From NCBI GenBank assembly GCA_015523545.1, contig WAKB01000012.1, positions 1 through 64,000 on the forward strand: a DNA stretch of 64,000 nucleotides, given 5' to 3'. The notes under the pieces were generated by a model. The model was not told where the DNA came from. It did not search any database and worked only from the letters and a program-made list of their open reading frames with translations. The position numbers and the translations under genes are program-made. The stretch comes from Candidatus Geothermarchaeota archaeon. GTDB taxonomy: Archaea; Thermoproteota; Nitrososphaeria; Geothermarchaeales; JDFR-13. Shown piece after piece: positions 1 to 64,000 of the stretch; the first letter of the stretch is position 1; each line of letters opens with the position of its first letter.

Positions 1-663
1 GTCCCTAGCCACCCTCCCAACACCGAAGACATCCCCCTCCCCACCCTCCTCTGAGCAACATATCTCCTTAACCGCCCACGCCCTCACCCTACTATGTAGA
101 ACCCTTCTCAGCTCATCAATAGACCTGTGTCTAATATCCCCGCTAGATGGGAAGCCCCAGTAATCCTCGCCATCTATCTCGACATGCCTACCGAAAGCCT
201 CGATAAATCTCTTCAGCCCCCCATAGTCAGGCCTATACCTACCACCACTGATTATCACAGCCTCCATAAATGCCTCGGCCCTAGAGTAGTGTCCAGCCGG
301 CCTCTCACCTATACGCCTCATCAACAGAGCCCTGATACCCTCATACTCTATACATGCCCTGATGAACCCCCTATAGTCAATATCCATGCAGAGGAACTTC
401 TTGATTAGGGGGAGCACCTTCCTCAGGATTTGGAAGCTATCAGTAAATATCTCGACCCTTACCTCGGGGCGCCACCTATCACCACGTAGATACATCTTTA
501 CGGGTACGTACCCCTCCCCCGTGTTGAAGAGCCTAGTTACACGGGGAGGATCGTCAAGGTAGAGATGGGGATACGGCCCCCTCCCCATCCTCTCAAAGAA
601 GCTTATAACTTCATATGGCGGATCGGGCCTTAGTATAAATACGTGTCTCTCCACCCCAGTCAT
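1..663 (-). CDS. Partial HhH-GPD-type DNA glycosylase-like protein (N-terminal part; C-terminus off the left edge)
   Basis: Manual reverse translation from 663 down to 1 stays open: MTGVERHVFILRPDPPYEVISFFERMG...DIDYRGFIRACIEYEGIRALLMRRIGERPAGHYSRAEAFMEAVIISGGRYRPDYGG...VFGVGRVARD. Layout resembles the N-terminal half of AlkA/OGG-like glycosylases. Not in the ORF track because it is truncated. Confidence 0.5.
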   Translation of the reverse strand, partial: MTGVERHVFILRPDPPYEVISFFERMGRGPYPHLYLDDPPRVTRLFNTGEGYVPVKMYLRGDRWRPEVRVEIFTDSFQILRKVLPLIKKFLCMDIDYRGFIRACIEYEGIRALLMRRIGERPAGHYSRAEAFMEAVIISGGRYRPDYGGLKRFIEAFGRHVEIDGEDYWGFPSSGDIRHRSIDELRRVLHSRVRAWAVKEICCSEEGGEGDVFGVGRVARD

Positions 664-810
664 CGAACCACTTCCTAGGCCCCTATGGCCCATCTTCATC
701 GGGGCCTCTACACGGCCTATATAGGTATATACTCCCTGGTCTGGGATATAAAGAGTAGATACTCCTCCCAATAATTCTATCAGGAGGTATAGACGTTTGG
801 TGAAACCGCG

Positions 811-1206
811 ATGTTGAAGATAGCAGTCGCTACAAACGATGGCGAGACGATCTTCGGCGGCCACTTCGCACATGCAAAGAAGTTCAAGATCTACGCCTTC
901 GACCCTGAGAAGGGAGAGGTTAAGTACCTTGAGGAGAGGGAGAACCCGCTAGGGAAGCTTCCCGACTATGACAATCCCCATCAGGCTATGGAGGTCATGA
1001 ACGAGCTAAACATTCCACTGCACGGCATACCGAAGTATAACTGGCTCAAGGAGAATGTATTACCAGACGTTGATGTAGTCCTATGTGGAGGGGCGTGCCA
1101 GACCAGCTACCAGTTCTTTATGTCTGAGGGCGTGGTAGTCCTCTTCGACGAGCCAGGGAGGAAGGTGGAGGAGAGCGTAGAGACTGTAAAGGAGGTTGTC
1201 AAGTAG
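811..1206 (+). CDS. Dinitrogenase iron-molybdenum cofactor (NifX/NifB-type) domain protein
   Basis: MLKIAVATNDGETIFGGHFAHAKKFKIYAFD... fold signature; ORF with upstream AT-rich region. Confidence 0.75.
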   Translation: MLKIAVATNDGETIFGGHFAHAKKFKIYAFDPEKGEVKYLEERENPLGKLPDYDNPHQAMEVMNELNIPLHGIPKYNWLKENVLPDVDVVLCGGACQTSYQFFMSEGVVVLFDEPGRKVEESVETVKEVVK

Positions 1207-1238
1207 GATATATACTCCCAGCCACAATACTTTTTATC

Positions 1239-1469
1239 ATGAAGGCATTCGTCCTCCTGAAGGTGGATGTAGGTAGGCTATTCGACGTCCTCAACGAGGT
1301 TAAGAACGTCCCCAACGTGCTGGAGGCATACGCCATAACCGGCGAGTGGGACATCATAGCATGTATGGAGGTTGAGAAGCCGGAGAAGATCGCCGAGATC
1401 GTTGGCCAGAAGCTACAGGGCCTACCCGGAGTCAGGGGTACCCTCACATTCGTAGCTGTCTCGGAGTAG
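1239..1469 (+). CDS. Stand-alone Lrp/AsnC ligand-binding (RAM) domain protein
   Basis: 76 aa; MKAFVLLKVDVGRLFDVLNEVKNVPNVLEAYAITGEWDIIACMEV... typical AsnC_trans_reg pattern, no HTH. Confidence 0.85.
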   Translation: MKAFVLLKVDVGRLFDVLNEVKNVPNVLEAYAITGEWDIIACMEVEKPEKIAEIVGQKLQGLPGVRGTLTFVAVSE

Positions 1470-1478
1470 TTATCTGAG

Positions 1479-2948
1479 ATGTGGTTCCCAGCTGTAGGTA
1501 GCTACGGAATAGCCACTAGGATACACATAGCTACCCACGTGGGGCTCGAGGTACTGAGGGAGGGTGGAAACGTCTTCGACGCGGCCATAGCTACCAGTGC
1601 AGTACTCTCACTAGTCATACCACATACAGGCGGCCTTGGCGGGGATGGTTTCATACTGGGCCAGCTATCCAATGGGGAGCTAGTGGCCTATAACGGCTCC
1701 GGAAGGGCACCTAGAGACTTCCCGGCGGATAAGTTCATGGAGGAGAGGCCTAAGCGGGGCGGCCTAACCATATCAGTACCCGGCCTGGTGGACCTATGGA
1801 TCCATATATGGGAGGAGTATGGAAGCATTGATCTGAAGAGGCTCCTCCAGCCGGCGATATCACTGGCTGAGAACGGCTTCTACCCACCTAGGCAGCTCAT
1901 CGCGGCTGTCAATAGGCTATGGGACGAGCTCTCCCAGTACGAGTCGTGGAGGAGAACCTATGGAGCGGTTAGTAAGGCCCAGCCCCTAAGACAGAGGAGG
2001 CATGCATGGGTCCTGAGGCAGATAGCCAGGAAGGGATGGGAAGGCTTCTACAGTGGAAGGGTTGCCGAGGAGATCGTGGAGGAGCTAGGTAGGGAGGGTG
2101 CACACCTCTCCACACAAGACCTGGAGGAGCATAGGGGCGAGCCCATGGAGCCGATGAAGATCGAGTACAACGGCTACGAGGTATATGAGCTGCCACCCAA
2201 CACCCAGGGAGTAACAACCCTAGAGATACTGAGGTTCATGGATATCCTCGAGCTCGACAATAGGCAGAGGGATGGGGAATGGTGGCGACTATACTTCGAG
2301 GCCGCCACCCATGCATATAGCGATAGGGACAACTATGTAGGCGACCCCGACCACATGAGTATAAACCCATACACCCTCCTCGAGGAGAGGCACGTGTCGA
2401 GCCACATATCCAGCTTCAGACTAGGCGGGGGCGACACAACATTCTTCACCCTAGCTGATCGATACGGTAATAGGCTCGGCTTCATACAGAGCCTCTTCCA
2501 CCCCTTCGGGAGCGGATTAGTAGCGTTGGAGATCCCCTTCCAGAATAGACTGATAGGCTTCAGACCCGAGCCGGGGTACCCCAACAGCCCAGCCCCACTG
2601 AAGAGGCCGCTACACACACTATCCATACTCCTATACCGAGGCGATAATGACCTCGGTATAGTCGGCTGTGCAGGGGGTGACCTTAGGCCACAGATACATA
2701 CACAGGTCTTCAGCAACATCATCGACAGGGGTATGGATATCGGGAGAGCCGTCATGGAGCCGAGGGCCATGCTGATGTCCTGGGGAAGTGAGAGGAGGAT
2801 AGTCTCGGAGACCGAGATCGGGATTGGCGAGGAGAGGATTCCATATCCAGCGACATACGTAGGCGTGGTCCAGGTCCTCAGAAGTAGGGATGGCTACATA
2901 GAGGTATTCGCCGACGCTAGGGGAGGCGGTACAGCACAGGCCCTGTAA
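1479..2948 (+). CDS. Gamma-glutamyltransferase family protein (copy 1)
   Basis: GGNVFDAAIATSAVLSLVIPHTGGLGGDGF N-terminal motif; nucleophile region GGDTTFFTLADRYGN...FGSG. Confidence 0.85.
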   Translation: MWFPAVGSYGIATRIHIATHVGLEVLREGGNVFDAAIATSAVLSLVIPHTGGLGGDGFILGQLSNGELVAYNGSGRAPRDFPADKFMEERPKRGGLTISVPGLVDLWIHIWEEYGSIDLKRLLQPAISLAENGFYPPRQLIAAVNRLWDELSQYESWRRTYGAVSKAQPLRQRRHAWVLRQIARKGWEGFYSGRVAEEIVEELGREGAHLSTQDLEEHRGEPMEPMKIEYNGYEVYELPPNTQGVTTLEILRFMDILELDNRQRDGEWWRLYFEAATHAYSDRDNYVGDPDHMSINPYTLLEERHVSSHISSFRLGGGDTTFFTLADRYGNRLGFIQSLFHPFGSGLVALEIPFQNRLIGFRPEPGYPNSPAPLKRPLHTLSILLYRGDNDLGIVGCAGGDLRPQIHTQVFSNIIDRGMDIGRAVMEPRAMLMSWGSERRIVSETEIGIGEERIPYPATYVGVVQVLRSRDGYIEVFADARGGGTAQAL

Positions 2949-3023
2949 CAGAGACGTATATACGGCGCGATTTAAAGATATCCAAGTCTTTATAAGGCCA
3001 TTGATATTATCTACATATATGCA

Positions 3024-3848
3024 ATGTCTAAGGCACTAGCAGCGCTTGAGGGCGTCAGGAGGGCCGTCAGAGAGGCTCAGCATACAGATGCTATAGTACC
3101 TACTTGGCTGGCGCTCCTACCCGCCATCCTAGGTGCATTGGTCGGCATAATCTTCCTAGCCGCCATAGGCTCCCTACTAGTAGTTATGCCAGCCGCTACA
3201 ATAGGCCCAACAGTCGATGGTGATCTGCCACCGGGTATGGGAGCTGCATTCGCAGCATTTCTAGCTATGTTTACACTTGCAATGTTCCTAGGCCTAGTAG
3301 CGTTGGTAGTTCAGCTCTATGTTCTCTATAAATTTATAGATAGAAGGAACCAGCACATCAAGAGGACACAGATGATGTATGAGGATGTTGCCCAGATACT
3401 TGATGACCTAGGCTTCAAGGAGAGGGCCGAGGCGATAAGAAGATACGTAAGGGAGATGCAGTTCGAGGTTGGCGGTGAGAAGAGCGCCATACTCTGGGTG
3501 GTCCTAGTCTTCCTAATAAGCATAATAGCCTTCTATGTCTACCACTTCCTGAACAAGGACTTCTACAGGCATAGCAAGTATGAGCAGGGCATCCTAGAGG
3601 AGGTTAACAGGGTCTTCGAGGATGCGGGGGTCAGAACCATTGACCTAAGGAGCTATGTACCTGTCCAGGAGAGGAGCACTATCCTATACCTGATACTCTC
3701 GATAATCACCTTCGGAATCTTCACTATATACTGGATCTATACTTTGGCTAAGGATCCAAATGAGCATTTCATGAGCCACGCCAAGATCGAGCCAGACCTC
3801 CTAGCAGGTCTAGAGGAGCTAGTCAATAAACAGGCTAAGACAGAGTAG
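3024..3848 (+). CDS. Multi-TM membrane protein (DUF4234-like C-terminal half)
   Basis: Hydrophobic segments; ILYLILSIITFGIFTIYWIYTLAKDPNEHF resembles DUF4234; TATA-like ctttataagg upstream. Confidence 0.6.
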   Translation: MSKALAALEGVRRAVREAQHTDAIVPTWLALLPAILGALVGIIFLAAIGSLLVVMPAATIGPTVDGDLPPGMGAAFAAFLAMFTLAMFLGLVALVVQLYVLYKFIDRRNQHIKRTQMMYEDVAQILDDLGFKERAEAIRRYVREMQFEVGGEKSAILWVVLVFLISIIAFYVYHFLNKDFYRHSKYEQGILEEVNRVFEDAGVRTIDLRSYVPVQERSTILYLILSIITFGIFTIYWIYTLAKDPNEHFMSHAKIEPDLLAGLEELVNKQAKTE

Positions 3849-3920
3849 CCGAGAAGGCCCTCGACCCAAAAATCCTTTTTACTACTGGTTAGACCTAGTC
3901 TGGATACTGGGTAGGTATAG

Positions 3921-5396
3921 ATGGTACATGGTTCGCGGCACTACATGGTAGGCATTGGTAGGATGGGTATATCCACATTCTCCTACGAGTCCTCCAGACT
4001 CGGGATAGAGATCCTAGCCAGGGGTGGGAACGCCCTCGACGCATTCATAGCGGCCCAGCTAGCCATGGAGGCATATGAGCCGGGCTGGACAGGCCTAGGG
4101 GGAGGGGGCTTCACACTGATAGATGATGGGTCGGGGCCTCATTTCCTAGACTATCGGGAGACGGCCCCGACCAGGATCCTGGAGGCCGTCGAGCCAGACC
4201 AGGTATTAATGGAGGGGGTTCACTCAATAGCCGTGCCGGGAATGGGGCGTGGCCTGGAGGAGCTACATAGGAGATACGGCTCCATCCCCCTAAGCAGGAT
4301 CATAGAAACCGTTGTGGAGACGTTGGAGAGAGGGGTGAAGGCGACACCACTTCTATATGGTAGCCTCAGGACGTATAGGAGGGACCTCGATAAATTGGCT
4401 AGGCATGGGGGTAGAGAGCTGGGGATAGGATCTGAGCCACCCAGCATATGTAGCCCCATACAGGTCTCACGATACATAGAGACTCTTAGGAGGGTAATGA
4501 GAGAGGGCCTCGAGTCCCTATATACAGGAAGCCTAGCAAGGGAGCTAGTGGCAGAGCTCGAGTCTCTAGGGGGCGTAATCACCCTCGAAGACCTGGAGAG
4601 CTATAGGCCTGTTTGGAGAAGTCCACACAGAGCCTCGATACATGGTTATAGTATAGCAACCTCACCCCCACCTGGCAGCGGATACTCTGTAGCTAGGCTC
4701 CTAGGGGAGATGGTTGAGACAGGTGATGATCCGGCGGTTAAGCCTAATATACTCGTGGAGATCCATAGGGAGAGGGAGTTAATCGAGGATCCTGATATAG
4801 GCCTCGGGTACCCCCACGAGACGGCCCAGTTCACCATATATGATGGGGAGATGATCGTCTCATCCACCACTACGATAGAGTGTGTAATGGGATCCGGGGT
4901 CGTCTCTAAAAGTCTAGGGGTTATTCTGAATGACGAGCTCCACGACTTCTCGACAAGTGGTGATAGGAACAGGCTTAGACCACGGGCCAGGCCGAGGAGC
5001 AGCATGTCGCCAACCATAGTCTACCAGGGATCCACCCCTATACTGGCCCTAGGCTCATCAGGAGGGACTAGGATAGTGACCGCCGTCGCCCAGACCCTAT
5101 ACAACAGGCTCTTTAGAGGGCTCGACCTTCCATCCTCTGTGGAGTGGAGACGTATCCACTACGAGGCTAGGAGGGACGCATTCCTCTACGAACCATCGAG
5201 ATATACGGAGGAGGCTGTAGAGGCGGCTAGGGAGATGGGGAAACCCATCGTTAACGCCTCGATAAGGTATCCAAGCCCCTATAGGAAGGGTCTAAGCCTA
5301 CAGATGGGGGATGTAGAGGCAGTCGAGATAGATCCTCCACACAACCTATTCGTCTCTGATCCTAGGAAGGGTATGGGGGCGCTCAGTATAGGCTAG
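3921..5396 (+). CDS. Gamma-glutamyltransferase family protein (copy 2)
   Basis: GGNALDAFIAAQLAMEAYEPGWTGLGGGGFTLID; putative nucleophile region HETAQFTIYDGEMIVSSTTTIECVMGSG. Confidence 0.8.
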   Translation: MVHGSRHYMVGIGRMGISTFSYESSRLGIEILARGGNALDAFIAAQLAMEAYEPGWTGLGGGGFTLIDDGSGPHFLDYRETAPTRILEAVEPDQVLMEGVHSIAVPGMGRGLEELHRRYGSIPLSRIIETVVETLERGVKATPLLYGSLRTYRRDLDKLARHGGRELGIGSEPPSICSPIQVSRYIETLRRVMREGLESLYTGSLARELVAELESLGGVITLEDLESYRPVWRSPHRASIHGYSIATSPPPGSGYSVARLLGEMVETGDDPAVKPNILVEIHRERELIEDPDIGLGYPHETAQFTIYDGEMIVSSTTTIECVMGSGVVSKSLGVILNDELHDFSTSGDRNRLRPRARPRSSMSPTIVYQGSTPILALGSSGGTRIVTAVAQTLYNRLFRGLDLPSSVEWRRIHYEARRDAFLYEPSRYTEEAVEAAREMGKPIVNASIRYPSPYRKGLSLQMGDVEAVEIDPPHNLFVSDPRKGMGALSIG

Positions 5397-6301
5397 AGAG
5401 GCTCGAGATTCATGTATAGACTCCTGATATTCACGACCAGCTTATAGAGATCATCCCCCACGTCGCTAAGCTTCTCATAGATATGCTCGATATCAGCTGC
5501 GGTCATGTCCCTAGCCCTAGCCACGTTGTCCCTAATATATTCCAAGAGGTTTAGAGAGGTGTTTAGTACTGATATGTATAGGTTTACGTCGTCACAGATC
5601 CTAAGATTCACCGCCGCCAGGAAGTTCACCTTAGCGAAGGGATCCGCATTAATCTCCATAAGCCTCTTCTTGATAAAGGGGTTCGCAATCTTCAGTAGGC
5701 TACGGTTAACCTTCTCAAGGCCGTAGTCCTCATACTCCTCCAGACTCTTCTTCCTCAGGTCACTAGTTATCCAGCTGCTGTAGACATCATAGACTATTTC
5801 ACGGCCACGGGGATGCTTCTTATAATGGTTAAGCCCCTTGAGGAACTTGGATATCCTCTTGCAATGCCTAGCGACGGTCTGGTATAGATAGTCCACTATC
5901 TCGTAGAGCCCCTTGATGAAGGGCTCAAGGTCATTGACTATGATATCCGTCCTATTCGGATTTATGGAGACGGCTAGGAGGGTCTTACTCTTAGCCTCCT
6001 CCAACATGTCGATCCAAATCGAGATCTTGTCACAGAGGTTCATACCCTCCTTTTTCACGAGGGACATCTCACGGTTAAAGTTATGTAGTAGCCAGACGAC
6101 GTGGGCCACCAGGGTATTCCTAGCCTCAGGCCTATCGTCACGGAGGAGGTTGTGAAAATCACCTAGGTCCAGCTCATCCCCACCCCTCTTATAAACAGCT
6201 CTCCGAATCAGGTATCCAGGCTCCCACTCCATAGCCAGCCTAATCTCAGCGTCACCGTACCATATCGAGACCTCTATAATATCCTCCTCTTGTTGGGACA
6301 T
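5393..6301 (-). CDS. Hypothetical mostly helical protein
   Basis: 302-aa ORF with codon usage like its neighbours; no recognised motif. Confidence 0.55.
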   Translation of the reverse strand: MSQQEEDIIEVSIWYGDAEIRLAMEWEPGYLIRRAVYKRGGDELDLGDFHNLLRDDRPEARNTLVAHVVWLLHNFNREMSLVKKEGMNLCDKISIWIDMLEEAKSKTLLAVSINPNRTDIIVNDLEPFIKGLYEIVDYLYQTVARHCKRISKFLKGLNHYKKHPRGREIVYDVYSSWITSDLRKKSLEEYEDYGLEKVNRSLLKIANPFIKKRLMEINADPFAKVNFLAAVNLRICDDVNLYISVLNTSLNLLEYIRDNVARARDMTAADIEHIYEKLSDVGDDLYKLVVNIRSLYMNLEPL

Positions 6302-6421
6302 CCCAGTATAAATATTGCTTTGGAAGCGATATATCGGGGGATGGGCCTACTAAACCGCCATACCCGTTACAGCATTGGGTAGACATCTATATTTACGGTG
6401 AACCCCCTTTAGCTATATGAC

Positions 6422-6835
6422 ATGAAGGGGATACTCAGAACCGTTGAGGACAGGATATTCCTCGTGAAGACAGAGGATGGTAGGTACAACACGCTCGACC
6501 TCAGGGATAAGCCTGAGAAGAGCGGCCTCTCACCCATGGAGACCATGTTATTCGCGGCGGCCGGCTGCTCCGCGATAGACGTCCTAGTCATCCTCACCAA
6601 GAAGCGCTACGAGGTGAGGGAGCTGATAATGGAGATAGAGGGTAGGAGGAGGGAGGAGCACCCCAAGATATGGGAATACATCAAGTATCGATACATAGTC
6701 AGGGGAAGGGGGATAAAACCGGAGGACGTTGAGAAGGCTATCCAGCTCAGCCTAAATAAGTACTGCAGCGCCACGATAACACTTGTACGTGCAGGCGCCA
6801 AGCTAGAGTGGGAATATAGGGTGGAGGAGGAGTGA
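6422..6835 (+). CDS. OsmC family protein
   Basis: MLFAAAGCSAIDVLVILTKKR and LNKYCSATITL Cys motifs. Confidence 0.85.
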   Translation: MKGILRTVEDRIFLVKTEDGRYNTLDLRDKPEKSGLSPMETMLFAAAGCSAIDVLVILTKKRYEVRELIMEIEGRRREEHPKIWEYIKYRYIVRGRGIKPEDVEKAIQLSLNKYCSATITLVRAGAKLEWEYRVEEE

Positions 6836-7299
6836 CGACACTCAAAGACATCATCGATGAGGGCGAGGTAGATCTAGATAGGTTCAACCAGCTCTTCAAA
6901 GAGGTGAGCAACTACAGCAGGCTGATAGGGACTAGATACGTGGAGATCAGGAGGGGATATGCGAAGGCTGTTGCCGAATATAGGGAGGAGCTGGCTAGGA
7001 GCGGAGGAATACTACACGGCGGCGCCATAATGGGCATGCTGGACGAGGTATCTGGGGTAGCCGCAGCCACCGTTAACCCCGGGGATGAGCAGGTCACTAT
7101 CGAGCTAAAGATAAACTTTATGAGGCCTCTCCACAGTGGGAACAGCCCCTATACGTTGGAGGGCGAAGTGCTGAGGAGTGGGAGGACGACGATAGTGGTT
7201 ATGGGGAGGATATACGACTCGGAGGGGAAGTTATCAGCCGTATCCATAGGGACGTGGTACATACTGTACGACCGTTCAAAGGCTCATCTTAAGGGGTGA
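6832..7299 (+). CDS. PaaI-type hotdog-fold thioesterase
   Basis: LHGGAIMGMLDEVSGVAA... IELKINFMRPLHSG; GTG start overlapping the upstream stop. Confidence 0.85.
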   Translation: MTTLKDIIDEGEVDLDRFNQLFKEVSNYSRLIGTRYVEIRRGYAKAVAEYREELARSGGILHGGAIMGMLDEVSGVAAATVNPGDEQVTIELKINFMRPLHSGNSPYTLEGEVLRSGRTTIVVMGRIYDSEGKLSAVSIGTWYILYDRSKAHLKG

Positions 7300-7336
7300 T
7301 AATAAGGATATATTATACTTATTTGGAGGCGGTTCC

Positions 7337-8362
7337 GTGAAGATAGGTGTGGTAGGGGGCGGGGCTATAGGGCTCTATACAGCCTATGAAGCCCTGAAGA
7401 GGGGATATGAAGTAGACCTCTACGAGGCGAGGACTAGAATCGGCGACTCCGCATCCGGTAGGATGCCCGGCCTCCTAATGGCTATTGATAGGCCCTTCCA
7501 CAGCTTCAAGAACAGGCTTGTAATGAGGGGTATGAAGCTCCACAGAGAGCTATCCCGAGAAATAGGCTATGAAATCAGGGATGTGGAGCTGGTACTCCCC
7601 TTTGACTCTCCACTCCTCGATAGGCTCATGTGGATAGCTAGGCTCTACATGAGATACTTCGGCTTTAACGTGGAGATCGTAAGGGGTGAAGAGCTTAGGA
7701 GGCGTTACCCAGAGATAAATAGTAGGTTCATAGGAGCCGTGAGGATGGAGGGCTTCGGCATAGTAGACCCTCTAGACGTACTCCTAACGCTTCAGGAGAG
7801 GATAACGTCGATGGGGGGAGGTATATTCCTCGGATACCGCGTACCACCTCTCCACGACAAGGTTATCAACGGGGTTGAGTATGACGCCGTAGTTATAGCG
7901 GCGGGGCCACATACCAGGGAGCTATCGAGGAACGTGGATCCCAAACCCCCTAGGCAGAGGTTTGGAAAGGGGATTTATGCGGTTACCTCCCTAGAGCTGG
8001 ACTATATACTTGTTAAGTTTAGGGTCACCAGCTGGAAATACACCCGGGGCTATGGCTTCGCCCCATACTATAAGGGGATAGGATCTGTATATGGAGCCAC
8101 ATTTTCATGGGCACCCGCCAAGGAGGACTACGATGCCGACTACAGCCTAATATCACAGGCGCTTGAGATAGGATCTGACATGGTTAGTGAGAAGCCCAAC
8201 ATAATATCGGTACACTGTGTCCCCAGGGTCGTCAACTACCCGGGTGGGGACTGGATAATCAGGATCAGGAGGGGATTCGCCATGACATATGGAATATCCA
8301 CTCCAGGCTTCACAGCAGCCCCAGCCATAGCCAGATATATCCTGGATAGGCTCAAGCCATAG
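7337..8362 (+). CDS. FAD-dependent oxidoreductase (DAO family)
   Basis: MKIGVVGGGAIGLYTAYEALKRGYEVDLYEA Rossmann motif; C-terminal MTYGISTPGFTAAPAIARYI. Confidence 0.85.
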   Translation: MKIGVVGGGAIGLYTAYEALKRGYEVDLYEARTRIGDSASGRMPGLLMAIDRPFHSFKNRLVMRGMKLHRELSREIGYEIRDVELVLPFDSPLLDRLMWIARLYMRYFGFNVEIVRGEELRRRYPEINSRFIGAVRMEGFGIVDPLDVLLTLQERITSMGGGIFLGYRVPPLHDKVINGVEYDAVVIAAGPHTRELSRNVDPKPPRQRFGKGIYAVTSLELDYILVKFRVTSWKYTRGYGFAPYYKGIGSVYGATFSWAPAKEDYDADYSLISQALEIGSDMVSEKPNIISVHCVPRVVNYPGGDWIIRIRRGFAMTYGISTPGFTAAPAIARYILDRLKP

Positions 8363-8421
8363 CTGGATAGACCGATTTATAAGCGTTACATAGAGAATCC
8401 CCAAGATTCCGGGTGTAGGGA

Positions 8422-9600
8422 TTGGAGATTAAGGGGCTGAACAGGGAGGTAGCGCTAATCATAGCCGCCGTATTCCTATACTTCACATCTCTCGGCGGCA
8501 TAGGCTCGGTCATATCCCGTTTCAGCCGTGAACTGGGTGCGGCCACGTTTGAGACGGGGCTAATATTCTCGCTGGGCCCCATGATAGGTGTGCTGACCAG
8601 GCTCCCCACAGGTGTCCTCGCGGATAGGTATGGGAGTAAATACTTCATGATGCTTGGCGGGATGGCTGTAACCATATCTGCACTCTACGCCTCAACAGTC
8701 TCGAGTCCACAGGAGGTTTATGTAGTGAGGGCTCTACAGGGCCTCTCAATGGGACTATTCATCTCTGCATCGATAGCGGCTGTATCGATATATGGATACA
8801 TAGAGTATCTAAGGCAGCTCCTATCATATAGGGCTGCCGTGATCTCCCTATCAGCATTGATAGGCCCCCTAATAGCCACCAGCTTCGTGGATCTATATGG
8901 CTATGCAGCGGCCTTCTACCTCCTAGCAGTCTTCGGCATATCATCAATCGTAGCCTCGGCACTACTCCCTGATAAGAAGCTCTACCGTGGGCGGGGCTCC
9001 GCACCCAGGGTCCTAGAGGTGATTAGGAACGGGGTTGTGGCCACCCTACTAATCCTACCCCTAGTGAATGGCGGGGTCTTCTTCGCCCTGAACAGCCTAC
9101 TACAGGACCATGTATATACACTTGGCCAGCCATCGATCACGATCGGTAAAGCACTATTTGTGGCCGGGCTTACAGGCCTGGTCTCACGGCTATACGCCGT
9201 CAAGCTCATAGACAGGATAGGCTCAGTATCTACACTATCACTAGGAGTGGTGCTGGAGGCCGTGGGTATGATTATACTCATCCCATGGAATGGAGAGCTT
9301 ATACAGCTACTCATCGCCATGGGCATGTTTGGATGGGGGATTGGACTCACAGTCCCCAGTGGACAGTACATCCTCCTTAGCAACGTGGCTGAGGACACTA
9401 GGAACACGGCCACGGCCTTCTACGCGACGGGCTTCGACATAGGGGGAACAGCTGGAGTCATAGGATTCTCATACATAGCTGGTGAGATGGGTTTCAACGC
9501 GTCGTATATGGCTATGGCAATTATACTCTTCGCCGCCAGCGCTACTCTCTACACCCTCCTCAGAATGGCTTGTAGAGCTAGGGCGACCACCTCCTCCTGA
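8422..9600 (+). CDS. Major facilitator superfamily transporter
   Basis: 12-TM pattern; [21 protein letters not shown] loop motif; TTG start. Confidence 0.85.
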
Positions 9601-11623
9601 GCTGGTAGACCTCCCTATGGAAATCCTCCAGGCTGGTGACCGGCTCCCTACATGTGTATCCCTGGCAGACGTAGATCTTGGGTGGGTCAGCAACAAGCAT
9701 ATCCTTCACATAGCCAATACTGGGGGGCTCGTCAGAAATGAAGTGGACAACATGGAAGGGTAGGTAGCTCCTCAGAACGGCCCTAAGCTCATCAGAACCT
9801 CTCCTGGCATCCACAATAACCTCGCCACCACCTGTAAGGGCATATGCAACGTCTAGGACTAGGTAGGGAGCAGCCTCGGGATTCCCCTCTATGTTTGGGA
9901 GCGATGTCTTGAGTACTTCCAATGCCAGGTCCCATAGATGATCCTCGCCGGTGAGGCGTGACAGCCTCATCAACTCATGTATAGCCAGTGAGAGGCCTCC
10001 TGGATAGGGCCCGTCAAATACCTCGATATTCGGGTGGGGCACGTCACCAGCATCTATGGGGGTATGTAGGAATATCCCTAGATCCCTATCGTAGAAGTTC
10101 TTCACCAGCTCATCAGAAGCCTCCAATGCATAGCCTAGATACTCCTCCCTCGAGGTAGCCATGTATAGCTCGTTAAACATGTAGATCAGGGAGGCGTAGT
10201 CGTCGAGGAGGGCCTTGACACCGGGCTCCCCATCTATATATACATGCCTAAGACCATCCACCCATAGCCTATCCCTGATGAACCCAGCTACATCCACCGC
10301 AAGTGAGACCATATCCTCACTACTCAGCACCCTCCCGGCATAGGCGAGGGCCCCAGCTACGTAGCCGTTCCAGTCGGCCAGTATCTTTGTATCCGTGTTT
10401 GGCCTGACCCTCTCCTCCCTAGCCTTAAATAGTAGCCGCCTAACCTCTCCGAGGGTGGATAGGAACTCCTCCAGCTCCATACCAAGCTCCCTAGCCTTAT
10501 CCTCCCACCTCCTACCGGGGTATAATATGTTGTAGCCCAGCCTCCTCCCCGTCGCCTCATCCAGATAGTTCCCCTCCTCGGAGATGTTGAAGACCTTCTC
10601 GGCGAAGCCATATAGATCGCCTAGGACACTCCTCAGCTCATCGGCGCTCCAGACGTAGAAACGCCCCTCCATCCCCTCAGACTCTGCATCCAATGCGCTG
10701 TAGAATGCCTCGCCGCTCCACATCTCACGCCTCAGGAAGCCCACTATCTCATCTATAGTCTCCCGATATACCCAGTCACCAGTCAGCTGGTAGGCCTCTG
10801 TATAGACCCTGAGCATCCATGCCTGGTCATATAGCATCTTCTCGAAGTGTGGTAGCTTCCACTTAGCGTCGGTGGAGTATCTATGTAGCCCGCCTCCCAC
10901 CTGGTCATATATCCCGCCGAACCTTATCGCATCTATAGTCTTGATGACCATCTCTAGGAGGTGGTGCTCCTCCTCCAGCCAGTATAGACGGAGTAGGAAG
11001 AGGAGTCTATGAGGGTTTGGGAACTTTGGGGCCTGGCCGAAGCCTCCATAGATAGGGTCATATGTATGGGAGAGCCTCCTCATCAGCTCATATACGATCC
11101 CCCTGTCCAGCTCCTTATAGACACCTCCCACGTTGAAGAGCGGCGACTGCAACGCGTTGCTCACCAGGGACTCGGCATATCTAAGTATCTGGCCACGGTC
11201 GGTCCTCCAGAGCTTCTCGACACGCTCGGCGAGCTCTATAAGTGTCTGCTTAGGGAGGTAGGTGGCCACGAAGAAGGGCTTCTTATCAGGCGTCAACAGC
11301 ACCGTCAATGGCCAGCCCCCACTCCCGAGAACGGCCATCGCATACTTCATATAGATGCTGTCGACATCGGGCCGCTCCTCCCTATCAACCTTTATCGGTA
11401 TGAATACCCTGTTGATGACCCGTGCTACCTCTGGGTCCATGAAGCTCTCCCGGTTCATGACGTGGCACCAGTGGCAGGTGTAGTAGCCGATGCTGAGGAA
11501 GATTGGCTTGTCCTCCTCCCGTGCCCTCCTAAAGGCCTCCTCACCCCATGGATACCAGTCTATAGGGTTGTCTGCATGCATCCTTAGATATGGGCTCTTC
11601 TCCCTAGCCAGTCTATTCGGCAT
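9578..11623 (-). CDS. Thioredoxin-domain DUF255 protein (YyaL/SPATA20 family)
   Basis: [54 protein letters not shown]. Confidence 0.92.
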
Positions 11624-11751
11624 CTCACGGGCACCATGGATATATCGGTGTTATCCCCCTATATTCAGGGGTATATTCCCCTCCCCAGACTGTAGCCCAG
11701 GTATATGTTTTATATGCTTGGGGAGCCTGGGAAGAATAATATTTATCAGAT

Positions 11752-12021
11752 GTGAAGAATAGGGATGTGGTGGGGGTGGTAGGGGTGGTTAGGCAGGAGG
11801 TATCAGTAGATATTATAGATGTTAAGGAGGTGGATGGCCACTATAAGGTCAGGGTGAGGATAACCAAGGATGGTAAGACGAGGGAGCTCGACATACCAAA
11901 GATGGTTAAGAAGCCCCAGCTGGTGAGGCATGAGATCCAGGACGACTACCTAGTAATCAAGTTTATAGATGACTCCGGGGAGGGGATCTGTAGCTGCTGC
12001 ATCCTACTTACAGACATCTAG
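11752..12021 (+). CDS. Small hypothetical protein
   Basis: 89-aa ORF; C-terminal GICSCCILLTDI; TATA-like aatatttatc upstream. Confidence 0.5.
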   Translation: MKNRDVVGVVGVVRQEVSVDIIDVKEVDGHYKVRVRITKDGKTRELDIPKMVKKPQLVRHEIQDDYLVIKFIDDSGEGICSCCILLTDI

Positions 12022-12473
12022 GCCTCAACAGGCCTAAGCCTAAGCTCCACGTAGAAGTGGCTTGGTAAGCCGGGGAAGTACTCGGGGCTTATCTCACCTA
12101 TTGAGAACCTCTCACTAATTGAGTATACAGCTACATATTCATCCCCACTCCTAACCATGACTATCCTCCCGGTCTCGATCTCGAGTATCAGCCTATTACC
12201 ATCCATCCTGAGATCGATTATCCTATACCTATGCTTCTCCAGGTAGTCGCCCAGCCCCCTTACCTGCCTGATCACTAAATATCTATCCTCGGTACTGACG
12301 TTGTACTCACCCACCCATTCAAACCCGGCTAGGCCCGGGGGCATACCAGCGTCGTTTATATACATGTTCCCAACCAGCCTCGGCTCAACATTTCTTAGGA
12401 GAGATGAGACGACTATTGCCAAGGCGATTGCTAGTACCAGGCCTATGACTATGGGCTTCGCCACATCCCTCAT
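12018..12473 (-). CDS. Membrane-anchored hypothetical protein
   Basis: N-terminal TM AKPIVIGLVLAIALAIVVSSLL, then a soluble domain. Confidence 0.5.
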   Translation of the reverse strand: MRDVAKPIVIGLVLAIALAIVVSSLLRNVEPRLVGNMYINDAGMPPGLAGFEWVGEYNVSTEDRYLVIRQVRGLGDYLEKHRYRIIDLRMDGNRLILEIETGRIVMVRSGDEYVAVYSISERFSIGEISPEYFPGLPSHFYVELRLRPVEA

Positions 12474-12474
12474 C

Positions 12475-13572
12475 TCAGAGCCTCCTTGGGAAGCCGGCCG
12501 TCCTGGTTAGGAGTAGGGCTAGGTCCTGATATTTAACTATCCTCACACCCATCCTGGCCAGCTCCCTGATATGTCTATTGCTAGCAACACCTATATCAAC
12601 CCCTACACCAGTCATCGAGGGGTAAGACTCGAAGAGCCTCTTCTCAGCCTTCTCACCAGTGAGTATCCTGAAGAGGTATTTACCGCCTGAGGAGTCTCCC
12701 ACCCCTATGGTCAGCCTATCGATATATGCGAAGCGTATAGGCTCAGATATATGGACGTCCCTCTCGTAGCCCGGTATCCTCATACCCCCCACTATACCCT
12801 CCAACGCCTTCCTGAGGAGGTATGTATAGCCTGCATACTTCTCGGGATCCCCAGTGCCTATAAACCTCCTCCAGATGTAGAGCCTAGTCAGGGGGTCCCT
12901 AACCATGTATACGCCACGCCTCCTGCCGACCTTCACGAGTAGGCCCCTCCTGACCAGCCTGTTGATATACATTCCTACACCGGGCCCGAGGATCCTGGCC
13001 AGCCTACCCACACCCCTATAGAGCGTCATGTAGTAGAGGATGTACCTCTCATTACTATCCCTAAGCATGTATGGGTCCGGTGAGTAGCCGTCCAACCCCA
13101 TTTTAATGACCATGGCCGCGGTGGGGCTACCCTCCGAGAGGAAGGCCTCCCTAGACAGTGGATTCCCCAGCTCGGACAACCCGGCCTCGTCGATGATGTC
13201 TCCACGTACACCCATCTTCTCAACCGCCTCCCTATAGAGCTCCCACTCCCCGATCATGAGTATAGAGCCACTCCTCTCCAGGATCCTGTAGTATGCCTCT
13301 CTCCCACGGGGGTATAGGCGGTAGAGCATGTGTAGATTGGCCACCAGTATATCGTCCCTACCAGTTATCCTCTCCACAAGCCTGTCGATCATGGTTGATG
13401 GGTATCTATAAACCGCATCCCTCATATCGATGCCTGGAAGGCCTAGTAGCTCCAGGAGTGCAGACTGGTCTATCGATGGGGGTATATATACCGCCCTGGG
13501 GCCCGAGCCTAGCCGGCTCTTGAGATGCCTCCTTATCTTTGAGAGATACTTCTCGAAGCCCTCTAGACTCAT
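12475..13572 (-). CDS. Degenerate archaeal AAA-ATPase-like protein (no Walker A seen) with winged helix
   Basis: MYINRLVRRGLLVKVGRRRGVYMVRDPLTRLYIWRRF wHTH; Walker-B/sensor-like ILVANLHMLYRL...SILMIGEWELYREAV; overlaps upstream ferredoxin stop by 4 bp. Confidence 0.45.
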   Translation of the reverse strand: MSLEGFEKYLSKIRRHLKSRLGSGPRAVYIPPSIDQSALLELLGLPGIDMRDAVYRYPSTMIDRLVERITGRDDILVANLHMLYRLYPRGREAYYRILERSGSILMIGEWELYREAVEKMGVRGDIIDEAGLSELGNPLSREAFLSEGSPTAAMVIKMGLDGYSPDPYMLRDSNERYILYYMTLYRGVGRLARILGPGVGMYINRLVRRGLLVKVGRRRGVYMVRDPLTRLYIWRRFIGTGDPEKYAGYTYLLRKALEGIVGGMRIPGYERDVHISEPIRFAYIDRLTIGVGDSSGGKYLFRILTGEKAEKRLFESYPSMTGVGVDIGVASNRHIRELARMGVRIVKYQDLALLLTRTAGFPRRL

Positions 13573-13844
13573 CTGGCTGGGGACACCTCCGCAACCCTCC
13601 TCCTAGCCCTAAGGATTACATCAACTATTGGGACGTTACTTGGACACTCGGATTCACAGGCCCTGCATAGGAGGCATGTGTAGAGGGAGACTTCAAGAGT
13701 CTTGGTGAGGACACCGTTGATGAGCACCTCCCTGGCCGCCCACACCCTCCCCCTTGGGCCTAGGGTACGGTCGCCCGTCTCGATATATGTGGGGCATACA
13801 TATTCGCAGAATCCGCAGTAGCTACACTTCTCATATCCATACAT
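13569..13844 (-). CDS. 2x[4Fe-4S] ferredoxin-like protein (N-terminal GlcF-like)
   Basis: CSYCGFCEYVCP ... CLLCRACESECPSNVP. Confidence 0.85.
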   Translation of the reverse strand: MYGYEKCSYCGFCEYVCPTYIETGDRTLGPRGRVWAAREVLINGVLTKTLEVSLYTCLLCRACESECPSNVPIVDVILRARRRVAEVSPAR

Positions 13845-13845
13845 T

Positions 13846-15216
13846 CTAGACCACCTTGCCTGGGTTCAGTATATTCCTAGGGTCGAAGAGCCTCTTGATC
13901 CCCCTCATAATATCAAGGGCCTTAGGTCCTCTACGCCTGAGGCTACGCATCAAAGCCCTCTTCTTCACGATCCCTATCCCATGCTCACTACTCACCACCC
14001 CGTCATATTCGAGGGCAATATCCATGATCCTCTCACCTACACGGTATAGACGCTCCATATCCTCGTGGCTCGCCCACATAGTGGGGTGTATATTACCGTC
14101 ACCCACGTGACCAGCTAGGCCGTAGCTTATCCCCTCCTCCTCTAGGAGCCTGACTATCCTTGGAAGGGCCTCCGGTAGCCTAGACGGTGGAACGGATACG
14201 TCCTCGATGTATATGACGGGGTCGCCTCCAGTCTTCTCCACAGCCTCATCGATCAATACGGGGTAGAAGCCCCGCCTAACCTCGTAGATACCCATCTCCT
14301 CTGCCTCCGCCATCGAGTCTGCATGGGCAACTATCTCCCCACCACCCATCCTTATGATCTCCATCGCCTTCTCAGCCTCACCCGAGAGTCCTACGAGTAG
14401 CATATCTCCATCCCCCTCAGGTGCTCTCCTTCCATAGCTCCTAACCTTGGCAACGGTGTTCCTATCGACGAATTCTAGTATGCTCAGGTCGAGCCCCGAG
14501 GACCTAAGCCGGATAACCGTCTCTACGAGACGATCTAGGGAGTCGTAGAGCGCAGCTATAGTGGCGAGGTCCCCCTGTAACGGCGCCAGCCTCAGGACCA
14601 CACCCACGACTATGGCTAGTGTCCCCTCACTACCAACTATGAGCCTAACCAGGTCATAACCCTCACGGCTCTTAAGGGTCTTATAGCTAAGCCTGAGTAG
14701 GCTCGCCTCCTCGTCGGGCAGGACGAGATCAAGGCCTAGTACCCAGTCCCTCATCAAGCCATATTTAAAGCCCCTAAGACCACCGGCACCGGTAGACACA
14801 GCACCTCCCACTGTTGCAGTCTTTATACTCGCAGGGTCTATGGGGAAGAACATGCCGCTACCGGCTAGCTCCATATTCACCTCTACCAGCCGGATCCCAG
14901 GCTCTACATATATGTATCCATCGCCGGGGGAGGACTCCAAAACCCTCCTCATACGTATCATGCTCATGACTACGCCTCCCTGTGGGATGGAGGAGCCTGT
15001 CAACTCGCTGCTCCCACCCTGTGGATATAGAGGTGTACCCGTCTCGTAGCAGTAGTTGACGACCCTCCTAACATCCTCAACCGTCTCGGGGTAGACAACA
15101 GCATCTGCCTCCCCCCTTAGGTAGGCCGCGTCACGGGTGTGGAGGCTCAGGATGAATGGATCTCTTGATACCTTTGAACCGCCCAGCATCCTACGGAGAT
15201 CCTGGTAAATGTCCAC
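13846..15216 (-). CDS. FAD-linked oxidase, GlcD/D-lactate dehydrogenase family
   Basis: ADAVVYPETVEDVRRVVNYCYETGTPLYPQGGSSELTG; GLAGHVGDGNIHPT; SSEHGIG. Confidence 0.92.
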   Translation of the reverse strand: MDIYQDLRRMLGGSKVSRDPFILSLHTRDAAYLRGEADAVVYPETVEDVRRVVNYCYETGTPLYPQGGSSELTGSSIPQGGVVMSMIRMRRVLESSPGDGYIYVEPGIRLVEVNMELAGSGMFFPIDPASIKTATVGGAVSTGAGGLRGFKYGLMRDWVLGLDLVLPDEEASLLRLSYKTLKSREGYDLVRLIVGSEGTLAIVVGVVLRLAPLQGDLATIAALYDSLDRLVETVIRLRSSGLDLSILEFVDRNTVAKVRSYGRRAPEGDGDMLLVGLSGEAEKAMEIIRMGGGEIVAHADSMAEAEEMGIYEVRRGFYPVLIDEAVEKTGGDPVIYIEDVSVPPSRLPEALPRIVRLLEEEGISYGLAGHVGDGNIHPTMWASHEDMERLYRVGERIMDIALEYDGVVSSEHGIGIVKKRALMRSLRRRGPKALDIMRGIKRLFDPRNILNPGKVV

Positions 15217-15359
15217 CCCGGCTCACTAATACATAATTATAGGCCGGCCCCAGAATTGATTAACCCACAGCCAATAGTACAGTGGCGTCAAAATTATCTA
15301 TATCTCCGAGTAATAACGGTGGCATAGGGCTTAGATGAGTTCGTGAAGGGTGTTTAGAT

Positions 15360-15806
15360 ATGATTGAGAGGCAGCGGCTAACCCTCATAGTGGCGATGAT
15401 CGCGGCTCTCGCAATATTGGTCTACATCACGTTGGAGCTTGGGACGGGAGGCGGTATATCGGTGGAGGATCCCTACTTTACAGCTACCCCCGACGGTGGA
15501 GGAGTATTCATGATTATTAGGAACGGTCTGGACAAGGAGATATGCCTTGTGGGGGCTAGGCTCCCAGACTATCCCGATGCAAAGGTCACTCTACACGAGA
15601 CCGTGAGTAGCGGTGGGGTTGAGATGATGAGGCCTGTCGATAGGATATGTGCCTCCCCTGGCGGGGAGATAAGGCTTGAGAGGGGAGGCTACCACATAAT
15701 GTTTAAAGGTGCCCGCGTAGCCGATGAGGATAGGCTCCGCGTCATACTCATATTCGACGACGGATCAGAGGTTGAGGTAGAGGCGGTGAAGAGGCTGACG
15801 ATCTAG
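15360..15806 (+). CDS. PCu(A)C-like copper chaperone domain protein, membrane anchored
   Basis: N-terminal TM; DAKVTLHETVSSGGVEMMRPVDRICASPGGEIRLERGGYHIMFKGAR (H...M...H-x-M arrangement). Confidence 0.75.
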   Translation: MIERQRLTLIVAMIAALAILVYITLELGTGGGISVEDPYFTATPDGGGVFMIIRNGLDKEICLVGARLPDYPDAKVTLHETVSSGGVEMMRPVDRICASPGGEIRLERGGYHIMFKGARVADEDRLRVILIFDDGSEVEVEAVKRLTI

Positions 15807-16615
15807 GACATCCCCCTCTCATCCTTTATATATACCACCCTCCTCGGGAACGGTATCTCTATACCCTCCCTGTCGAATGCCTCCTTTATCTTCTGCAACA
15901 CCTTCGTCTTGGCTGTGAACCACTGTGGAGTGGGTGCCCAGAACCTGACGGCAAGTATCTGGGCCGAGTCGCCCAGGCTCTCCAGGAATACCTGTGGCCC
16001 GGGCTCCACAAGTGCCAAGGGCTCCTCCTCGATCACACGGTATATGATCTCCCTAGCCCTGTCGACATCATCCCTATATGAGATGCCGATCTTATACTCT
16101 ACCCTCCTGGCTGTGGTCTTGCTGAAGTTCTTTATAATGGTTGTGAAGACCTTCTCATTGGGTATCCTGTGGAAGACGCCGTCCCAGCTAGTTATCCTGG
16201 TGGAGAGAACGTTTATATCCTCCACCACCCCGCCGACGCCCTCCACCTCAACAGGGTCGCCCTCCTTAATCGGCCTGTCGATGTATAGGAAGATACCGCT
16301 CAACAGGTTGGAGACAACCGTCCTACTGGCGAAGCCTATTGCTAGGCCGGCTATACCTCCAGCCACTACTAGGCTGGTCGGGTCTACACCTAGGTTGCCT
16401 AGGAGGCCTAGCACCCCTATGAATATCAGTATATAGAAGACGGTGTTCGATATGCTCTCCGCTATCTTCTTTGGTAGGACGCGTACACCATACCTGTATA
16501 GGAGAACCCTTAGAATAAGCCCCAGTACCACGAAGAACGCTAGGGTGACTACCCCACTGTATAGCTGCTGATAGGTGAAGGGTAGTTGGAAGCCTAGGAT
16601 CTCTATGTTGGACAT
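15803..16615 (-). CDS. MscS family mechanosensitive channel
   Basis: LVVAGGIAGLAIGFASRTVVSNLLSGIFLYIDRPIKEGDPVEVEG. Confidence 0.92.
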   Translation of the reverse strand: MSNIEILGFQLPFTYQQLYSGVVTLAFFVVLGLILRVLLYRYGVRVLPKKIAESISNTVFYILIFIGVLGLLGNLGVDPTSLVVAGGIAGLAIGFASRTVVSNLLSGIFLYIDRPIKEGDPVEVEGVGGVVEDINVLSTRITSWDGVFHRIPNEKVFTTIIKNFSKTTARRVEYKIGISYRDDVDRAREIIYRVIEEEPLALVEPGPQVFLESLGDSAQILAVRFWAPTPQWFTAKTKVLQKIKEAFDREGIEIPFPRRVVYIKDERGMS

Positions 16616-16618
16616 GTC

Positions 16619-17380
16619 TCAGTACCCCCTATCCATAATAAACTCCTCGACATGGGCTAAAACAGTGCGGAGTATCCTCGGCTCGACCTGCATCCTCCTC
16701 GTCAACATTCTCTCCGTCTCCAGCGGTATTGGAACCATGTCCTCCGGCTCCTCCCCAGCCCTTATCACCGCTACGTCACACTCCAACGTAACGTCTAGTG
16801 GCGCCGTCACCGCCCTATCACTCTCTGGGGCGTAGAAGATTCGGAATAGGGATGTGGGGACCACTATCCTGTTTAGCGTGACGGGGTGTCTACAGTCACT
16901 CCTGATCCTAAGCTGAACCTCTATCGTGCCCGGCCCCTCCCCTGGGAACATGTATCTACATAGTAGGCCGTCGGCTGGTCTGCCATAGACAGCCATCTTA
17001 GGAGTCCTTAGGGGGAAGACGTCGACATACTCAACCTCCTCGGTGGGGGTAGAGACCGCTATATCGGTGACCACCCTCCTGACAACCTCTATCTCCGCCC
17101 TCGGCCCGACTATGATGGCTGGCTTGATCGGTATCATCACATGCCTGAAGAGACCCAGTATCGGGAGGTAGATCGGTGGTGCTGGGTGTATGAGGAGCCT
17201 ATCTATCCCGGCTAGGAGAACCTCATAACCATTCCTTACATACCTGGGGGGATCCCCATCCCTCAGCTCTATCCTATGCTCGCCAATCGATACTGATGAT
17301 CCCTTGGAAAGCGTCGTGTATAATACCATCCCCAACCCCTGGCATACTGATTTCTCCCACCAACTATATTTATAACGCAT
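16619..17380 (-). CDS. DUF432-like protein
   Basis: Directly upstream of MscS in the same orientation; archaeal DUF432-like composition. True start may be the internal Met near 17329, since the annotated start sits inside a plus-strand TATA box. Confidence 0.5.
   Translation of the reverse strand: MRYKYSWWEKSVCQGLGMVLYTTLSKGSSVSIGEHRIELRDGDPPRYVRNGYEVLLAGIDRLLIHPAPPIYLPILGLFRHVMIPIKPAIIVGPRAEIEVVRRVVTDIAVSTPTEEVEYVDVFPLRTPKMAVYGRPADGLLCRYMFPGEGPGTIEVQLRIRSDCRHPVTLNRIVVPTSLFRIFYAPESDRAVTAPLDVTLECDVAVIRAGEEPEDMVPIPLETERMLTRRMQVEPRILRTVLAHVEEFIMDRGY
17363..17376 (+). promoter_or_regulatory. TATA box for the gene starting at 17401
   Basis: tatatttataacg ~27 nt upstream of ATG 17401, consistent with a leaderless archaeal transcript. 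Confidence 0.45.
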
Positions 17381-17400
17381 ATCCTGGGATTCACAATCCT

Positions 17401-18318
17401 ATGAAGCTCTTCATAGGCTCGATACCCACTGACGAGGAGGTACACAAGCTTAGACATGGGATAGATGATATCCTCTCTAAGCTTGAGCCGGACTACATAA
17501 TCCTTGTGGTTGGGGAGGACGCCGCCATACATAACGTCGCGGTTGCAGAGCTCCACATGTTCGAGTATAAGAACGTGATATACTCTGCATGGGGAGTGTA
17601 TGAAGACATTATATACCGCCTCGAGAACAGTTTCGACTATAGAGTCGTGGTATACCCAGTAACCGGCGAGTATAGATGCCCAGAGACGGGGTTCACAGGG
17701 AGGTTTAAGGGCAGGGTCTCCCTAGATCAGTTCCTCTATATGGAGCTTGTGAAACCCCTCTCAGACCTGGTTGAGGAGGAGGTCGAGGCGACGCTCTACC
17801 TGAGCGACACCTATGCATCAGGAGTGTTAGAGAGGGTTGTACGCGACCTCTTCGCGGTTGAGAATAGGATCAGGGGTGGATGGAGACTCGCGATCCATGG
17901 TGATGGGGAGCCCCAGAGATCAACATGGACGGTGGACTGGAGAGCTATAAACCCCTACGAGGATATAGGGATAGAGGCTGTGGCAAAGCTGAGAATGGGT
18001 GGCCTAGCCTATAACCAGGGGCTATACAAAACGATGATGGATCTCCTAGAGAATGGACGTATAGTCGACGATGCACTCAAGACGATCAATAGCGTCTACC
18101 TCGTAGGGACAAACTCTGATAGGGAGGAGTACATCTTGATGGTGGACCACCTAGCTGATCTACCGATAATGACTGGTGAGCTGGCGAAGATGTTACTAGC
18201 GACTAGGATACTCCGCTTCTCAGGCACCTTGATAGACGATGTGGAGAGCCCAGTCTATAGGCTTGCTGAGAGCTGTGGATCGGGGCTCGAGAACCTACTC
18301 AGGGAGCTCGTCTCCTAG
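17401..18318 (+). CDS. Hypothetical protein, possible divergent CARF/Csx1-like protein
   Basis: Start moved from 17296 to ATG 17401 (MKLFIGSIPTDEE...). Region order resembles Csx1: ...VVYPVTGEYRCPETGFTGRFKG...MELVKPLSDLVEEEVEATLYLSDTYASG... Confidence 0.35.
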   Translation: MKLFIGSIPTDEEVHKLRHGIDDILSKLEPDYIILVVGEDAAIHNVAVAELHMFEYKNVIYSAWGVYEDIIYRLENSFDYRVVVYPVTGEYRCPETGFTGRFKGRVSLDQFLYMELVKPLSDLVEEEVEATLYLSDTYASGVLERVVRDLFAVENRIRGGWRLAIHGDGEPQRSTWTVDWRAINPYEDIGIEAVAKLRMGGLAYNQGLYKTMMDLLENGRIVDDALKTINSVYLVGTNSDREEYILMVDHLADLPIMTGELAKMLLATRILRFSGTLIDDVESPVYRLAESCGSGLENLLRELVS

Positions 18319-19367
18319 CCATGCCGAAGCTCCATCCGAACCCTCTTGATCTCCTCTATCAGGAGGGGGATCACCTCTCTATAGTCACCGACTATTCCGT
18401 AGTCGGCGTTCTCGAATATCGGGGCGTAGCGGTCGATGTTTATAGCTACGATTATCTTCGCCTCCCTAATCCCGAAGATGTGCTGGGCGGCCCCGCTTAT
18501 ACCCACAGCTATGTAGAGGTCTGGCTTGACAGTCTTCCCCGTCTGGCCGATCTGCCTATCATGGCTTATCCACCCAGCATCCACCGCCTTCCTACTTCCA
18601 CCCACGACGCCTCCCAATAGGTTTGCCAGCTCCTCCAGTAGTTTGAAGCCCTCCTTACTGCCCAGCCCCTTCCCACCAGCAACTATTACACGGGCCTTCT
18701 CAATAGGTATCTCCTCAGCCTTCTCGATCCTCCTGCTCTCCAGGAGCTCAACCCCATAGCTGGGCAGCTCTCCAAGGCTATACTCAACCAGCTCACCCTT
18801 CCTACCGGGCTGCCTCTCGGGCATTGGGAATACGTTGGGCCTGACACTACCCATCACCGGCTTACCCCACCTCGTCTTTATATGGGCCAGCATGTAGGCT
18901 CCGAAGGGCGGCCTGATCAGTATGATATCCCTCGTCTCCTTATCCACCGATACCATAGTCAGATCCGCCGTTATCCCGGTCTTCAGGTTGTTGGCTATGT
19001 TTGGGGCTAGCTCCCTACCCCTCAGTGTACCAGCTACCAATAGTCCCTCAGGCTTATACTCCCTACAGAGCTCTGAGACGACGTATCCATATAGGGGTGG
19101 GGAATACTTCTCGAGCCTCTCGTCATCAACGAGGAAGACCTTGTCAACACCATATTCCCAGGCCGTCTCGACGAGGTGTGAGACGCCACTACCTATGATG
19201 ACCCCGCCTACATATGTCTCGAGTATGTCTGCGACCTCACGGGCCTTTGATAGGAGCTGTAGACTAGCCTCATGTATCTCGCCGTCCACCACCTCTAGGT
19301 AGACCCATACCCCCCTAAATACACCCTCCTTTAGTGGTGACCACTCGCTACACCTGGGCTCGGACAT
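18315..19367 (-). CDS. fixB: Electron transfer flavoprotein alpha subunit
   Basis: PDLYIAVGISGAAQHIFGIREAKIIVAINIDRYAPIFENADYGIVGD. Confidence 0.95.
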   Translation of the reverse strand: MSEPRCSEWSPLKEGVFRGVWVYLEVVDGEIHEASLQLLSKAREVADILETYVGGVIIGSGVSHLVETAWEYGVDKVFLVDDERLEKYSPPLYGYVVSELCREYKPEGLLVAGTLRGRELAPNIANNLKTGITADLTMVSVDKETRDIILIRPPFGAYMLAHIKTRWGKPVMGSVRPNVFPMPERQPGRKGELVEYSLGELPSYGVELLESRRIEKAEEIPIEKARVIVAGGKGLGSKEGFKLLEELANLLGGVVGGSRKAVDAGWISHDRQIGQTGKTVKPDLYIAVGISGAAQHIFGIREAKIIVAINIDRYAPIFENADYGIVGDYREVIPLLIEEIKRVRMELRHG

Positions 19368-20162
19368 CTATATCACCCCCTCCTCGACAAGTGCCTGGAC
19401 AAGCTTTCTAACAGCCTCTCTGAGGTCGCCCTCGAAGATGATGTTCTTCCTCGGAACCTTTGGGGTGAACTCCACCTTAGAAACTATTGTGGGGCTCCCC
19501 CTCAGCCCTACACAGTTGGGGTCTAGGCCGAGGTCCTTATTGCTCCACGTCTCGATCGGCCTCTCAATAACGGCTCTCAGCTTATCCCTCAGTGTCACCT
19601 GCCTAGGCTCCAAGGAATACATCTTGGCGGATATAAGGGCCGGCTTCGCAAGCCTATACCTCTCGACCCTATCCTCCAGCTCACGGGTGACTATGAAGCC
19701 GTCCCCAGTATACTCCACGTCTATCGCGTAGTAGACGTAGGGCAGGTCTAGCCACGAAGCCACCTGGGCCCCTATATGCCCAGTCGAGCTGTCTATCGTC
19801 TCCTGCCCCATAACTATCAGGTCATACCTCCCAATCTTCTCGATCGTCTTGGCCAGTACATAGGAAGTGGCGAGAGTATCTGCACCCGCGAATACCCTGT
19901 CAGATACGAGGATCGCCCTATCCACACCCATGCCTAGGACATGCTCCAGCCCAGCAACTGCGTGGGGAGGGGCCATGGATATGGCCGTTACACTCCCCCC
20001 GTAGCGGTCGCGTAGGCGTAGGGCGAGCTCCACAGCTACAAGGTCGTGGGGATTCACTACGCTGGGGACACCCTCCCTAACGAGGGTGCCGGTCTTGGGG
20101 TCTATATTCACGTTCGTCGTGTTCGGGACGTATTTAATCCCGACTATTATGTCCAACCCCAT
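19368..20162 (-). CDS. fixA: Electron transfer flavoprotein beta subunit
   Basis: MGLDIIVGIKYVPNTTNVNIDPKTGTLVREGVPSVVNPHDLVAVE. Confidence 0.95.
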   Translation of the reverse strand: MGLDIIVGIKYVPNTTNVNIDPKTGTLVREGVPSVVNPHDLVAVELALRLRDRYGGSVTAISMAPPHAVAGLEHVLGMGVDRAILVSDRVFAGADTLATSYVLAKTIEKIGRYDLIVMGQETIDSSTGHIGAQVASWLDLPYVYYAIDVEYTGDGFIVTRELEDRVERYRLAKPALISAKMYSLEPRQVTLRDKLRAVIERPIETWSNKDLGLDPNCVGLRGSPTIVSKVEFTPKVPRKNIIFEGDLREAVRKLVQALVEEGVI

Positions 20163-20229
20163 CTCTAACTACCCCCATACCTCCAATCATACATCTTGTA
20201 TATCCACCCGGTTGACGGGTTGGTATATA

Positions 20230-20538
20230 CTAGCTGAAGCGGAAGTGTATCCCACGGCCACTCCTTGGATACTCCCATGTGATAGCCTCCTCTGGACAGA
20301 CAACCCTACATGTCCCACACTCGACACACCCCTCATAGCTGAAGAGGACGTCATCCCCATGGGTAGTATAGCATCCCGTAGGGCATAGGAGTACACAGGG
20401 CTTATAGTTACAGTCCCTACACTTCGAGGTGTCCAGCTTTATATGGGGCCTTGGATCGACGTCCCAGATATTATTGTTCAGGAGGTCCTCAAGCCTAATC
20501 TTCCTCCTCTTCCTCTCCTCTGGAGCCTGGCTACTCAT
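20230..20538 (-). CDS. fixX: Ferredoxin-like protein FixX
   Basis: CRDCNYKPCVLLCPTGCY ... CVECGTCRVVCPEEAITWEYPRSGRGIHF. Confidence 0.92.
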   Translation of the reverse strand: MSSQAPEERKRRKIRLEDLLNNNIWDVDPRPHIKLDTSKCRDCNYKPCVLLCPTGCYTTHGDDVLFSYEGCVECGTCRVVCPEEAITWEYPRSGRGIHFRFS

Positions 20539-21803
20539 AGCTTCCTATACACCTCCAAGAGGTCGAGAAATATACGGGGGAGGCTGACGAGGCCTCTCCT
20601 CGCCTCTGAGAAGGCCTTCGAGAACTTGTAGCCCTCATAGTCAAACTCGTAGAGCCTCCTGAGGAGACCTGTTAGGAGGGCGGGATACTCGTTGAATAGG
20701 CGGGGATTCATGTAGAGGTCGTGGACACCCCTAAACTTCTCAAGGTCACGGCCTACATAGCTATTCCTAAGCATCTCCTCATACCTCTTGAGGCGTGAGG
20801 CACTATAGTCGCCGTCAGCCTCCTCAATAGCCTTGGCAGCCAGCATGCCCGAGTATGCGGCTGTATCCACCCCTCTATAGGTATAGCCCATGTTTATCAA
20901 GAGTCCGGCGGCGTCACCCGTCACAATAAGGCCGTCCCATACTAGGCGTGGAGGCCTGATCGCCCTTGGATCGGCGGGTATCATGTGGGCAGAGTACTCC
21001 ATGATCCTCCCATTCTCCACGTATCTGCTGAAGAGTGGGCCTATCCTAAGCTCCTCAACCATGTCGTAGATATGCCTCCTCATCCCCTGTACGGCTCCCT
21101 CCAAGTAGATCACGAGTCCAAGGCTGAGGCTATCCCTATTAGTGTAGAAGAAGCCTCCACCGGGTAGCCCGTCACTCACACTACCCATGAATACCCAGGC
21201 TAGGCCCTCATCCTCTCCGAGGCCGAAGAACTTCTCTATATCCCCCTTATCCACCTTGATAACCTCCTTCACCCCGAGGGCTACATGCCTGAGGGTGAGT
21301 CTCTCCACGAGGCCGCTCCTCTCCAGTACGAGTCTGTTTACACCCTCGGCATCCACGACGACATCTGCCTCTAGCTCGTCATCACCAGAGACTATACCGG
21401 CTACGCGGCCATCCCTCATCAATAGCCTGTCAACAACTACCTCCGTGATGAGCGTCGCACCTGCATCCACAGCCCTCCCAGCCATCCAGTCGGTTAGATC
21501 AGTTAGATACGTGGTGAAGCTCTTCCTACCCCTACCAGTATACTCGACCGTTACATACTCCTCCTTGTTGACTATGGATAGCCTCTCCTTAACCACCCAC
21601 CTATGGATAGGGGCTTTGCCAAGCCCGTCGAAGGCCTCCTCCAGGGGCTTTGCATATACACGGCCCCCGAACATGTTTTTAGACCCCGGTTTCCGGCCCC
21701 TCTCTATCAGGGCCACTCTAAAACCCTTCTTAGCCAGGTTGTAGGCGGCTGAGGATCCGGCTGGCCCCGCCCCTATAACTATCACGTCGAACCTATCCCC
21801 CAT
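20535..21803 (-). CDS. fixC: FixC/ETF-quinone oxidoreductase-like FAD protein
   Basis: MGDRFDVIVIGAGPAGSSAAYNLAKKGFRVALIERG; fixCXAB operon context. Confidence 0.92.
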   Translation of the reverse strand: MGDRFDVIVIGAGPAGSSAAYNLAKKGFRVALIERGRKPGSKNMFGGRVYAKPLEEAFDGLGKAPIHRWVVKERLSIVNKEEYVTVEYTGRGRKSFTTYLTDLTDWMAGRAVDAGATLITEVVVDRLLMRDGRVAGIVSGDDELEADVVVDAEGVNRLVLERSGLVERLTLRHVALGVKEVIKVDKGDIEKFFGLGEDEGLAWVFMGSVSDGLPGGGFFYTNRDSLSLGLVIYLEGAVQGMRRHIYDMVEELRIGPLFSRYVENGRIMEYSAHMIPADPRAIRPPRLVWDGLIVTGDAAGLLINMGYTYRGVDTAAYSGMLAAKAIEEADGDYSASRLKRYEEMLRNSYVGRDLEKFRGVHDLYMNPRLFNEYPALLTGLLRRLYEFDYEGYKFSKAFSEARRGLVSLPRIFLDLLEVYRKL

Positions 21804-21916
21804 CCCTATACACCCATATCCATGCCCAAGTCAAGAGAAGATTTATAATACGATTTCTGGCCGCCGTATATAACATATAATATGGCTAAGCCCAATCCAG
21901 TATCCGGTGCCACGGA

Positions 21917-22681
21917 ATGGATGGGATAAGCGTAATACCTATCGAGATGCGTGTAGAGCCTAGCTGGAGAGAGTTCCTAGACAAGCTGGTGGATAGGCTT
22001 AGGACAATGATTCAGGATGGAGACATACTAGTCCTGGCCTCGAAGCCCCTTCTAATGGCCAGGGAGATGTATGTAGATCTCAACAGGGTGCTACCCAGTA
22101 AATATGCCATGATGCTCGCCGAGAAATACAGTGTAGACCCTAGGATGGCCCAGCTGGTCACTGAGTATTCCGACGCCATACTAGGTGGTGTAGAGGGAGT
22201 AATACTCACATATGCAGGGGGCGTACTAACAGCTAACGCGGGGATAGATAGAAAGAACATTGGGCATGGGAGGGCGGCTCTCCCGCCACACCTACTAAAG
22301 GGGGTAGCCAATGAGGTGAGGAATGTAATTATGCATAGGCTAGGGGTAGAGATAGGCGTGGTGATAACGGACAGCGTGGTATACCCTCTCAGGATGGGTA
22401 CAAGGGCATATGCAGTGGACATAGCTGGGATCAAGCCACTGAGGGACTATAGGGGAGAGGAGGACATGTATGGCCGTAGGATAGAGTATACAGTCCTAAA
22501 CCTGGCGGATGAGATAGCCTCTGCTGCACACCTAGTGATGGGGGAGGGGAGCGAGTCTAGGCCCGGAGCCCTAGTCAGGGGGCTAGACATACTAGGCGAG
22601 GGGACATGGCGCGACCTAGTCATAGAGCCTGATAAATGCCTCTATAGAGACCTATACCCACCAGAAGTGAGGGGTGGATAG
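21917..22681 (+). CDS. cofE: Coenzyme F420-0:L-glutamate ligase
   Basis: GDILVLASKPLLMARE; DRKNIGHGRAALPP; GVVITDSVVYPLRMGTRAYAVDIAGIKPLRDYRGEEDMYGR. Confidence 0.88.
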   Translation: MDGISVIPIEMRVEPSWREFLDKLVDRLRTMIQDGDILVLASKPLLMAREMYVDLNRVLPSKYAMMLAEKYSVDPRMAQLVTEYSDAILGGVEGVILTYAGGVLTANAGIDRKNIGHGRAALPPHLLKGVANEVRNVIMHRLGVEIGVVITDSVVYPLRMGTRAYAVDIAGIKPLRDYRGEEDMYGRRIEYTVLNLADEIASAAHLVMGEGSESRPGALVRGLDILGEGTWRDLVIEPDKCLYRDLYPPEVRGG

Positions 22682-22735
22682 ACCACATATTAATCTGGCC
22701 TCACCTCTATAGCCACTATATATTGGTGGAGTGTC

Positions 22736-23704
22736 TTGGAGACGGCTATAAAAACGGTGGACCTCGTCAGGGAGTTCAAGACGAGTAGGGGTGTCTTCAG
22801 AGCCCTCGACGGGGTCAACCTAGAGATACCCAGCGGGATGATATATGGCCTACTCGGCCCCAACGGGGCTGGGAAGACGACGTTGATTAGGATCCTATCC
22901 ACACTCCTACTACCCACCTCGGGAGACGCATATGTAGGTGGATACCACGTCGTTAGAGAAGCCCAGAAGGTCAGAGAGATAATCAACCTCGTCTCTGGCG
23001 GGGAGAGGCCTGGATACGGGATACTGACTACCAGGGAGAACCTTATATACTACGCAATGCTCTACGGTTACAGCCGACGGGAGGCTGAGGAGAGGGTTGA
23101 GGAGGTATCTCGATTAATAGGGCTTGAGGACTTCATGAATAAGAGGCTGAATGAGCTCTCCACAGGAATGGTTCAGAAGTATAGTCTCGCCAGGGGGCTG
23201 CTGAACAATCCTAGGATACTGTTCCTTGACGAGCCCACCCTAGGACTAGATGTTGAGAATGCCAGGTCTATAAGGAAGTTGATAAGACGCCTGGTTGACG
23301 ATGGCTACATTGAGACAATACTCCTCACGAGCCACTATATGTATGAGGTGGAGGAGCTCTGCGACAGGATAGCCATAATACATAGGGGGAGGATAATCGA
23401 GGAGGGGACCGTGGAGGAGCTTAAGGAGAGGGTGAGTAGCCACGTCATATACGAGTTGACTCTACAGAGAGTTGATGGGGACCTAGACTTCCTCAGAGAG
23501 CTGGACAGCGTCATCGGGTATAAGGTCAGGCTGAGCGATGTACCGGGTGAGGCGAGGCTAAGGATTATAATGGCGTATGAGGACATCTCTAGGGTAATAG
23601 GCCTACTGGAGAAGAAGATGTATAGGGTCAAGAGGGTTGTGAGGGACGAGATAAGCCTAGAGGATGTCTTCCTAAAGCTTGTAGGGAGGGGTATTGATGA
23701 GTAG
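22736..23704 (+). CDS. ABC transporter ATP-binding protein
   Basis: GLLGPNGAGKTTLIRIL Walker A; LSTGMVQKYSLARGLLNNPRILFLDEPTLGLD. Confidence 0.95.
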   Translation: METAIKTVDLVREFKTSRGVFRALDGVNLEIPSGMIYGLLGPNGAGKTTLIRILSTLLLPTSGDAYVGGYHVVREAQKVREIINLVSGGERPGYGILTTRENLIYYAMLYGYSRREAEERVEEVSRLIGLEDFMNKRLNELSTGMVQKYSLARGLLNNPRILFLDEPTLGLDVENARSIRKLIRRLVDDGYIETILLTSHYMYEVEELCDRIAIIHRGRIIEEGTVEELKERVSSHVIYELTLQRVDGDLDFLRELDSVIGYKVRLSDVPGEARLRIIMAYEDISRVIGLLEKKMYRVKRVVRDEISLEDVFLKLVGRGIDE

Positions 23705-24503
23705 AATATTAGACGATCTAAGGGCTGCGTATGCAAGGGCATGGGTAAGGGTAAAGGGTAATATGAGGGTTAAGACGTGGTTCCTCTGGGAGGTAGTCCT
23801 ACCAACCATATTCATGGCCAGCGTGATATATGCATACTACAACCTGGATGCACCCCGTATATTCATCGGATTCGTGGTAGTCGGCACCATGATGATGAAC
23901 TTCTGGTTCAACGTCCTATGGGGGATGGGTAACGTCCTCTACTGGGAGAAGGAGACAGGCAACCTAGAGGTCTTCCTGCTCAGCGACAGACCAATATACA
24001 TGCTCCTACTCGGGATGGCTCTAGGCGGCATGCTGAACACGGGTATCAGGAGCCTAGCCATCCTACTTATCGGGATATTTGTCTTCGGGGCGGAGTTCAA
24101 CACAGGTGGATTAATGCCAGCCACGATAGTATTCCTACTCACCTTGGCTGCCCTCTACAGCCTAGGCCTGATGTTCTCCAGCCTACACCTCGTATATGGG
24201 AGGAAGGGGATAAGGATAAACGAGATCCTTGGAGACCCTATAAGCTTCCTCTCGGGCCAGTACTACCCCATAAGCGTCTTCCCCACAGTGCTTCAGGCCC
24301 TGGCGTCCCTACTACCCCTAACCATAGGTCTCGACGGTGTTAGGAGAGCCCTGCTTCTTGGCCAGGGCCTAGGGGATCTCTACATCCATATCCTCGGCCT
24401 GGGAATAATGGTCATGATCCTCCTCCCCCTAGGCATATGGGTACTTAACCATATGGTTGAGAAGGGGAGGAGAGATGGGAGGCTAATCATGAGGTGGCTA
24501 TAG
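23694..24503 (+). CDS. ABC-2 type transporter permease
   Basis: 6-TM pattern; overlaps upstream ATPase gene. Confidence 0.85.
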   Translation: MMSRILDDLRAAYARAWVRVKGNMRVKTWFLWEVVLPTIFMASVIYAYYNLDAPRIFIGFVVVGTMMMNFWFNVLWGMGNVLYWEKETGNLEVFLLSDRPIYMLLLGMALGGMLNTGIRSLAILLIGIFVFGAEFNTGGLMPATIVFLLTLAALYSLGLMFSSLHLVYGRKGIRINEILGDPISFLSGQYYPISVFPTVLQALASLLPLTIGLDGVRRALLLGQGLGDLYIHILGLGIMVMILLPLGIWVLNHMVEKGRRDGRLIMRWL

Positions 24504-25339
24504 GTATGCTGGGCCTGATTAGGAGGGTATTAGTCGTTGTATGGCTTACCTTTAAGGAGCAGAGTAACTGGACCAGTCTCCCGGTATATCTCATATATAC
24601 CTTTATAAACCCCGTATTCCAGGTGGCTCTATACGGCTACATCTATATTGCAGTGGCCCACCTGTCAGGGATAACCAGCCCAGAGGCGGCCTTCTACATG
24701 GTCTCAGGGATAGCCCTCTTCAACTACATAGGCTCGGGTCTATACGGTGTTATATGGACGATCCATAGTGAGAGGGAGCACTTCAGGACCCTGAAATACA
24801 CCTACCTAGCATTCCCAGACCTGCAGCTATACCTCACCTCCAGGGGGCTATACCACTACCTAGTCGGACTCGCAACATCCCTAGCAATGCTGATACTGGG
24901 GATGCTACTCATAGGCTACCCCATGCTGGGGAGCCTCGATACACTACCAAGCATAGCCCTCCTACTCCTGATAGGCATCGCCTGGAGTAGCCAGATAGGT
25001 GTCGTAGTGGCGGGCTTAAGCATCTACAGCTCCGAGTATGGGCCAGTCATAAGCGAGTCCTTCGGAGGCCTACTATTCCTCCTAGGCGCCGTGCTATACC
25101 CAGTCTCAGCACTACCACCATGGATACAGCCCCTGGCACACATCTTCCCAATGGTGGAGTGGATGGAGCTTATGAGGCACTATCTAAACCCCAGCTACAT
25201 ACCTGGGGATATAGGGGGTCTATGGACATGGCTCCTGGTCAAGACACTGGCTACGATAATCGCCACATATCTATACTTCAGGCTGGTTGAGAGGCTGGTT
25301 AGGAAGACTGGTATGCTGGAGGCCAGCCTACACCACTAG
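24494..25339 (+). CDS. ABC-2 type transporter permease
   Basis: 6-TM pattern; third gene of the ABC operon. Confidence 0.85.
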   Translation: MAIGMLGLIRRVLVVVWLTFKEQSNWTSLPVYLIYTFINPVFQVALYGYIYIAVAHLSGITSPEAAFYMVSGIALFNYIGSGLYGVIWTIHSEREHFRTLKYTYLAFPDLQLYLTSRGLYHYLVGLATSLAMLILGMLLIGYPMLGSLDTLPSIALLLLIGIAWSSQIGVVVAGLSIYSSEYGPVISESFGGLLFLLGAVLYPVSALPPWIQPLAHIFPMVEWMELMRHYLNPSYIPGDIGGLWTWLLVKTLATIIATYLYFRLVERLVRKTGMLEASLHH

Positions 25340-25893
25340 GCAACCGCCTCGACCGCCTCCTCAACAGTTATTTGCTTCTCGACAGTCTTTAGATAGATCC
25401 TGATAAGCCCATAGCCCTTCAACAGGTTAGCGGAGAAGGGTATCAATGCGAACTCATTAGCCAGGGAGACTAGTGGGAGGCTGAAGACGAAGCCCAGTAT
25501 ACCTACTAGGAAGAGCCTAGCCCCAAGCCAGTCATACGTCTCGAACCCCCTCATGAGGAATGGCCCTACCACCACCTCGGTGAAGTATGCGGTGAATAGT
25601 AGGTAGAGGGAAACCGGCTCCCCCATGTAGCCAGTGGCGATGGAGGCCGAGCCGAGTAGGAGGGCCAGTGCACTGGCATATTTAAACACGTCCCTACCCT
25701 CGACCAGCCAGGATAGATAGCCCATATAGGCTACGAGCCCGATGGGTATGAGGCTCGAGATAAGAATTATATTTGGCCAGGCATAGGGCGTGTAGACACC
25801 GTATAGGAAAACCTGTATCAAGAGGTACTCGATAATTATGAAGGCGGCTATACTGGCGAGGAGACCGTATCTAAGCCCCTCTTCCCGGCTCAT
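25336..25893 (-). CDS. Multi-TM membrane protein of unknown function
   Basis: ~6 hydrophobic segments. Confidence 0.6.
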   Translation of the reverse strand: MSREEGLRYGLLASIAAFIIIEYLLIQVFLYGVYTPYAWPNIILISSLIPIGLVAYMGYLSWLVEGRDVFKYASALALLLGSASIATGYMGEPVSLYLLFTAYFTEVVVGPFLMRGFETYDWLGARLFLVGILGFVFSLPLVSLANEFALIPFSANLLKGYGLIRIYLKTVEKQITVEEAVEAVA

Positions 25894-25991
25894 GAGCCGA
25901 GATAAGTGGGGCCCGTAGTATTTAACCAGACTGTTTATACATCCTGATGAGGAGTGGTGATGGTTAAAACTTTATAGATTCTCTGTAGAGC

Positions 25992-26591
25992 CTACTTGAA
26001 GTATTCCTGGATAACCTTCTTCACACCCCTCCTGAGGATCTCGCTGAGTGTCGCCTCCTTAATACCCAGTATCTCACTCAGCTCCTTTAACGAGGTCTTC
26101 CTGGGGAAGTCGAAGAACCCCATCTTATAGGCTAGGTATAGGACCTGCTCCTGTCTATCAGTCAGTATCCTGCTCTTCCCATATCTCCTCGTATACCTTA
26201 CCTCATACTCGATGCCCAGCTCCCTATAGATCCTGAAGATCTTCTCAGTAGTCTTGTCGCTGGGGGATAGGAAGGTTATGTTCATCGAGCCGTCCTGCCC
26301 AATGTAACCGTCAAGGATTATACAGCCCTCCTCCACCAGCGGCTTACAGACATCGCAGCCCCTGGATAGGCACCATACACTCGCCTCGTTGTCAACTAGG
26401 TTTAGACCCAGTATCCTGAGATCCTCCTCATCCCTAATACTCCCCACCAGGTCCTTTGGACATGTTACGAGATGGATGATACGCTCCCCATTATTCGTTA
26501 TCGAGAGTATCTTTATACGGCTCCCATACTTCCTGTAGAGCCTACACCTGCTCCTAGCGATATCAATCGAGACCTCGGATATACTCATCAC
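25992..26591 (-). CDS. Bat-type (HTH_10) transcriptional regulator with Cys-rich sensor region
   Basis: LTDRQEQVLYLAYKMGFFDFPRKTSLKELSEILGIKEATLSEILRRGVKKVIQEYF; Cys cluster VWCLSRGCDVCKPLVEEGC. Confidence 0.85.
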   Translation of the reverse strand: MMSISEVSIDIARSRCRLYRKYGSRIKILSITNNGERIIHLVTCPKDLVGSIRDEEDLRILGLNLVDNEASVWCLSRGCDVCKPLVEEGCIILDGYIGQDGSMNITFLSPSDKTTEKIFRIYRELGIEYEVRYTRRYGKSRILTDRQEQVLYLAYKMGFFDFPRKTSLKELSEILGIKEATLSEILRRGVKKVIQEYFK

Positions 26592-26685
26592 GGGCTCAAA
26601 TACATATCTCTATAGAGGTTAGGAATAAAGGGGGTCTCGATACCCGATAATACAAAACGAATAAAAAATGTATGGGGTTGGAGAG

Positions 26686-28218
26686 CTATGGCTTGAGAAC
26701 CTCTACAACACTCTTAAGGCCATAGGTCTTGACGAAGTTGTATAGGAAGATCAGGAATCCTACTGCCATTATGAAAGCCCCTATAGCTGCTACTGACATG
26801 TATCCCGCATACTCACCGTTGAAGTACAGTGTCCTCCTAAGCATGCCAGCGGCCCCAGCGGCTCCCTGGCTGAGACCCATGACCACGGCACCGACGAAGA
26901 AGAGGACTATGTGTAGATATGAGAGCCTCCTATCCATCTCCTTACCAGTGAGGATCGGGGCTAGGGCGTAGATCGCCGCGAAGACCGTCAGGCTCAGCCC
27001 AGCCAGTAGCTGGATATGGCCATGTATCCCTATGACCCACTGGGTATTGTGGAAATACCTGTTCATAGCTATGTTTGCCTGTATCATGCCGGCGGAGCCG
27101 CCCATCGCATATCCAAGTATGGAGAGGACTATGGCGAGCAACGCTGGGCTGTATTCAACGGGTCTAGCCCGCCAGATAGTCATCAGGACTGCGAACATGG
27201 TAAGACCCATCGTTATCAGCTCGCCCCATGTGAATATCTGTCCCTGGACGAGTAGGAATAGTGGCTGTGGAGTATCGCTCATCATGTGGTGGTTCCAAAC
27301 GAACAGGCTTATCACCAGATCGGCCAGGATCACGCTCCTAACCACGTTCTCACCGAATAGAGGCTGGTTAGTAAGTAGCGGTACTAGGAAGTACCAGGTA
27401 GCAGCTGTGAATATCAGGACGTTGCCATCCGCTATGAGGTCTAGGCCCCACCAGAAGACGTTCTTATAGATCAGCGGGTCTATCAGGCTGGGGCTGAGCT
27501 CGTTACCCAAGACCTCCGTTATCCCATATAGGCCTATCGTGAGGGATACTAGTAGGAGGACAATAGCGTTGAGGGTAGTGTCTACACAGCCCCTAAATAC
27601 GCCGACCACGAAGACTGGATAGTTATTCACCCTTGGTAGATACTCCTTAATACCCTTGGTCTTGGCCTTCAGCTTATCCAGGTTGAATGCGAGTGTAAGG
27701 AGCTCCTTCGCTACATATCCAGGCCCACCAGCACCCCTCTGGGGGAGGAATATGGTGGCGAACATGTTGAAGAAGAACATGAGCACGGAGATGAAGATTA
27801 GGGAGCTTCCAAAACCGAACACTATCTGCTGGACACCATTATACTCAACCACTGGAAGGGGCCAGTAGAGCGTGTATAGGGGGCTGTAGCTGAATAGGAA
27901 GCCGGAGAGCCAGGTTATCAATACACCAGCCATCATGACATACCAAGCTAGGTTGGCGACCCACTCACTGTATAGATCCTTCTTAAGCACCACAGGCACG
28001 AGGTAGTAGAAGGCGCCCATAACCGCCATGTAGGCCCAGCCATATATACCTACGAAGGGGTGGACAGTCATCATGGCGTAGTAATGCTCAGGTGTGTAGA
28101 TCTCGGTTAAGAGGTTTAGTATGCGGAGCCTCATCAAGATGCCCTCTATACCCGCGACGCCCAGCCAGAAGACCCCTGCCAACACGTATTTAAGGGCTAG
28201 CTTCTCCCTCGGCCCCAT
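26686..28218 (-). CDS. Heme-copper oxidase/NO-reductase superfamily subunit I with altered TM6 active-site motif
   Basis: TM2 TVHPFVGIYGWAYMAVMGAFYYLVP; TM7 VWNHHMMSDTPQP; TM10 HNTQWVIGIHGHIQLLAG; TM6 FWWGLDLIADGNVLIF lacks the usual His. Confidence 0.85.
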   Translation of the reverse strand: MGPREKLALKYVLAGVFWLGVAGIEGILMRLRILNLLTEIYTPEHYYAMMTVHPFVGIYGWAYMAVMGAFYYLVPVVLKKDLYSEWVANLAWYVMMAGVLITWLSGFLFSYSPLYTLYWPLPVVEYNGVQQIVFGFGSSLIFISVLMFFFNMFATIFLPQRGAGGPGYVAKELLTLAFNLDKLKAKTKGIKEYLPRVNNYPVFVVGVFRGCVDTTLNAIVLLLVSLTIGLYGITEVLGNELSPSLIDPLIYKNVFWWGLDLIADGNVLIFTAATWYFLVPLLTNQPLFGENVVRSVILADLVISLFVWNHHMMSDTPQPLFLLVQGQIFTWGELITMGLTMFAVLMTIWRARPVEYSPALLAIVLSILGYAMGGSAGMIQANIAMNRYFHNTQWVIGIHGHIQLLAGLSLTVFAAIYALAPILTGKEMDRRLSYLHIVLFFVGAVVMGLSQGAAGAAGMLRRTLYFNGEYAGYMSVAAIGAFIMAVGFLIFLYNFVKTYGLKSVVEVLKP

Positions 28219-28219
28219 G

Positions 28220-28780
28220 CTAACCCACCTCCTCCACGACTATCGCGTCCTCGATATACATGTAGGGGTGCTCCGGCCCACTGTACTCTGTACTCCTGAT
28301 CGTATAGTTACCAGGCTCGGTGAAGACCCAGACCAGCCGGTTCTCATAGCCGGGCACGACCTGCATCTGGAAGACCAGCATACCATCCTCCCTGAAGACC
28401 CCGAAGCCGTAGGTCAGGTCCTCACTATACACCTTGAACTCGACGGGCTCCCCTAATGGGATGACTATCGGCTCCTCAGGAAGGATGAAGCTGTGGTTCT
28501 CCATCCTTATCACGATGGTCTTCACAGGCTCCTCATCCAGGTAGATGTTGTACTGCATCGAGGGTATCAGGGGGCTGAAGAAGATTATGTTCCCTATTAT
28601 AGCCACTGTTATCAGGCTGTACATCCATATCTTCTCACGCCTATCCATCCCCTTATGGACACCGCCGTCGGTCGATATCTTGGGGGGTTTACGAGTCTTG
28701 TAGATGAATAGTAGGATGACTATGGTGTAGGTTGTTATGAGACTGTAGTAGAACATCTCTACGGCCCATTGGACCTCCAT
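28220..28780 (-). CDS. Heme-copper oxidase subunit II-like protein lacking CuA
   Basis: 2 TM helices, then a cupredoxin domain: SEDLTYGFGVF...QMQVVPG...EPGNYTIRSTEYSGPEHPYM aligned to the DVxHGF...CxEyCGxxHxxM template. Confidence 0.8.
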   Translation of the reverse strand: MEVQWAVEMFYYSLITTYTIVILLFIYKTRKPPKISTDGGVHKGMDRREKIWMYSLITVAIIGNIIFFSPLIPSMQYNIYLDEEPVKTIVIRMENHSFILPEEPIVIPLGEPVEFKVYSEDLTYGFGVFREDGMLVFQMQVVPGYENRLVWVFTEPGNYTIRSTEYSGPEHPYMYIEDAIVVEEVG

Positions 28781-28934
28781 CTCAAACCCCCCGCATGTAT
28801 ATACTTACCTCGTTTCTGTATATATGGTATATCCCTAAGACCTTTGGAATATATGTTTTCTAAACCATTTCCAGCAGGACGATTTAATTATTATCCCTCC
28901 CTATCAACGCCATGGGCCTCAGGAGTGATGGGTC

Positions 28935-29537
28935 ATGGAGCTAGAAATTGTGGTGCCACTCGTCACAGCCGTTGTACAGATCTTCGCCATCATGGATCCG
29001 CCTGGGATCCTGCCCCTATACCTCAGCTTCATGTCCGGCCTAGAACGTGGGAGACATCTAAGGATTGTTAGGAGCATAGCCCTTGTATGCGCAGTATTGA
29101 TAACCGTATTCACCCTTGGCGGGGCCTACATACTTATGTTTTTCGGCGTTAGCGTAGCGGCTACACGTATAGGCGGTGGGGTCCTACTCATGGCTATAGC
29201 CATAGACATGCTGGGAGGGCTCCCCAAGGCTAAGAAGATATCGCCTGAGGAGATGGCTGTAGTGCCTATATCAACACCCCTCTTAGTCGGCCCAGGGACA
29301 ATCACGACCCTGATCCTCCTAACAACTGTCTACCCCATATACCTAGTCCTCCTGGCCGGCTACCTAGTCGTCGGAGCCACCTACCTTATGCTTAGGTATG
29401 TGGATAAGCTGTACAGCATACTGGGGCCTGGCGTTATAAAGACGTTCGGCCGTCTAATGTCGATAATAGTAGCCTCGATAGCGGCCGAGATGATCTTCAA
29501 GGGTGTTGAGGAGTATATGTCTAGGCTACTTGGGTAG
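28935..29537 (+). CDS. MarC family integral membrane protein
   Basis: AIMDPPGILPLYLSFMSG; PISTPLLVGPGTITTLILL. Confidence 0.9.
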   Translation: MELEIVVPLVTAVVQIFAIMDPPGILPLYLSFMSGLERGRHLRIVRSIALVCAVLITVFTLGGAYILMFFGVSVAATRIGGGVLLMAIAIDMLGGLPKAKKISPEEMAVVPISTPLLVGPGTITTLILLTTVYPIYLVLLAGYLVVGATYLMLRYVDKLYSILGPGVIKTFGRLMSIIVASIAAEMIFKGVEEYMSRLLG

Positions 29538-30383
29538 CCTACCACTCCTAAGGATATAAAGGGCTACACCAGCCCCTACAATACCCACAGCAACTAGGCC
29601 GATGAGTATCCATAGACCTGTCTCAGCCGACTCATTACTAGGCTCCACATCTCCGCTAGGCTCTAGGCTATCATCACTAGTCCCACCAGTCTCACTGGAT
29701 GTATCCTGGTCATCCCCATCGATCACACCAGGCGTCGTATCGGGATCCACTACCGGGGTGTCCTCAGGGGCTGTATCTGGGGCTTCCCAGCCCTCACCCG
29801 CGTAGTCAACCGCTAGGTAGATACCCTGCCAGTTGAATAGGGCGGTAACGTTCAGGAGGCTGGGTGTGGATCCGCTCAATATGGATGTGTTTGTAGCCTC
29901 CCCTGTAAAGATCATCGTGTTTCCCGATACGCTATAGTTGCCATATCCTTCGTCGACCCTGTAGTAGTCGACTAGTAGCTCCCAGTAGAAGGTGGTGAAT
30001 ACGTATCCATCCCCAGATGGGGCGTCGCTATAGGTGTATAGCGTCCTAACGCTGAGATCGACTTCCTCCCCGCTAGGCCCATTCATCTTAAACATCATTA
30101 GTACACGCATAAGTAGGCCTGATGCGTTGCTTGCGAAGCTGCTGGCTTCGAACCCCTCTAGGGGTTTATCCGCCATCTCAACCTCTATACTGAAGCTGTT
30201 ATCCTCCAAGGTTATTGAGCCACGTATAACATCTACTTTATCCATCAGGTCTCCAAACTCTCCGAGGTTATCCGCCAGGTAGTCCACTCCAGAGCCATCC
30301 GTGAAGCTATAGGTCTCTGCAGAGACCCCGGGTAGGAGTAGGATGGGGATCAGGACTAGGACGAATAGTCTCTTATTACTCAG
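29526..30383 (-). CDS. Secreted, C-terminally membrane-anchored protein of unknown function (start extended)
   Basis: ORF track start is 30287 (GTG), but the frame stays open to 30383 and encodes a signal peptide LSNKRLFVLVLIPILLLPGVSA|ETYSF; Asp/Thr/Pro-rich linker and C-terminal TM WILIGLVAVGIVGAGVALYIL. Confidence 0.6.
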   Translation of the reverse strand: MSNKRLFVLVLIPILLLPGVSAETYSFTDGSGVDYLADNLGEFGDLMDKVDVIRGSITLEDNSFSIEVEMADKPLEGFEASSFASNASGLLMRVLMMFKMNGPSGEEVDLSVRTLYTYSDAPSGDGYVFTTFYWELLVDYYRVDEGYGNYSVSGNTMIFTGEATNTSILSGSTPSLLNVTALFNWQGIYLAVDYAGEGWEAPDTAPEDTPVVDPDTTPGVIDGDDQDTSSETGGTSDDSLEPSGDVEPSNESAETGLWILIGLVAVGIVGAGVALYILRSGRLPK

Positions 30384-30451
30384 TCTCTAAACACCTCTCC
30401 CGCCCTAATAGGGCTATATACTATATATGCATGGCGACCCGTCTACGGGTA

Positions 30452-31831
30452 TTAAGCGGGTACCCTGCGGAATAGATACCTCTCAACCTGTAGATACTGC
30501 TCCCCATCACGCTTATAGAATACCGCTTCATAGCGCCGGTCACCACTTATAGCTTCGAAGATCTTCTCGTCACCAGAGACATCCCTGGGTATCAGGGGTA
30601 TTGAGACCTCGTAGCTCCTCCCACTATACTTGAGTATGAGTATACCACCCATCCTCTCAACCCTGGCTCTGAAGCCGCCCTTAAAGCTCTCATAGGTGCC
30701 CACCAGACTGTTTAGAGCCTCGTCGATTAGTAGGGGTTCGAACTCTAGTGGGTTCCTTCCGAGGGCCCTGGCCAATATGTATAGCCCGGCGCTCGACATG
30801 GGGTAGCCAGTCCCGTTAGACATGACGGCGACGCCTACCCCCTCATCCCTGTTATAGGCCATGTAGGCCGTGTAGACGAGTACCGAGCCGCTATGCCCAT
30901 ACAGCTCTAGCCCGCCTATGACGGTCTTTGATAGGCCTAGGCAGTAATACTCCTCCCTATTGAGTAGCGAGGTCCTTATCCTGGGCTTCTCAAGCTCCTC
31001 CACCACATCCCTCGGAAGACTGTCTCCGCCCCTGTTAAGCATAGCCATGAGGAAGCGTGACATGTCCACGGCATTGGTTATCATACCTCCATCGGCCCCG
31101 AGGGGTGGTATCCTAGCCCTCCTCAACCCCTCCCTGCCGACCACATATGGCGTGGCCATCAAACCCTTGTCTCTAGGTCTACCAATAGCGGTGCTATCCA
31201 TACCTAGCCTCTCTAGGACATACTTCCTAAGGGCATCCTCATACCTCATCCCTGTGGCCTTCTCGATAGCTAACCCAACGAGGACGAATCCCTCGTTGAG
31301 ATAGAAATACTTCTCACCGGGCCATGCAAGGGCCCAGTCCCTCCAGCCCTCCATGAAGGATAGTATGTCCTCTGGCCCCGAGATGGGTAGGTAGCTGGGC
31401 GACTCACCTACATACCCCCTCAGTAGGCTCTCCGCATAGGCTAGTGCGGCTACCCCAGAGGTGTGGCTGAGGAGATGCCATATCATAACCTCCTCACCCC
31501 CTATCTCCATATCGATGGCTACGTATCGTGATATGGGGTCGTCGAGGGATAATATTCCCTCCCTATGGAGCATGAGCACCGTTAGGGCGGTGAAGGTCTT
31601 CGTTATGCTCCCGACCCCGTAGAGCGTCTCAGGCGTCGCCGGGAGGCCCTCCTCCACATCCCTATAGCCAACGGCACCAGTAAGTTTTTCAACATCCCTC
31701 CACACGACTGCATAGCTGGCGCTCGGGGGTCTTCCACCCAGCTTCTCGAGGAGGAAGGACTCTATTCCCCTCTTTAGGCTATCCATGTAGGTGGTGTTGT
31801 GGCTAGGGGATATTTCAATCCGGCTTCCCAT
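30452..31831 (-). CDS. Beta-lactamase family (class C/S12) serine hydrolase
   Basis: GVGSITKTFTALTVLML (SxxK), YLNEGF (YxN), HSGSV. Confidence 0.92.
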   Translation of the reverse strand: MGSRIEISPSHNTTYMDSLKRGIESFLLEKLGGRPPSASYAVVWRDVEKLTGAVGYRDVEEGLPATPETLYGVGSITKTFTALTVLMLHREGILSLDDPISRYVAIDMEIGGEEVMIWHLLSHTSGVAALAYAESLLRGYVGESPSYLPISGPEDILSFMEGWRDWALAWPGEKYFYLNEGFVLVGLAIEKATGMRYEDALRKYVLERLGMDSTAIGRPRDKGLMATPYVVGREGLRRARIPPLGADGGMITNAVDMSRFLMAMLNRGGDSLPRDVVEELEKPRIRTSLLNREEYYCLGLSKTVIGGLELYGHSGSVLVYTAYMAYNRDEGVGVAVMSNGTGYPMSSAGLYILARALGRNPLEFEPLLIDEALNSLVGTYESFKGGFRARVERMGGILILKYSGRSYEVSIPLIPRDVSGDEKIFEAISGDRRYEAVFYKRDGEQYLQVERYLFRRVPA

Positions 31832-31843
31832 TAATAGGTTGGC

Positions 31844-32428
31844 ATGGTTTATCCCCGCCGAGGGAGAGTTATTGATATTATGTCTGGCCAGAGCGGTGGG
31901 CGTATAGAGAAGGATCTATACTACCTCGAGATAGCTAAGGCAGTCTCGATGAGGAGCCCCTGTACAAGGGCGCACTACGGGGCTATAGTGGTGGTTAAGG
32001 ACGCAATCGTATCCACCGGCTACAACGGTCCTGTAAGAGGTGGCGTCAACTGCTACGAGGTCGGGGGATGTATAAAGGATATACTCAACCTTCCACATGG
32101 CACTGCCTACGACCTATGCCCAGCCGTCCATGCGGAGGAGAACTGTATAATAAACGCTGCTAGGAACGGCGCCTCGGTATATGGGGGGACACTCTACCTC
32201 TACGGGATAGACCCAAAGACGGGGGAGGTCCTCGACGCGAAGCCATGTGAGAGGTGTAGGAGGGCCATCATAAACAGCGGCATCTCACTCGTTGTAACCA
32301 TGGGCAGAGACGGGAAGATTAGATACTACGAGGTTGAGAAATGGGTGGAGGAGGATACTAAGTGGTACCTCAGGAACCTAGAGCTAGCCCTTAGAGGTGA
32401 GCTAGATAGATTAGGTAAAAAAGATTAG
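31844..32428 (+). CDS. Deoxycytidylate (dCMP) deaminase family
   Basis: VHAEENCI ... PCERCRRAIINSGI zinc motif. Confidence 0.9.
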   Translation: MVYPRRGRVIDIMSGQSGGRIEKDLYYLEIAKAVSMRSPCTRAHYGAIVVVKDAIVSTGYNGPVRGGVNCYEVGGCIKDILNLPHGTAYDLCPAVHAEENCIINAARNGASVYGGTLYLYGIDPKTGEVLDAKPCERCRRAIINSGISLVVTMGRDGKIRYYEVEKWVEEDTKWYLRNLELALRGELDRLGKKD

Positions 32429-32440
32429 GGTATTGGGCGA

Positions 32441-33037
32441 CTACTCATAGACCTGGAGAGCGCCCTTAAGGTTCATGAAGGAGTGGCCATAGCCGCAGAC
32501 GACGTAACAGACAAAGTCGAATACACCGGTCTTATCCGCCTTGAAGACCACTGTGTGCTGGTTAATGGCGTCCTGAGGCTCATTCTGGAAGAACTCCTGT
32601 AATGTCTTGGCAGTACCGCTGAATGCCCTGTAGTTAGTGGCTACTGTTACTCCATAGCCTATAATCTGTAATCCGTGATCAACCTGGTTATTCTCCAAGG
32701 CCTCCATTATCCTCTGCTCTAGTGGACCATTATCTAGGCCACCTACACCCCTCTGCTTACTCTCCTCCTCCAGTGGGCCGTAAAAGTCCTCGGCAAAGGA
32801 TCTGGCGTTGAGGAAGATTATCTTTAGGGTCGTCCCCTTCTTAACCATGATCTTGTCCACGGGGTTGTAGTTCGAGTCGTATATCTTGAAGCCCCAGTAG
32901 TAGCCAATAACTATGTATGTCTCCTCACCAGCCTCTTCCCCGCCTGTCTCACCAGCGGGGCTACTCATCATGTAGTAGCCAGCAATTGCTGCTATAAGGA
33001 TAACGATGGCGACACCTGCAATAACCTTCTGATCCAT
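32441..33037 (-). CDS. Membrane-anchored CuA-type cupredoxin (cytochrome oxidase subunit II-like, single TM)
   Basis: N-terminal TM; FDFVCYVVCGYGHSFMNLKGALQVYE = C-x3-C-x3-H-x2-M with upstream DHGLQI. Confidence 0.88.
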   Translation of the reverse strand: MDQKVIAGVAIVILIAAIAGYYMMSSPAGETGGEEAGEETYIVIGYYWGFKIYDSNYNPVDKIMVKKGTTLKIIFLNARSFAEDFYGPLEEESKQRGVGGLDNGPLEQRIMEALENNQVDHGLQIIGYGVTVATNYRAFSGTAKTLQEFFQNEPQDAINQHTVVFKADKTGVFDFVCYVVCGYGHSFMNLKGALQVYE

Positions 33038-33159
33038 ACCGCTTCACCACCGGTCTTAGCTGTCCACAATCTGATATCCATCTGGGGAGGATTTAATCAA
33101 TCCCCCTAATTACTTAGGATAAGAGTATTTACTACCAGGGTAAAAATGGGGGGAGGGGT

Positions 33160-33594
33160 CTAATCCGCCTTGGCGAAGAATTCTATATCGGTTATAATCC
33201 CCCTACGCTCCTCCTCCGGCTTAAGAACAGGCTTCAGAACCTCTCCCGGCTCTGCCTCGGGATCGACCCTGTGTATGAAGCCTCCCTGTGTCTCCTCACC
33301 ACCTACAATGCCCTTCACATAGCCATAGGCGACCTTCTCACCACCCCTATCCAGAACCGTCTTGGCAACTAGTATGAATGCCTCCACCGGGCTGTAATCC
33401 CTGAGCTCGTTGAAGCAGTGGGGACAGTAGGCAGTCGGGGGTAGGAAGTACACCCTACACTCGTCGCAGCGTGACGCCACGACCACGCCCTTCTTAATGT
33501 TCTCGGCGAATATCTTTCCAGCCCTACCCGTGGGGTAGATATATCCGGGGACATCCACCTTAAACCTATACTCCATACCACTACACCTCCTCAA
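33160..33594 (-). CDS. DUF35 (Zn-ribbon + OB-fold) thiolase-associated protein
   Basis: VVASRCDECRVYFLPPTAYCPHCFNELRDYSPVEAF. Confidence 0.88.
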   Translation of the reverse strand: MRRCSGMEYRFKVDVPGYIYPTGRAGKIFAENIKKGVVVASRCDECRVYFLPPTAYCPHCFNELRDYSPVEAFILVAKTVLDRGGEKVAYGYVKGIVGGEETQGGFIHRVDPEAEPGEVLKPVLKPEEERRGIITDIEFFAKAD

Positions 33595-34117
33595 TAGGCT
33601 CGAAGTAGAGGATATCGTTTACCGAGCCAGTCCTCTCCTCGGGCGGCCTCCATACAGCCCTCACCCTCTTACCGAATATCTTCATGCTCTTGACGTCCTC
33701 CGGGGATACCTTTCCAAGCCTATGTAGTATCCCTATGCCAGGCGATGCCCCCTCCAGCTCTATAACAGCTATTATTATAGGCTCCTCCACCCTTCCCCTA
33801 TCAGCAGATATATAGCTAACCACGGCTGTGTTCACCCTACCAGTGTCTCCAACCTCCACCCACTCGTCTGTGGTGCGGAAGCAGTGGTGGCAGACCTCCC
33901 TTGGCGGGACGTAGATCCTCTCACAGTTGTTACATTTCCTGCCATAGATCTTCCCCTCCTTGAGCCCCTCAAGATACTTGCCTAGATACTTTCCTAGGCT
34001 CCATCTATACCAAGCCTCTAGACTATCCTCGGTATATGGTATAGCCCCACTCCTTAGATCCTCCGTCTTATATGGGGTTCCCTCCGGATTCTTTGACCTA
34101 GTCTCCATCAGGCTCAC
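33581..34117 (-). CDS. DUF35 (Zn-ribbon + OB-fold) thiolase-associated protein
   Basis: IYGRKCNNCERIYVPPREVCHHCFRTTDEWVEVGDTGRVNT. Confidence 0.88.
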   Translation of the reverse strand: MSLMETRSKNPEGTPYKTEDLRSGAIPYTEDSLEAWYRWSLGKYLGKYLEGLKEGKIYGRKCNNCERIYVPPREVCHHCFRTTDEWVEVGDTGRVNTAVVSYISADRGRVEEPIIIAVIELEGASPGIGILHRLGKVSPEDVKSMKIFGKRVRAVWRPPEERTGSVNDILYFEPIEEV

Positions 34118-35292
34118 CTCCTCATTATCACGACCGTACCCACCTGCATAAGGTCTCCCCAGGCCTGTGCAAGGCCGGTGACCACATCCTTCTTGACCTG
34201 CCTCTTACCAGCCATACCCCTGAGCTGCCAGTAGACCTCAGCCACCTTCATGATCCCAGCAGCGGCTATAGGGTTACCCACTCCTAGTAGGCCTCCGCTC
34301 GGGTTTATCGGGAGGTCTCCATCCCGCTCTGTTACGCCCTCCCTAGTGAGTATAGGCGCCTCACCCTTCCTAGCCAGCTGAAGACCCTCCATGTGGTGGA
34401 GCTCCTTATAGTCGAAGGGGTCGTAGACCTCTGCGAAGTCGATCTCCTTCCTCGGGTTCTCAATCCCAGCCATCTCATAGGCCATCTTACCAGCGTAGTA
34501 TAGGTAGACGGGGAATGCCAAGTCCCTATTCGTCCAGTACATTGTGTCTAGGCTCCACCCAACGCCGTCGATCCATATAGGCTCGTCGGTAAGCTTCTTA
34601 GCCTCCGACTCGCTGACAAGCACGAGGGCCCCAGCCCCGTCCGATACCGGTGAGATGTCGAGCCTCTGGACGGGCCATACCAATACCTCACTGTTGAGGA
34701 CGTCCTCCACGGTTATCTTAGCCGCGACCTGGGCAGATGGATGGTCCAAAGCGTTCCTCTTATTCTTGACCGAGACCAGGGCGATGTCCTCCTTCTTGAT
34801 ACCGTATTTATACATGTATCGATGCATCTCGAGGGCGAATATCCATATCAGGTTGACGCCTAGAGGCTTCTCAGTGACGGGGTCGAAGATATGGTGGAAT
34901 AGGTATTGGGGATGGGGCTGTACATGGCTCATCTTCTCCTCGGCTATGACGAGTACCCTGTCGCAGAGCCCCGAGGCCACGTGCCACCACCCGGCAATCA
35001 CGCTGAAGACACCTGTACCGCCCCCAACATAGACCCTCGTATAGGGCTTATTCACGGCACCTGCACCGTCTGCCAAGGCCTCGCTCTGCATATGGATCCC
35101 GTCGAAGTTGTCGGGTGCTGTTCCGAATACTATGCAGTCTATATCCTCTATGGTTAGGCCAGCCTCGTCGAGCGCCTGCCTAGCGGCTAGCCACATAAGC
35201 TCGTCGCTGGTCTCCATGAGCCTACGTCTAAAGAGGGTTAGCCCAGCCCCTACACATGCGACACGGCTCTTCCTATAGATATTCATCTTCAT
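34114..35292 (-). CDS. Thiolase-fold (SCP2/lipid-transfer-like) protein, catalytic residues substituted
   Basis: LAARQALDEAGLTIEDIDCIVFGTAPD; SPVSDGAGALVLVSE; LPINPSGGLLGVGNPIAAAGIMKV. Confidence 0.88.
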   Translation of the reverse strand: MKMNIYRKSRVACVGAGLTLFRRRLMETSDELMWLAARQALDEAGLTIEDIDCIVFGTAPDNFDGIHMQSEALADGAGAVNKPYTRVYVGGGTGVFSVIAGWWHVASGLCDRVLVIAEEKMSHVQPHPQYLFHHIFDPVTEKPLGVNLIWIFALEMHRYMYKYGIKKEDIALVSVKNKRNALDHPSAQVAAKITVEDVLNSEVLVWPVQRLDISPVSDGAGALVLVSESEAKKLTDEPIWIDGVGWSLDTMYWTNRDLAFPVYLYYAGKMAYEMAGIENPRKEIDFAEVYDPFDYKELHHMEGLQLARKGEAPILTREGVTERDGDLPINPSGGLLGVGNPIAAAGIMKVAEVYWQLRGMAGKRQVKKDVVTGLAQAWGDLMQVGTVVIMRR

Positions 35293-35298
35293 TATTGA

Positions 35299-36471
35299 TC
35301 ACCCCGAGAGGACTACAACTCCATATGTGGTTGAGGGTATCTCCCTCCTAGTAGCCACCAACGCCTTCTCCACATCGTCTAGCTGGTTAGGCCCGGCCTC
35401 ACCCCATATCTGCCTAGCGGCATAGACCAGCTTCATAAGCCCACCCGCCTCCAATGGATACCCGTTTGCTAGGAACCCTCCAGAGACGTTTACGGGGAGC
35501 TCCCCATCCATCTCAAATACCCTATCGGCGTAGTCGATGTTGACGTCCCCACTGGCTAGGCCGAGGGCTATCAGCGACACTGGCTCTCTGAAGCTGAACC
35601 TGTCGTCCACCTCGGCCAGGTCGAAGTATCTCCTAGGTCTTGACACGCCAGCCATGTCGTAGGCCATCCTAGCAGCCGCAGCCAGGCCCTCACCGGGCAT
35701 GTCTAGGAATCGTTCGAAGCGTCCACCCTGTGTGGCCCAGCCGACACCCTCTATCCATACCGGCTCCAACCCCTCCCTCGAGATATAGTCCTTAGAGGCT
35801 AGGACGACCACTGCCCCTCCATCTACATAGGGCGCTACGTCCAACGTCCTCAGCGGCTCAGCCAGGTATTCAGGGGTCTCGAAGCTATTCTCGTCGAGGT
35901 TCTGGGCATAGGGAGCAGAGTTGAAAGACCCGTTGAAGTGGTTCTTCAGTATAACCTCGTTCACAGTATCCATGTCTATCCCGTAGCAGCCTAGGGAGGC
36001 AGCCATCTCCAGCCCCGCTAGAACGTCAACATCCTCGATGACTGGGCGTAGATATATCGGATCCAGGGCGAACCTAACCACCTTCTTGATATCCTCTATC
36101 TCACTAGCCTTGCTATGCGCCTCTACAGCCACGACGTCGAACCTCCCTGTCTTGATGAGCATGTATCCATGGATCAGCCCATGTATCCCGTCCCCTCCAA
36201 CGGTGAAGACTGGTTTGAGTACCCCGCCCAGCTGGTCGGGGACATACTCGTCGAAGATTGCCAGACCCTCCCAGAGGTCTTCTGAGGCCGTTATGAAGGC
36301 GTCGACATCACGTCTGGGATCCACACCCGCCTCGAGATAGGCTCGGTAGGCGGCCTCGTACATAAGCTCCTTGAACAGCTTCTCACGGGTCTCGGGGCGG
36401 AACTGGGTCGTCCCAACCCCTATAATACCGACATCGGCCACCGGCGACACCTCATCCAATGGGGTTTTCAA
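35299..36471 (-). CDS. Thiolase-fold paralogue, catalytic residues substituted
   Basis: YEAAYRAYLEAGVDPRRDVDAFITASED; APYVDGGAVVVLASKDY; LPVNVSGGFLANGYPLEAGGLMKLVYA. Confidence 0.85.
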   Translation of the reverse strand: MKTPLDEVSPVADVGIIGVGTTQFRPETREKLFKELMYEAAYRAYLEAGVDPRRDVDAFITASEDLWEGLAIFDEYVPDQLGGVLKPVFTVGGDGIHGLIHGYMLIKTGRFDVVAVEAHSKASEIEDIKKVVRFALDPIYLRPVIEDVDVLAGLEMAASLGCYGIDMDTVNEVILKNHFNGSFNSAPYAQNLDENSFETPEYLAEPLRTLDVAPYVDGGAVVVLASKDYISREGLEPVWIEGVGWATQGGRFERFLDMPGEGLAAAARMAYDMAGVSRPRRYFDLAEVDDRFSFREPVSLIALGLASGDVNIDYADRVFEMDGELPVNVSGGFLANGYPLEAGGLMKLVYAARQIWGEAGPNQLDDVEKALVATRREIPSTTYGVVVLSG

Positions 36472-36524
36472 ATAAGTGTCAAGTATTGTATTGCCCCCTC
36501 GCCGATTTAAATGGGGGTATTAGG

Positions 36525-37265
36525 CTACCGGGTGAGCCTCTCGAGCCTCTCTATAAGCTCCTCGAAGCTATCCACGACCCAGATATAGGGGGGATAACTC
36601 CTGACCTCGAACTCCTCCCCGAAGCCCATGAATCTTCCATACCTGTCCCAGAGCCCCCTGTAGAGGGCTGGTCTAAGCCCTGCTAGATAGGCTCCGAGTG
36701 CGTCATGGACATACTTGTCCCCCACATGTAGAACCTCCTTTGGATCCAGTCCAAGCTTATTGACGGCTGCCCTGAAGATCTCGGGCTTCGGCTTGGCTGC
36801 ACCAACCTCAGCAGATGAAACCACCTTCTCGGAATACTTCTCCAGCCCGATGTTGCTGAACATCCGCTCTATCATCTCCCTCGAATAGGTCGTGTTCGTA
36901 GTTATGACTACGGGTAGGCCCTGCTCCTCACACCACTCGAGGAATCTTAGGGCATCACTGTTTACATAGGGCCTGGCGTTCCATGCAGCGTCTATATACC
37001 TGCTATACATCTCGTCCACCGCCTCGGAGTCTACCCCTAGGGCTGCCGCCACCATCTGCATAAGCCTATATGGATGTACCTCCATCATGAAGGTCTTGAA
37101 CTCCTCGAATAGACCCTCCAAGTCCTCCCTCGCCACGTCGTCACGGTACATCTTCAGGACTCCATAGATATAGTCTATCCTAGCCCTCTGGAACAGCCTA
37201 TACCTCTCAGCATCGTCATACACAAGTGTGAACCACAGGTCTATAGATACGCCGCGTATCCTCAA
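36525..37265 (-). CDS. HAD superfamily hydrolase
   Basis: GVSIDLWFTLVYDD; VVITTNTTYS; KPKPEIFRAAVNKLGLDPKEVLHVGDKYVHDALGA. Confidence 0.92.
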   Translation of the reverse strand: MRIRGVSIDLWFTLVYDDAERYRLFQRARIDYIYGVLKMYRDDVAREDLEGLFEEFKTFMMEVHPYRLMQMVAAALGVDSEAVDEMYSRYIDAAWNARPYVNSDALRFLEWCEEQGLPVVITTNTTYSREMIERMFSNIGLEKYSEKVVSSAEVGAAKPKPEIFRAAVNKLGLDPKEVLHVGDKYVHDALGAYLAGLRPALYRGLWDRYGRFMGFGEEFEVRSYPPYIWVVDSFEELIERLERLTR

Positions 37266-37334
37266 GCCCCACCACCAGCCAACGTAGATGATACATAATC
37301 GGTTGTTGGCTATAGATATTGATGTGGATCCAGG

Positions 37335-38330
37335 ATGAGGGCGGCAACATATATTGAGAAGACCGATCCTCCCAGACTAGTGGTTAGAGAGGTTGATACA
37401 CCGGAGCCTGGCCCGGATGAGGTCGTCGTGAAGATCCTATATACAGGGGTCAACCCGATAGACTACTGGATAGCCAGTGGAAGGTATCCCTTAGACCCGC
37501 CTAACAGGATCGTGGGGAGCGAGGCCTCGGGGATAGTCGTCGATGTGGGTGAGAATGTAACTCGCCTTAAGAAGGGTATGCAGGTCAGTATCTACCCCTG
37601 GATACACTGTGGAGACTGTGAGGAGTGTAGAGAGGGACATGAAAACCTATGTCTAAGGGGAGGCATCGTGGGTGGTGTAGTCGACGGGACATATGCAGAG
37701 TATGTGAAGCTTCCCGAGGAGAATGTTTATGAGGCTGGTGGTGAACCTGAGATACAGGCCACCGCCGGGGTATCAGCCCTCACGGCAAAGCACGCCGTGA
37801 ATAGGGCCTTGGAGCTATGTATAGAGAAGGCCTTGGTGTATGGGGCCTCGGGAAACGTCGGGATGTATATAGTCCAGTACCTAGCAAATGCGGGGATAGA
37901 CGTTGCAGCGGTAACGAGGAAGGACTGGGTCTCGGAGCTCGGGGCCTCCAGGATAGTCCCACCCAAGGATGTTGGGAAGCTTATAGATGAGTGGGGGGAG
38001 CCAGACCTCATCATCAACCCATTGGGTGGACAAGTATTGGCAGAGTCGCTAGGCCTCGTCAGGAGGCATGGATATGTAATGATTTTTGGCGGCCTAACCT
38101 CGATGGACATACCAGGCGGAGTAGCCCCGATCTACCGTAGAGAGGCCAGCCTAATAGGGGTGACCGGCGGCACAATCCAGGAGTTCAAGGAGGTAGTTAG
38201 GGATTTGGAGAGGGATGTGGTCAAGCCTAGGATATGGAGGGTCTATAGCCTTGACGAGGCTGGGGAGGCCCTAAACAACCTATTCAGTGGGGAGAGGGAT
38301 GGGAAGATATTGATAAAGGCAACTGACTAG
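37335..38330 (+). CDS. Zinc-type (MDR) alcohol dehydrogenase
   Basis: YTGVNPIDYWIASGRYP...GSEASGIVVDVGENV; CGDCEECREGHENLC structural zinc site. Confidence 0.92.
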   Translation: MRAATYIEKTDPPRLVVREVDTPEPGPDEVVVKILYTGVNPIDYWIASGRYPLDPPNRIVGSEASGIVVDVGENVTRLKKGMQVSIYPWIHCGDCEECREGHENLCLRGGIVGGVVDGTYAEYVKLPEENVYEAGGEPEIQATAGVSALTAKHAVNRALELCIEKALVYGASGNVGMYIVQYLANAGIDVAAVTRKDWVSELGASRIVPPKDVGKLIDEWGEPDLIINPLGGQVLAESLGLVRRHGYVMIFGGLTSMDIPGGVAPIYRREASLIGVTGGTIQEFKEVVRDLERDVVKPRIWRVYSLDEAGEALNNLFSGERDGKILIKATD

Positions 38331-39106
38331 ACGCTTAGGACTGTGACCTCCCGGGGCGTCAATAGGCGGAAGGGAATAATCTCGCCAGCCCCTCTAGAGA
38401 CATACATCAGGGTTTCTCCCCTCCGGTAGAAGCCGCTTACATAGCCATGCCTACTATTTGTAATCAGTCCAAGGGGACCCAGTATCTGGCCTCCGTGTGT
38501 ATGGCCAGCCAGTACAAGGCGTGCATCTACCTCTGCATCACCAAGTATATCGGGGGTGTGGGACACAAGGATATCTACACGCCCAACACCTCTGTAGTAC
38601 TTCTTGGCTAGACCAGGATCATCACCATACCAGTCTATACCGCCGATGAGGAGACCCCTATATTCCACTAACCTGTTCCTAAGGACTTGTATTCCCCTCG
38701 ACTCCACCAGCTCAACCGTCTCCTCAATGGGATACCTACCAGCAGCCCAGTGTTCATGGTTCCCAAGAACCATTAGAGCCTCCCCATTTACCGCATCGAG
38801 TAGAGAAGAGAAGCTCTCAAGACTCTCCGAGAACTCGTCATAAATGTCCCCACCAAGGATTGTCAGGTCAACCTCGGGCGAGAGATTCTTAACAAGCTTT
38901 ATGACCATATCCTCCCTACCAGGAACGCCGTGGAGATGGGTATCTGTAACGAACAATATATCTAGTCCTAGGCCTAGGTCAAGCCTATGCTTCACAACCT
39001 CTATTCTTACGATGGGCTCGTAGAAGCTGTAGAGCCATAGAGCTAGGCCTCCAGCTATGAGCCCCTTAATCGCCCCCCTCCTTCCTCTTCTCATAAAGAT
39101 GTGCAC
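38327..39106 (-). CDS. Metallophosphoesterase (YaeI-like)
   Basis: LFVTDTHLHG; LGGDIYDE; LGNHEHW; LAGHTHGGQI. Confidence 0.92.
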   Translation of the reverse strand: MHIFMRRGRRGAIKGLIAGGLALWLYSFYEPIVRIEVVKHRLDLGLGLDILFVTDTHLHGVPGREDMVIKLVKNLSPEVDLTILGGDIYDEFSESLESFSSLLDAVNGEALMVLGNHEHWAAGRYPIEETVELVESRGIQVLRNRLVEYRGLLIGGIDWYGDDPGLAKKYYRGVGRVDILVSHTPDILGDAEVDARLVLAGHTHGGQILGPLGLITNSRHGYVSGFYRRGETLMYVSRGAGEIIPFRLLTPREVTVLSV

Positions 39107-39479
39107 CTATAACCAGTATGGCTAGGCCGGGTATCCATATGTAACGAGGTATCCATAGTAGGGCCTCATACCTAACCTGCTCCCTCAGAACGGGTGGATC
39201 ATTGATGTCATTGGCGTCTCCCTTGGTAACTATATAGTCCTCACCAACCTCCACGACACGGTGTAGGATACAGTTCATCAGGGTGTTGCACCAGAGAACT
39301 ATATCCCCAACCTCCGGATCGGCCCAGCGAAGAATCACTAGGTCACCCACGCTCAGCGTAGGCTCCATAGAGGGCCCCACAATAACTACAGCGGCGACCG
39401 GGCTACCCACGAACCGGCCCAGCACCAGTATGGCAAATATAAGTACGATCAGTGTAGTGGGGCTGAGCCTACGCATCAT
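39066..39479 (-). CDS. Signal peptidase I (archaeal type)
   Basis: VGPSMEPTLSVGDLVIL; CILHRVVEV; YIVTKGDANDINDP. Confidence 0.92.
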   Translation of the reverse strand: MMRRLSPTTLIVLIFAILVLGRFVGSPVAAVVIVGPSMEPTLSVGDLVILRWADPEVGDIVLWCNTLMNCILHRVVEVGEDYIVTKGDANDINDPPVLREQVRYEALLWIPRYIWIPGLAILVIGAHLYEKRKEGGD

Positions 39480-40677
39480 AGTTCCTCAAGTAGTCAATAT
39501 ATGGGGGTGGCTCAATAGATAAGATCCTGAAAACATTCCCAGGAGGCTCGGCAGACCGGCCACCCCTCTCAGGAGGGTCAACAATATTTAGCTGGATGGG
39601 ATACTCGACGTACACGCCGTCTTGAATCCTATACTTGAGGACTAGGTTTAGGGTGGCCGAGGATCCGGGAGAGATTGTGGTGTCTAGCCACATCTCAAGA
39701 CTATAGTATCCAGGTGGAACCGTGGTAACTACAAGCTCAGACGACTGACTAGTGACTATGCTGGATGCGGTTATGGTTATCGAGCTTGACTGTACCTGAA
39801 CCGTGTTGTTCCTAAGCCATATGTTGGCATCGACGTTACCCGTGAAGCTGGCTGATACGAGGCTTAGCGATGCGTTATATATGCCTGTAGATGCATTGGC
39901 AAGTAGGAAGATCCCCAGGAATGTTGGATTAGCGGGTGCAACAGTGATGTTAGCCAGGTTGGTATAAAACCTTGCGTAGTATGCCCCTCCGAAGAGTGTG
40001 AATAGGCTCTGCACCCTATACCTGATTAGGAAGTAGTAGGTCCCACCGGGGGTATAAGCAGCTACGTTCAGACCACCAGTATAGGTGTTCCATGTACAAG
40101 TTGAGGAGGAGCCCACGTCGAGAATAAATGTCAACGAATCCACAACGGCCAAGGTATTGGCATCAACCACGAAGACAGTGGCATCCAGTAGTAGTATCGA
40201 GAAGCCAGACGTCACTGCATACTCTACACAGGCCTCAAGATATACATTAGCGAACAGGATAGGCGTTGTCGGCCAGGTGATCTGTTGATAAAGGAACGCC
40301 GAGTCTGTGTATCCTGAGAAGAGGGAACCTGATCCAGAGATATTGGCCACACCCACCCTACCTAAGTAGCTAGGGAGAACCGTGGCACTAGTCAAGTCGG
40401 TGCCAGGGATGAATAGCCAGGGACTAGGGCCTATAAAGTCGCTGTTGGCCACTATATCGAAGGGCTGCGTACTAGCCTTAACAGTTATAGAGGCGCTCGT
40501 TGAGTTAGGCCCCAGGGATACCGTTACTCCCGGTACCCCAGGATCATAGAATGTTATGGGGGGAGAGATGGAATTGAGGGTGAGTGATGTAGGATAGTAG
40601 CTAAACTCAGCGCCTAAGACATGTGGTAGGAAAAAAAGTAATGGTATGAGTGGTATAGCCACTAGCCTGGAAAGCAT
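39469..40677 (-). CDS. Secreted beta-rich surface protein
   Basis: Signal peptide MLSRLVAIPLIPLLFFLPHVLGA; NSISPPITFYDPGVPGVTVSLGPNSTSASITV shared with downstream-coordinate neighbour; many N-x-S/T sequons. Confidence 0.7.
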   Translation of the reverse strand: MLSRLVAIPLIPLLFFLPHVLGAEFSYYPTSLTLNSISPPITFYDPGVPGVTVSLGPNSTSASITVKASTQPFDIVANSDFIGPSPWLFIPGTDLTSATVLPSYLGRVGVANISGSGSLFSGYTDSAFLYQQITWPTTPILFANVYLEACVEYAVTSGFSILLLDATVFVVDANTLAVVDSLTFILDVGSSSTCTWNTYTGGLNVAAYTPGGTYYFLIRYRVQSLFTLFGGAYYARFYTNLANITVAPANPTFLGIFLLANASTGIYNASLSLVSASFTGNVDANIWLRNNTVQVQSSSITITASSIVTSQSSELVVTTVPPGYYSLEMWLDTTISPGSSATLNLVLKYRIQDGVYVEYPIQLNIVDPPERGGRSAEPPGNVFRILSIEPPPYIDYLRNYDA

Positions 40678-40682
40678 CGCTA

Positions 40683-41243
40683 CTACGGCGGCGGCGTTAC
40701 GCTCTGCGGGCTGTAGACCAACTCGAAAGTCACCGACCCACTGGGTAGTGGGACACCCTCAGTGATCACAATCTCTATATCGATCCTGAATGTCTGGCCA
40801 TCTGGGAGCAGCGTGGCCCAACCATATGTACCAGCTGTCGTCAGGTCTGCTGTGAATAAGAGGTTGTTCGCAGAGTCGTAGACCCTAGCCACGGCTGATG
40901 AGAAACCGGCTCCAGTGAGTGGCGAAACCACTTTTATACCTATGTAATAGTTGTCACCAGCTGGGGGTGACGGGTTTGAGACCTGGAGGACGTCGTGGTA
41001 ATAAGTCTTCTGGTAGGTCGGGTGGAGAACCAGTGTTGCACTTGACGCATTTGGACCCAGAGTTACTTGGATTATGTTACCTGCCAAGTCGGTGCCTCCA
41101 GCATTGGATCCAAGTTGGAAGATTACAGGAGGACTAACAGAGTTAATCGTTACGTTTACTGGGAGGTAGACGAAGACCGCAGTACCTACCAACGCTAGCA
41201 GCGTCAACAGCGCCAAAAGTATGATGGCCCTACTCGTCCTCAT
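40683..41243 (-). CDS. Secreted candidate filament subunit (TasA/AbpA-like)
   Basis: Signal segment AIILLALLTLLALVGTAVFVY; VTINSVSPPVIFQLG...VTLGPNASSATLVL...YYHDVLQVSNPSPPAGDNYYIGIKVV. Confidence 0.55.
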   Translation of the reverse strand: MRTSRAIILLALLTLLALVGTAVFVYLPVNVTINSVSPPVIFQLGSNAGGTDLAGNIIQVTLGPNASSATLVLHPTYQKTYYHDVLQVSNPSPPAGDNYYIGIKVVSPLTGAGFSSAVARVYDSANNLLFTADLTTAGTYGWATLLPDGQTFRIDIEIVITEGVPLPSGSVTFELVYSPQSVTPPP

Positions 41244-41300
41244 TGAAAAATAGGATATTAGAATAATGGAGCAATATACCCATTTGTATATACGTCCTAC

Positions 41301-41310
41301 TTATAATTAA
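41301..41310 (-). promoter_or_regulatory. TATA-like element upstream of the surface protein operon
   Basis: Minus strand ttaattataa, ~60 bp upstream of the start at 41243, in a ~100-bp AT-rich gap. Confidence 0.35.
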
Positions 41311-41343
41311 GTATTGAAATCAGAGATATAGCACTTCTCAACA

Positions 41344-43815
41344 CTATCCATGGATGTCGAGCACCTCTATCCTGCTGTATATGTCTCTCCACCGGGTCTC
41401 CATCTCCTCCAGCTTCTTTATAAGCCTCTTATACTCCTCTCCCTTCTCCAATGCCTCCTCAATCTCTCTCCTGGCTAGGAGGCATGCCTTGGCTATGAAT
41501 CCGTTGGCCTCGTCCCTCAATATCTTCTCAATTATGGGTAGTGCCCTCCTATTCATCAGCTGCCTAGCCGCCGCTACTACGGCCCTCCTAACCCTCTCAT
41601 GCCTATCCGAGGCATACTCATCGAGAGCCCTGTAGACCTCCTTCCTCTCCGGATACCTACCCAGCTGTGTGATCGCCTCCACCCTTATCGGTAGTGGGTT
41701 CCCAGGCCTCGACCGGCTGAGTATCTCCTGGAAGGCCTCGTCATCATCATACTCCGCGAGGCCTCGGAGTGCATACCTCTGGACGACATATGCATAGCTC
41801 CACTCATCAAGTATGGATCTAAGCACCTCTATACCATCCACGTGCCTCGTCTTCCCGAGGGCATGGGCGGCCTCCGCCCTAACCCCGTAGGGCTCCCTAG
41901 TATCTCTGAGTATCTCTATGAATAGCTGGGCATCACCCTCGTCCCTATATCCTCCTAGAGACCTTACTAGGGCGGCCCTTACCCTGGGATGTAGATCCTC
42001 CTCTAGCAGCTCCCTAAGCCTCTTCTTAGCATAGTCCGAGCCTTCTAGCCCGAGTGATACCGCCGCCTCCTTGGCTACACCGTAGAAGCCGCTCCTCCTT
42101 ATCGCTTCTACGAGTAGGTCGACCACCCTCTTCCCCTTCTTCTCCCCTAGTGCCCTCGCGGCTAGGAGCCTCCAATAGGTGCTCTTGGAGCCGAGGAGTA
42201 TCTCGCCCAGCATGTCGAGGGGATACTTAGGCCTGATCCTAGCCATCAGCTTGAAGTCTGGATCCACCAGTACATATTTGAACCCCCTCCTCACAGGCAT
42301 TATTATCCGCTCATCCCTCTTCTCAAGCCTGTATGTCCTCCTTATGCTCCATCCATCTCCAACCGCCTCCAACTCGATAGGCACCTTGTAGACCTCAGGC
42401 ATGTCCTCTCCCTGCCTCTGGGATATGTCTATCCTGACGGCCTGCTGATCCTCGAGAGGCTCCACGGAGACCTCTAGCTCCATATGCCCAGCATTGTATA
42501 CGAAGGTCTCGAAGAACCAGTCGAGATCCTCTCCGGAGACCTCCTCAAAAGTCTTCCTGAGATCCTCGGTATCCACGTTCTGGAAGCGGTATCGGTTGAG
42601 GAACTTCTTAACCGCCTTCCTGAAGATGTCCTCACCCAGAAGGTTCATGAGCATGTTCAGGATCAGGGCGCCCCTCTCATAGACATGCCTGTCGAAGAGC
42701 TCCTCGGGATACCTATACACCCTATAGACCGTCGGCCTGGTATACCTCCTCGTCTCCTCGAGGTACCTATCCATCACGCCTAGGAGGCTATATACATATT
42801 CATCCATCCCCAGCCAGTGCCTGATGTAGAGAAGGTTGAGGAAGGTGGCGAAGCCCTCGTTTATCCATATCTGGCTCCAGTCCCTACAGGTGACTAGGTC
42901 TCCAAACCACTGGTGGGCAAGCTCATGGCTGAGGAGATCCTCCACCCTGAAGTCCTTCTTGGAGTGTTCATCCATGAGGGTGGCGTCGTTAAGAATGGTT
43001 ATCGATACGTTCTCCATACCTCCTACGACGAAGTCCCTCACCATGACCTGTCTATAGACTGGGTAGGGATACTGGACGCCGAGCCACTCCTCGAAGAACC
43101 TCATCATGTCCCGGGTCATCCTAAATGTAGGCTCTATCTTGGCCTCCTCACCCTCAGCCACTATATACTCGAGCTGTACACCCCTATAATCCTCCTTGGC
43201 GACGCTGAACCGGCCAGCTGCGAAGGCTATGAGGTAGGTAGGTACTGGGTAGCTGAAGCTGTATCTCCATATAGACTCTTCTCCCCTCCTCTCTGCAGAT
43301 ACTAGGACACCGTTTGAGAAGGCCCTCCACTCTGCGGGGGCATGGATAGTCATGTCGAAGGAGAGCCTCATGTTCGGCTCCCTATAGGTCGGAAGCCAGT
43401 AGCTAGTCCATATCGTCTCGCCCTGGGTATAGACCATGGGCGGCTCATCTATGAAGTAGAGGCCGTATCTAGGCTCTACCACCCGGTACTTGACGACTAG
43501 GCTCCTAACCCTCCGTGTAAGCGGGGGTGTAAAGGGTATGACGAGCTTCTCACCAGTGTATCTAAACTCTACCGGCTCGCCATCAACAAGGACCTCTAGG
43601 ATCTCCATCTCAGAGGCGTCCAACTCGATCCTCCTAGCCCTCTCACCGGAGGAGATCTTATACTCCACAACGCCTTCAAGAGTCTTCTCCTCAGGATTTA
43701 TCCATATCTCTATCGATGCATGTGTAAGTAGGTAGCCGGGCCTAGGGGTGAATCTAGCCTCATAGCCTGGGAAGGTGAAGCCCCTACCCACCTTTCGATA
43801 GGCCTCTACAACCAT
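41344..43815 (-). CDS. M1 family aminopeptidase with C-terminal HEAT repeats
   Basis: GGMENVS; HELAHQWFGDLVTCRDWSQIWINEGFATF; C-terminal repeats such as VRAEAAHALGKTRHVDGIEVL. Confidence 0.95.
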   Translation of the reverse strand: MVVEAYRKVGRGFTFPGYEARFTPRPGYLLTHASIEIWINPEEKTLEGVVEYKISSGERARRIELDASEMEILEVLVDGEPVEFRYTGEKLVIPFTPPLTRRVRSLVVKYRVVEPRYGLYFIDEPPMVYTQGETIWTSYWLPTYREPNMRLSFDMTIHAPAEWRAFSNGVLVSAERRGEESIWRYSFSYPVPTYLIAFAAGRFSVAKEDYRGVQLEYIVAEGEEAKIEPTFRMTRDMMRFFEEWLGVQYPYPVYRQVMVRDFVVGGMENVSITILNDATLMDEHSKKDFRVEDLLSHELAHQWFGDLVTCRDWSQIWINEGFATFLNLLYIRHWLGMDEYVYSLLGVMDRYLEETRRYTRPTVYRVYRYPEELFDRHVYERGALILNMLMNLLGEDIFRKAVKKFLNRYRFQNVDTEDLRKTFEEVSGEDLDWFFETFVYNAGHMELEVSVEPLEDQQAVRIDISQRQGEDMPEVYKVPIELEAVGDGWSIRRTYRLEKRDERIIMPVRRGFKYVLVDPDFKLMARIRPKYPLDMLGEILLGSKSTYWRLLAARALGEKKGKRVVDLLVEAIRRSGFYGVAKEAAVSLGLEGSDYAKKRLRELLEEDLHPRVRAALVRSLGGYRDEGDAQLFIEILRDTREPYGVRAEAAHALGKTRHVDGIEVLRSILDEWSYAYVVQRYALRGLAEYDDDEAFQEILSRSRPGNPLPIRVEAITQLGRYPERKEVYRALDEYASDRHERVRRAVVAAARQLMNRRALPIIEKILRDEANGFIAKACLLARREIEEALEKGEEYKRLIKKLEEMETRWRDIYSRIEVLDIHG

Positions 43816-43887
43816 GTATATATGTGATTAGCTGGGGTTGGGAATAAAGGGTTCGACCCATCTACTTGAAGGCTCAACATGGGTAAA

Positions 43888-44045
43888 ACTCTTCATCCCC
43901 AGGGGGTCAGCCGGTTGATCCTATATCATCGCCAAGTATACATTTCAGCCAGGAGGATTAAAACGGGATAATTTCATGGTAGGCGATATCCATTGAATTG
44001 GGAGATGACCGCCAAATGGTTCTGACCCCCCAGGGGATGAGGAGT
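43888..44045. repeat. Non-coding element bounded by ~23-nt inverted repeats
   Basis: Left arm actcttcatccccagggggtcag (43888-43910); right arm ctgaccccccaggggatgaggagt (44022-44045), reverse complement actcctcatcccctggggggtcag; no ORF inside. Confidence 0.7.
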
Positions 44046-44064
44046 GACTCCAATTGGGATCCCA

Positions 44065-44535
44065 CTATGGCCCGAGTATGAAGACCTCGTCCCAGAGCCT
44101 CAAAACCCCATACTTCTCGCTAAGCATATGGAGGAGGTCCTCACTAACCAGTTTGGAGAGTAGCCCGGCCGCCCATCTCTCAGCCAGCCTACCCAGGATC
44201 TCAATACATTTTTCCAGCCCGATGTGGTGGCATGTCGATACAGCTAAACCCCTTCTGAAGCCGGGCCTGAGGAATCCGTGCCTAGCATCGCCATATACGA
44301 GGTCGAGGTTTCCACAGCGTTCAGACGCCCTCTTAAGGCTCTCCAGACTTATATCGACCCCCACTCCGTAGCCATTGATTAGGTGGCAGTGGTATCCAGT
44401 CCCGATACCTATCTCGAGTAGGTCGCCATCCCCCAGCCTGTCTAGTAGAACCATGTACTTCCTAGTGTTTATGCCTGAGTATAGTTTCTCATAGGCCTCT
44501 ACAGAGGCGTCGTACCTATCCCCCAGCCCCTCCAT
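44065..44535 (-). CDS. SAM-dependent methyltransferase
   Basis: DLLEIGIGTGYHCHLINGYGVGVDISLESLKRA. Confidence 0.85.
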   Translation of the reverse strand: MEGLGDRYDASVEAYEKLYSGINTRKYMVLLDRLGDGDLLEIGIGTGYHCHLINGYGVGVDISLESLKRASERCGNLDLVYGDARHGFLRPGFRRGLAVSTCHHIGLEKCIEILGRLAERWAAGLLSKLVSEDLLHMLSEKYGVLRLWDEVFILGP

Positions 44536-44576
44536 GCCACACTATTATACCTACTGGCCGTGATATACATCTTGTC

Positions 44577-45002
44577 ATGGAGAAGGGTGTTGAGAGGCCT
44601 ACAGGTGTAGTTGTACTTTCACTTATACAGATAGCCTTCTCCACCCTCCTATTCTTCACAGCCTTGATGACCCTATTCCTACCCATAACAATGGTGGATA
44701 ACGGTGAGGTTGGGCTTGTACAGGTTCTATACATATCCACGACGATCATGATCCTCTCGGGCCTAGGATTCATGATGAGCTATGGCCTCTATCACGGCAG
44801 GACATGGTCGTGGTATGGGGAGGTACTCCTCATACTGACGGGGATACTCAACATCCTATTCACAAGTATATTCAGTATAGGCAACATAGTATTTGCAGCC
44901 CTCCTCCTAATACCCCTTGCATACCTCGCCAGCCCAGGGGTGAAGAGGTTCTTCAACCTCCTGGAGGAGCCTGGTGAGGATGTGACGATGGGTGGGGAGT
45001 AG
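44577..45002 (+). CDS. 4-TM membrane protein
   Basis: Hydrophobic ORF. Confidence 0.6.
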   Translation: MEKGVERPTGVVVLSLIQIAFSTLLFFTALMTLFLPITMVDNGEVGLVQVLYISTTIMILSGLGFMMSYGLYHGRTWSWYGEVLLILTGILNILFTSIFSIGNIVFAALLLIPLAYLASPGVKRFFNLLEEPGEDVTMGGE

Positions 45003-45417
45003 TATGGCGTTGAAGACGGTTATCCAGGGTCTTGGCGTGGTCTACCTTGTATGGGGAGCCGCAAACCTAGGTGTCCTGGCATACTCACTCATAACCGGCT
45101 CTAGGATGCCGGGCCTCCCTGTTGAGAGGGACCAGCCCCTCCTCTACCTACTCGACATCATAATAATCCTCTTCATAAACAGCCTCTCCCTCGCCGCAGG
45201 GGTGGGGCTGATACTGAGGAGGTGGTGGGGGAGATACATAGCCATCGCCTTGGCAGCCACGGCTGGGATAGTCGCTACGCTCTTCCTCCCCCAAGGCTTC
45301 ATACTAATAGTGATAAACCTTGGGATAATCTACCTCCTATCCACCGAGGAGGCAAAGAGCCTATTCACGGAGAGGGGAGGAGATAAAAAGGAGGAGGGGG
45401 TTGTGCAAAAGCCCTAG
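44992..45417 (+). CDS. 4-TM membrane protein
   Basis: Hydrophobic ORF overlapping 44577..45002. Confidence 0.6.
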   Translation: MGSSMALKTVIQGLGVVYLVWGAANLGVLAYSLITGSRMPGLPVERDQPLLYLLDIIIILFINSLSLAAGVGLILRRWWGRYIAIALAATAGIVATLFLPQGFILIVINLGIIYLLSTEEAKSLFTERGGDKKEEGVVQKP

Positions 45418-46439
45418 CCACCAAGCCTCCTACCCAAGAGCATGAAGGTGGTTACCGACACGATAGCCACAGCGGCCAGGAACGACAATAGATAGCTCTC
45501 AAAGATTCCACCAATCTCCAAACCTGTATCCACATGCTCAACATCACTATCATCCTTGGCCATAGGCTGGGTATCCCCATCATCAGAAGCCGTGCTGGTG
45601 GTAGCCTGACTATCCATCTCCTCATTGTTATATAGCTTACCAGGCAAAGGCGTTATCTTGGGACACTCCGATGTGACGCTAACAACTATTGGAGACCCCA
45701 CACCAAATATCCTATCGGCTAGGGAACGGATACCCGTCAATACCTCCTGACGAGTATAAAGTACCTTAGTGTCGTTAAACTCACAGCTAAGCCAGCCACC
45801 GAACTGTGGTATCATGGCATCCCGGCCATATAGGAAGCCGAACATAAAGACATAATCGGGTATAGAGCCGTTGTCCTCAAGTTCGAAGTACTTATCTGCG
45901 TAGTATAGCTCCATCTCCCTGGGTATATACGGGTCCATGGGTATCTGAAGATAGTACACCCTAACCCTATCTACATGAATCTTATTAGAGCGGAGCATAG
46001 ACCATAGATAACCAGCCAGCCTTAAAACCTCTTCCAAGGCCTCATCCTCATCAGAATTCATTACTTCCGCGTAGAAACTATCAAGAGTAACCCAGTATAC
46101 GACCATGTTACGCGATACCCTCAGCGCCTCCTTCATTATGTTGTTGTAGAGTGGCTCATAGAACATTGGATCTTCTTCAATCAGCTTCAAAAGCGTCTTA
46201 TGCTCACTTGTAGCAATTATCCTCTGCTCCACTCCATAATCGTTTATATCCATGAGTAGATCGCCGTAGATAAGCATATTATCCGTCAACTCATATGGAA
46301 CATATACCCTAACCACCTCATACTTCGAGTTTAATATGATAGGTTGATAGGCGATGTCTCTACTCCCAGCTGTAACATTCCCTAGAGCCACAACCAAAAT
46401 TAGTCCAAGTATTATCGTTGATATTCTTACCATACTCAT
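45414..46439 (-). CDS. Membrane-anchored extracellular protein, family A copy 1
   Basis: Paralogue of 47552..48604: YYLQIPMDPYIP, FGGWLSCE, RSLADRIFG, SVTSEC; signal peptide and C-terminal TM. Confidence 0.65.
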   Translation of the reverse strand: MSMVRISTIILGLILVVALGNVTAGSRDIAYQPIILNSKYEVVRVYVPYELTDNMLIYGDLLMDINDYGVEQRIIATSEHKTLLKLIEEDPMFYEPLYNNIMKEALRVSRNMVVYWVTLDSFYAEVMNSDEDEALEEVLRLAGYLWSMLRSNKIHVDRVRVYYLQIPMDPYIPREMELYYADKYFELEDNGSIPDYVFMFGFLYGRDAMIPQFGGWLSCEFNDTKVLYTRQEVLTGIRSLADRIFGVGSPIVVSVTSECPKITPLPGKLYNNEEMDSQATTSTASDDGDTQPMAKDDSDVEHVDTGLEIGGIFESYLLSFLAAVAIVSVTTFMLLGRRLGG

Positions 46440-46445
46440 AACGAC

Positions 46446-47246
46446 TCACCCCTGCATGGGTTGGATACCAACCTCGTTGGATATTCCGTCCACTGAGATT
46501 GTATATGTCCGATTTCCGGCTACTGCATAGACGATAGAGACTAAGTATATGTCATATGTCCAGAACCCATCGATCCTTACTGGTACTTTGATATACACAG
46601 GGCCGCCACTATCACCGTTAATCGACGGATTACCTTCGATTACTACAACCCAATCGCTCCCCAAGAAATGGGTGAACATATATTTAACATGACCTTGTGT
46701 GACACCTGATACTGACCCTGTTTTATAAACGCTCATATTAACAGATATGTCTGACCATCTTATCACACCTTTAACTGGGGCTATGAATGGATTGCCAAGA
46801 GCATCTAGGGTTAGCACTAATGGCTTCACATTGCTATAGGGGACGAACCCTGTATCTATATAGTCTGCGTCCCCATATACATGGGATGGTGAACCTACGT
46901 AGCGGCGGTTTAATCCATTAGGTGGTTGGTAGACATTCCACCACCATATGTTTGGTGGGTTGAAATTGCCTGTAACACCGTCGAAACAATGCCCCGCGGT
47001 TACATATCCTTTAACTCCGTCTTTTATAGCTGCATATCCTACTGTACATAGGTAGGCAGGATACTCCTCCATTGTTCTATTATAGTACAGGTAGATTCCA
47101 ATCGCCAATCCTCCGATGATATCGCTACGGGGGTACCAAGCGGGTGGCCATACCAACGGCACCAGCTGCACCTGTAACAGCATTGGGATCGTCACTAGTG
47201 ACAATATTTTCAGCTTGATATTCCTATCTTGCTCTTTAACTATCAT
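46446..47246 (-). CDS. Secreted trypsin/streptogrisin-like S1 family serine protease
   Basis: GYVTAGHCFDG (His), DADYIDTGFVPY (Asp), YKTGSVSGVTQGHVKY, NPSINGDSGGPVYIK (Ser). Confidence 0.88.
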   Translation of the reverse strand: MIVKEQDRNIKLKILSLVTIPMLLQVQLVPLVWPPAWYPRSDIIGGLAIGIYLYYNRTMEEYPAYLCTVGYAAIKDGVKGYVTAGHCFDGVTGNFNPPNIWWWNVYQPPNGLNRRYVGSPSHVYGDADYIDTGFVPYSNVKPLVLTLDALGNPFIAPVKGVIRWSDISVNMSVYKTGSVSGVTQGHVKYMFTHFLGSDWVVVIEGNPSINGDSGGPVYIKVPVRIDGFWTYDIYLVSIVYAVAGNRTYTISVDGISNEVGIQPMQG

Positions 47247-47551
47247 TTCAAAAATAATATCTATGTCAAGACCTAATAAGTTTTTACACCTTGTTACTAC
47301 ATGTTAGGATGCATCAATAAGCATGTTTTGTTTATAAATCCTATGGGGACAAATCCAAAAAGGCTACTTTGTGTATTTACAAATAGGCACTATTATCCTT
47401 GATTCTCCTAATTCAGAAAGTATGGTGTTGGCGGCATCTCCTTGTGTTAGATCATAACTGTTAAACAGGTCGTCTCTAGCACTGAACCTTGGTCAATCTA
47501 AAAACATTGTTCATTCTAAAGAGAACGATAAAAAGTGATGATAGGATAGGG

Positions 47552-48604
47552 TTAGATTCCTGATACTCTGCGGAGGAGTAGGTATGCTGTTGGGATAGCT
47601 ATGGATAGTGCTATGAGTAGTGTGATGTATGGGTAGGGACTGGCTATCTCTCCTGCCATGTGTGGTGATCCACTGTCTGTTGGAGCCTCAGTCTCCTTGT
47701 CCTCCTCTCCACTAGGGGCTAGTTGATCCCCTATCGATACCGCCTGGCTAGACCCAGGGTCTACTAGGGGCTCGAGGCCCCCACACTCTGACACAAGGTG
47801 TAGAACAACCTTGGCATCCTTCCCAAACATCTTGTCGGCTAGGCTTCTAACACTGTTGACGACCTCGTAGTAGTCATGTGTAGCTCTCGAGCCGCCAGCC
47901 TCACAGCTTAGCCAGGCCCCGAACTCGGGTACGCGATTTGTTATCGTGAACATGAAGAGATAATTGGGAACCTTGCCACTAGCCATGAGGCTAGAGTAAA
48001 GCTCCGAGTAGTGATAGAGATCTGTGTCTGGAACGTAGGGGTCGATGGGCAGCTGGATATAATAGACATCTATTGAGCTAAGCCCGAGGCCAGACCTCAT
48101 ATAGCCAGCTATGCCCAAGACGTCACGCAGGACCTTGGACTCGTCAGTCCCCATCACCACCAAGAGATACGTATCCTTATCGATTGGATAGACACTCCCG
48201 AGACTAGGATATCTATTGTAGAGATCCCGCAATACGTCGTTGTAGCCTACCTTAATCATCCAGTCAAAATCTGCCTCCTCAAGCCCTCCACCAGTCCTCC
48301 TAGCTATCTCACCAATTATGAGGGTGACGGGGTCCCTAGAGAAATCCTCATATCTCATGACTACAACGCCATCTATAACATTTAGCCCGATACCAACCCT
48401 AGTAACCGTGTAATCCTTGGCCAAGTATGTCTGCTCAAAGGAATATTCAAAGTCATAGCCAGCGACAACGCCTAGATAATCAACAGATAGGAGGAACATA
48501 AGCAGAATTATAAGCGTCCCAATACCTAGCTTTATGGGTGAAATATTGGGACTAGAACTCCCTGAATGTCCTTTGACTAACATCTCTAAATAATATTTTT
48601 GCAA
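47552..48604 (-). CDS. Membrane-anchored extracellular protein, family A copy 2
   Basis: YYIQLPIDPYVP, FGAWLSCE, RSLADKMFG, HLVSEC; C-terminal TM YPYITLLIALSIAIPTAYLLL. Confidence 0.65.
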   Translation of the reverse strand: MQKYYLEMLVKGHSGSSSPNISPIKLGIGTLIILLMFLLSVDYLGVVAGYDFEYSFEQTYLAKDYTVTRVGIGLNVIDGVVVMRYEDFSRDPVTLIIGEIARRTGGGLEEADFDWMIKVGYNDVLRDLYNRYPSLGSVYPIDKDTYLLVVMGTDESKVLRDVLGIAGYMRSGLGLSSIDVYYIQLPIDPYVPDTDLYHYSELYSSLMASGKVPNYLFMFTITNRVPEFGAWLSCEAGGSRATHDYYEVVNSVRSLADKMFGKDAKVVLHLVSECGGLEPLVDPGSSQAVSIGDQLAPSGEEDKETEAPTDSGSPHMAGEIASPYPYITLLIALSIAIPTAYLLLRRVSGI

Positions 48605-48712
48605 TATACCTAATAAACTATTACATGGGTTAATTTGACCAGTTGGCCATATAGGAACCGTATCTGGACTGGGGTGGGGCTGGTTATCTTTAAAATGTTT
48701 TGTTGGGACTCT

Positions 48713-50341
48713 ATGGATAGGCTGGTTGAGGTGTTGGGTGGGAACGGTATATTGAAGTATCTCGTCGGGACCTCTGAGGACGCTGCCCAGCTCGACCGTC
48801 TGGCGGCCGAGGCGGGTATAGACCCCCTTATCCTCATGGATAATGCGGCCCTCGCCGTCTTCAGGGTTCTAAGGAGTAATTTCGAGCTTGATAGGGAGCG
48901 TGTACTGATCCTAGCTGGTACAGGTAATAATGGTGGTGACGCCCTGGGCACGGGGCTTAAGCTCTTTGTGGAGGGCTATGACGTTAAGATCTGTATAGTT
49001 GGTGACCCGGGTAGGTATGGATATCCTGCTGAGAGGTATTACAGGGTCCTCGTATCGCTCGACGCTGAGGTCACCCCCATTCTCGGCAGGCCCGACCTCC
49101 CAAGGCTTAGGGAGTATCTCGAGTGGTCCACAGTTATAGTCGACGGCATATTCGGGACTGGGCTGAACAGGGAGGTTGAGGGCTTCTACAAAGAGGTTAT
49201 CAAGATGGTTAACGCCTCTAAGAAGCCCGTCGTATCGGTCGATATACCATCGGGGATTGGTGGGAGCAATGCTAAGATATATGGGGAGGCTGTAAGGGCC
49301 AGCTATACGGTTGCCCTAGGCATACTCAAGATTGGGAACATCATCTACCCCGGGGCTGAGTATAACGGGAGGCTATACATAACTAGGCTGGCCTACCCCT
49401 CATCGCTCCTAAGGCAGCTCGATACCAGGACCTATCTAAACATACCGATCGAGATAAAGCCTAGGAAGGAGAGTGGGCATAAGGGGGAATTCGGGAAACT
49501 CCTGACAGTTGGGGGAGCAGCCAACTACTATGGGGCGCCCCTCCTCTCCACATATGCATTCCTAAAGGCTGGCGGCGGCTACGCCAGGCTCGCATCGCTT
49601 CCTGAGGTGATTAGGGTAGCTGCCTCCCGGGCCCCTGAGATCGTCTACCACCCCCTGGAGGATGATGGTAGGGGAGGCCTCTCAACCTCCAATATCGATA
49701 GGATACTGGAGATCATTAGAGACGCGGGTATAGACATATTGATCCTCGGCCCAGGACTAGGCAGGAGTGGCGAGAGCCAAGAGCTGGCACGCGAGCTCTT
49801 CAAGAAGGTGGATATACCCGTCATACTCGATGGGGATGGGCTCTACATCCTTAGAGAGGAGCCGGACATAGTGAGGAACAGGAGTGGAGACACTGTATTG
49901 ACGCCCCACAGGGGGGAGTTCAGCAAGATCTTTAGGGTATCTATGGAGATGTTGGAGGGAAGCGCCGTAGAGATGGTTAGGGAGATCGCCCAGGAGAATC
50001 GGTGCTACATCGTCTATAAGGGTGCCCATACACAGATAGCCACGCCTGATGGAGAGGTATTCATAAACATGTCTGGTAACCCCGGGATGGCGACGGCGGG
50101 CTCTGGCGACGTGTTAAACGGCGTAATAGCCGCCATGTATGGCCTAGGCCTCAAGATGAGGGATGCCGTGAAGAACGGCGTCTTCATACATGGTTTGGCG
50201 GGTGACCTAGCGGCTGAGGAGCTGGGTATGGATGGCATGACCTCCTGGGACATCCTAGAGAAGCTCCCAATGGCGGTTAAGATGCTGCGTGAGTCTAGGG
50301 AGGAGGTCGTGGAGAAGTATCTCCCAGAGGTGGTTCTCTAG
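48713..50341 (+). CDS. nnr: Bifunctional NAD(P)H-hydrate epimerase / ADP-dependent dehydratase
   Basis: GTGNNGGDALGTGL epimerase motif; GNPGMATAGSGDVLNGVIAA dehydratase motif. Start refined from 48635 to ATG 48713 because a TATA-like tttaaaa lies ~20 bp upstream. Confidence 0.9.
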   Translation: MDRLVEVLGGNGILKYLVGTSEDAAQLDRLAAEAGIDPLILMDNAALAVFRVLRSNFELDRERVLILAGTGNNGGDALGTGLKLFVEGYDVKICIVGDPGRYGYPAERYYRVLVSLDAEVTPILGRPDLPRLREYLEWSTVIVDGIFGTGLNREVEGFYKEVIKMVNASKKPVVSVDIPSGIGGSNAKIYGEAVRASYTVALGILKIGNIIYPGAEYNGRLYITRLAYPSSLLRQLDTRTYLNIPIEIKPRKESGHKGEFGKLLTVGGAANYYGAPLLSTYAFLKAGGGYARLASLPEVIRVAASRAPEIVYHPLEDDGRGGLSTSNIDRILEIIRDAGIDILILGPGLGRSGESQELARELFKKVDIPVILDGDGLYILREEPDIVRNRSGDTVLTPHRGEFSKIFRVSMEMLEGSAVEMVREIAQENRCYIVYKGAHTQIATPDGEVFINMSGNPGMATAGSGDVLNGVIAAMYGLGLKMRDAVKNGVFIHGLAGDLAAEELGMDGMTSWDILEKLPMAVKMLRESREEVVEKYLPEVVL

Positions 50342-50643
50342 GAGATATACCTGTTTAGGAGCATCCTCATCCTCTGGTAGAAACGCTGGCTCTTCTCCGA
50401 CTCCAGGTCGCTGAGCCAGAAGACTATGTGTATCCGCCCATCACCCATGCGTAGAGGCACTACACGTGCAACCTCCATCTGGACCCTCTTCACGAAGAGC
50501 ATCCTCTTCCTATAGTAGATCCTGTAGAGATCTCCGTCATACTCCAGCGAGTATTCTAGCTTCTCAGACTCGCAGACCTCCTCTATAAGCCTATGTATCT
50601 CCGAGGGATCAGCCTCCACAACCAGGTTTTGGTAGGGCATCAC
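50338..50643 (-). CDS. Hypothetical protein
   Basis: 101-aa ORF between nnr and guaB, codon usage like neighbours. Confidence 0.5.
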   Translation of the reverse strand: MMPYQNLVVEADPSEIHRLIEEVCESEKLEYSLEYDGDLYRIYYRKRMLFVKRVQMEVARVVPLRMGDGRIHIVFWLSDLESEKSQRFYQRMRMLLNRYIS

Positions 50644-50645
50644 GA

Positions 50646-52091
50646 CTACCAGAGTATGACATCATGGGGATAGCTCTCCCTGATACTTGCACCCGAGATC
50701 ACTATGAACTCCGCGTTAAGCCTAAGCTCCTCAATATCGAAGGCTCCTAGGTAGCTCATTCCAGAGCGGAGCCCAGCCACGAGCCTCTTCACGATGTCCT
50801 CCACACTACCCTTATACTCCACGAAGGCCTCGACACCCTCTGTCGAGTAGCTATACTCAGCCACCTCGGTATCCTCGACACCCTTCGTGACGGCCTCCTT
50901 ACCAACCCTTGCCGAGAGGCTGGCCATACCCCTGAAGACCTTATACCTCTTACCATTCCTCAGGACTATCGGGCCCGGCGACTCATCTGTACCTGCGAAG
51001 AGCCCACCTATCATCACCGTCGAGGCACCAGCAGCCAAGGCCTTAACCACGTCCCCAGGGTTCCTAATGCCTCCATCGGCAATCACTGGTACGTCGGCCT
51101 CGGAAGCTGCTTTATAAGCCTCCATGATAGCTGTCAACTGTGGGACACCAACCCCAGCCACTATCCTAGTTGTGCATGTTGAGCCTGGTCCTATCCCGAC
51201 CCTCACAGCGTCAGAGCCCATCGCTATAACGTCCCTGGCCCCCTCATACGTGGCTATGTTCCCACCGACCACGTCGATATCCTCTCCGAAGGCCTTCTTC
51301 AACTCCTTGATAACCTCTAGTGCACGCTCCATATGGCCATGTGCAACGTCTATAACCAGGGCGTCGGCCTCCGCCTCGTAGAGCTTCTCAGCCCTCTCGA
51401 GATAGTCTCCCCTAATCCCTACAGCCGCCCCGACGAGTAGGCGGCCCTTCCTATCCCTAGCAGCGTTTGGATACCTGATCTTCTTGATGATGTCTGCAGC
51501 GGTTATCAGCCCCTTAACCCTCCAGTCCTCATCCACTATTGGTAGCTTCTCAACCCTATGCCTCCATAGAAGCTTCTTAGCCGACTCCAGGTCGATCTCC
51601 TCATGGGCAACCACCATCCTCTCACGGGGCGTCATAACCTCCCTCACTGGGACGTCGTCGCCCTGGAAGAGGATATCCCTACTAGTCACGATACCCTTAA
51701 GCCTCCCATCCTCGCCCACGACTAGGAGGCCGCTAACACCCTTCTCCTCCATGAGCCTACGGGCCTCCCCAACGGTGGCGTCCGGCGAGATGCTGTACGG
51801 GTCGCGTATAACGATGTTCTCAGCCCTCTTAACCTTCCGTATCTCCGCGACCTGCCTCTCTATCGATGTGAAGCGGTGTATAATCCCTATCCCGCCCAGC
51901 CTCGCCAGGGCTATGGCCATCATATGCTCAGTAACCGTGTCCATGGGTGAGGAGACGAGGGGTATGTTAAGCCTGATACGCCTCGTAAACCAGGTAGAGG
52001 TGTCGACCTCCGACCGGCTCCTAACCCTGCTCAGCCTTGGCTTGAGCAGTACATCGTCGAAGGTGAGTCCCTGCCCATCGGCTATCCTCAA
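50646..52091 (-). CDS. guaB: Inosine-5'-monophosphate dehydrogenase with CBS pair
   Basis: [56 protein letters not shown]. Confidence 0.95.
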
Positions 52092-52144
52092 GGGAATCCC
52101 TTGTAAAAAATAGGGAGTGGGATGTTTAAATACTAAGGCCCCGG

Positions 52145-53461
52145 CTAATCCTCCAAAACATAGATGCCCGGCCTAGTCATCCGCTTCACGTCGAGGAGCT
52201 TCCTGATCTCCTCCTCGCCGTAGCCGAGGCTCTTGAGGGCCTCTACCAGGTCCATACCCTCCTGGATCTTCCTACCCAGCGCCGCAGCCTTGTCATACCC
52301 TATGATAGGGACCAGCGCCGTGACTAGTGCTGGGCTCTTCCTAGCCTGCTCCTCCAGGTACTCCTTCCTAGGCACCATTATGTCGAGGGCGTTGGCGGCG
52401 AGTTTCGACATGGCTGTTGAGAGTATATCCATCATCTCTATGATGTTGTGGCCCATCAGCGGTATACCCATGCTGAGCTCCAGCTCCCCAAGCATGCCCG
52501 CCACCTGGTTGGCGTGGTCAAGACCCATGACATAGGCCGATGCCTGTAGTACAGCCTCGACAGTCACCGGGTTGGTCTTACCCGGCATCATGCTGCTACC
52601 AGCTATCTCCATCGGGATATCTATCTCGTTCAGCCCTGTGAAGGGGCCTGAGAACATCAGCCTAATATCCTGAGATAGCCTGTAGAGGTCGAGGGCCACC
52701 GAGGCAAGTATAGAGCTCAGAGTCTTCACATCAGTTAACAGCTTTATCCCCCGGAACCTACTCCCAGCAGGCTTGAGATCCATACCAGTAACCTCCCGTA
52801 GATGCTTGAAGACCGTGGGGATATACTCCTCATGGGTGTTGAAGCCCGTCCCGACTGCCGTGCCTCCCAGGGGGAGCTCCTTCAGATCCTCGGCAGCCCT
52901 CTCAAGCATGGATAAATCCTTGGCGAGGCTCTCCATGAAGCCCTCTAGCTCCTGGCCTAGGGTTACAGGCAGAGCATCCCTCAGATGCGTCCGGCCAGGC
53001 TTCACCACGTCGGAGAAGCTCCTGGAGGCGCGTTTCAATGAGTTTAGGAACTCTACGTAGACCTCCCTGAAGGACTCGAGCCTCTTAAGGGCGGCGAGCC
53101 TGATAGCCGTGGGCACAACGTCGTTGGAGCTCTGGCTCATGTTTACATGGTTATTGGGATGTATGTCGAGACTCGACTCCTCAGATGCGTACTTAGCGAT
53201 GACCTCGTTCACATTCATGTTTAGCCCCGTCCCACTACCCGTCTGGAAGACGTCAACCGTTATCTCATCGTCGAGCTCCCCATCCATCAGCCTCTTGGCG
53301 ACCCTGTATATAGCCTCTGCACGCTGATCATCGATGAGGCCAAGCTCGTTGTTCGCCTTAGCAGCAGCCGCCTTGATGGCTCCCATCGCCCAGATTATCT
53401 CCCGCTGGAACCTATGGCCAGTCTCGAGGAAGTATTTCCCGGCTACACGCATATACTTCAT
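52145..53461 (-). CDS. fumC: Class II fumarate hydratase
   Basis: FQTGSGTGLNMNVNEVI; GRTHLRDALPVTLGQE; GSSMMPGKTNPV. Confidence 0.9.
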   Translation of the reverse strand: MKYMRVAGKYFLETGHRFQREIIWAMGAIKAAAAKANNELGLIDDQRAEAIYRVAKRLMDGELDDEITVDVFQTGSGTGLNMNVNEVIAKYASEESSLDIHPNNHVNMSQSSNDVVPTAIRLAALKRLESFREVYVEFLNSLKRASRSFSDVVKPGRTHLRDALPVTLGQELEGFMESLAKDLSMLERAAEDLKELPLGGTAVGTGFNTHEEYIPTVFKHLREVTGMDLKPAGSRFRGIKLLTDVKTLSSILASVALDLYRLSQDIRLMFSGPFTGLNEIDIPMEIAGSSMMPGKTNPVTVEAVLQASAYVMGLDHANQVAGMLGELELSMGIPLMGHNIIEMMDILSTAMSKLAANALDIMVPRKEYLEEQARKSPALVTALVPIIGYDKAAALGRKIQEGMDLVEALKSLGYGEEEIRKLLDVKRMTRPGIYVLED

Positions 53462-53483
53462 TGCATAATACTTGATGCCTCCC

Positions 53484-53498
53484 CCTTGTTAAACAAGG
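53484..53498. promoter_or_regulatory. Perfect dyad ccttgt-TAA-acaagg upstream of fumC
   Basis: Palindrome in the divergent intergenic region, overlapping the expected fumC TATA position. Confidence 0.45.
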
Positions 53499-53513
53499 AG
53501 TGTCTAAACACTC
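53498..53513. promoter_or_regulatory. Perfect dyad gagtgt-CTAA-acactc adjacent to the first
   Basis: 6-bp arms with 4-nt spacer, shares one base with preceding dyad. Confidence 0.45.
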
Positions 53514-53564
53514 TATACCTAGGCCCGCTAAATAGGGCTGGGGAGGCATAGAAATATTTAGGGG

Positions 53565-54041
53565 ATGGATAGGGACGGCCACTTCGGATTCACACTCCTG
53601 GTATACTTCACGGCCCTATACATCCTATCCATAGAGGGCTGGGAATACGTGGCTATGGGGCTTATAGCTGCCGCCCTATCCTTCATACCTGACCTCGACC
53701 TTAGGCTTAGGATCAAGCATAGGGGAGTTACACACTCCTTCGTCACGGCATTCATAGTCTCCCTTATCGGTGGAGCCATAACCAGCCACTTCGGCCCCGG
53801 CTTCATCTATGGATTCATAATACTCTTCACAGCCCAGGGGCTACACATACTGGGAGATATATTCACCTATACCCCGCTCAAGCCATTCTACCCGCTCAGC
53901 CACTGGCAGGTATCCCTCAAGCTATTCAGGTCGGACAACAAGTTCGTGAACAGGGGAATGATGCTTCTGGGGACGCTGGCCCTAACGCTATACTACTTCC
54001 GACTAGCCGGGGTCGATATCCTAGCATTAATATCTAGGTAG
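53565..54041 (+). CDS. Membrane-bound metal-dependent hydrolase (YdjM/DUF457 family)
   Basis: LSFIPDLDLRLRIKHRGVTHSFV. Confidence 0.85.
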   Translation: MDRDGHFGFTLLVYFTALYILSIEGWEYVAMGLIAAALSFIPDLDLRLRIKHRGVTHSFVTAFIVSLIGGAITSHFGPGFIYGFIILFTAQGLHILGDIFTYTPLKPFYPLSHWQVSLKLFRSDNKFVNRGMMLLGTLALTLYYFRLAGVDILALISR

Positions 54042-54068
54042 AAACCTATGAATACTGGGTGAACAGTC

Positions 54069-56768
54069 TTGGGAATGTCCGAGGCCGTCGAGGTCACACG
54101 TGAAGAGCTGGTAGTCGAGGGGGAGAAGTATAGAATATTCCGCCTAGACAGGCTGGAGGAGACCGGCTACGGAGACGTCTCGAAGGCCCCGTTCACAACC
54201 AAGATATTCATCGAGAACATCCTGAGGAAGATGGATGGCTACAAGGTGACTGAGGAGGACCTCGAGAAGGTCGTCAACTGGAGGAGGAGCATGGGTAGGG
54301 AGACGATACCCTACATGCCCTACCGAGTACTTATGCAGGACTATACAGGCGTCCCACTCATAGTCGACCTAGCCACACTTAGGGACGAGGCCGCCAAGTA
54401 TGGTGTCCCACCAGAGAAGGTCGATACATTCCTGGATGCACACCTCGTGGTGGATCACAGCGTCAGGGTAGACTACTACGGCTTCAGGGAGGCTCTACAG
54501 CTCAACATAATGTCTGAGTTCAGCCTATACGAGGAGAGGTATAGGATCCTGAAGTGGGCCCAGAAGGCATTCAGGAGGCTGAAGATAGTCCCTGCGGGCG
54601 TCGGTATAGTGCACCAGGTCAATATCGAGTACCTAGCGAAGGTCGTCGCTACACAGGAGGTTGATGGGGAGCTATACGCCTTCCCCGACACATTGATAGG
54701 TACGGATAGCCATACACCAATGGTCAGCGGCATAGGAGTCCTGGCATGGGGGGTCGGAGGCATAGAGGCGGAGGCCGTCCTACTTGGGGAGCCTTACTAC
54801 ATGATCCTGCCAGAGGTGATAGGTGTAGAGCTTGTGGGGGAGCCCAGGGAGGGAGTCACGGCTACCGATATAGTCCTCTACATCACCGAGTATCTGAGGA
54901 AGCGTGCCGGGATACCAACGGTCGGGAGGATAGTCGAGTTCTACGGAGAGGGGCTGAACCAGCTACTAGCCTTTGACAGGACGACGGTCTCCAACATGGC
55001 GCCCGAGTACGGGGCTACAACCGGCTTCTTCCCAGTGGATAGGCATACCCTAGAGTATCTAAGGATAACTGGTAGGGATCCAGCCCTGATAAGGCTGGTC
55101 GAGGAGTATACCAGGCTACAGGGACTCTTCTACGAGGAGGGGGTGGAGCCGGAGTATCCCTACAGGCTCAGGATAGACCTTGGAGACGTGGAGCCCAGTA
55201 TCGCTGGCCCCGCCAACCCCGAGGATAGGATACCGCTGGAGAGGGCTAAGGAGGAGGTTGAGAAGCTGATCGAGGAGCATAGGAGGGCTAAGAAGTCGCG
55301 TGGCTCGGCAACCGTGAGGATAGGGGATGTAGACTATCTTATAAGGGATGGTGTAGTCGTGATATCCTCCATAACCAGCTGTACCAACACCTCCAACCCA
55401 GGCGTCCTGGTAGGGGCTGGGCTACTAGCTAGGAACGCTGTCCAGGAAGGCCTCAGGACGAAGCCCTGGGTAAAGACGAGCTTCGCACCTGGGAGCAGCG
55501 TCGTGCCCAGCTACCTATCCGACGGCGGCCTGATGCCCTACCTAGAGGCGCTGGGCTACCACGTAGTAGCCTTTGGATGCACCACATGTATAGGCAATGC
55601 CGGCCCACTCCTGAAGCCGGTCGAGGATGCTATCAGGGAGAACAACCTATATTCCGCAGCTGTCCTCAGCGGCAACAGGAACTTCCTAGGAAGAGTACAT
55701 CCACTCACGGCCGGCAACTTCCTAGCCAGCCCGATCATGGTGGTTGCCTATGCAATAAAGGGATACATCAACTGGGACCCCTATAACGAGCCGATAGGCA
55801 CCAGGCCCGATGGAAAGCCTGTATACCTGAGAGACATATGGCCGAGCCAGGAGGAGATAGCAGAGTACATCAGCAGGTATGTCAAGCCCGAGCTATACAA
55901 GGAGAAGTATAAGAACGTCTATGAAGGCCCCGAGAGGTGGAAGAGGATCGATGCGCCGGACACGATCTACTATGACTGGGACGAGAAGTCCACATTCATA
56001 AAGAAGCCCCCCTTCTTCGAGGGCTTCACACCCGAGGTCAGGGAGCCAGAGGATATACTCGGCGCTAGGGTACTAGTCATGCTGGGTGATAGGGTATCGA
56101 CAGATCATATAAGTCCTGCAGGGCCAATACCCGTGGACAGCCCAGCTGGGCAGTACCTACTCAGCCTGGGAGTCCCGCCAAGCAAGTTCGGAACCTACGG
56201 TGCAAGGAGGGGCAACCACGAGGTCATGATGAGGGGTACCTTCGCCAACCCGAAGATCAGGAACCTGCTAGTCGATAGGGAGGGTGGATACACTGTCTAC
56301 TGGCCCACCAGGGAGGTGACCACGGTCTACGACGCGGCTATGAGGTATAAGGCAGAGGGCACGCCCCTCATAGTAATAGCTGGTAAGAACTATGGAGTCG
56401 GGAGTAGTAGGGACTGGGCGGCAAAGGGGCCGGCCCTCCTAGGGGTCAAGGCAGTGATTGCAGAGAGCTTTGAGAGGATACACAGGAGCAACCTAATAGG
56501 AATGGCGATACTCCCACTACAGTTCATGGATGGTGAGAATAGGGAGAGCCTCGGCCTAGACGGCAGCGAGGTATACAACATCAGGGGGATCTCATCCGGG
56601 CTGGAGCCGCAGAAGATACTGATGGTGGAGGCCGTTAGGGAGGACGGGTCAAAGATAGAGTTCCGGGTGATGGCTAGGCTCGACAGCTGGGTAGAGGTGG
56701 ACTACTATAGGAACGGCGGTATACTCCACTACGTCCTAAGGAAGATCATCAAGTCTACAGGGGGATAG
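54069..56768 (+). CDS. acnA: Aconitate hydratase (AcnA/IRP type)
   Basis: SITSCTNTSNPGVLVGAGLLARNA; FGCTTCIGNAGPL; GDRVSTDHISPAG. Confidence 0.95.
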   Translation: MGMSEAVEVTREELVVEGEKYRIFRLDRLEETGYGDVSKAPFTTKIFIENILRKMDGYKVTEEDLEKVVNWRRSMGRETIPYMPYRVLMQDYTGVPLIVDLATLRDEAAKYGVPPEKVDTFLDAHLVVDHSVRVDYYGFREALQLNIMSEFSLYEERYRILKWAQKAFRRLKIVPAGVGIVHQVNIEYLAKVVATQEVDGELYAFPDTLIGTDSHTPMVSGIGVLAWGVGGIEAEAVLLGEPYYMILPEVIGVELVGEPREGVTATDIVLYITEYLRKRAGIPTVGRIVEFYGEGLNQLLAFDRTTVSNMAPEYGATTGFFPVDRHTLEYLRITGRDPALIRLVEEYTRLQGLFYEEGVEPEYPYRLRIDLGDVEPSIAGPANPEDRIPLERAKEEVEKLIEEHRRAKKSRGSATVRIGDVDYLIRDGVVVISSITSCTNTSNPGVLVGAGLLARNAVQEGLRTKPWVKTSFAPGSSVVPSYLSDGGLMPYLEALGYHVVAFGCTTCIGNAGPLLKPVEDAIRENNLYSAAVLSGNRNFLGRVHPLTAGNFLASPIMVVAYAIKGYINWDPYNEPIGTRPDGKPVYLRDIWPSQEEIAEYISRYVKPELYKEKYKNVYEGPERWKRIDAPDTIYYDWDEKSTFIKKPPFFEGFTPEVREPEDILGARVLVMLGDRVSTDHISPAGPIPVDSPAGQYLLSLGVPPSKFGTYGARRGNHEVMMRGTFANPKIRNLLVDREGGYTVYWPTREVTTVYDAAMRYKAEGTPLIVIAGKNYGVGSSRDWAAKGPALLGVKAVIAESFERIHRSNLIGMAILPLQFMDGENRESLGLDGSEVYNIRGISSGLEPQKILMVEAVREDGSKIEFRVMARLDSWVEVDYYRNGGILHYVLRKIIKSTGG

Positions 56769-56820
56769 CCCCCGAAAATCTATTTTTTATTAACCATCAC
56801 GGGCAGGGAGAAATATTTTA

Positions 56821-57609
56821 TTGCCTACCGATTATTCCTCCGAGACGAGATATATTGACTATCTAATGAGGCTCAGCGTAAAGGTTGCATTGACCTCGGT
56901 ATTAGCGGCACTATTCCTCGTGCTTAAGCTAATACCTCTGGGCTTCCCCGTCATAGGTGTTGAAGGGGCGGTGATAAACATCTCACAGGCGGTGGTTATA
57001 GCCCTGTCCCTACTATTCCCACCCTGGATATCAGTCCCGTCAGTAGCTATAGGCGAGGCGGTGGCCTCAACGCTGAACCCCAGGCCACCCTTCCACCTAC
57101 TAGGCTTCATACCGGCTACTATGGGCGCCGCGGCTGCATCCCTATATAGATATGGTTGGAGGACGCCCCTAGCCATATACATACCACTACTCATCCTATA
57201 CATGGCCTATCCACCTGTAGGCCCTCTATGGACATATCCCCTACACCCATGGTTCCACATAGTAGGCCTGGTGATCTACATAGCTACGAACACCTTCCTA
57301 CCCAGGCATGGATGGCTATCGACTACTTTATTAGCGGCCCTCGCTGGGCAGGCTGGTGGGACACTCCTCTTCATGCTACTATACTATCCAGTGATAATCC
57401 CTGAGGCAGAGAGCTTCACAGGAATATGGATAGCTACGGCCCTTATCTACCCTGTCGAGAGGATATTGATAGCTCTAGCCGCTACAGCTATCTACCTAGC
57501 CCTGGCCAGGGCGTTGGCCAGTGCATCGCCGGAGCTTAGGCCCTACCTATTTCTCAGGAGCGATATCGCCTCGTCAAGGGTAGAGACCTCCACCACCTCT
57601 ACGGAGTAG
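56821..57609 (+). CDS. Multi-TM protein, possibly ECF transporter S component-like
   Basis: ALFLVLKLIPLGFPVIGVEGAVINISQAVVIALSLLFPPWISVPSVAIGEAVAS. Confidence 0.5.
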   Translation: MPTDYSSETRYIDYLMRLSVKVALTSVLAALFLVLKLIPLGFPVIGVEGAVINISQAVVIALSLLFPPWISVPSVAIGEAVASTLNPRPPFHLLGFIPATMGAAAASLYRYGWRTPLAIYIPLLILYMAYPPVGPLWTYPLHPWFHIVGLVIYIATNTFLPRHGWLSTTLLAALAGQAGGTLLFMLLYYPVIIPEAESFTGIWIATALIYPVERILIALAATAIYLALARALASASPELRPYLFLRSDIASSRVETSTTSTE

Positions 57610-58400
57610 CCGAGCTCCCTAAGCCTCTCCTCAAGGTCTACCTCCACAGGCTGGCGGATAGTCATTGTCAAGCCGGGCAGGATCTCCACATTTCTATCGA
57701 TATACTCCACAACCCTTGACTGGCCCTGGGGGACAATGATCATCTCTGCCCCCGCCTCGGCACAGGCAATACTCTTCTCCAGGACTGCCCCGACCTTCTC
57801 TACCCCACCATAGTAGTTAAGCGCCCCAGTAGCACATACACCCTCAAGTGATAAGTCGTCAATAGCTATTGCAGCCAATGCAATGGCCATGGCTAGACCA
57901 GCGCTGGGCCCCTCAACAGCCGCCGCTAGGTTGCCACCCCTAATCTCAAGGTATATGTCATACCTATCCAGGTCGATATCGACAAGGCCGCTGCGCTTGA
58001 CCAGCTCCCTAGCTATGAGGAGGCTCTCCTGCATATCGATCCCGACAGGGGTATCTATATTGATGAATATCCGTCCAGCCCCTGGGAGGAGCTTCATCGT
58101 GAAGGGGAGGACAGCCCCCCTAACCTCACCACCTACATAGGCGACTCCCACGATCCACCAGTTCACCTCCCAGCCCTCAGCCGTCTCAACGACCTCCGGG
58201 TTTAGCCGCTGTAGATCAGCTACATAGCCCATCAACTCTCGATACCTCTCACTAAGCATGGTATACTCACTACTCAGATCCTCATATGCCGATAGGAGGT
58301 TGGAGACGTTGAAATACTGGGCGATATTGATCAGGAGGAGGACTAGGATTATCGAGATATAGAAGGCGTCCTTAGCCCCAAGTCTCACACCCATCCCCAA
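57543..58400 (-). CDS. Membrane-anchored S16 (Lon proteolytic domain) protease
   Basis: AAVEGPSAGLAMAIALAAI (Ser) and GGVEKVGAVLEKSIACAEAGAEMIIVPQ (Lys); N-terminal TM. Confidence 0.9.
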   Translation of the reverse strand: MGMGVRLGAKDAFYISIILVLLLINIAQYFNVSNLLSAYEDLSSEYTMLSERYRELMGYVADLQRLNPEVVETAEGWEVNWWIVGVAYVGGEVRGAVLPFTMKLLPGAGRIFINIDTPVGIDMQESLLIARELVKRSGLVDIDLDRYDIYLEIRGGNLAAAVEGPSAGLAMAIALAAIAIDDLSLEGVCATGALNYYGGVEKVGAVLEKSIACAEAGAEMIIVPQGQSRVVEYIDRNVEILPGLTMTIRQPVEVDLEERLRELGYSVEVVEVSTLDEAISLLRNR

Positions 58401-58486
58401 TAAGGAATAGCTAAGAACTCCTCAAACATAATTCCTATCAACACATGACATAAAGTATGACCTAGGAATCTCATATCTATTTAGAA

Positions 58487-59356
58487 ATGACTCCAGAAAC
58501 TATTCTCCTAGTAATACTACTGGTTACCAATCTTGTGATGCTTTATAAACTCGGGAAGAGCTATAGTGAGGCAGAAATCGAAAATACTGTTCACAGAGCA
58601 CTCGATAATGTAGGTTTGGCAGAGAGCATCGGTCAGCTAAAGACACAGGTAGAGGAGATAAGGACAATCGGCAAGAAGTTAGAAGATATGCTTAAAACCC
58701 CGATAGGTAGGGGTGGCTTTGGGGAAGAGACACTAGAGAAGATACTTAGAGACCAGCTACCACCAGATATGTATCGCATAAGGGGTAGACTTGAGAATGG
58801 TAAAATACCTGATGCTTGGATCGAGTCGACAGCTGGTAAGATATGCATAGATGCCAAGTTCCCCTTACACAACTACATCAAGATGACTGACTCCGAGGAT
58901 AAGAATGAAATTGAAAAATACAAAAGACAGTTCAGAAGGGACGTAGAGTCCATGCTTAGGAAGGTGGCTGATGACTATATACGTCCGGAGATTGGAACAG
59001 CAGATTTTGCAATAGTCTTTATACCCTCTGAAAGCGTCTACCACTACATAGTAACAGAGCTATATGACTTAGTGAAGGAATACTCACAGAAAGGTGTTCT
59101 AGTAGCTTCTCCCCTAACTCTATCACATAAAATCCAGCTGATAAGGGCTGGTGTACATGCACAGATGCTCAATGAGAAAGCCGAGAAAGTTTTGAACGAA
59201 ATAAGGAATCTTTCGAATATCATTAGTGAGATTGATGACAGGTGGAACAAGCTTTATAACACCCATCTCCGCAATCTGAAGAATACTGCAGAAAGTCTTG
59301 ATTACTCATTTAAAAGATTGAAGGATGAGTTCGAGAGGATACAGAAGCTATCCTAA
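58487..59356 (+). CDS. rmuC: RmuC family protein
   Basis: N-terminal TM; GFGEETLEKILRDQLPPDMYRIRGRL...PDAWIESTAGKICIDAKFPLHNY; DFAIVFIPSESVYHYIV. Confidence 0.9.
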   Translation: MTPETILLVILLVTNLVMLYKLGKSYSEAEIENTVHRALDNVGLAESIGQLKTQVEEIRTIGKKLEDMLKTPIGRGGFGEETLEKILRDQLPPDMYRIRGRLENGKIPDAWIESTAGKICIDAKFPLHNYIKMTDSEDKNEIEKYKRQFRRDVESMLRKVADDYIRPEIGTADFAIVFIPSESVYHYIVTELYDLVKEYSQKGVLVASPLTLSHKIQLIRAGVHAQMLNEKAEKVLNEIRNLSNIISEIDDRWNKLYNTHLRNLKNTAESLDYSFKRLKDEFERIQKLS

Positions 59357-59470
59357 GGATGGTATAGATTTAGCACTACTTAATATCACTTTGTCGAGGC
59401 TTCTCGACAAGTCTTTTTATATTTATCGAGGTGGGAATATTTGCGACACGGGGCTGGGGGTAATTATTAT

Positions 59471-60376
59471 ATGTCCCTCCTAGTTGCACGGGGCCTCAGG
59501 AAGAAGTATCCAACTGGTGTAGTGGCTGTTGAGAATGTGGATCTCGAGATGGATAGGGGTATATATGCCCTAATGGGTCCAAATGGGAGTGGTAAGACTA
59601 CTACCCTCTCGATGATTACTGGGAGCCTCAAGCCCGATTCTGGGGAGGTCCTGGTTAAGGGGTACTCCATGTGGGGCGGCGGCTGGGTGGAGGCTAGGAA
59701 GTTAATAGGCTTCGCCCCCCAGGACATGCCCTTCTACAAACATTTGACGGCTATGAACAACCTGGTCTACTACGGCCTACTCCACAGCCTCTCAATATTC
59801 GAGTCTAAGAGGCGGGGGAGGGAGCTCCTCGAGGCTGTCGGTCTATGGGAGGCCCGTAACAGGCAGGTATCTAAGCTGAGCGGGGGGATGAGGAGGAGGC
59901 TAGCCATAGCAGCTGCATTGATACACGACCCCGAGATACTGGTGCTAGACGAGCCCGCCTCCGGCCTAGACCCAAAGGCACGGGAGGAGCTATGGTCCCT
60001 ACTCATTACACAGTGGGGGGATAGGCTCATAGTCTTCTCCAGCCATGATGGGGAGGAGGTAGAGAGGTTCGCCACACAGGTCTATATAATGCATAGGGGG
60101 AGAGTGATCGAGAAGGGTGAGCCTGAGGAGCTTAAGAAGCGGTATATGCCCCACCCCAAGGCGGCCGTACTCATACCCGAGGGAGAGGCCCCAACCATAG
60201 ATGGGGTTGAGCCTGAGAGGGTGGGCATGATGTATCGCTACCCCCTCGAGAAGCTTACTGTAGAGGATATCGTCCACGCCCTGAGGGAGGGGGGCGTCAA
60301 GTTCACCCGTATAGAGGTGGTTGAGCCCAGCCTCTCAGAGGTATTCATATCCCTGACGGGTGAGAGGTTGTCATGA
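59471..60376 (+). CDS. ABC transporter ATP-binding protein
   Basis: ALMGPNGSGKTTTLSMITG; LSGGMRRRLAIAAALIHDPEILVLDEPASGLDP; start placed at ATG MSLLVARGL. Confidence 0.95.
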   Translation: MSLLVARGLRKKYPTGVVAVENVDLEMDRGIYALMGPNGSGKTTTLSMITGSLKPDSGEVLVKGYSMWGGGWVEARKLIGFAPQDMPFYKHLTAMNNLVYYGLLHSLSIFESKRRGRELLEAVGLWEARNRQVSKLSGGMRRRLAIAAALIHDPEILVLDEPASGLDPKAREELWSLLITQWGDRLIVFSSHDGEEVERFATQVYIMHRGRVIEKGEPEELKKRYMPHPKAAVLIPEGEAPTIDGVEPERVGMMYRYPLEKLTVEDIVHALREGGVKFTRIEVVEPSLSEVFISLTGERLS

Positions 60377-61557
60377 GTCTCTGGCAGCTGCTTGCACAGG
60401 TGTATTCATATGCCATGAGCCTCGTCAGGAGTAAGGAGGTAGCGTTCTGGGTAGTGGTCTTCCCACTGATACTCCTAACAATATTCACCACGATCTTCGC
60501 AAACCCATCCGACGTGACTGTTGAGGTGGCAGTGGCTGGGGATGACAACCTGCTGAAGGAGGTTATGCTCGATATAGAGACCCTATCCATAGTCAACGCA
60601 TCGAGTAGGGACGAGGCCCTGGAGATGCTTAGGAACGGCTCTGTCGACGTGGCTGTATACATGGCCAACGTGACGCAGCAGGGAGACATAAAGATGCCAA
60701 GCCGCGTCGAGATCTACTACCTAGAGAATATCAGCGACTCCGAGACTGCAGCGAGGATCGTGGAGGGCGTCGTCTCAGGCTTCGAGGACAGGATAAGGGA
60801 GGGGATAGTCACCTTCGTGGAGGAGAGCAACGTAGTCCCTGACCAGATGATCGGCTGGGTAAGGTTCCTAGCTGATCCCGTGAAGACGGTCTCAGAGGGT
60901 GTGGAGCCTAAGGTCGTGATGAATAGGGGTGGCCTAGTCCTCTACTGGGTAATCTCGATGATAGGTGTCGAGGTCCTATTCATAGGCCTATATACAGGGG
61001 TCATGAGCATAATATCGAAGAAGCAGGAGGGCCTCCTAAAAGTCATACTCAGCAGCCCGATGAGCAGCACAGCCATGCTCCTCTCAGACACGCTTGGCAA
61101 CTTCCTGGCGGTGGGCGTCTCGATAGCCTCCATAGTCCTAGGCGGGCTCATACTGGGGGCGGACTATACGCTGCTAACACCCGATAGAATGGCCGTGATA
61201 ATAGCCTTCTCACTTATAGGAAGCCTATTCATGACAGGGCTAGGCCTAATCCTCTCAATGCTCCCCAAGACGATAGAAGGAGCCAACGCCCTAGCCAACA
61301 TGATAGCCTTCCCACTCATGTTCCTCGGAGGCATAGTCATACCAGACATAATCCTACCGACATACCTCAGGGACTTCGCCAACATATACCCTGTAAGTAG
61401 ACTAGTCAAGTCGATGAGAGACATGATAATCTACGACATACCAACCACCAACCTCCTCTGGGACGCGGTATACGGCCTATCAACAGCAATCATAATCTAC
61501 ATAATAGGCTTCACAGTATACCGCAGACTAATGCAGAGAGCCGTAGAAAACCCATAG
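60373..61557 (+). CDS. ABC-2 type transporter permease
   Basis: TM1 plus large extracellular loop plus 5 TM; overlaps ATPase stop. Confidence 0.9.
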   Translation: MSLWQLLAQVYSYAMSLVRSKEVAFWVVVFPLILLTIFTTIFANPSDVTVEVAVAGDDNLLKEVMLDIETLSIVNASSRDEALEMLRNGSVDVAVYMANVTQQGDIKMPSRVEIYYLENISDSETAARIVEGVVSGFEDRIREGIVTFVEESNVVPDQMIGWVRFLADPVKTVSEGVEPKVVMNRGGLVLYWVISMIGVEVLFIGLYTGVMSIISKKQEGLLKVILSSPMSSTAMLLSDTLGNFLAVGVSIASIVLGGLILGADYTLLTPDRMAVIIAFSLIGSLFMTGLGLILSMLPKTIEGANALANMIAFPLMFLGGIVIPDIILPTYLRDFANIYPVSRLVKSMRDMIIYDIPTTNLLWDAVYGLSTAIIIYIIGFTVYRRLMQRAVENP

Positions 61558-61610
61558 CCAGGCGTGGAAATCTCCCTACTTTAAGTCTATCCCACCAGAT
61601 AAATTATTTC

Positions 61611-62525
61611 ATGATTCAGCCACTTTTAGAGTCCGTTACTAGGCTGGCTCTACAGATGGATTGGATAGACCTCACCTCTATAATATGGCTGCTCTTCTGG
61701 CTCCTCTTCTTCATCATGCCTTTCTCGACGTATATCCAGGCTAGGAATTTGAGGGCTGCGAGGCTGGGGATGCTGCGTGCCTTGGAGCGTAAGTATGGTA
61801 TGCGTTTCATAACGATGATCCATAGGCAGGAGAGGGTGGGCTTCCTCGGCATACCGATATATAGGTATATCGATATCGAGGACTCGGAGGAGGTTCTCAG
61901 GGCTATCAGGACTACGCCTAAGGATACGCCCATAGCTCTAGTTCTACATACCCCTGGTGGACTCGTTCTGGCAGCGTCCCAGATAGCGAGAGCCCTTAAG
62001 AAGCATCCCGCCAAGAAGGTCGTGATAGTCCCCCACTACGCGATGTCTGGGGGGACTTTGATAGCATTGGCCGCTGACGAGATATGGATGGATGAGTCCG
62101 CCGTCCTAGGCCCACTTGATCCCCAGGTTGGTCTAGGTGGGCAGACCCCACCTATGCCTGCGCCCAGCATCGTGAAGGTGGCTAGGGAGAAGGGTGAGAA
62201 GGCTGGTGACCAGTTCCTAGTACTGGCCGACATAGCCGAGAAGTCGATACGCGAGATGAGGGAGGTGATTACGGAGCTTCTCAGGGATAGGATGGGTGAG
62301 GATAGGGCTAGGGAGGTCGCCGACATATTGACTAGGGGCGAGTGGACACATAGCTACCCCATAACCCCGGAGAAGGCTAGGGAGCTCGGGCTAAACGTGA
62401 AGACCGAGATACCGCCTGAGATCTATGAGCTGATGGATCTCTATCCACAGGCGCAGCAGAGGAGGCCCGGGGTGGAGTATATCCCCCTCCCTATCGAGAG
62501 GGGGGACCGCCCCTCAAACCCCTAG
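61611..62525 (+). CDS. SDH/SppA-like ClpP-class membrane serine protease
   Basis: PIALVLHTPGGLVLAASQIARALKKHPAKKVVIVPHYAMSGGTLIALAADEIWMDESAVLGPLDPQ. Confidence 0.92.
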   Translation: MIQPLLESVTRLALQMDWIDLTSIIWLLFWLLFFIMPFSTYIQARNLRAARLGMLRALERKYGMRFITMIHRQERVGFLGIPIYRYIDIEDSEEVLRAIRTTPKDTPIALVLHTPGGLVLAASQIARALKKHPAKKVVIVPHYAMSGGTLIALAADEIWMDESAVLGPLDPQVGLGGQTPPMPAPSIVKVAREKGEKAGDQFLVLADIAEKSIREMREVITELLRDRMGEDRAREVADILTRGEWTHSYPITPEKARELGLNVKTEIPPEIYELMDLYPQAQQRRPGVEYIPLPIERGDRPSNP

Positions 62526-63852
62526 CCAATAAATAGTCTATCGCCTCAGCTGCCGATGCGTGGGTGAGCATCCTTGGTAGGCCGTATCTATCCAGTACTC
62601 TCCACGCCTCTATATAGCGGGGGCCTAGGAAAAGTGGTATAACTGGCTTGGACTCGCCTCCATCCCTATATGCGTCGCCCACCGCCTTAGCCACCTCCAC
62701 AGGATCTACAAAGCTGGGTGGGACGTGGAGCACGGCAATTATACCGGGCCATCTACTCTCTAGCAGGGTCTTTACGGTGTGGTAGTAGTAGTCGGGCCCG
62801 CCGTCAGCCGTCAAGTCTATCGGGTTCATCCTCTGCATATGTGGCCTTAGAAAGTCTAGTTTCTCAGCTACATCTCTGGGCGTCGGGCCGGGGTCATGCC
62901 CAAGCCTCCCAAGGTGATCCATGAGTATGGCCGCCGGCCCCCCACCATTGGTCACTATACCTATACCATAATTACTGGGAGTCCCAAGCCTGTATACCGC
63001 CTCAGCCACGTCGACTAGGGATATGTAGTCATCCACGAGGTATGCACCTGCTCCCCGCATAATGGTTTTGAAGAGTCGGTAGTCACCCGCTAGGGAGGCT
63101 GTATGACTCGCTAGTGCGCGTTGTGAGACATCTGTCCAGCCAGTCTTCAATATGACGACTGGCCTGCCACTATCCTTTACGGCTGATGCCAGCCTCCTCC
63201 CTTCGCCCGTCCTAAGCCCCTCCATATAGAGCATGTATACAGGGTGTCGACTCCCAAGATGCTTTATCAGCTCCCACTCAGACAGGTCCGCCTTGTTCCC
63301 AAGGGTGACTAGTATGCCTAGGCCGAGGCCCTTCACCCCTATATAATGGTTCACAGCGGCTGAGAAGGCACCGCTCTGGCTTATCAGGGCCATCTCCCCA
63401 GGCTTTACATCAGGCACGAAGCCGGCGTATAGACTGGCTACCCAGTTTATGAAGCCTGCACAGTTGGGCCCTATAACCCTGGTTCCATATGTATCAACCA
63501 CTCTCCGTATCCTACTCTCAAGCTCCTCTCTACCCTGCTCCGCGAAGCCGGAGGCATATATCACGGCTGCCCCCAAGCCACGTCTAGCCAACTCCTCGAG
63601 AGCCTCTATCGCCCTCTCCCCCGGGAGTGCTATGAGGGCTAGGTCTATACCCCCTGGTAGCTCCTCAAGGAATGTGTAGAATCTCAGTCCATAGGCCTCT
63701 CCACCCCTTGGGTTGACTGGGTATATCCTCCCCCTATAGCCATTGGCCACGAGGAGCCTCAGTATCTCATTCCCGATCTTACCCGGCTTACTACTAGCAC
63801 CTATAATGGCTACGCTCCCCGGATGGAGGAGCCTCTCAAGCCCGTCTCCCAT
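62491..63852 (-). CDS. NDP-forming acyl-CoA synthetase alpha-type protein
   Basis: LLHPGSVAIIGASSKPGKIGNEILRLL; GPNCAGFIN; ALISQSGAF; SHTASLAGDYRLF. Confidence 0.92.
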   Translation of the reverse strand: MGDGLERLLHPGSVAIIGASSKPGKIGNEILRLLVANGYRGRIYPVNPRGGEAYGLRFYTFLEELPGGIDLALIALPGERAIEALEELARRGLGAAVIYASGFAEQGREELESRIRRVVDTYGTRVIGPNCAGFINWVASLYAGFVPDVKPGEMALISQSGAFSAAVNHYIGVKGLGLGILVTLGNKADLSEWELIKHLGSRHPVYMLYMEGLRTGEGRRLASAVKDSGRPVVILKTGWTDVSQRALASHTASLAGDYRLFKTIMRGAGAYLVDDYISLVDVAEAVYRLGTPSNYGIGIVTNGGGPAAILMDHLGRLGHDPGPTPRDVAEKLDFLRPHMQRMNPIDLTADGGPDYYYHTVKTLLESRWPGIIAVLHVPPSFVDPVEVAKAVGDAYRDGGESKPVIPLFLGPRYIEAWRVLDRYGLPRMLTHASAAEAIDYLLARGLRGGPPSR

Positions 63853-63892
63853 ACAAAGCCCATATATGGCTCCAACCCTTATAGGGCGGGGG

Positions 63893-64000
63893 CTATATCA
63901 CGTCCTGCCTCCTCAACTGTAGATACGCCAACCCTGCGAATAGGATTGTGTAACCGATCACCACTGCCTGTGAAGTCCCTAGGACTAGCCATACATTCTC
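63893..64000 (-). CDS. C-terminal end of a truncated membrane protein (possibly transporter permease)
   Basis: Manual translation ENVWLVLGTSQAVVIGYTILFAGLAYLQLRRQDVI*; hydrophobic TM followed by a basic tail. Confidence 0.45.
   Translation of the reverse strand, partial: ENVWLVLGTSQAVVIGYTILFAGLAYLQLRRQDVI

Follow-up and report, generated by a model that had tools for sequence, protein, structure and literature searches.

The locus

The window analysed here comprises 64,000 nucleotides from the assembly of a Candidatus Geothermarchaeota archaeon (GCA_015523545.1, contig WAKB01000012.1, positions 1 to 64,000). Its minus strand carries the genes for subunit I and subunit II of a heme-copper oxidoreductase, an HTH_10 regulator, a stand-alone cupredoxin and the end of a nos operon (Table 1). 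The open reading frame of subunit I fills exactly the interval given in the table, the plus strand there is full of stops, and the COX1 Pfam match spans the full length of the protein.

Table 1. Features of the window and of related loci. Positions refer to the window unless a contig or locus is named.
Feature	Position	Strand	Evidence or remark
Subunit I (510 aa) of the heme-copper oxidoreductase family, with D-x3-D in the active site	26686..28218	-	COX1 Pfam 2.2e-65 and 21 relatives
His53, low-spin heme ligand in TM2	28060..28062	-	alignment
Asp260 codon, CuB-histidine position	27439..27441	-	Asp in every family row (19/19) against His in every A/B oxidase (20/20)
Asp264 codon, position of cross-linked Tyr or cNOR Glu	27427..27429	-	Asp in every family row (19/19) against Tyr in every A/B oxidase (20/20) and Glu in cNOR
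His310-His311, remaining TM7 metal ligands	27286..27291	-	invariant in family and all references
Glu333 in TM8, invariant	27220..27222	-	at most one residue from the cNOR TM8 glutamate; register ambiguous by one
His399-Gly-His401, high-spin and low-spin heme ligands	27016..27024	-	alignment
Subunit II, cupredoxin (COX2) domain, 186 aa, CuA lost	28220..28780	-	Pfam COX2 6e-5 and alignment
HTH_10 regulator with conserved C-x2-C, downstream of subunit I	25992..26591	-	Pfam HTH_10 5e-20
Stand-alone membrane-anchored CuA-type cupredoxin	32441..33037	-	DHGL...CYVVCGYGHSFM; weak nitrosocyanin similarity
nosY-like ABC permease, 3' end	63896..64000	-	nos operon runs past window, contig 63896-70125
Conserved nos-operon membrane protein	L115:6976-7671 (contig 66975-67670)	-	
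H-x3-E family loci	L132:1455-2978(-), L133:2199-3662(-), L134, L135, L136		genomes G384, G454, G399, G483

Subunit I shows the hallmarks of the superfamily, namely the COX1 fold, the heme-ligand histidines of TM2 and of the TM10 HxH motif, and the histidine pair of TM7. The histidines that a sequence-only reading of this DNA had placed in these helices are present in TVHPF (His53), WNHHMM (His310 and His311) and GIHGH (His399 and His401), and all five are invariant across the whole A/B set. The AlphaFold model of the subunit (pLDDT 75.8, pTM 0.79) resembles oxidase subunit I structures with a TM-score of about 0.76, and the A-type quinol oxidases (cytochrome bo3, aa3-600) share its fold as the top PDB matches.

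Active-site residues

We aligned 19 rows of the D-x3-D family with 15 A-type oxidases, 5 B-type oxidases, one cbb3 and one cNOR. TM6, which the earlier reading described as free of His and Tyr, is FWWGLDLIADGNVLIF and bears Asp260 and Asp264. Its WWGLDLIAD stretch pairs without a gap with the canonical WFFGHPEVY, placing DLIAD on HPEVY, and the distance from Asp260 to His310 is the 50 residues that had been counted. The claim that D-x3-D stands in place of H-x3-Y was borne out in both columns, 260 and 264, in every row of the family and in every A- and B-type oxidase (counts in Table 1); a His at the TM6 position was looked for in the alignment and none was found. TM10 keeps the HxH motif with a one-residue insertion ahead of it (IGIHGH versus VG-HFH), on which the earlier reading was silent. 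A sequencing error or a pseudogene was ruled out, because identical residues and intact frames occur in 21 genomes.

The three CuB histidines of the A-, B- and C-type O2 reductases are therefore incomplete here, with Asp260 replacing one of them. The His-linked Tyr that A- and B-type reductases carry in TM6 is likewise absent, its place being taken by Asp264; the C-type Tyr is in TM7 and lies outside this mapping. This Tyr is needed for O2 reduction. The enzyme shares with cNOR and qNOR (NorB) the HH and HxH motifs, a carboxylate four residues past the TM6 ligand and a TM8 Glu within one residue; in the automatic alignment Glu333 is off by one from the cNOR glutamate, and an exact match is not claimed. 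The TM2 stretch GAFYYLVP...LYS had been called NOR-like and is indeed similar to GATYYLLP...LYS of cNOR, both having GA-YYL-P after the TM2 His. Judged from these residues, a carboxylate in the place of Tyr, as in cNOR and qNOR, and another one in that of the third His may be counted for NO reduction. However, the TM6 ligand is Asp rather than His and the second residue Asp rather than Glu, so that H-x3-E is not found, and the enzyme has a cupredoxin subunit II with no NorC, cytochrome c domain or fused hydrophilic domain and forms a separate clade. With the B-type (ba3-like) oxidases it shares an Asp and a QP/NP stretch after the TM7 HH, whereas their TM6 His and Tyr are both replaced in it.

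Subunit II and the electron donor

The gene for subunit II lies directly upstream of that for subunit I at every locus with flank available. In place of the CuA motif C-x3-C-x3-H-x2-M the window protein has STEYSGPEHPYM, and Tyr takes the place of the first His; the sequence can be written S-T-E-Y-S-G-P-x-H-x-x-M. CuA is absent in 19/20 subunits II. The single full CuA motif in the family (H and C-x3-C, THGF...CTEYCGFRHSEM) is found at L066:1713-2285 in genome G562. The subunit I of this locus is nested among CuA-less relatives as sister to Scotarchaeum (97/91 and 99/94), and CuA was therefore either regained in a single event or lost repeatedly, each time to the same residues. A regain in this lineage is possible.

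Loss of CuA is a known mark of quinol-oxidising branches, and Murali et al. 2022 is said to treat it in that context. Position 25 of subunit I, which corresponds to Asp75 of bo3, is Glu throughout the family. CyoB and QoxB have Asp there and the oxidase of L092 has Glu, but Leu stands there in 14 of the compared oxidases and in most c oxidases. Among the residues of the bo3 quinol site (Arg71, Asp75, His98 and Gln101), the Asp75 position and, mostly, the His98 position are matched, also in the CuA-bearing member. The Arg71 and Gln101 positions are unmatched, and quinol is therefore put at no more than the likely donor. The CuA-less subunit II and the acidic residue at the Asp75 position are shared with the A-type quinol oxidases, which differ in having the third CuB His, the Tyr and fused extra helices and lie outside the clade of the D-x3-D enzymes.

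Elsewhere in the window (18315-21803, minus strand) the open reading frames, read by eye, appear to form a FixABCX-like electron-bifurcating ETF cluster, a likely quinone link of this organism.

Extent and phylogeny of the family

When 84,980 species genomes were scanned with a pattern, nine loci at 62-98% identity emerged, in Candidatus Geothermarchaeum rappei JdFR-14, Scotarchaeum otlingeri JdFR-13, Benthortus lauensis and further Thermoproteota genomes. Profile searches of a class and a phylum sample added members in other families. Members score at least 385 bits, split frames included, and everything else at most 88 bits; given this wide gap, the family is sharply bounded in Thermoproteota. 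D-x3-D is present in all 21 genomes whose member covers the site, from six family-level groups of Thermoproteota; two partial members covering TM6 have it beside the 19 aligned rows, and a 22nd carrier genome (G434) holds only a broken fragment. Even at about 49% sequence identity, no heme or metal ligand varies.

In the PMSF mixture tree the family is a single clade (100/98 and 100/100), and both the A and the B rows sampled lie outside it. Its sister group is not fixed: neither grouping with B (p-AU 0.31) nor grouping with a second unusual heme-copper family, the H-x3-E family described below (0.47), is rejected. A position inside the canonical B-type oxidases, which the earlier reading had named as telling against it, is not what the sampled B rows give. 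A related viral contig was looked for and none was found, and a tblastn search for plasmid-borne relatives returned ordinary oxidases as best matches, at about 26% identity.

Association with N2O reduction genes

The nos operon on the contig of the window has the order nosZ-nosL-unknown-nosD-nosF-nosY (by Pfam). Its last gene ends at 63896, inside the window, and nosZ lies at contig 68485-68700, 4.5 kb beyond it. At the G. rappei locus L029, subunit II is followed by subunit I and HTH_10 and then, convergently, by HTH_10, ABC permease, ABC ATPase, NosD, an unknown gene, NosL and NosZ; here the operon of the two subunits directly adjoins the nos genes (HTH_10-nosY-F-D-?-L-Z). Seven other loci have a relative of the HTH_10 protein next to subunit I/II, in some of them upstream, and relatives also stand next to nos in L029 and L122; the same type of regulator with C-x2-C thus occurs at both nor and nos loci. 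NarO is a regulator of this HTH_10/C-x2-C type. In haloarchaea it is a regulator of denitrification, and control of such genes by NarO has been proposed (PMC10062603).

Homologues of the stand-alone cupredoxin flank nosZ in the related genomes G006 and G018, for which reason the protein is probably an electron carrier for NosZ. We also considered it as the missing CuA of the D-x3-D enzyme; this was weakened by the homologues beside nosZ and by the absence of the protein from most carriers. Every nos operon seen contains a conserved membrane protein of 180-230 aa that has no Pfam match and is encoded between nosL (or nosZ) and nosD.

The association extends beyond single loci. In the phylum sample (398 Thermoproteota genomes) 14 have the enzyme, 9 have nosZ and 5 have both, against 0.3 expected; nosZ thus occurs in 5/14 carriers versus 4/384 non-carriers (naive one-sided Fisher p 2.9e-6, uncorrected for the relatedness of the genomes). 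The class sample gives 6/8 carriers versus 1/292 non-carriers, and 6/7 of its nosZ genomes are carriers, all from one family. Over all 22 carriers, nosZ was found in 10, and at least 11 are without it, some of these genomes being more than 93% complete. The last figure would suit an enzyme with another substrate, a gas sensor or an electron valve, with the nos linkage a coincidence of shared habitat, since more than half of the carriers have no nosZ. Such a role is improbable, however, in view of ligands kept invariant over so wide a range of identity and of the direct adjacency to nos in L029.

Nitric oxide dismutases are also superfamily members with altered ligands, and those described are qNOR-like. 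A dismutase-like reaction (2 NO -> N2 + O2) would accord with the altered ligands of the present enzyme, which is not, however, qNOR-like; because a dismutase makes no N2O, it also fails to explain the pairing with nosZ. We regard this reading as very improbable indeed. The proposed dismutases have been described (PMC6094997).

At least four genomes have no COX1-family protein besides the D-x3-D enzyme. Among them are G. rappei and Scotarchaeum, in which this family therefore offers no other candidate for N2O formation; G014 and G018 combine a nosZ with this gene as their sole COX1-family member. This exclusiveness, together with a fold and family that are those of oxidases, could also point to an oxygen reductase that tolerates the loss of the Tyr and of one His and is used at low O2. 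Yet both residues that define O2 reduction are missing in all members, the carriers that show aerobic capacity have a separate canonical oxidase, and the nos linkage would be left unexplained, so we think an oxygen reductase unlikely. The genome of the window itself has a canonical CuA oxidase, and the organism is therefore able to live on O2.

Nitrite reductase genes occur in some carriers. G562 has NirS, a cd1 protein with an N-terminal cupredoxin-like domain (L120:1388-3208) that is followed by a 644-aa COX2/Fer4_5 protein. G469 has a NirK whose type 1, type 2 and catalytic Asp positions are all intact, judged by eye against the known NirK pattern, and NirK-like proteins are found in G367, G399 and G483. 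The window genome (90% complete) was searched for nirS, true nirK and narG and none was found; its "NirK" match is the cupredoxin end of NosZ, and the narG matches were below the cut-off and are probably other molybdopterin enzymes.

Proposed function

These observations (the positions of the ligands, their invariance, the loss of CuA and the linkage to nos) are best explained by a two-subunit, membrane-bound putative NO reductase of the heme-copper superfamily, with subunit I catalytic, a 2His/2Asp site that likely holds iron, and electrons supplied probably by quinol. We consider this explanation probable. In each of the indirect tests applied the enzyme behaves as a NOR would, and the nitrite reductases of some carriers count in favour. 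Against it stand the carriers without nosZ, the lack of nirS, true nirK and narG in the window genome together with its canonical CuA oxidase, the one-residue offset of the TM8 Glu from cNOR and, for quinol, the two unmatched bo3 positions and the CuA-bearing member that keeps the matched ones. The most likely reaction is the conversion of NO to N2O rather than the use of O2; we infer this role because two metal-site residues are now Asp and because the enzyme is associated with the genes of N2O reduction. The suggestion of the sequence-only reading, a non-canonical and possibly NO-reducing enzyme rather than an O2 reductase, gains support from the linkage to nosZ and the co-occurrence with it, and stays an inference.

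In the proposed mechanism, electrons would enter from membrane quinol or another donor and reach the low-spin heme (His53/His401), from which they would pass to the high-spin heme (His399) facing a non-heme metal. His310, His311 and Asp260 would bind this metal, and Asp264 would either be its fourth ligand or relay protons. Two NO would be joined to N2O at this heme/non-heme metal site, and NosZ of the same cell or of a neighbour would reduce the N2O to N2. Two His with carboxylates are the classic set for non-heme Fe(II), and for this reason iron is the more likely metal, rather than copper. NO reductases with solved structures keep three His on the non-heme metal; the metal of cNOR, and of qNOR in some structures, is bound by three His and a Glu, and a second-sphere Glu serves as proton relay (PMC10256718).

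The gNOR class, a proposed NO reductase of Sulfurimonas, Sulfurovum and Persephonella, reportedly figures as a proposed class in Hemp and Gennis 2008 and Murali 2024. At the position of the oxygen-reductase Tyr, c/qNOR have Glu, eNOR Gln, sNOR and CuANOR Asn, and gNOR Asp (PMC8756737). The eNOR and sNOR, shown or proposed NO reductases related to the B family, resemble the D-x3-D enzyme in their two subunits, cupredoxin subunit II and replaced Tyr, and differ from it in having Gln and Asn where it has Asp. By the Tyr-position residue alone, and compared by description, the enzyme may fit gNOR and no other class. It shares with gNOR the Asp (here Asp264), the two subunits with a cupredoxin-type subunit II and the proposed NO reduction, and gNOR hosts are hydrothermal too. 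It may well be, with nearly an even chance, that the enzyme is an archaeal branch of this published class, with the same putative function and a family already named. Against this, the table in PMC8756737 gives one substitution for gNOR, at the Tyr position, and is silent on its CuB His, for which the present enzyme also has Asp; the hosts here are Thermoproteota, and the comparison is one of descriptions and not of sequences. That the enzyme represents an archaeal NO-reductase family of its own, apart from gNOR, with a quinol-fed 2His/2Asp non-heme iron site and forming an NO-to-N2 module with nos, is a more tentative proposal. NO reductases with substituted ligands are a kind already known. 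As a nos-linked variant in Thermoproteota, the double-Asp enzyme has at the very least received little description, and it may be a family of its own.

A branch in which His is replaced by Asp and Tyr/Glu by a second Asp offers a test of the need for a His3 site in N-N bond formation and of whether iron or copper is used. It also points to the production and, in some cases, the consumption of N2O by uncultured vent archaea. If the proposal is true, Thermoproteota of vents and hot springs possess an NO-to-N2 module, and some of these archaea have this enzyme as their sole COX1-family member. The gene would be annotated as cytochrome c oxidase, and the oxygen and nitrogen assignments made from such genomes are affected.

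Other heme-copper proteins in nosZ genomes and carriers

Four nosZ genomes of the phylum sample have no D-x3-D enzyme. In G315 and G445 there are COX1 proteins of 723-725 aa, presumably the size of qNOR. The other two, G384 and G454, carry the H-x3-E family, whose TM6 reads AHNLMEAMG and whose TM10 reads AHLMTI, with Met for the low-spin-heme His; this family is possibly another, putative NO reductase. Genome G036, which has the D-x3-D enzyme, also encodes a cNOR/qNOR-like NorB (HYWVE; L137:1040-2857, minus strand).
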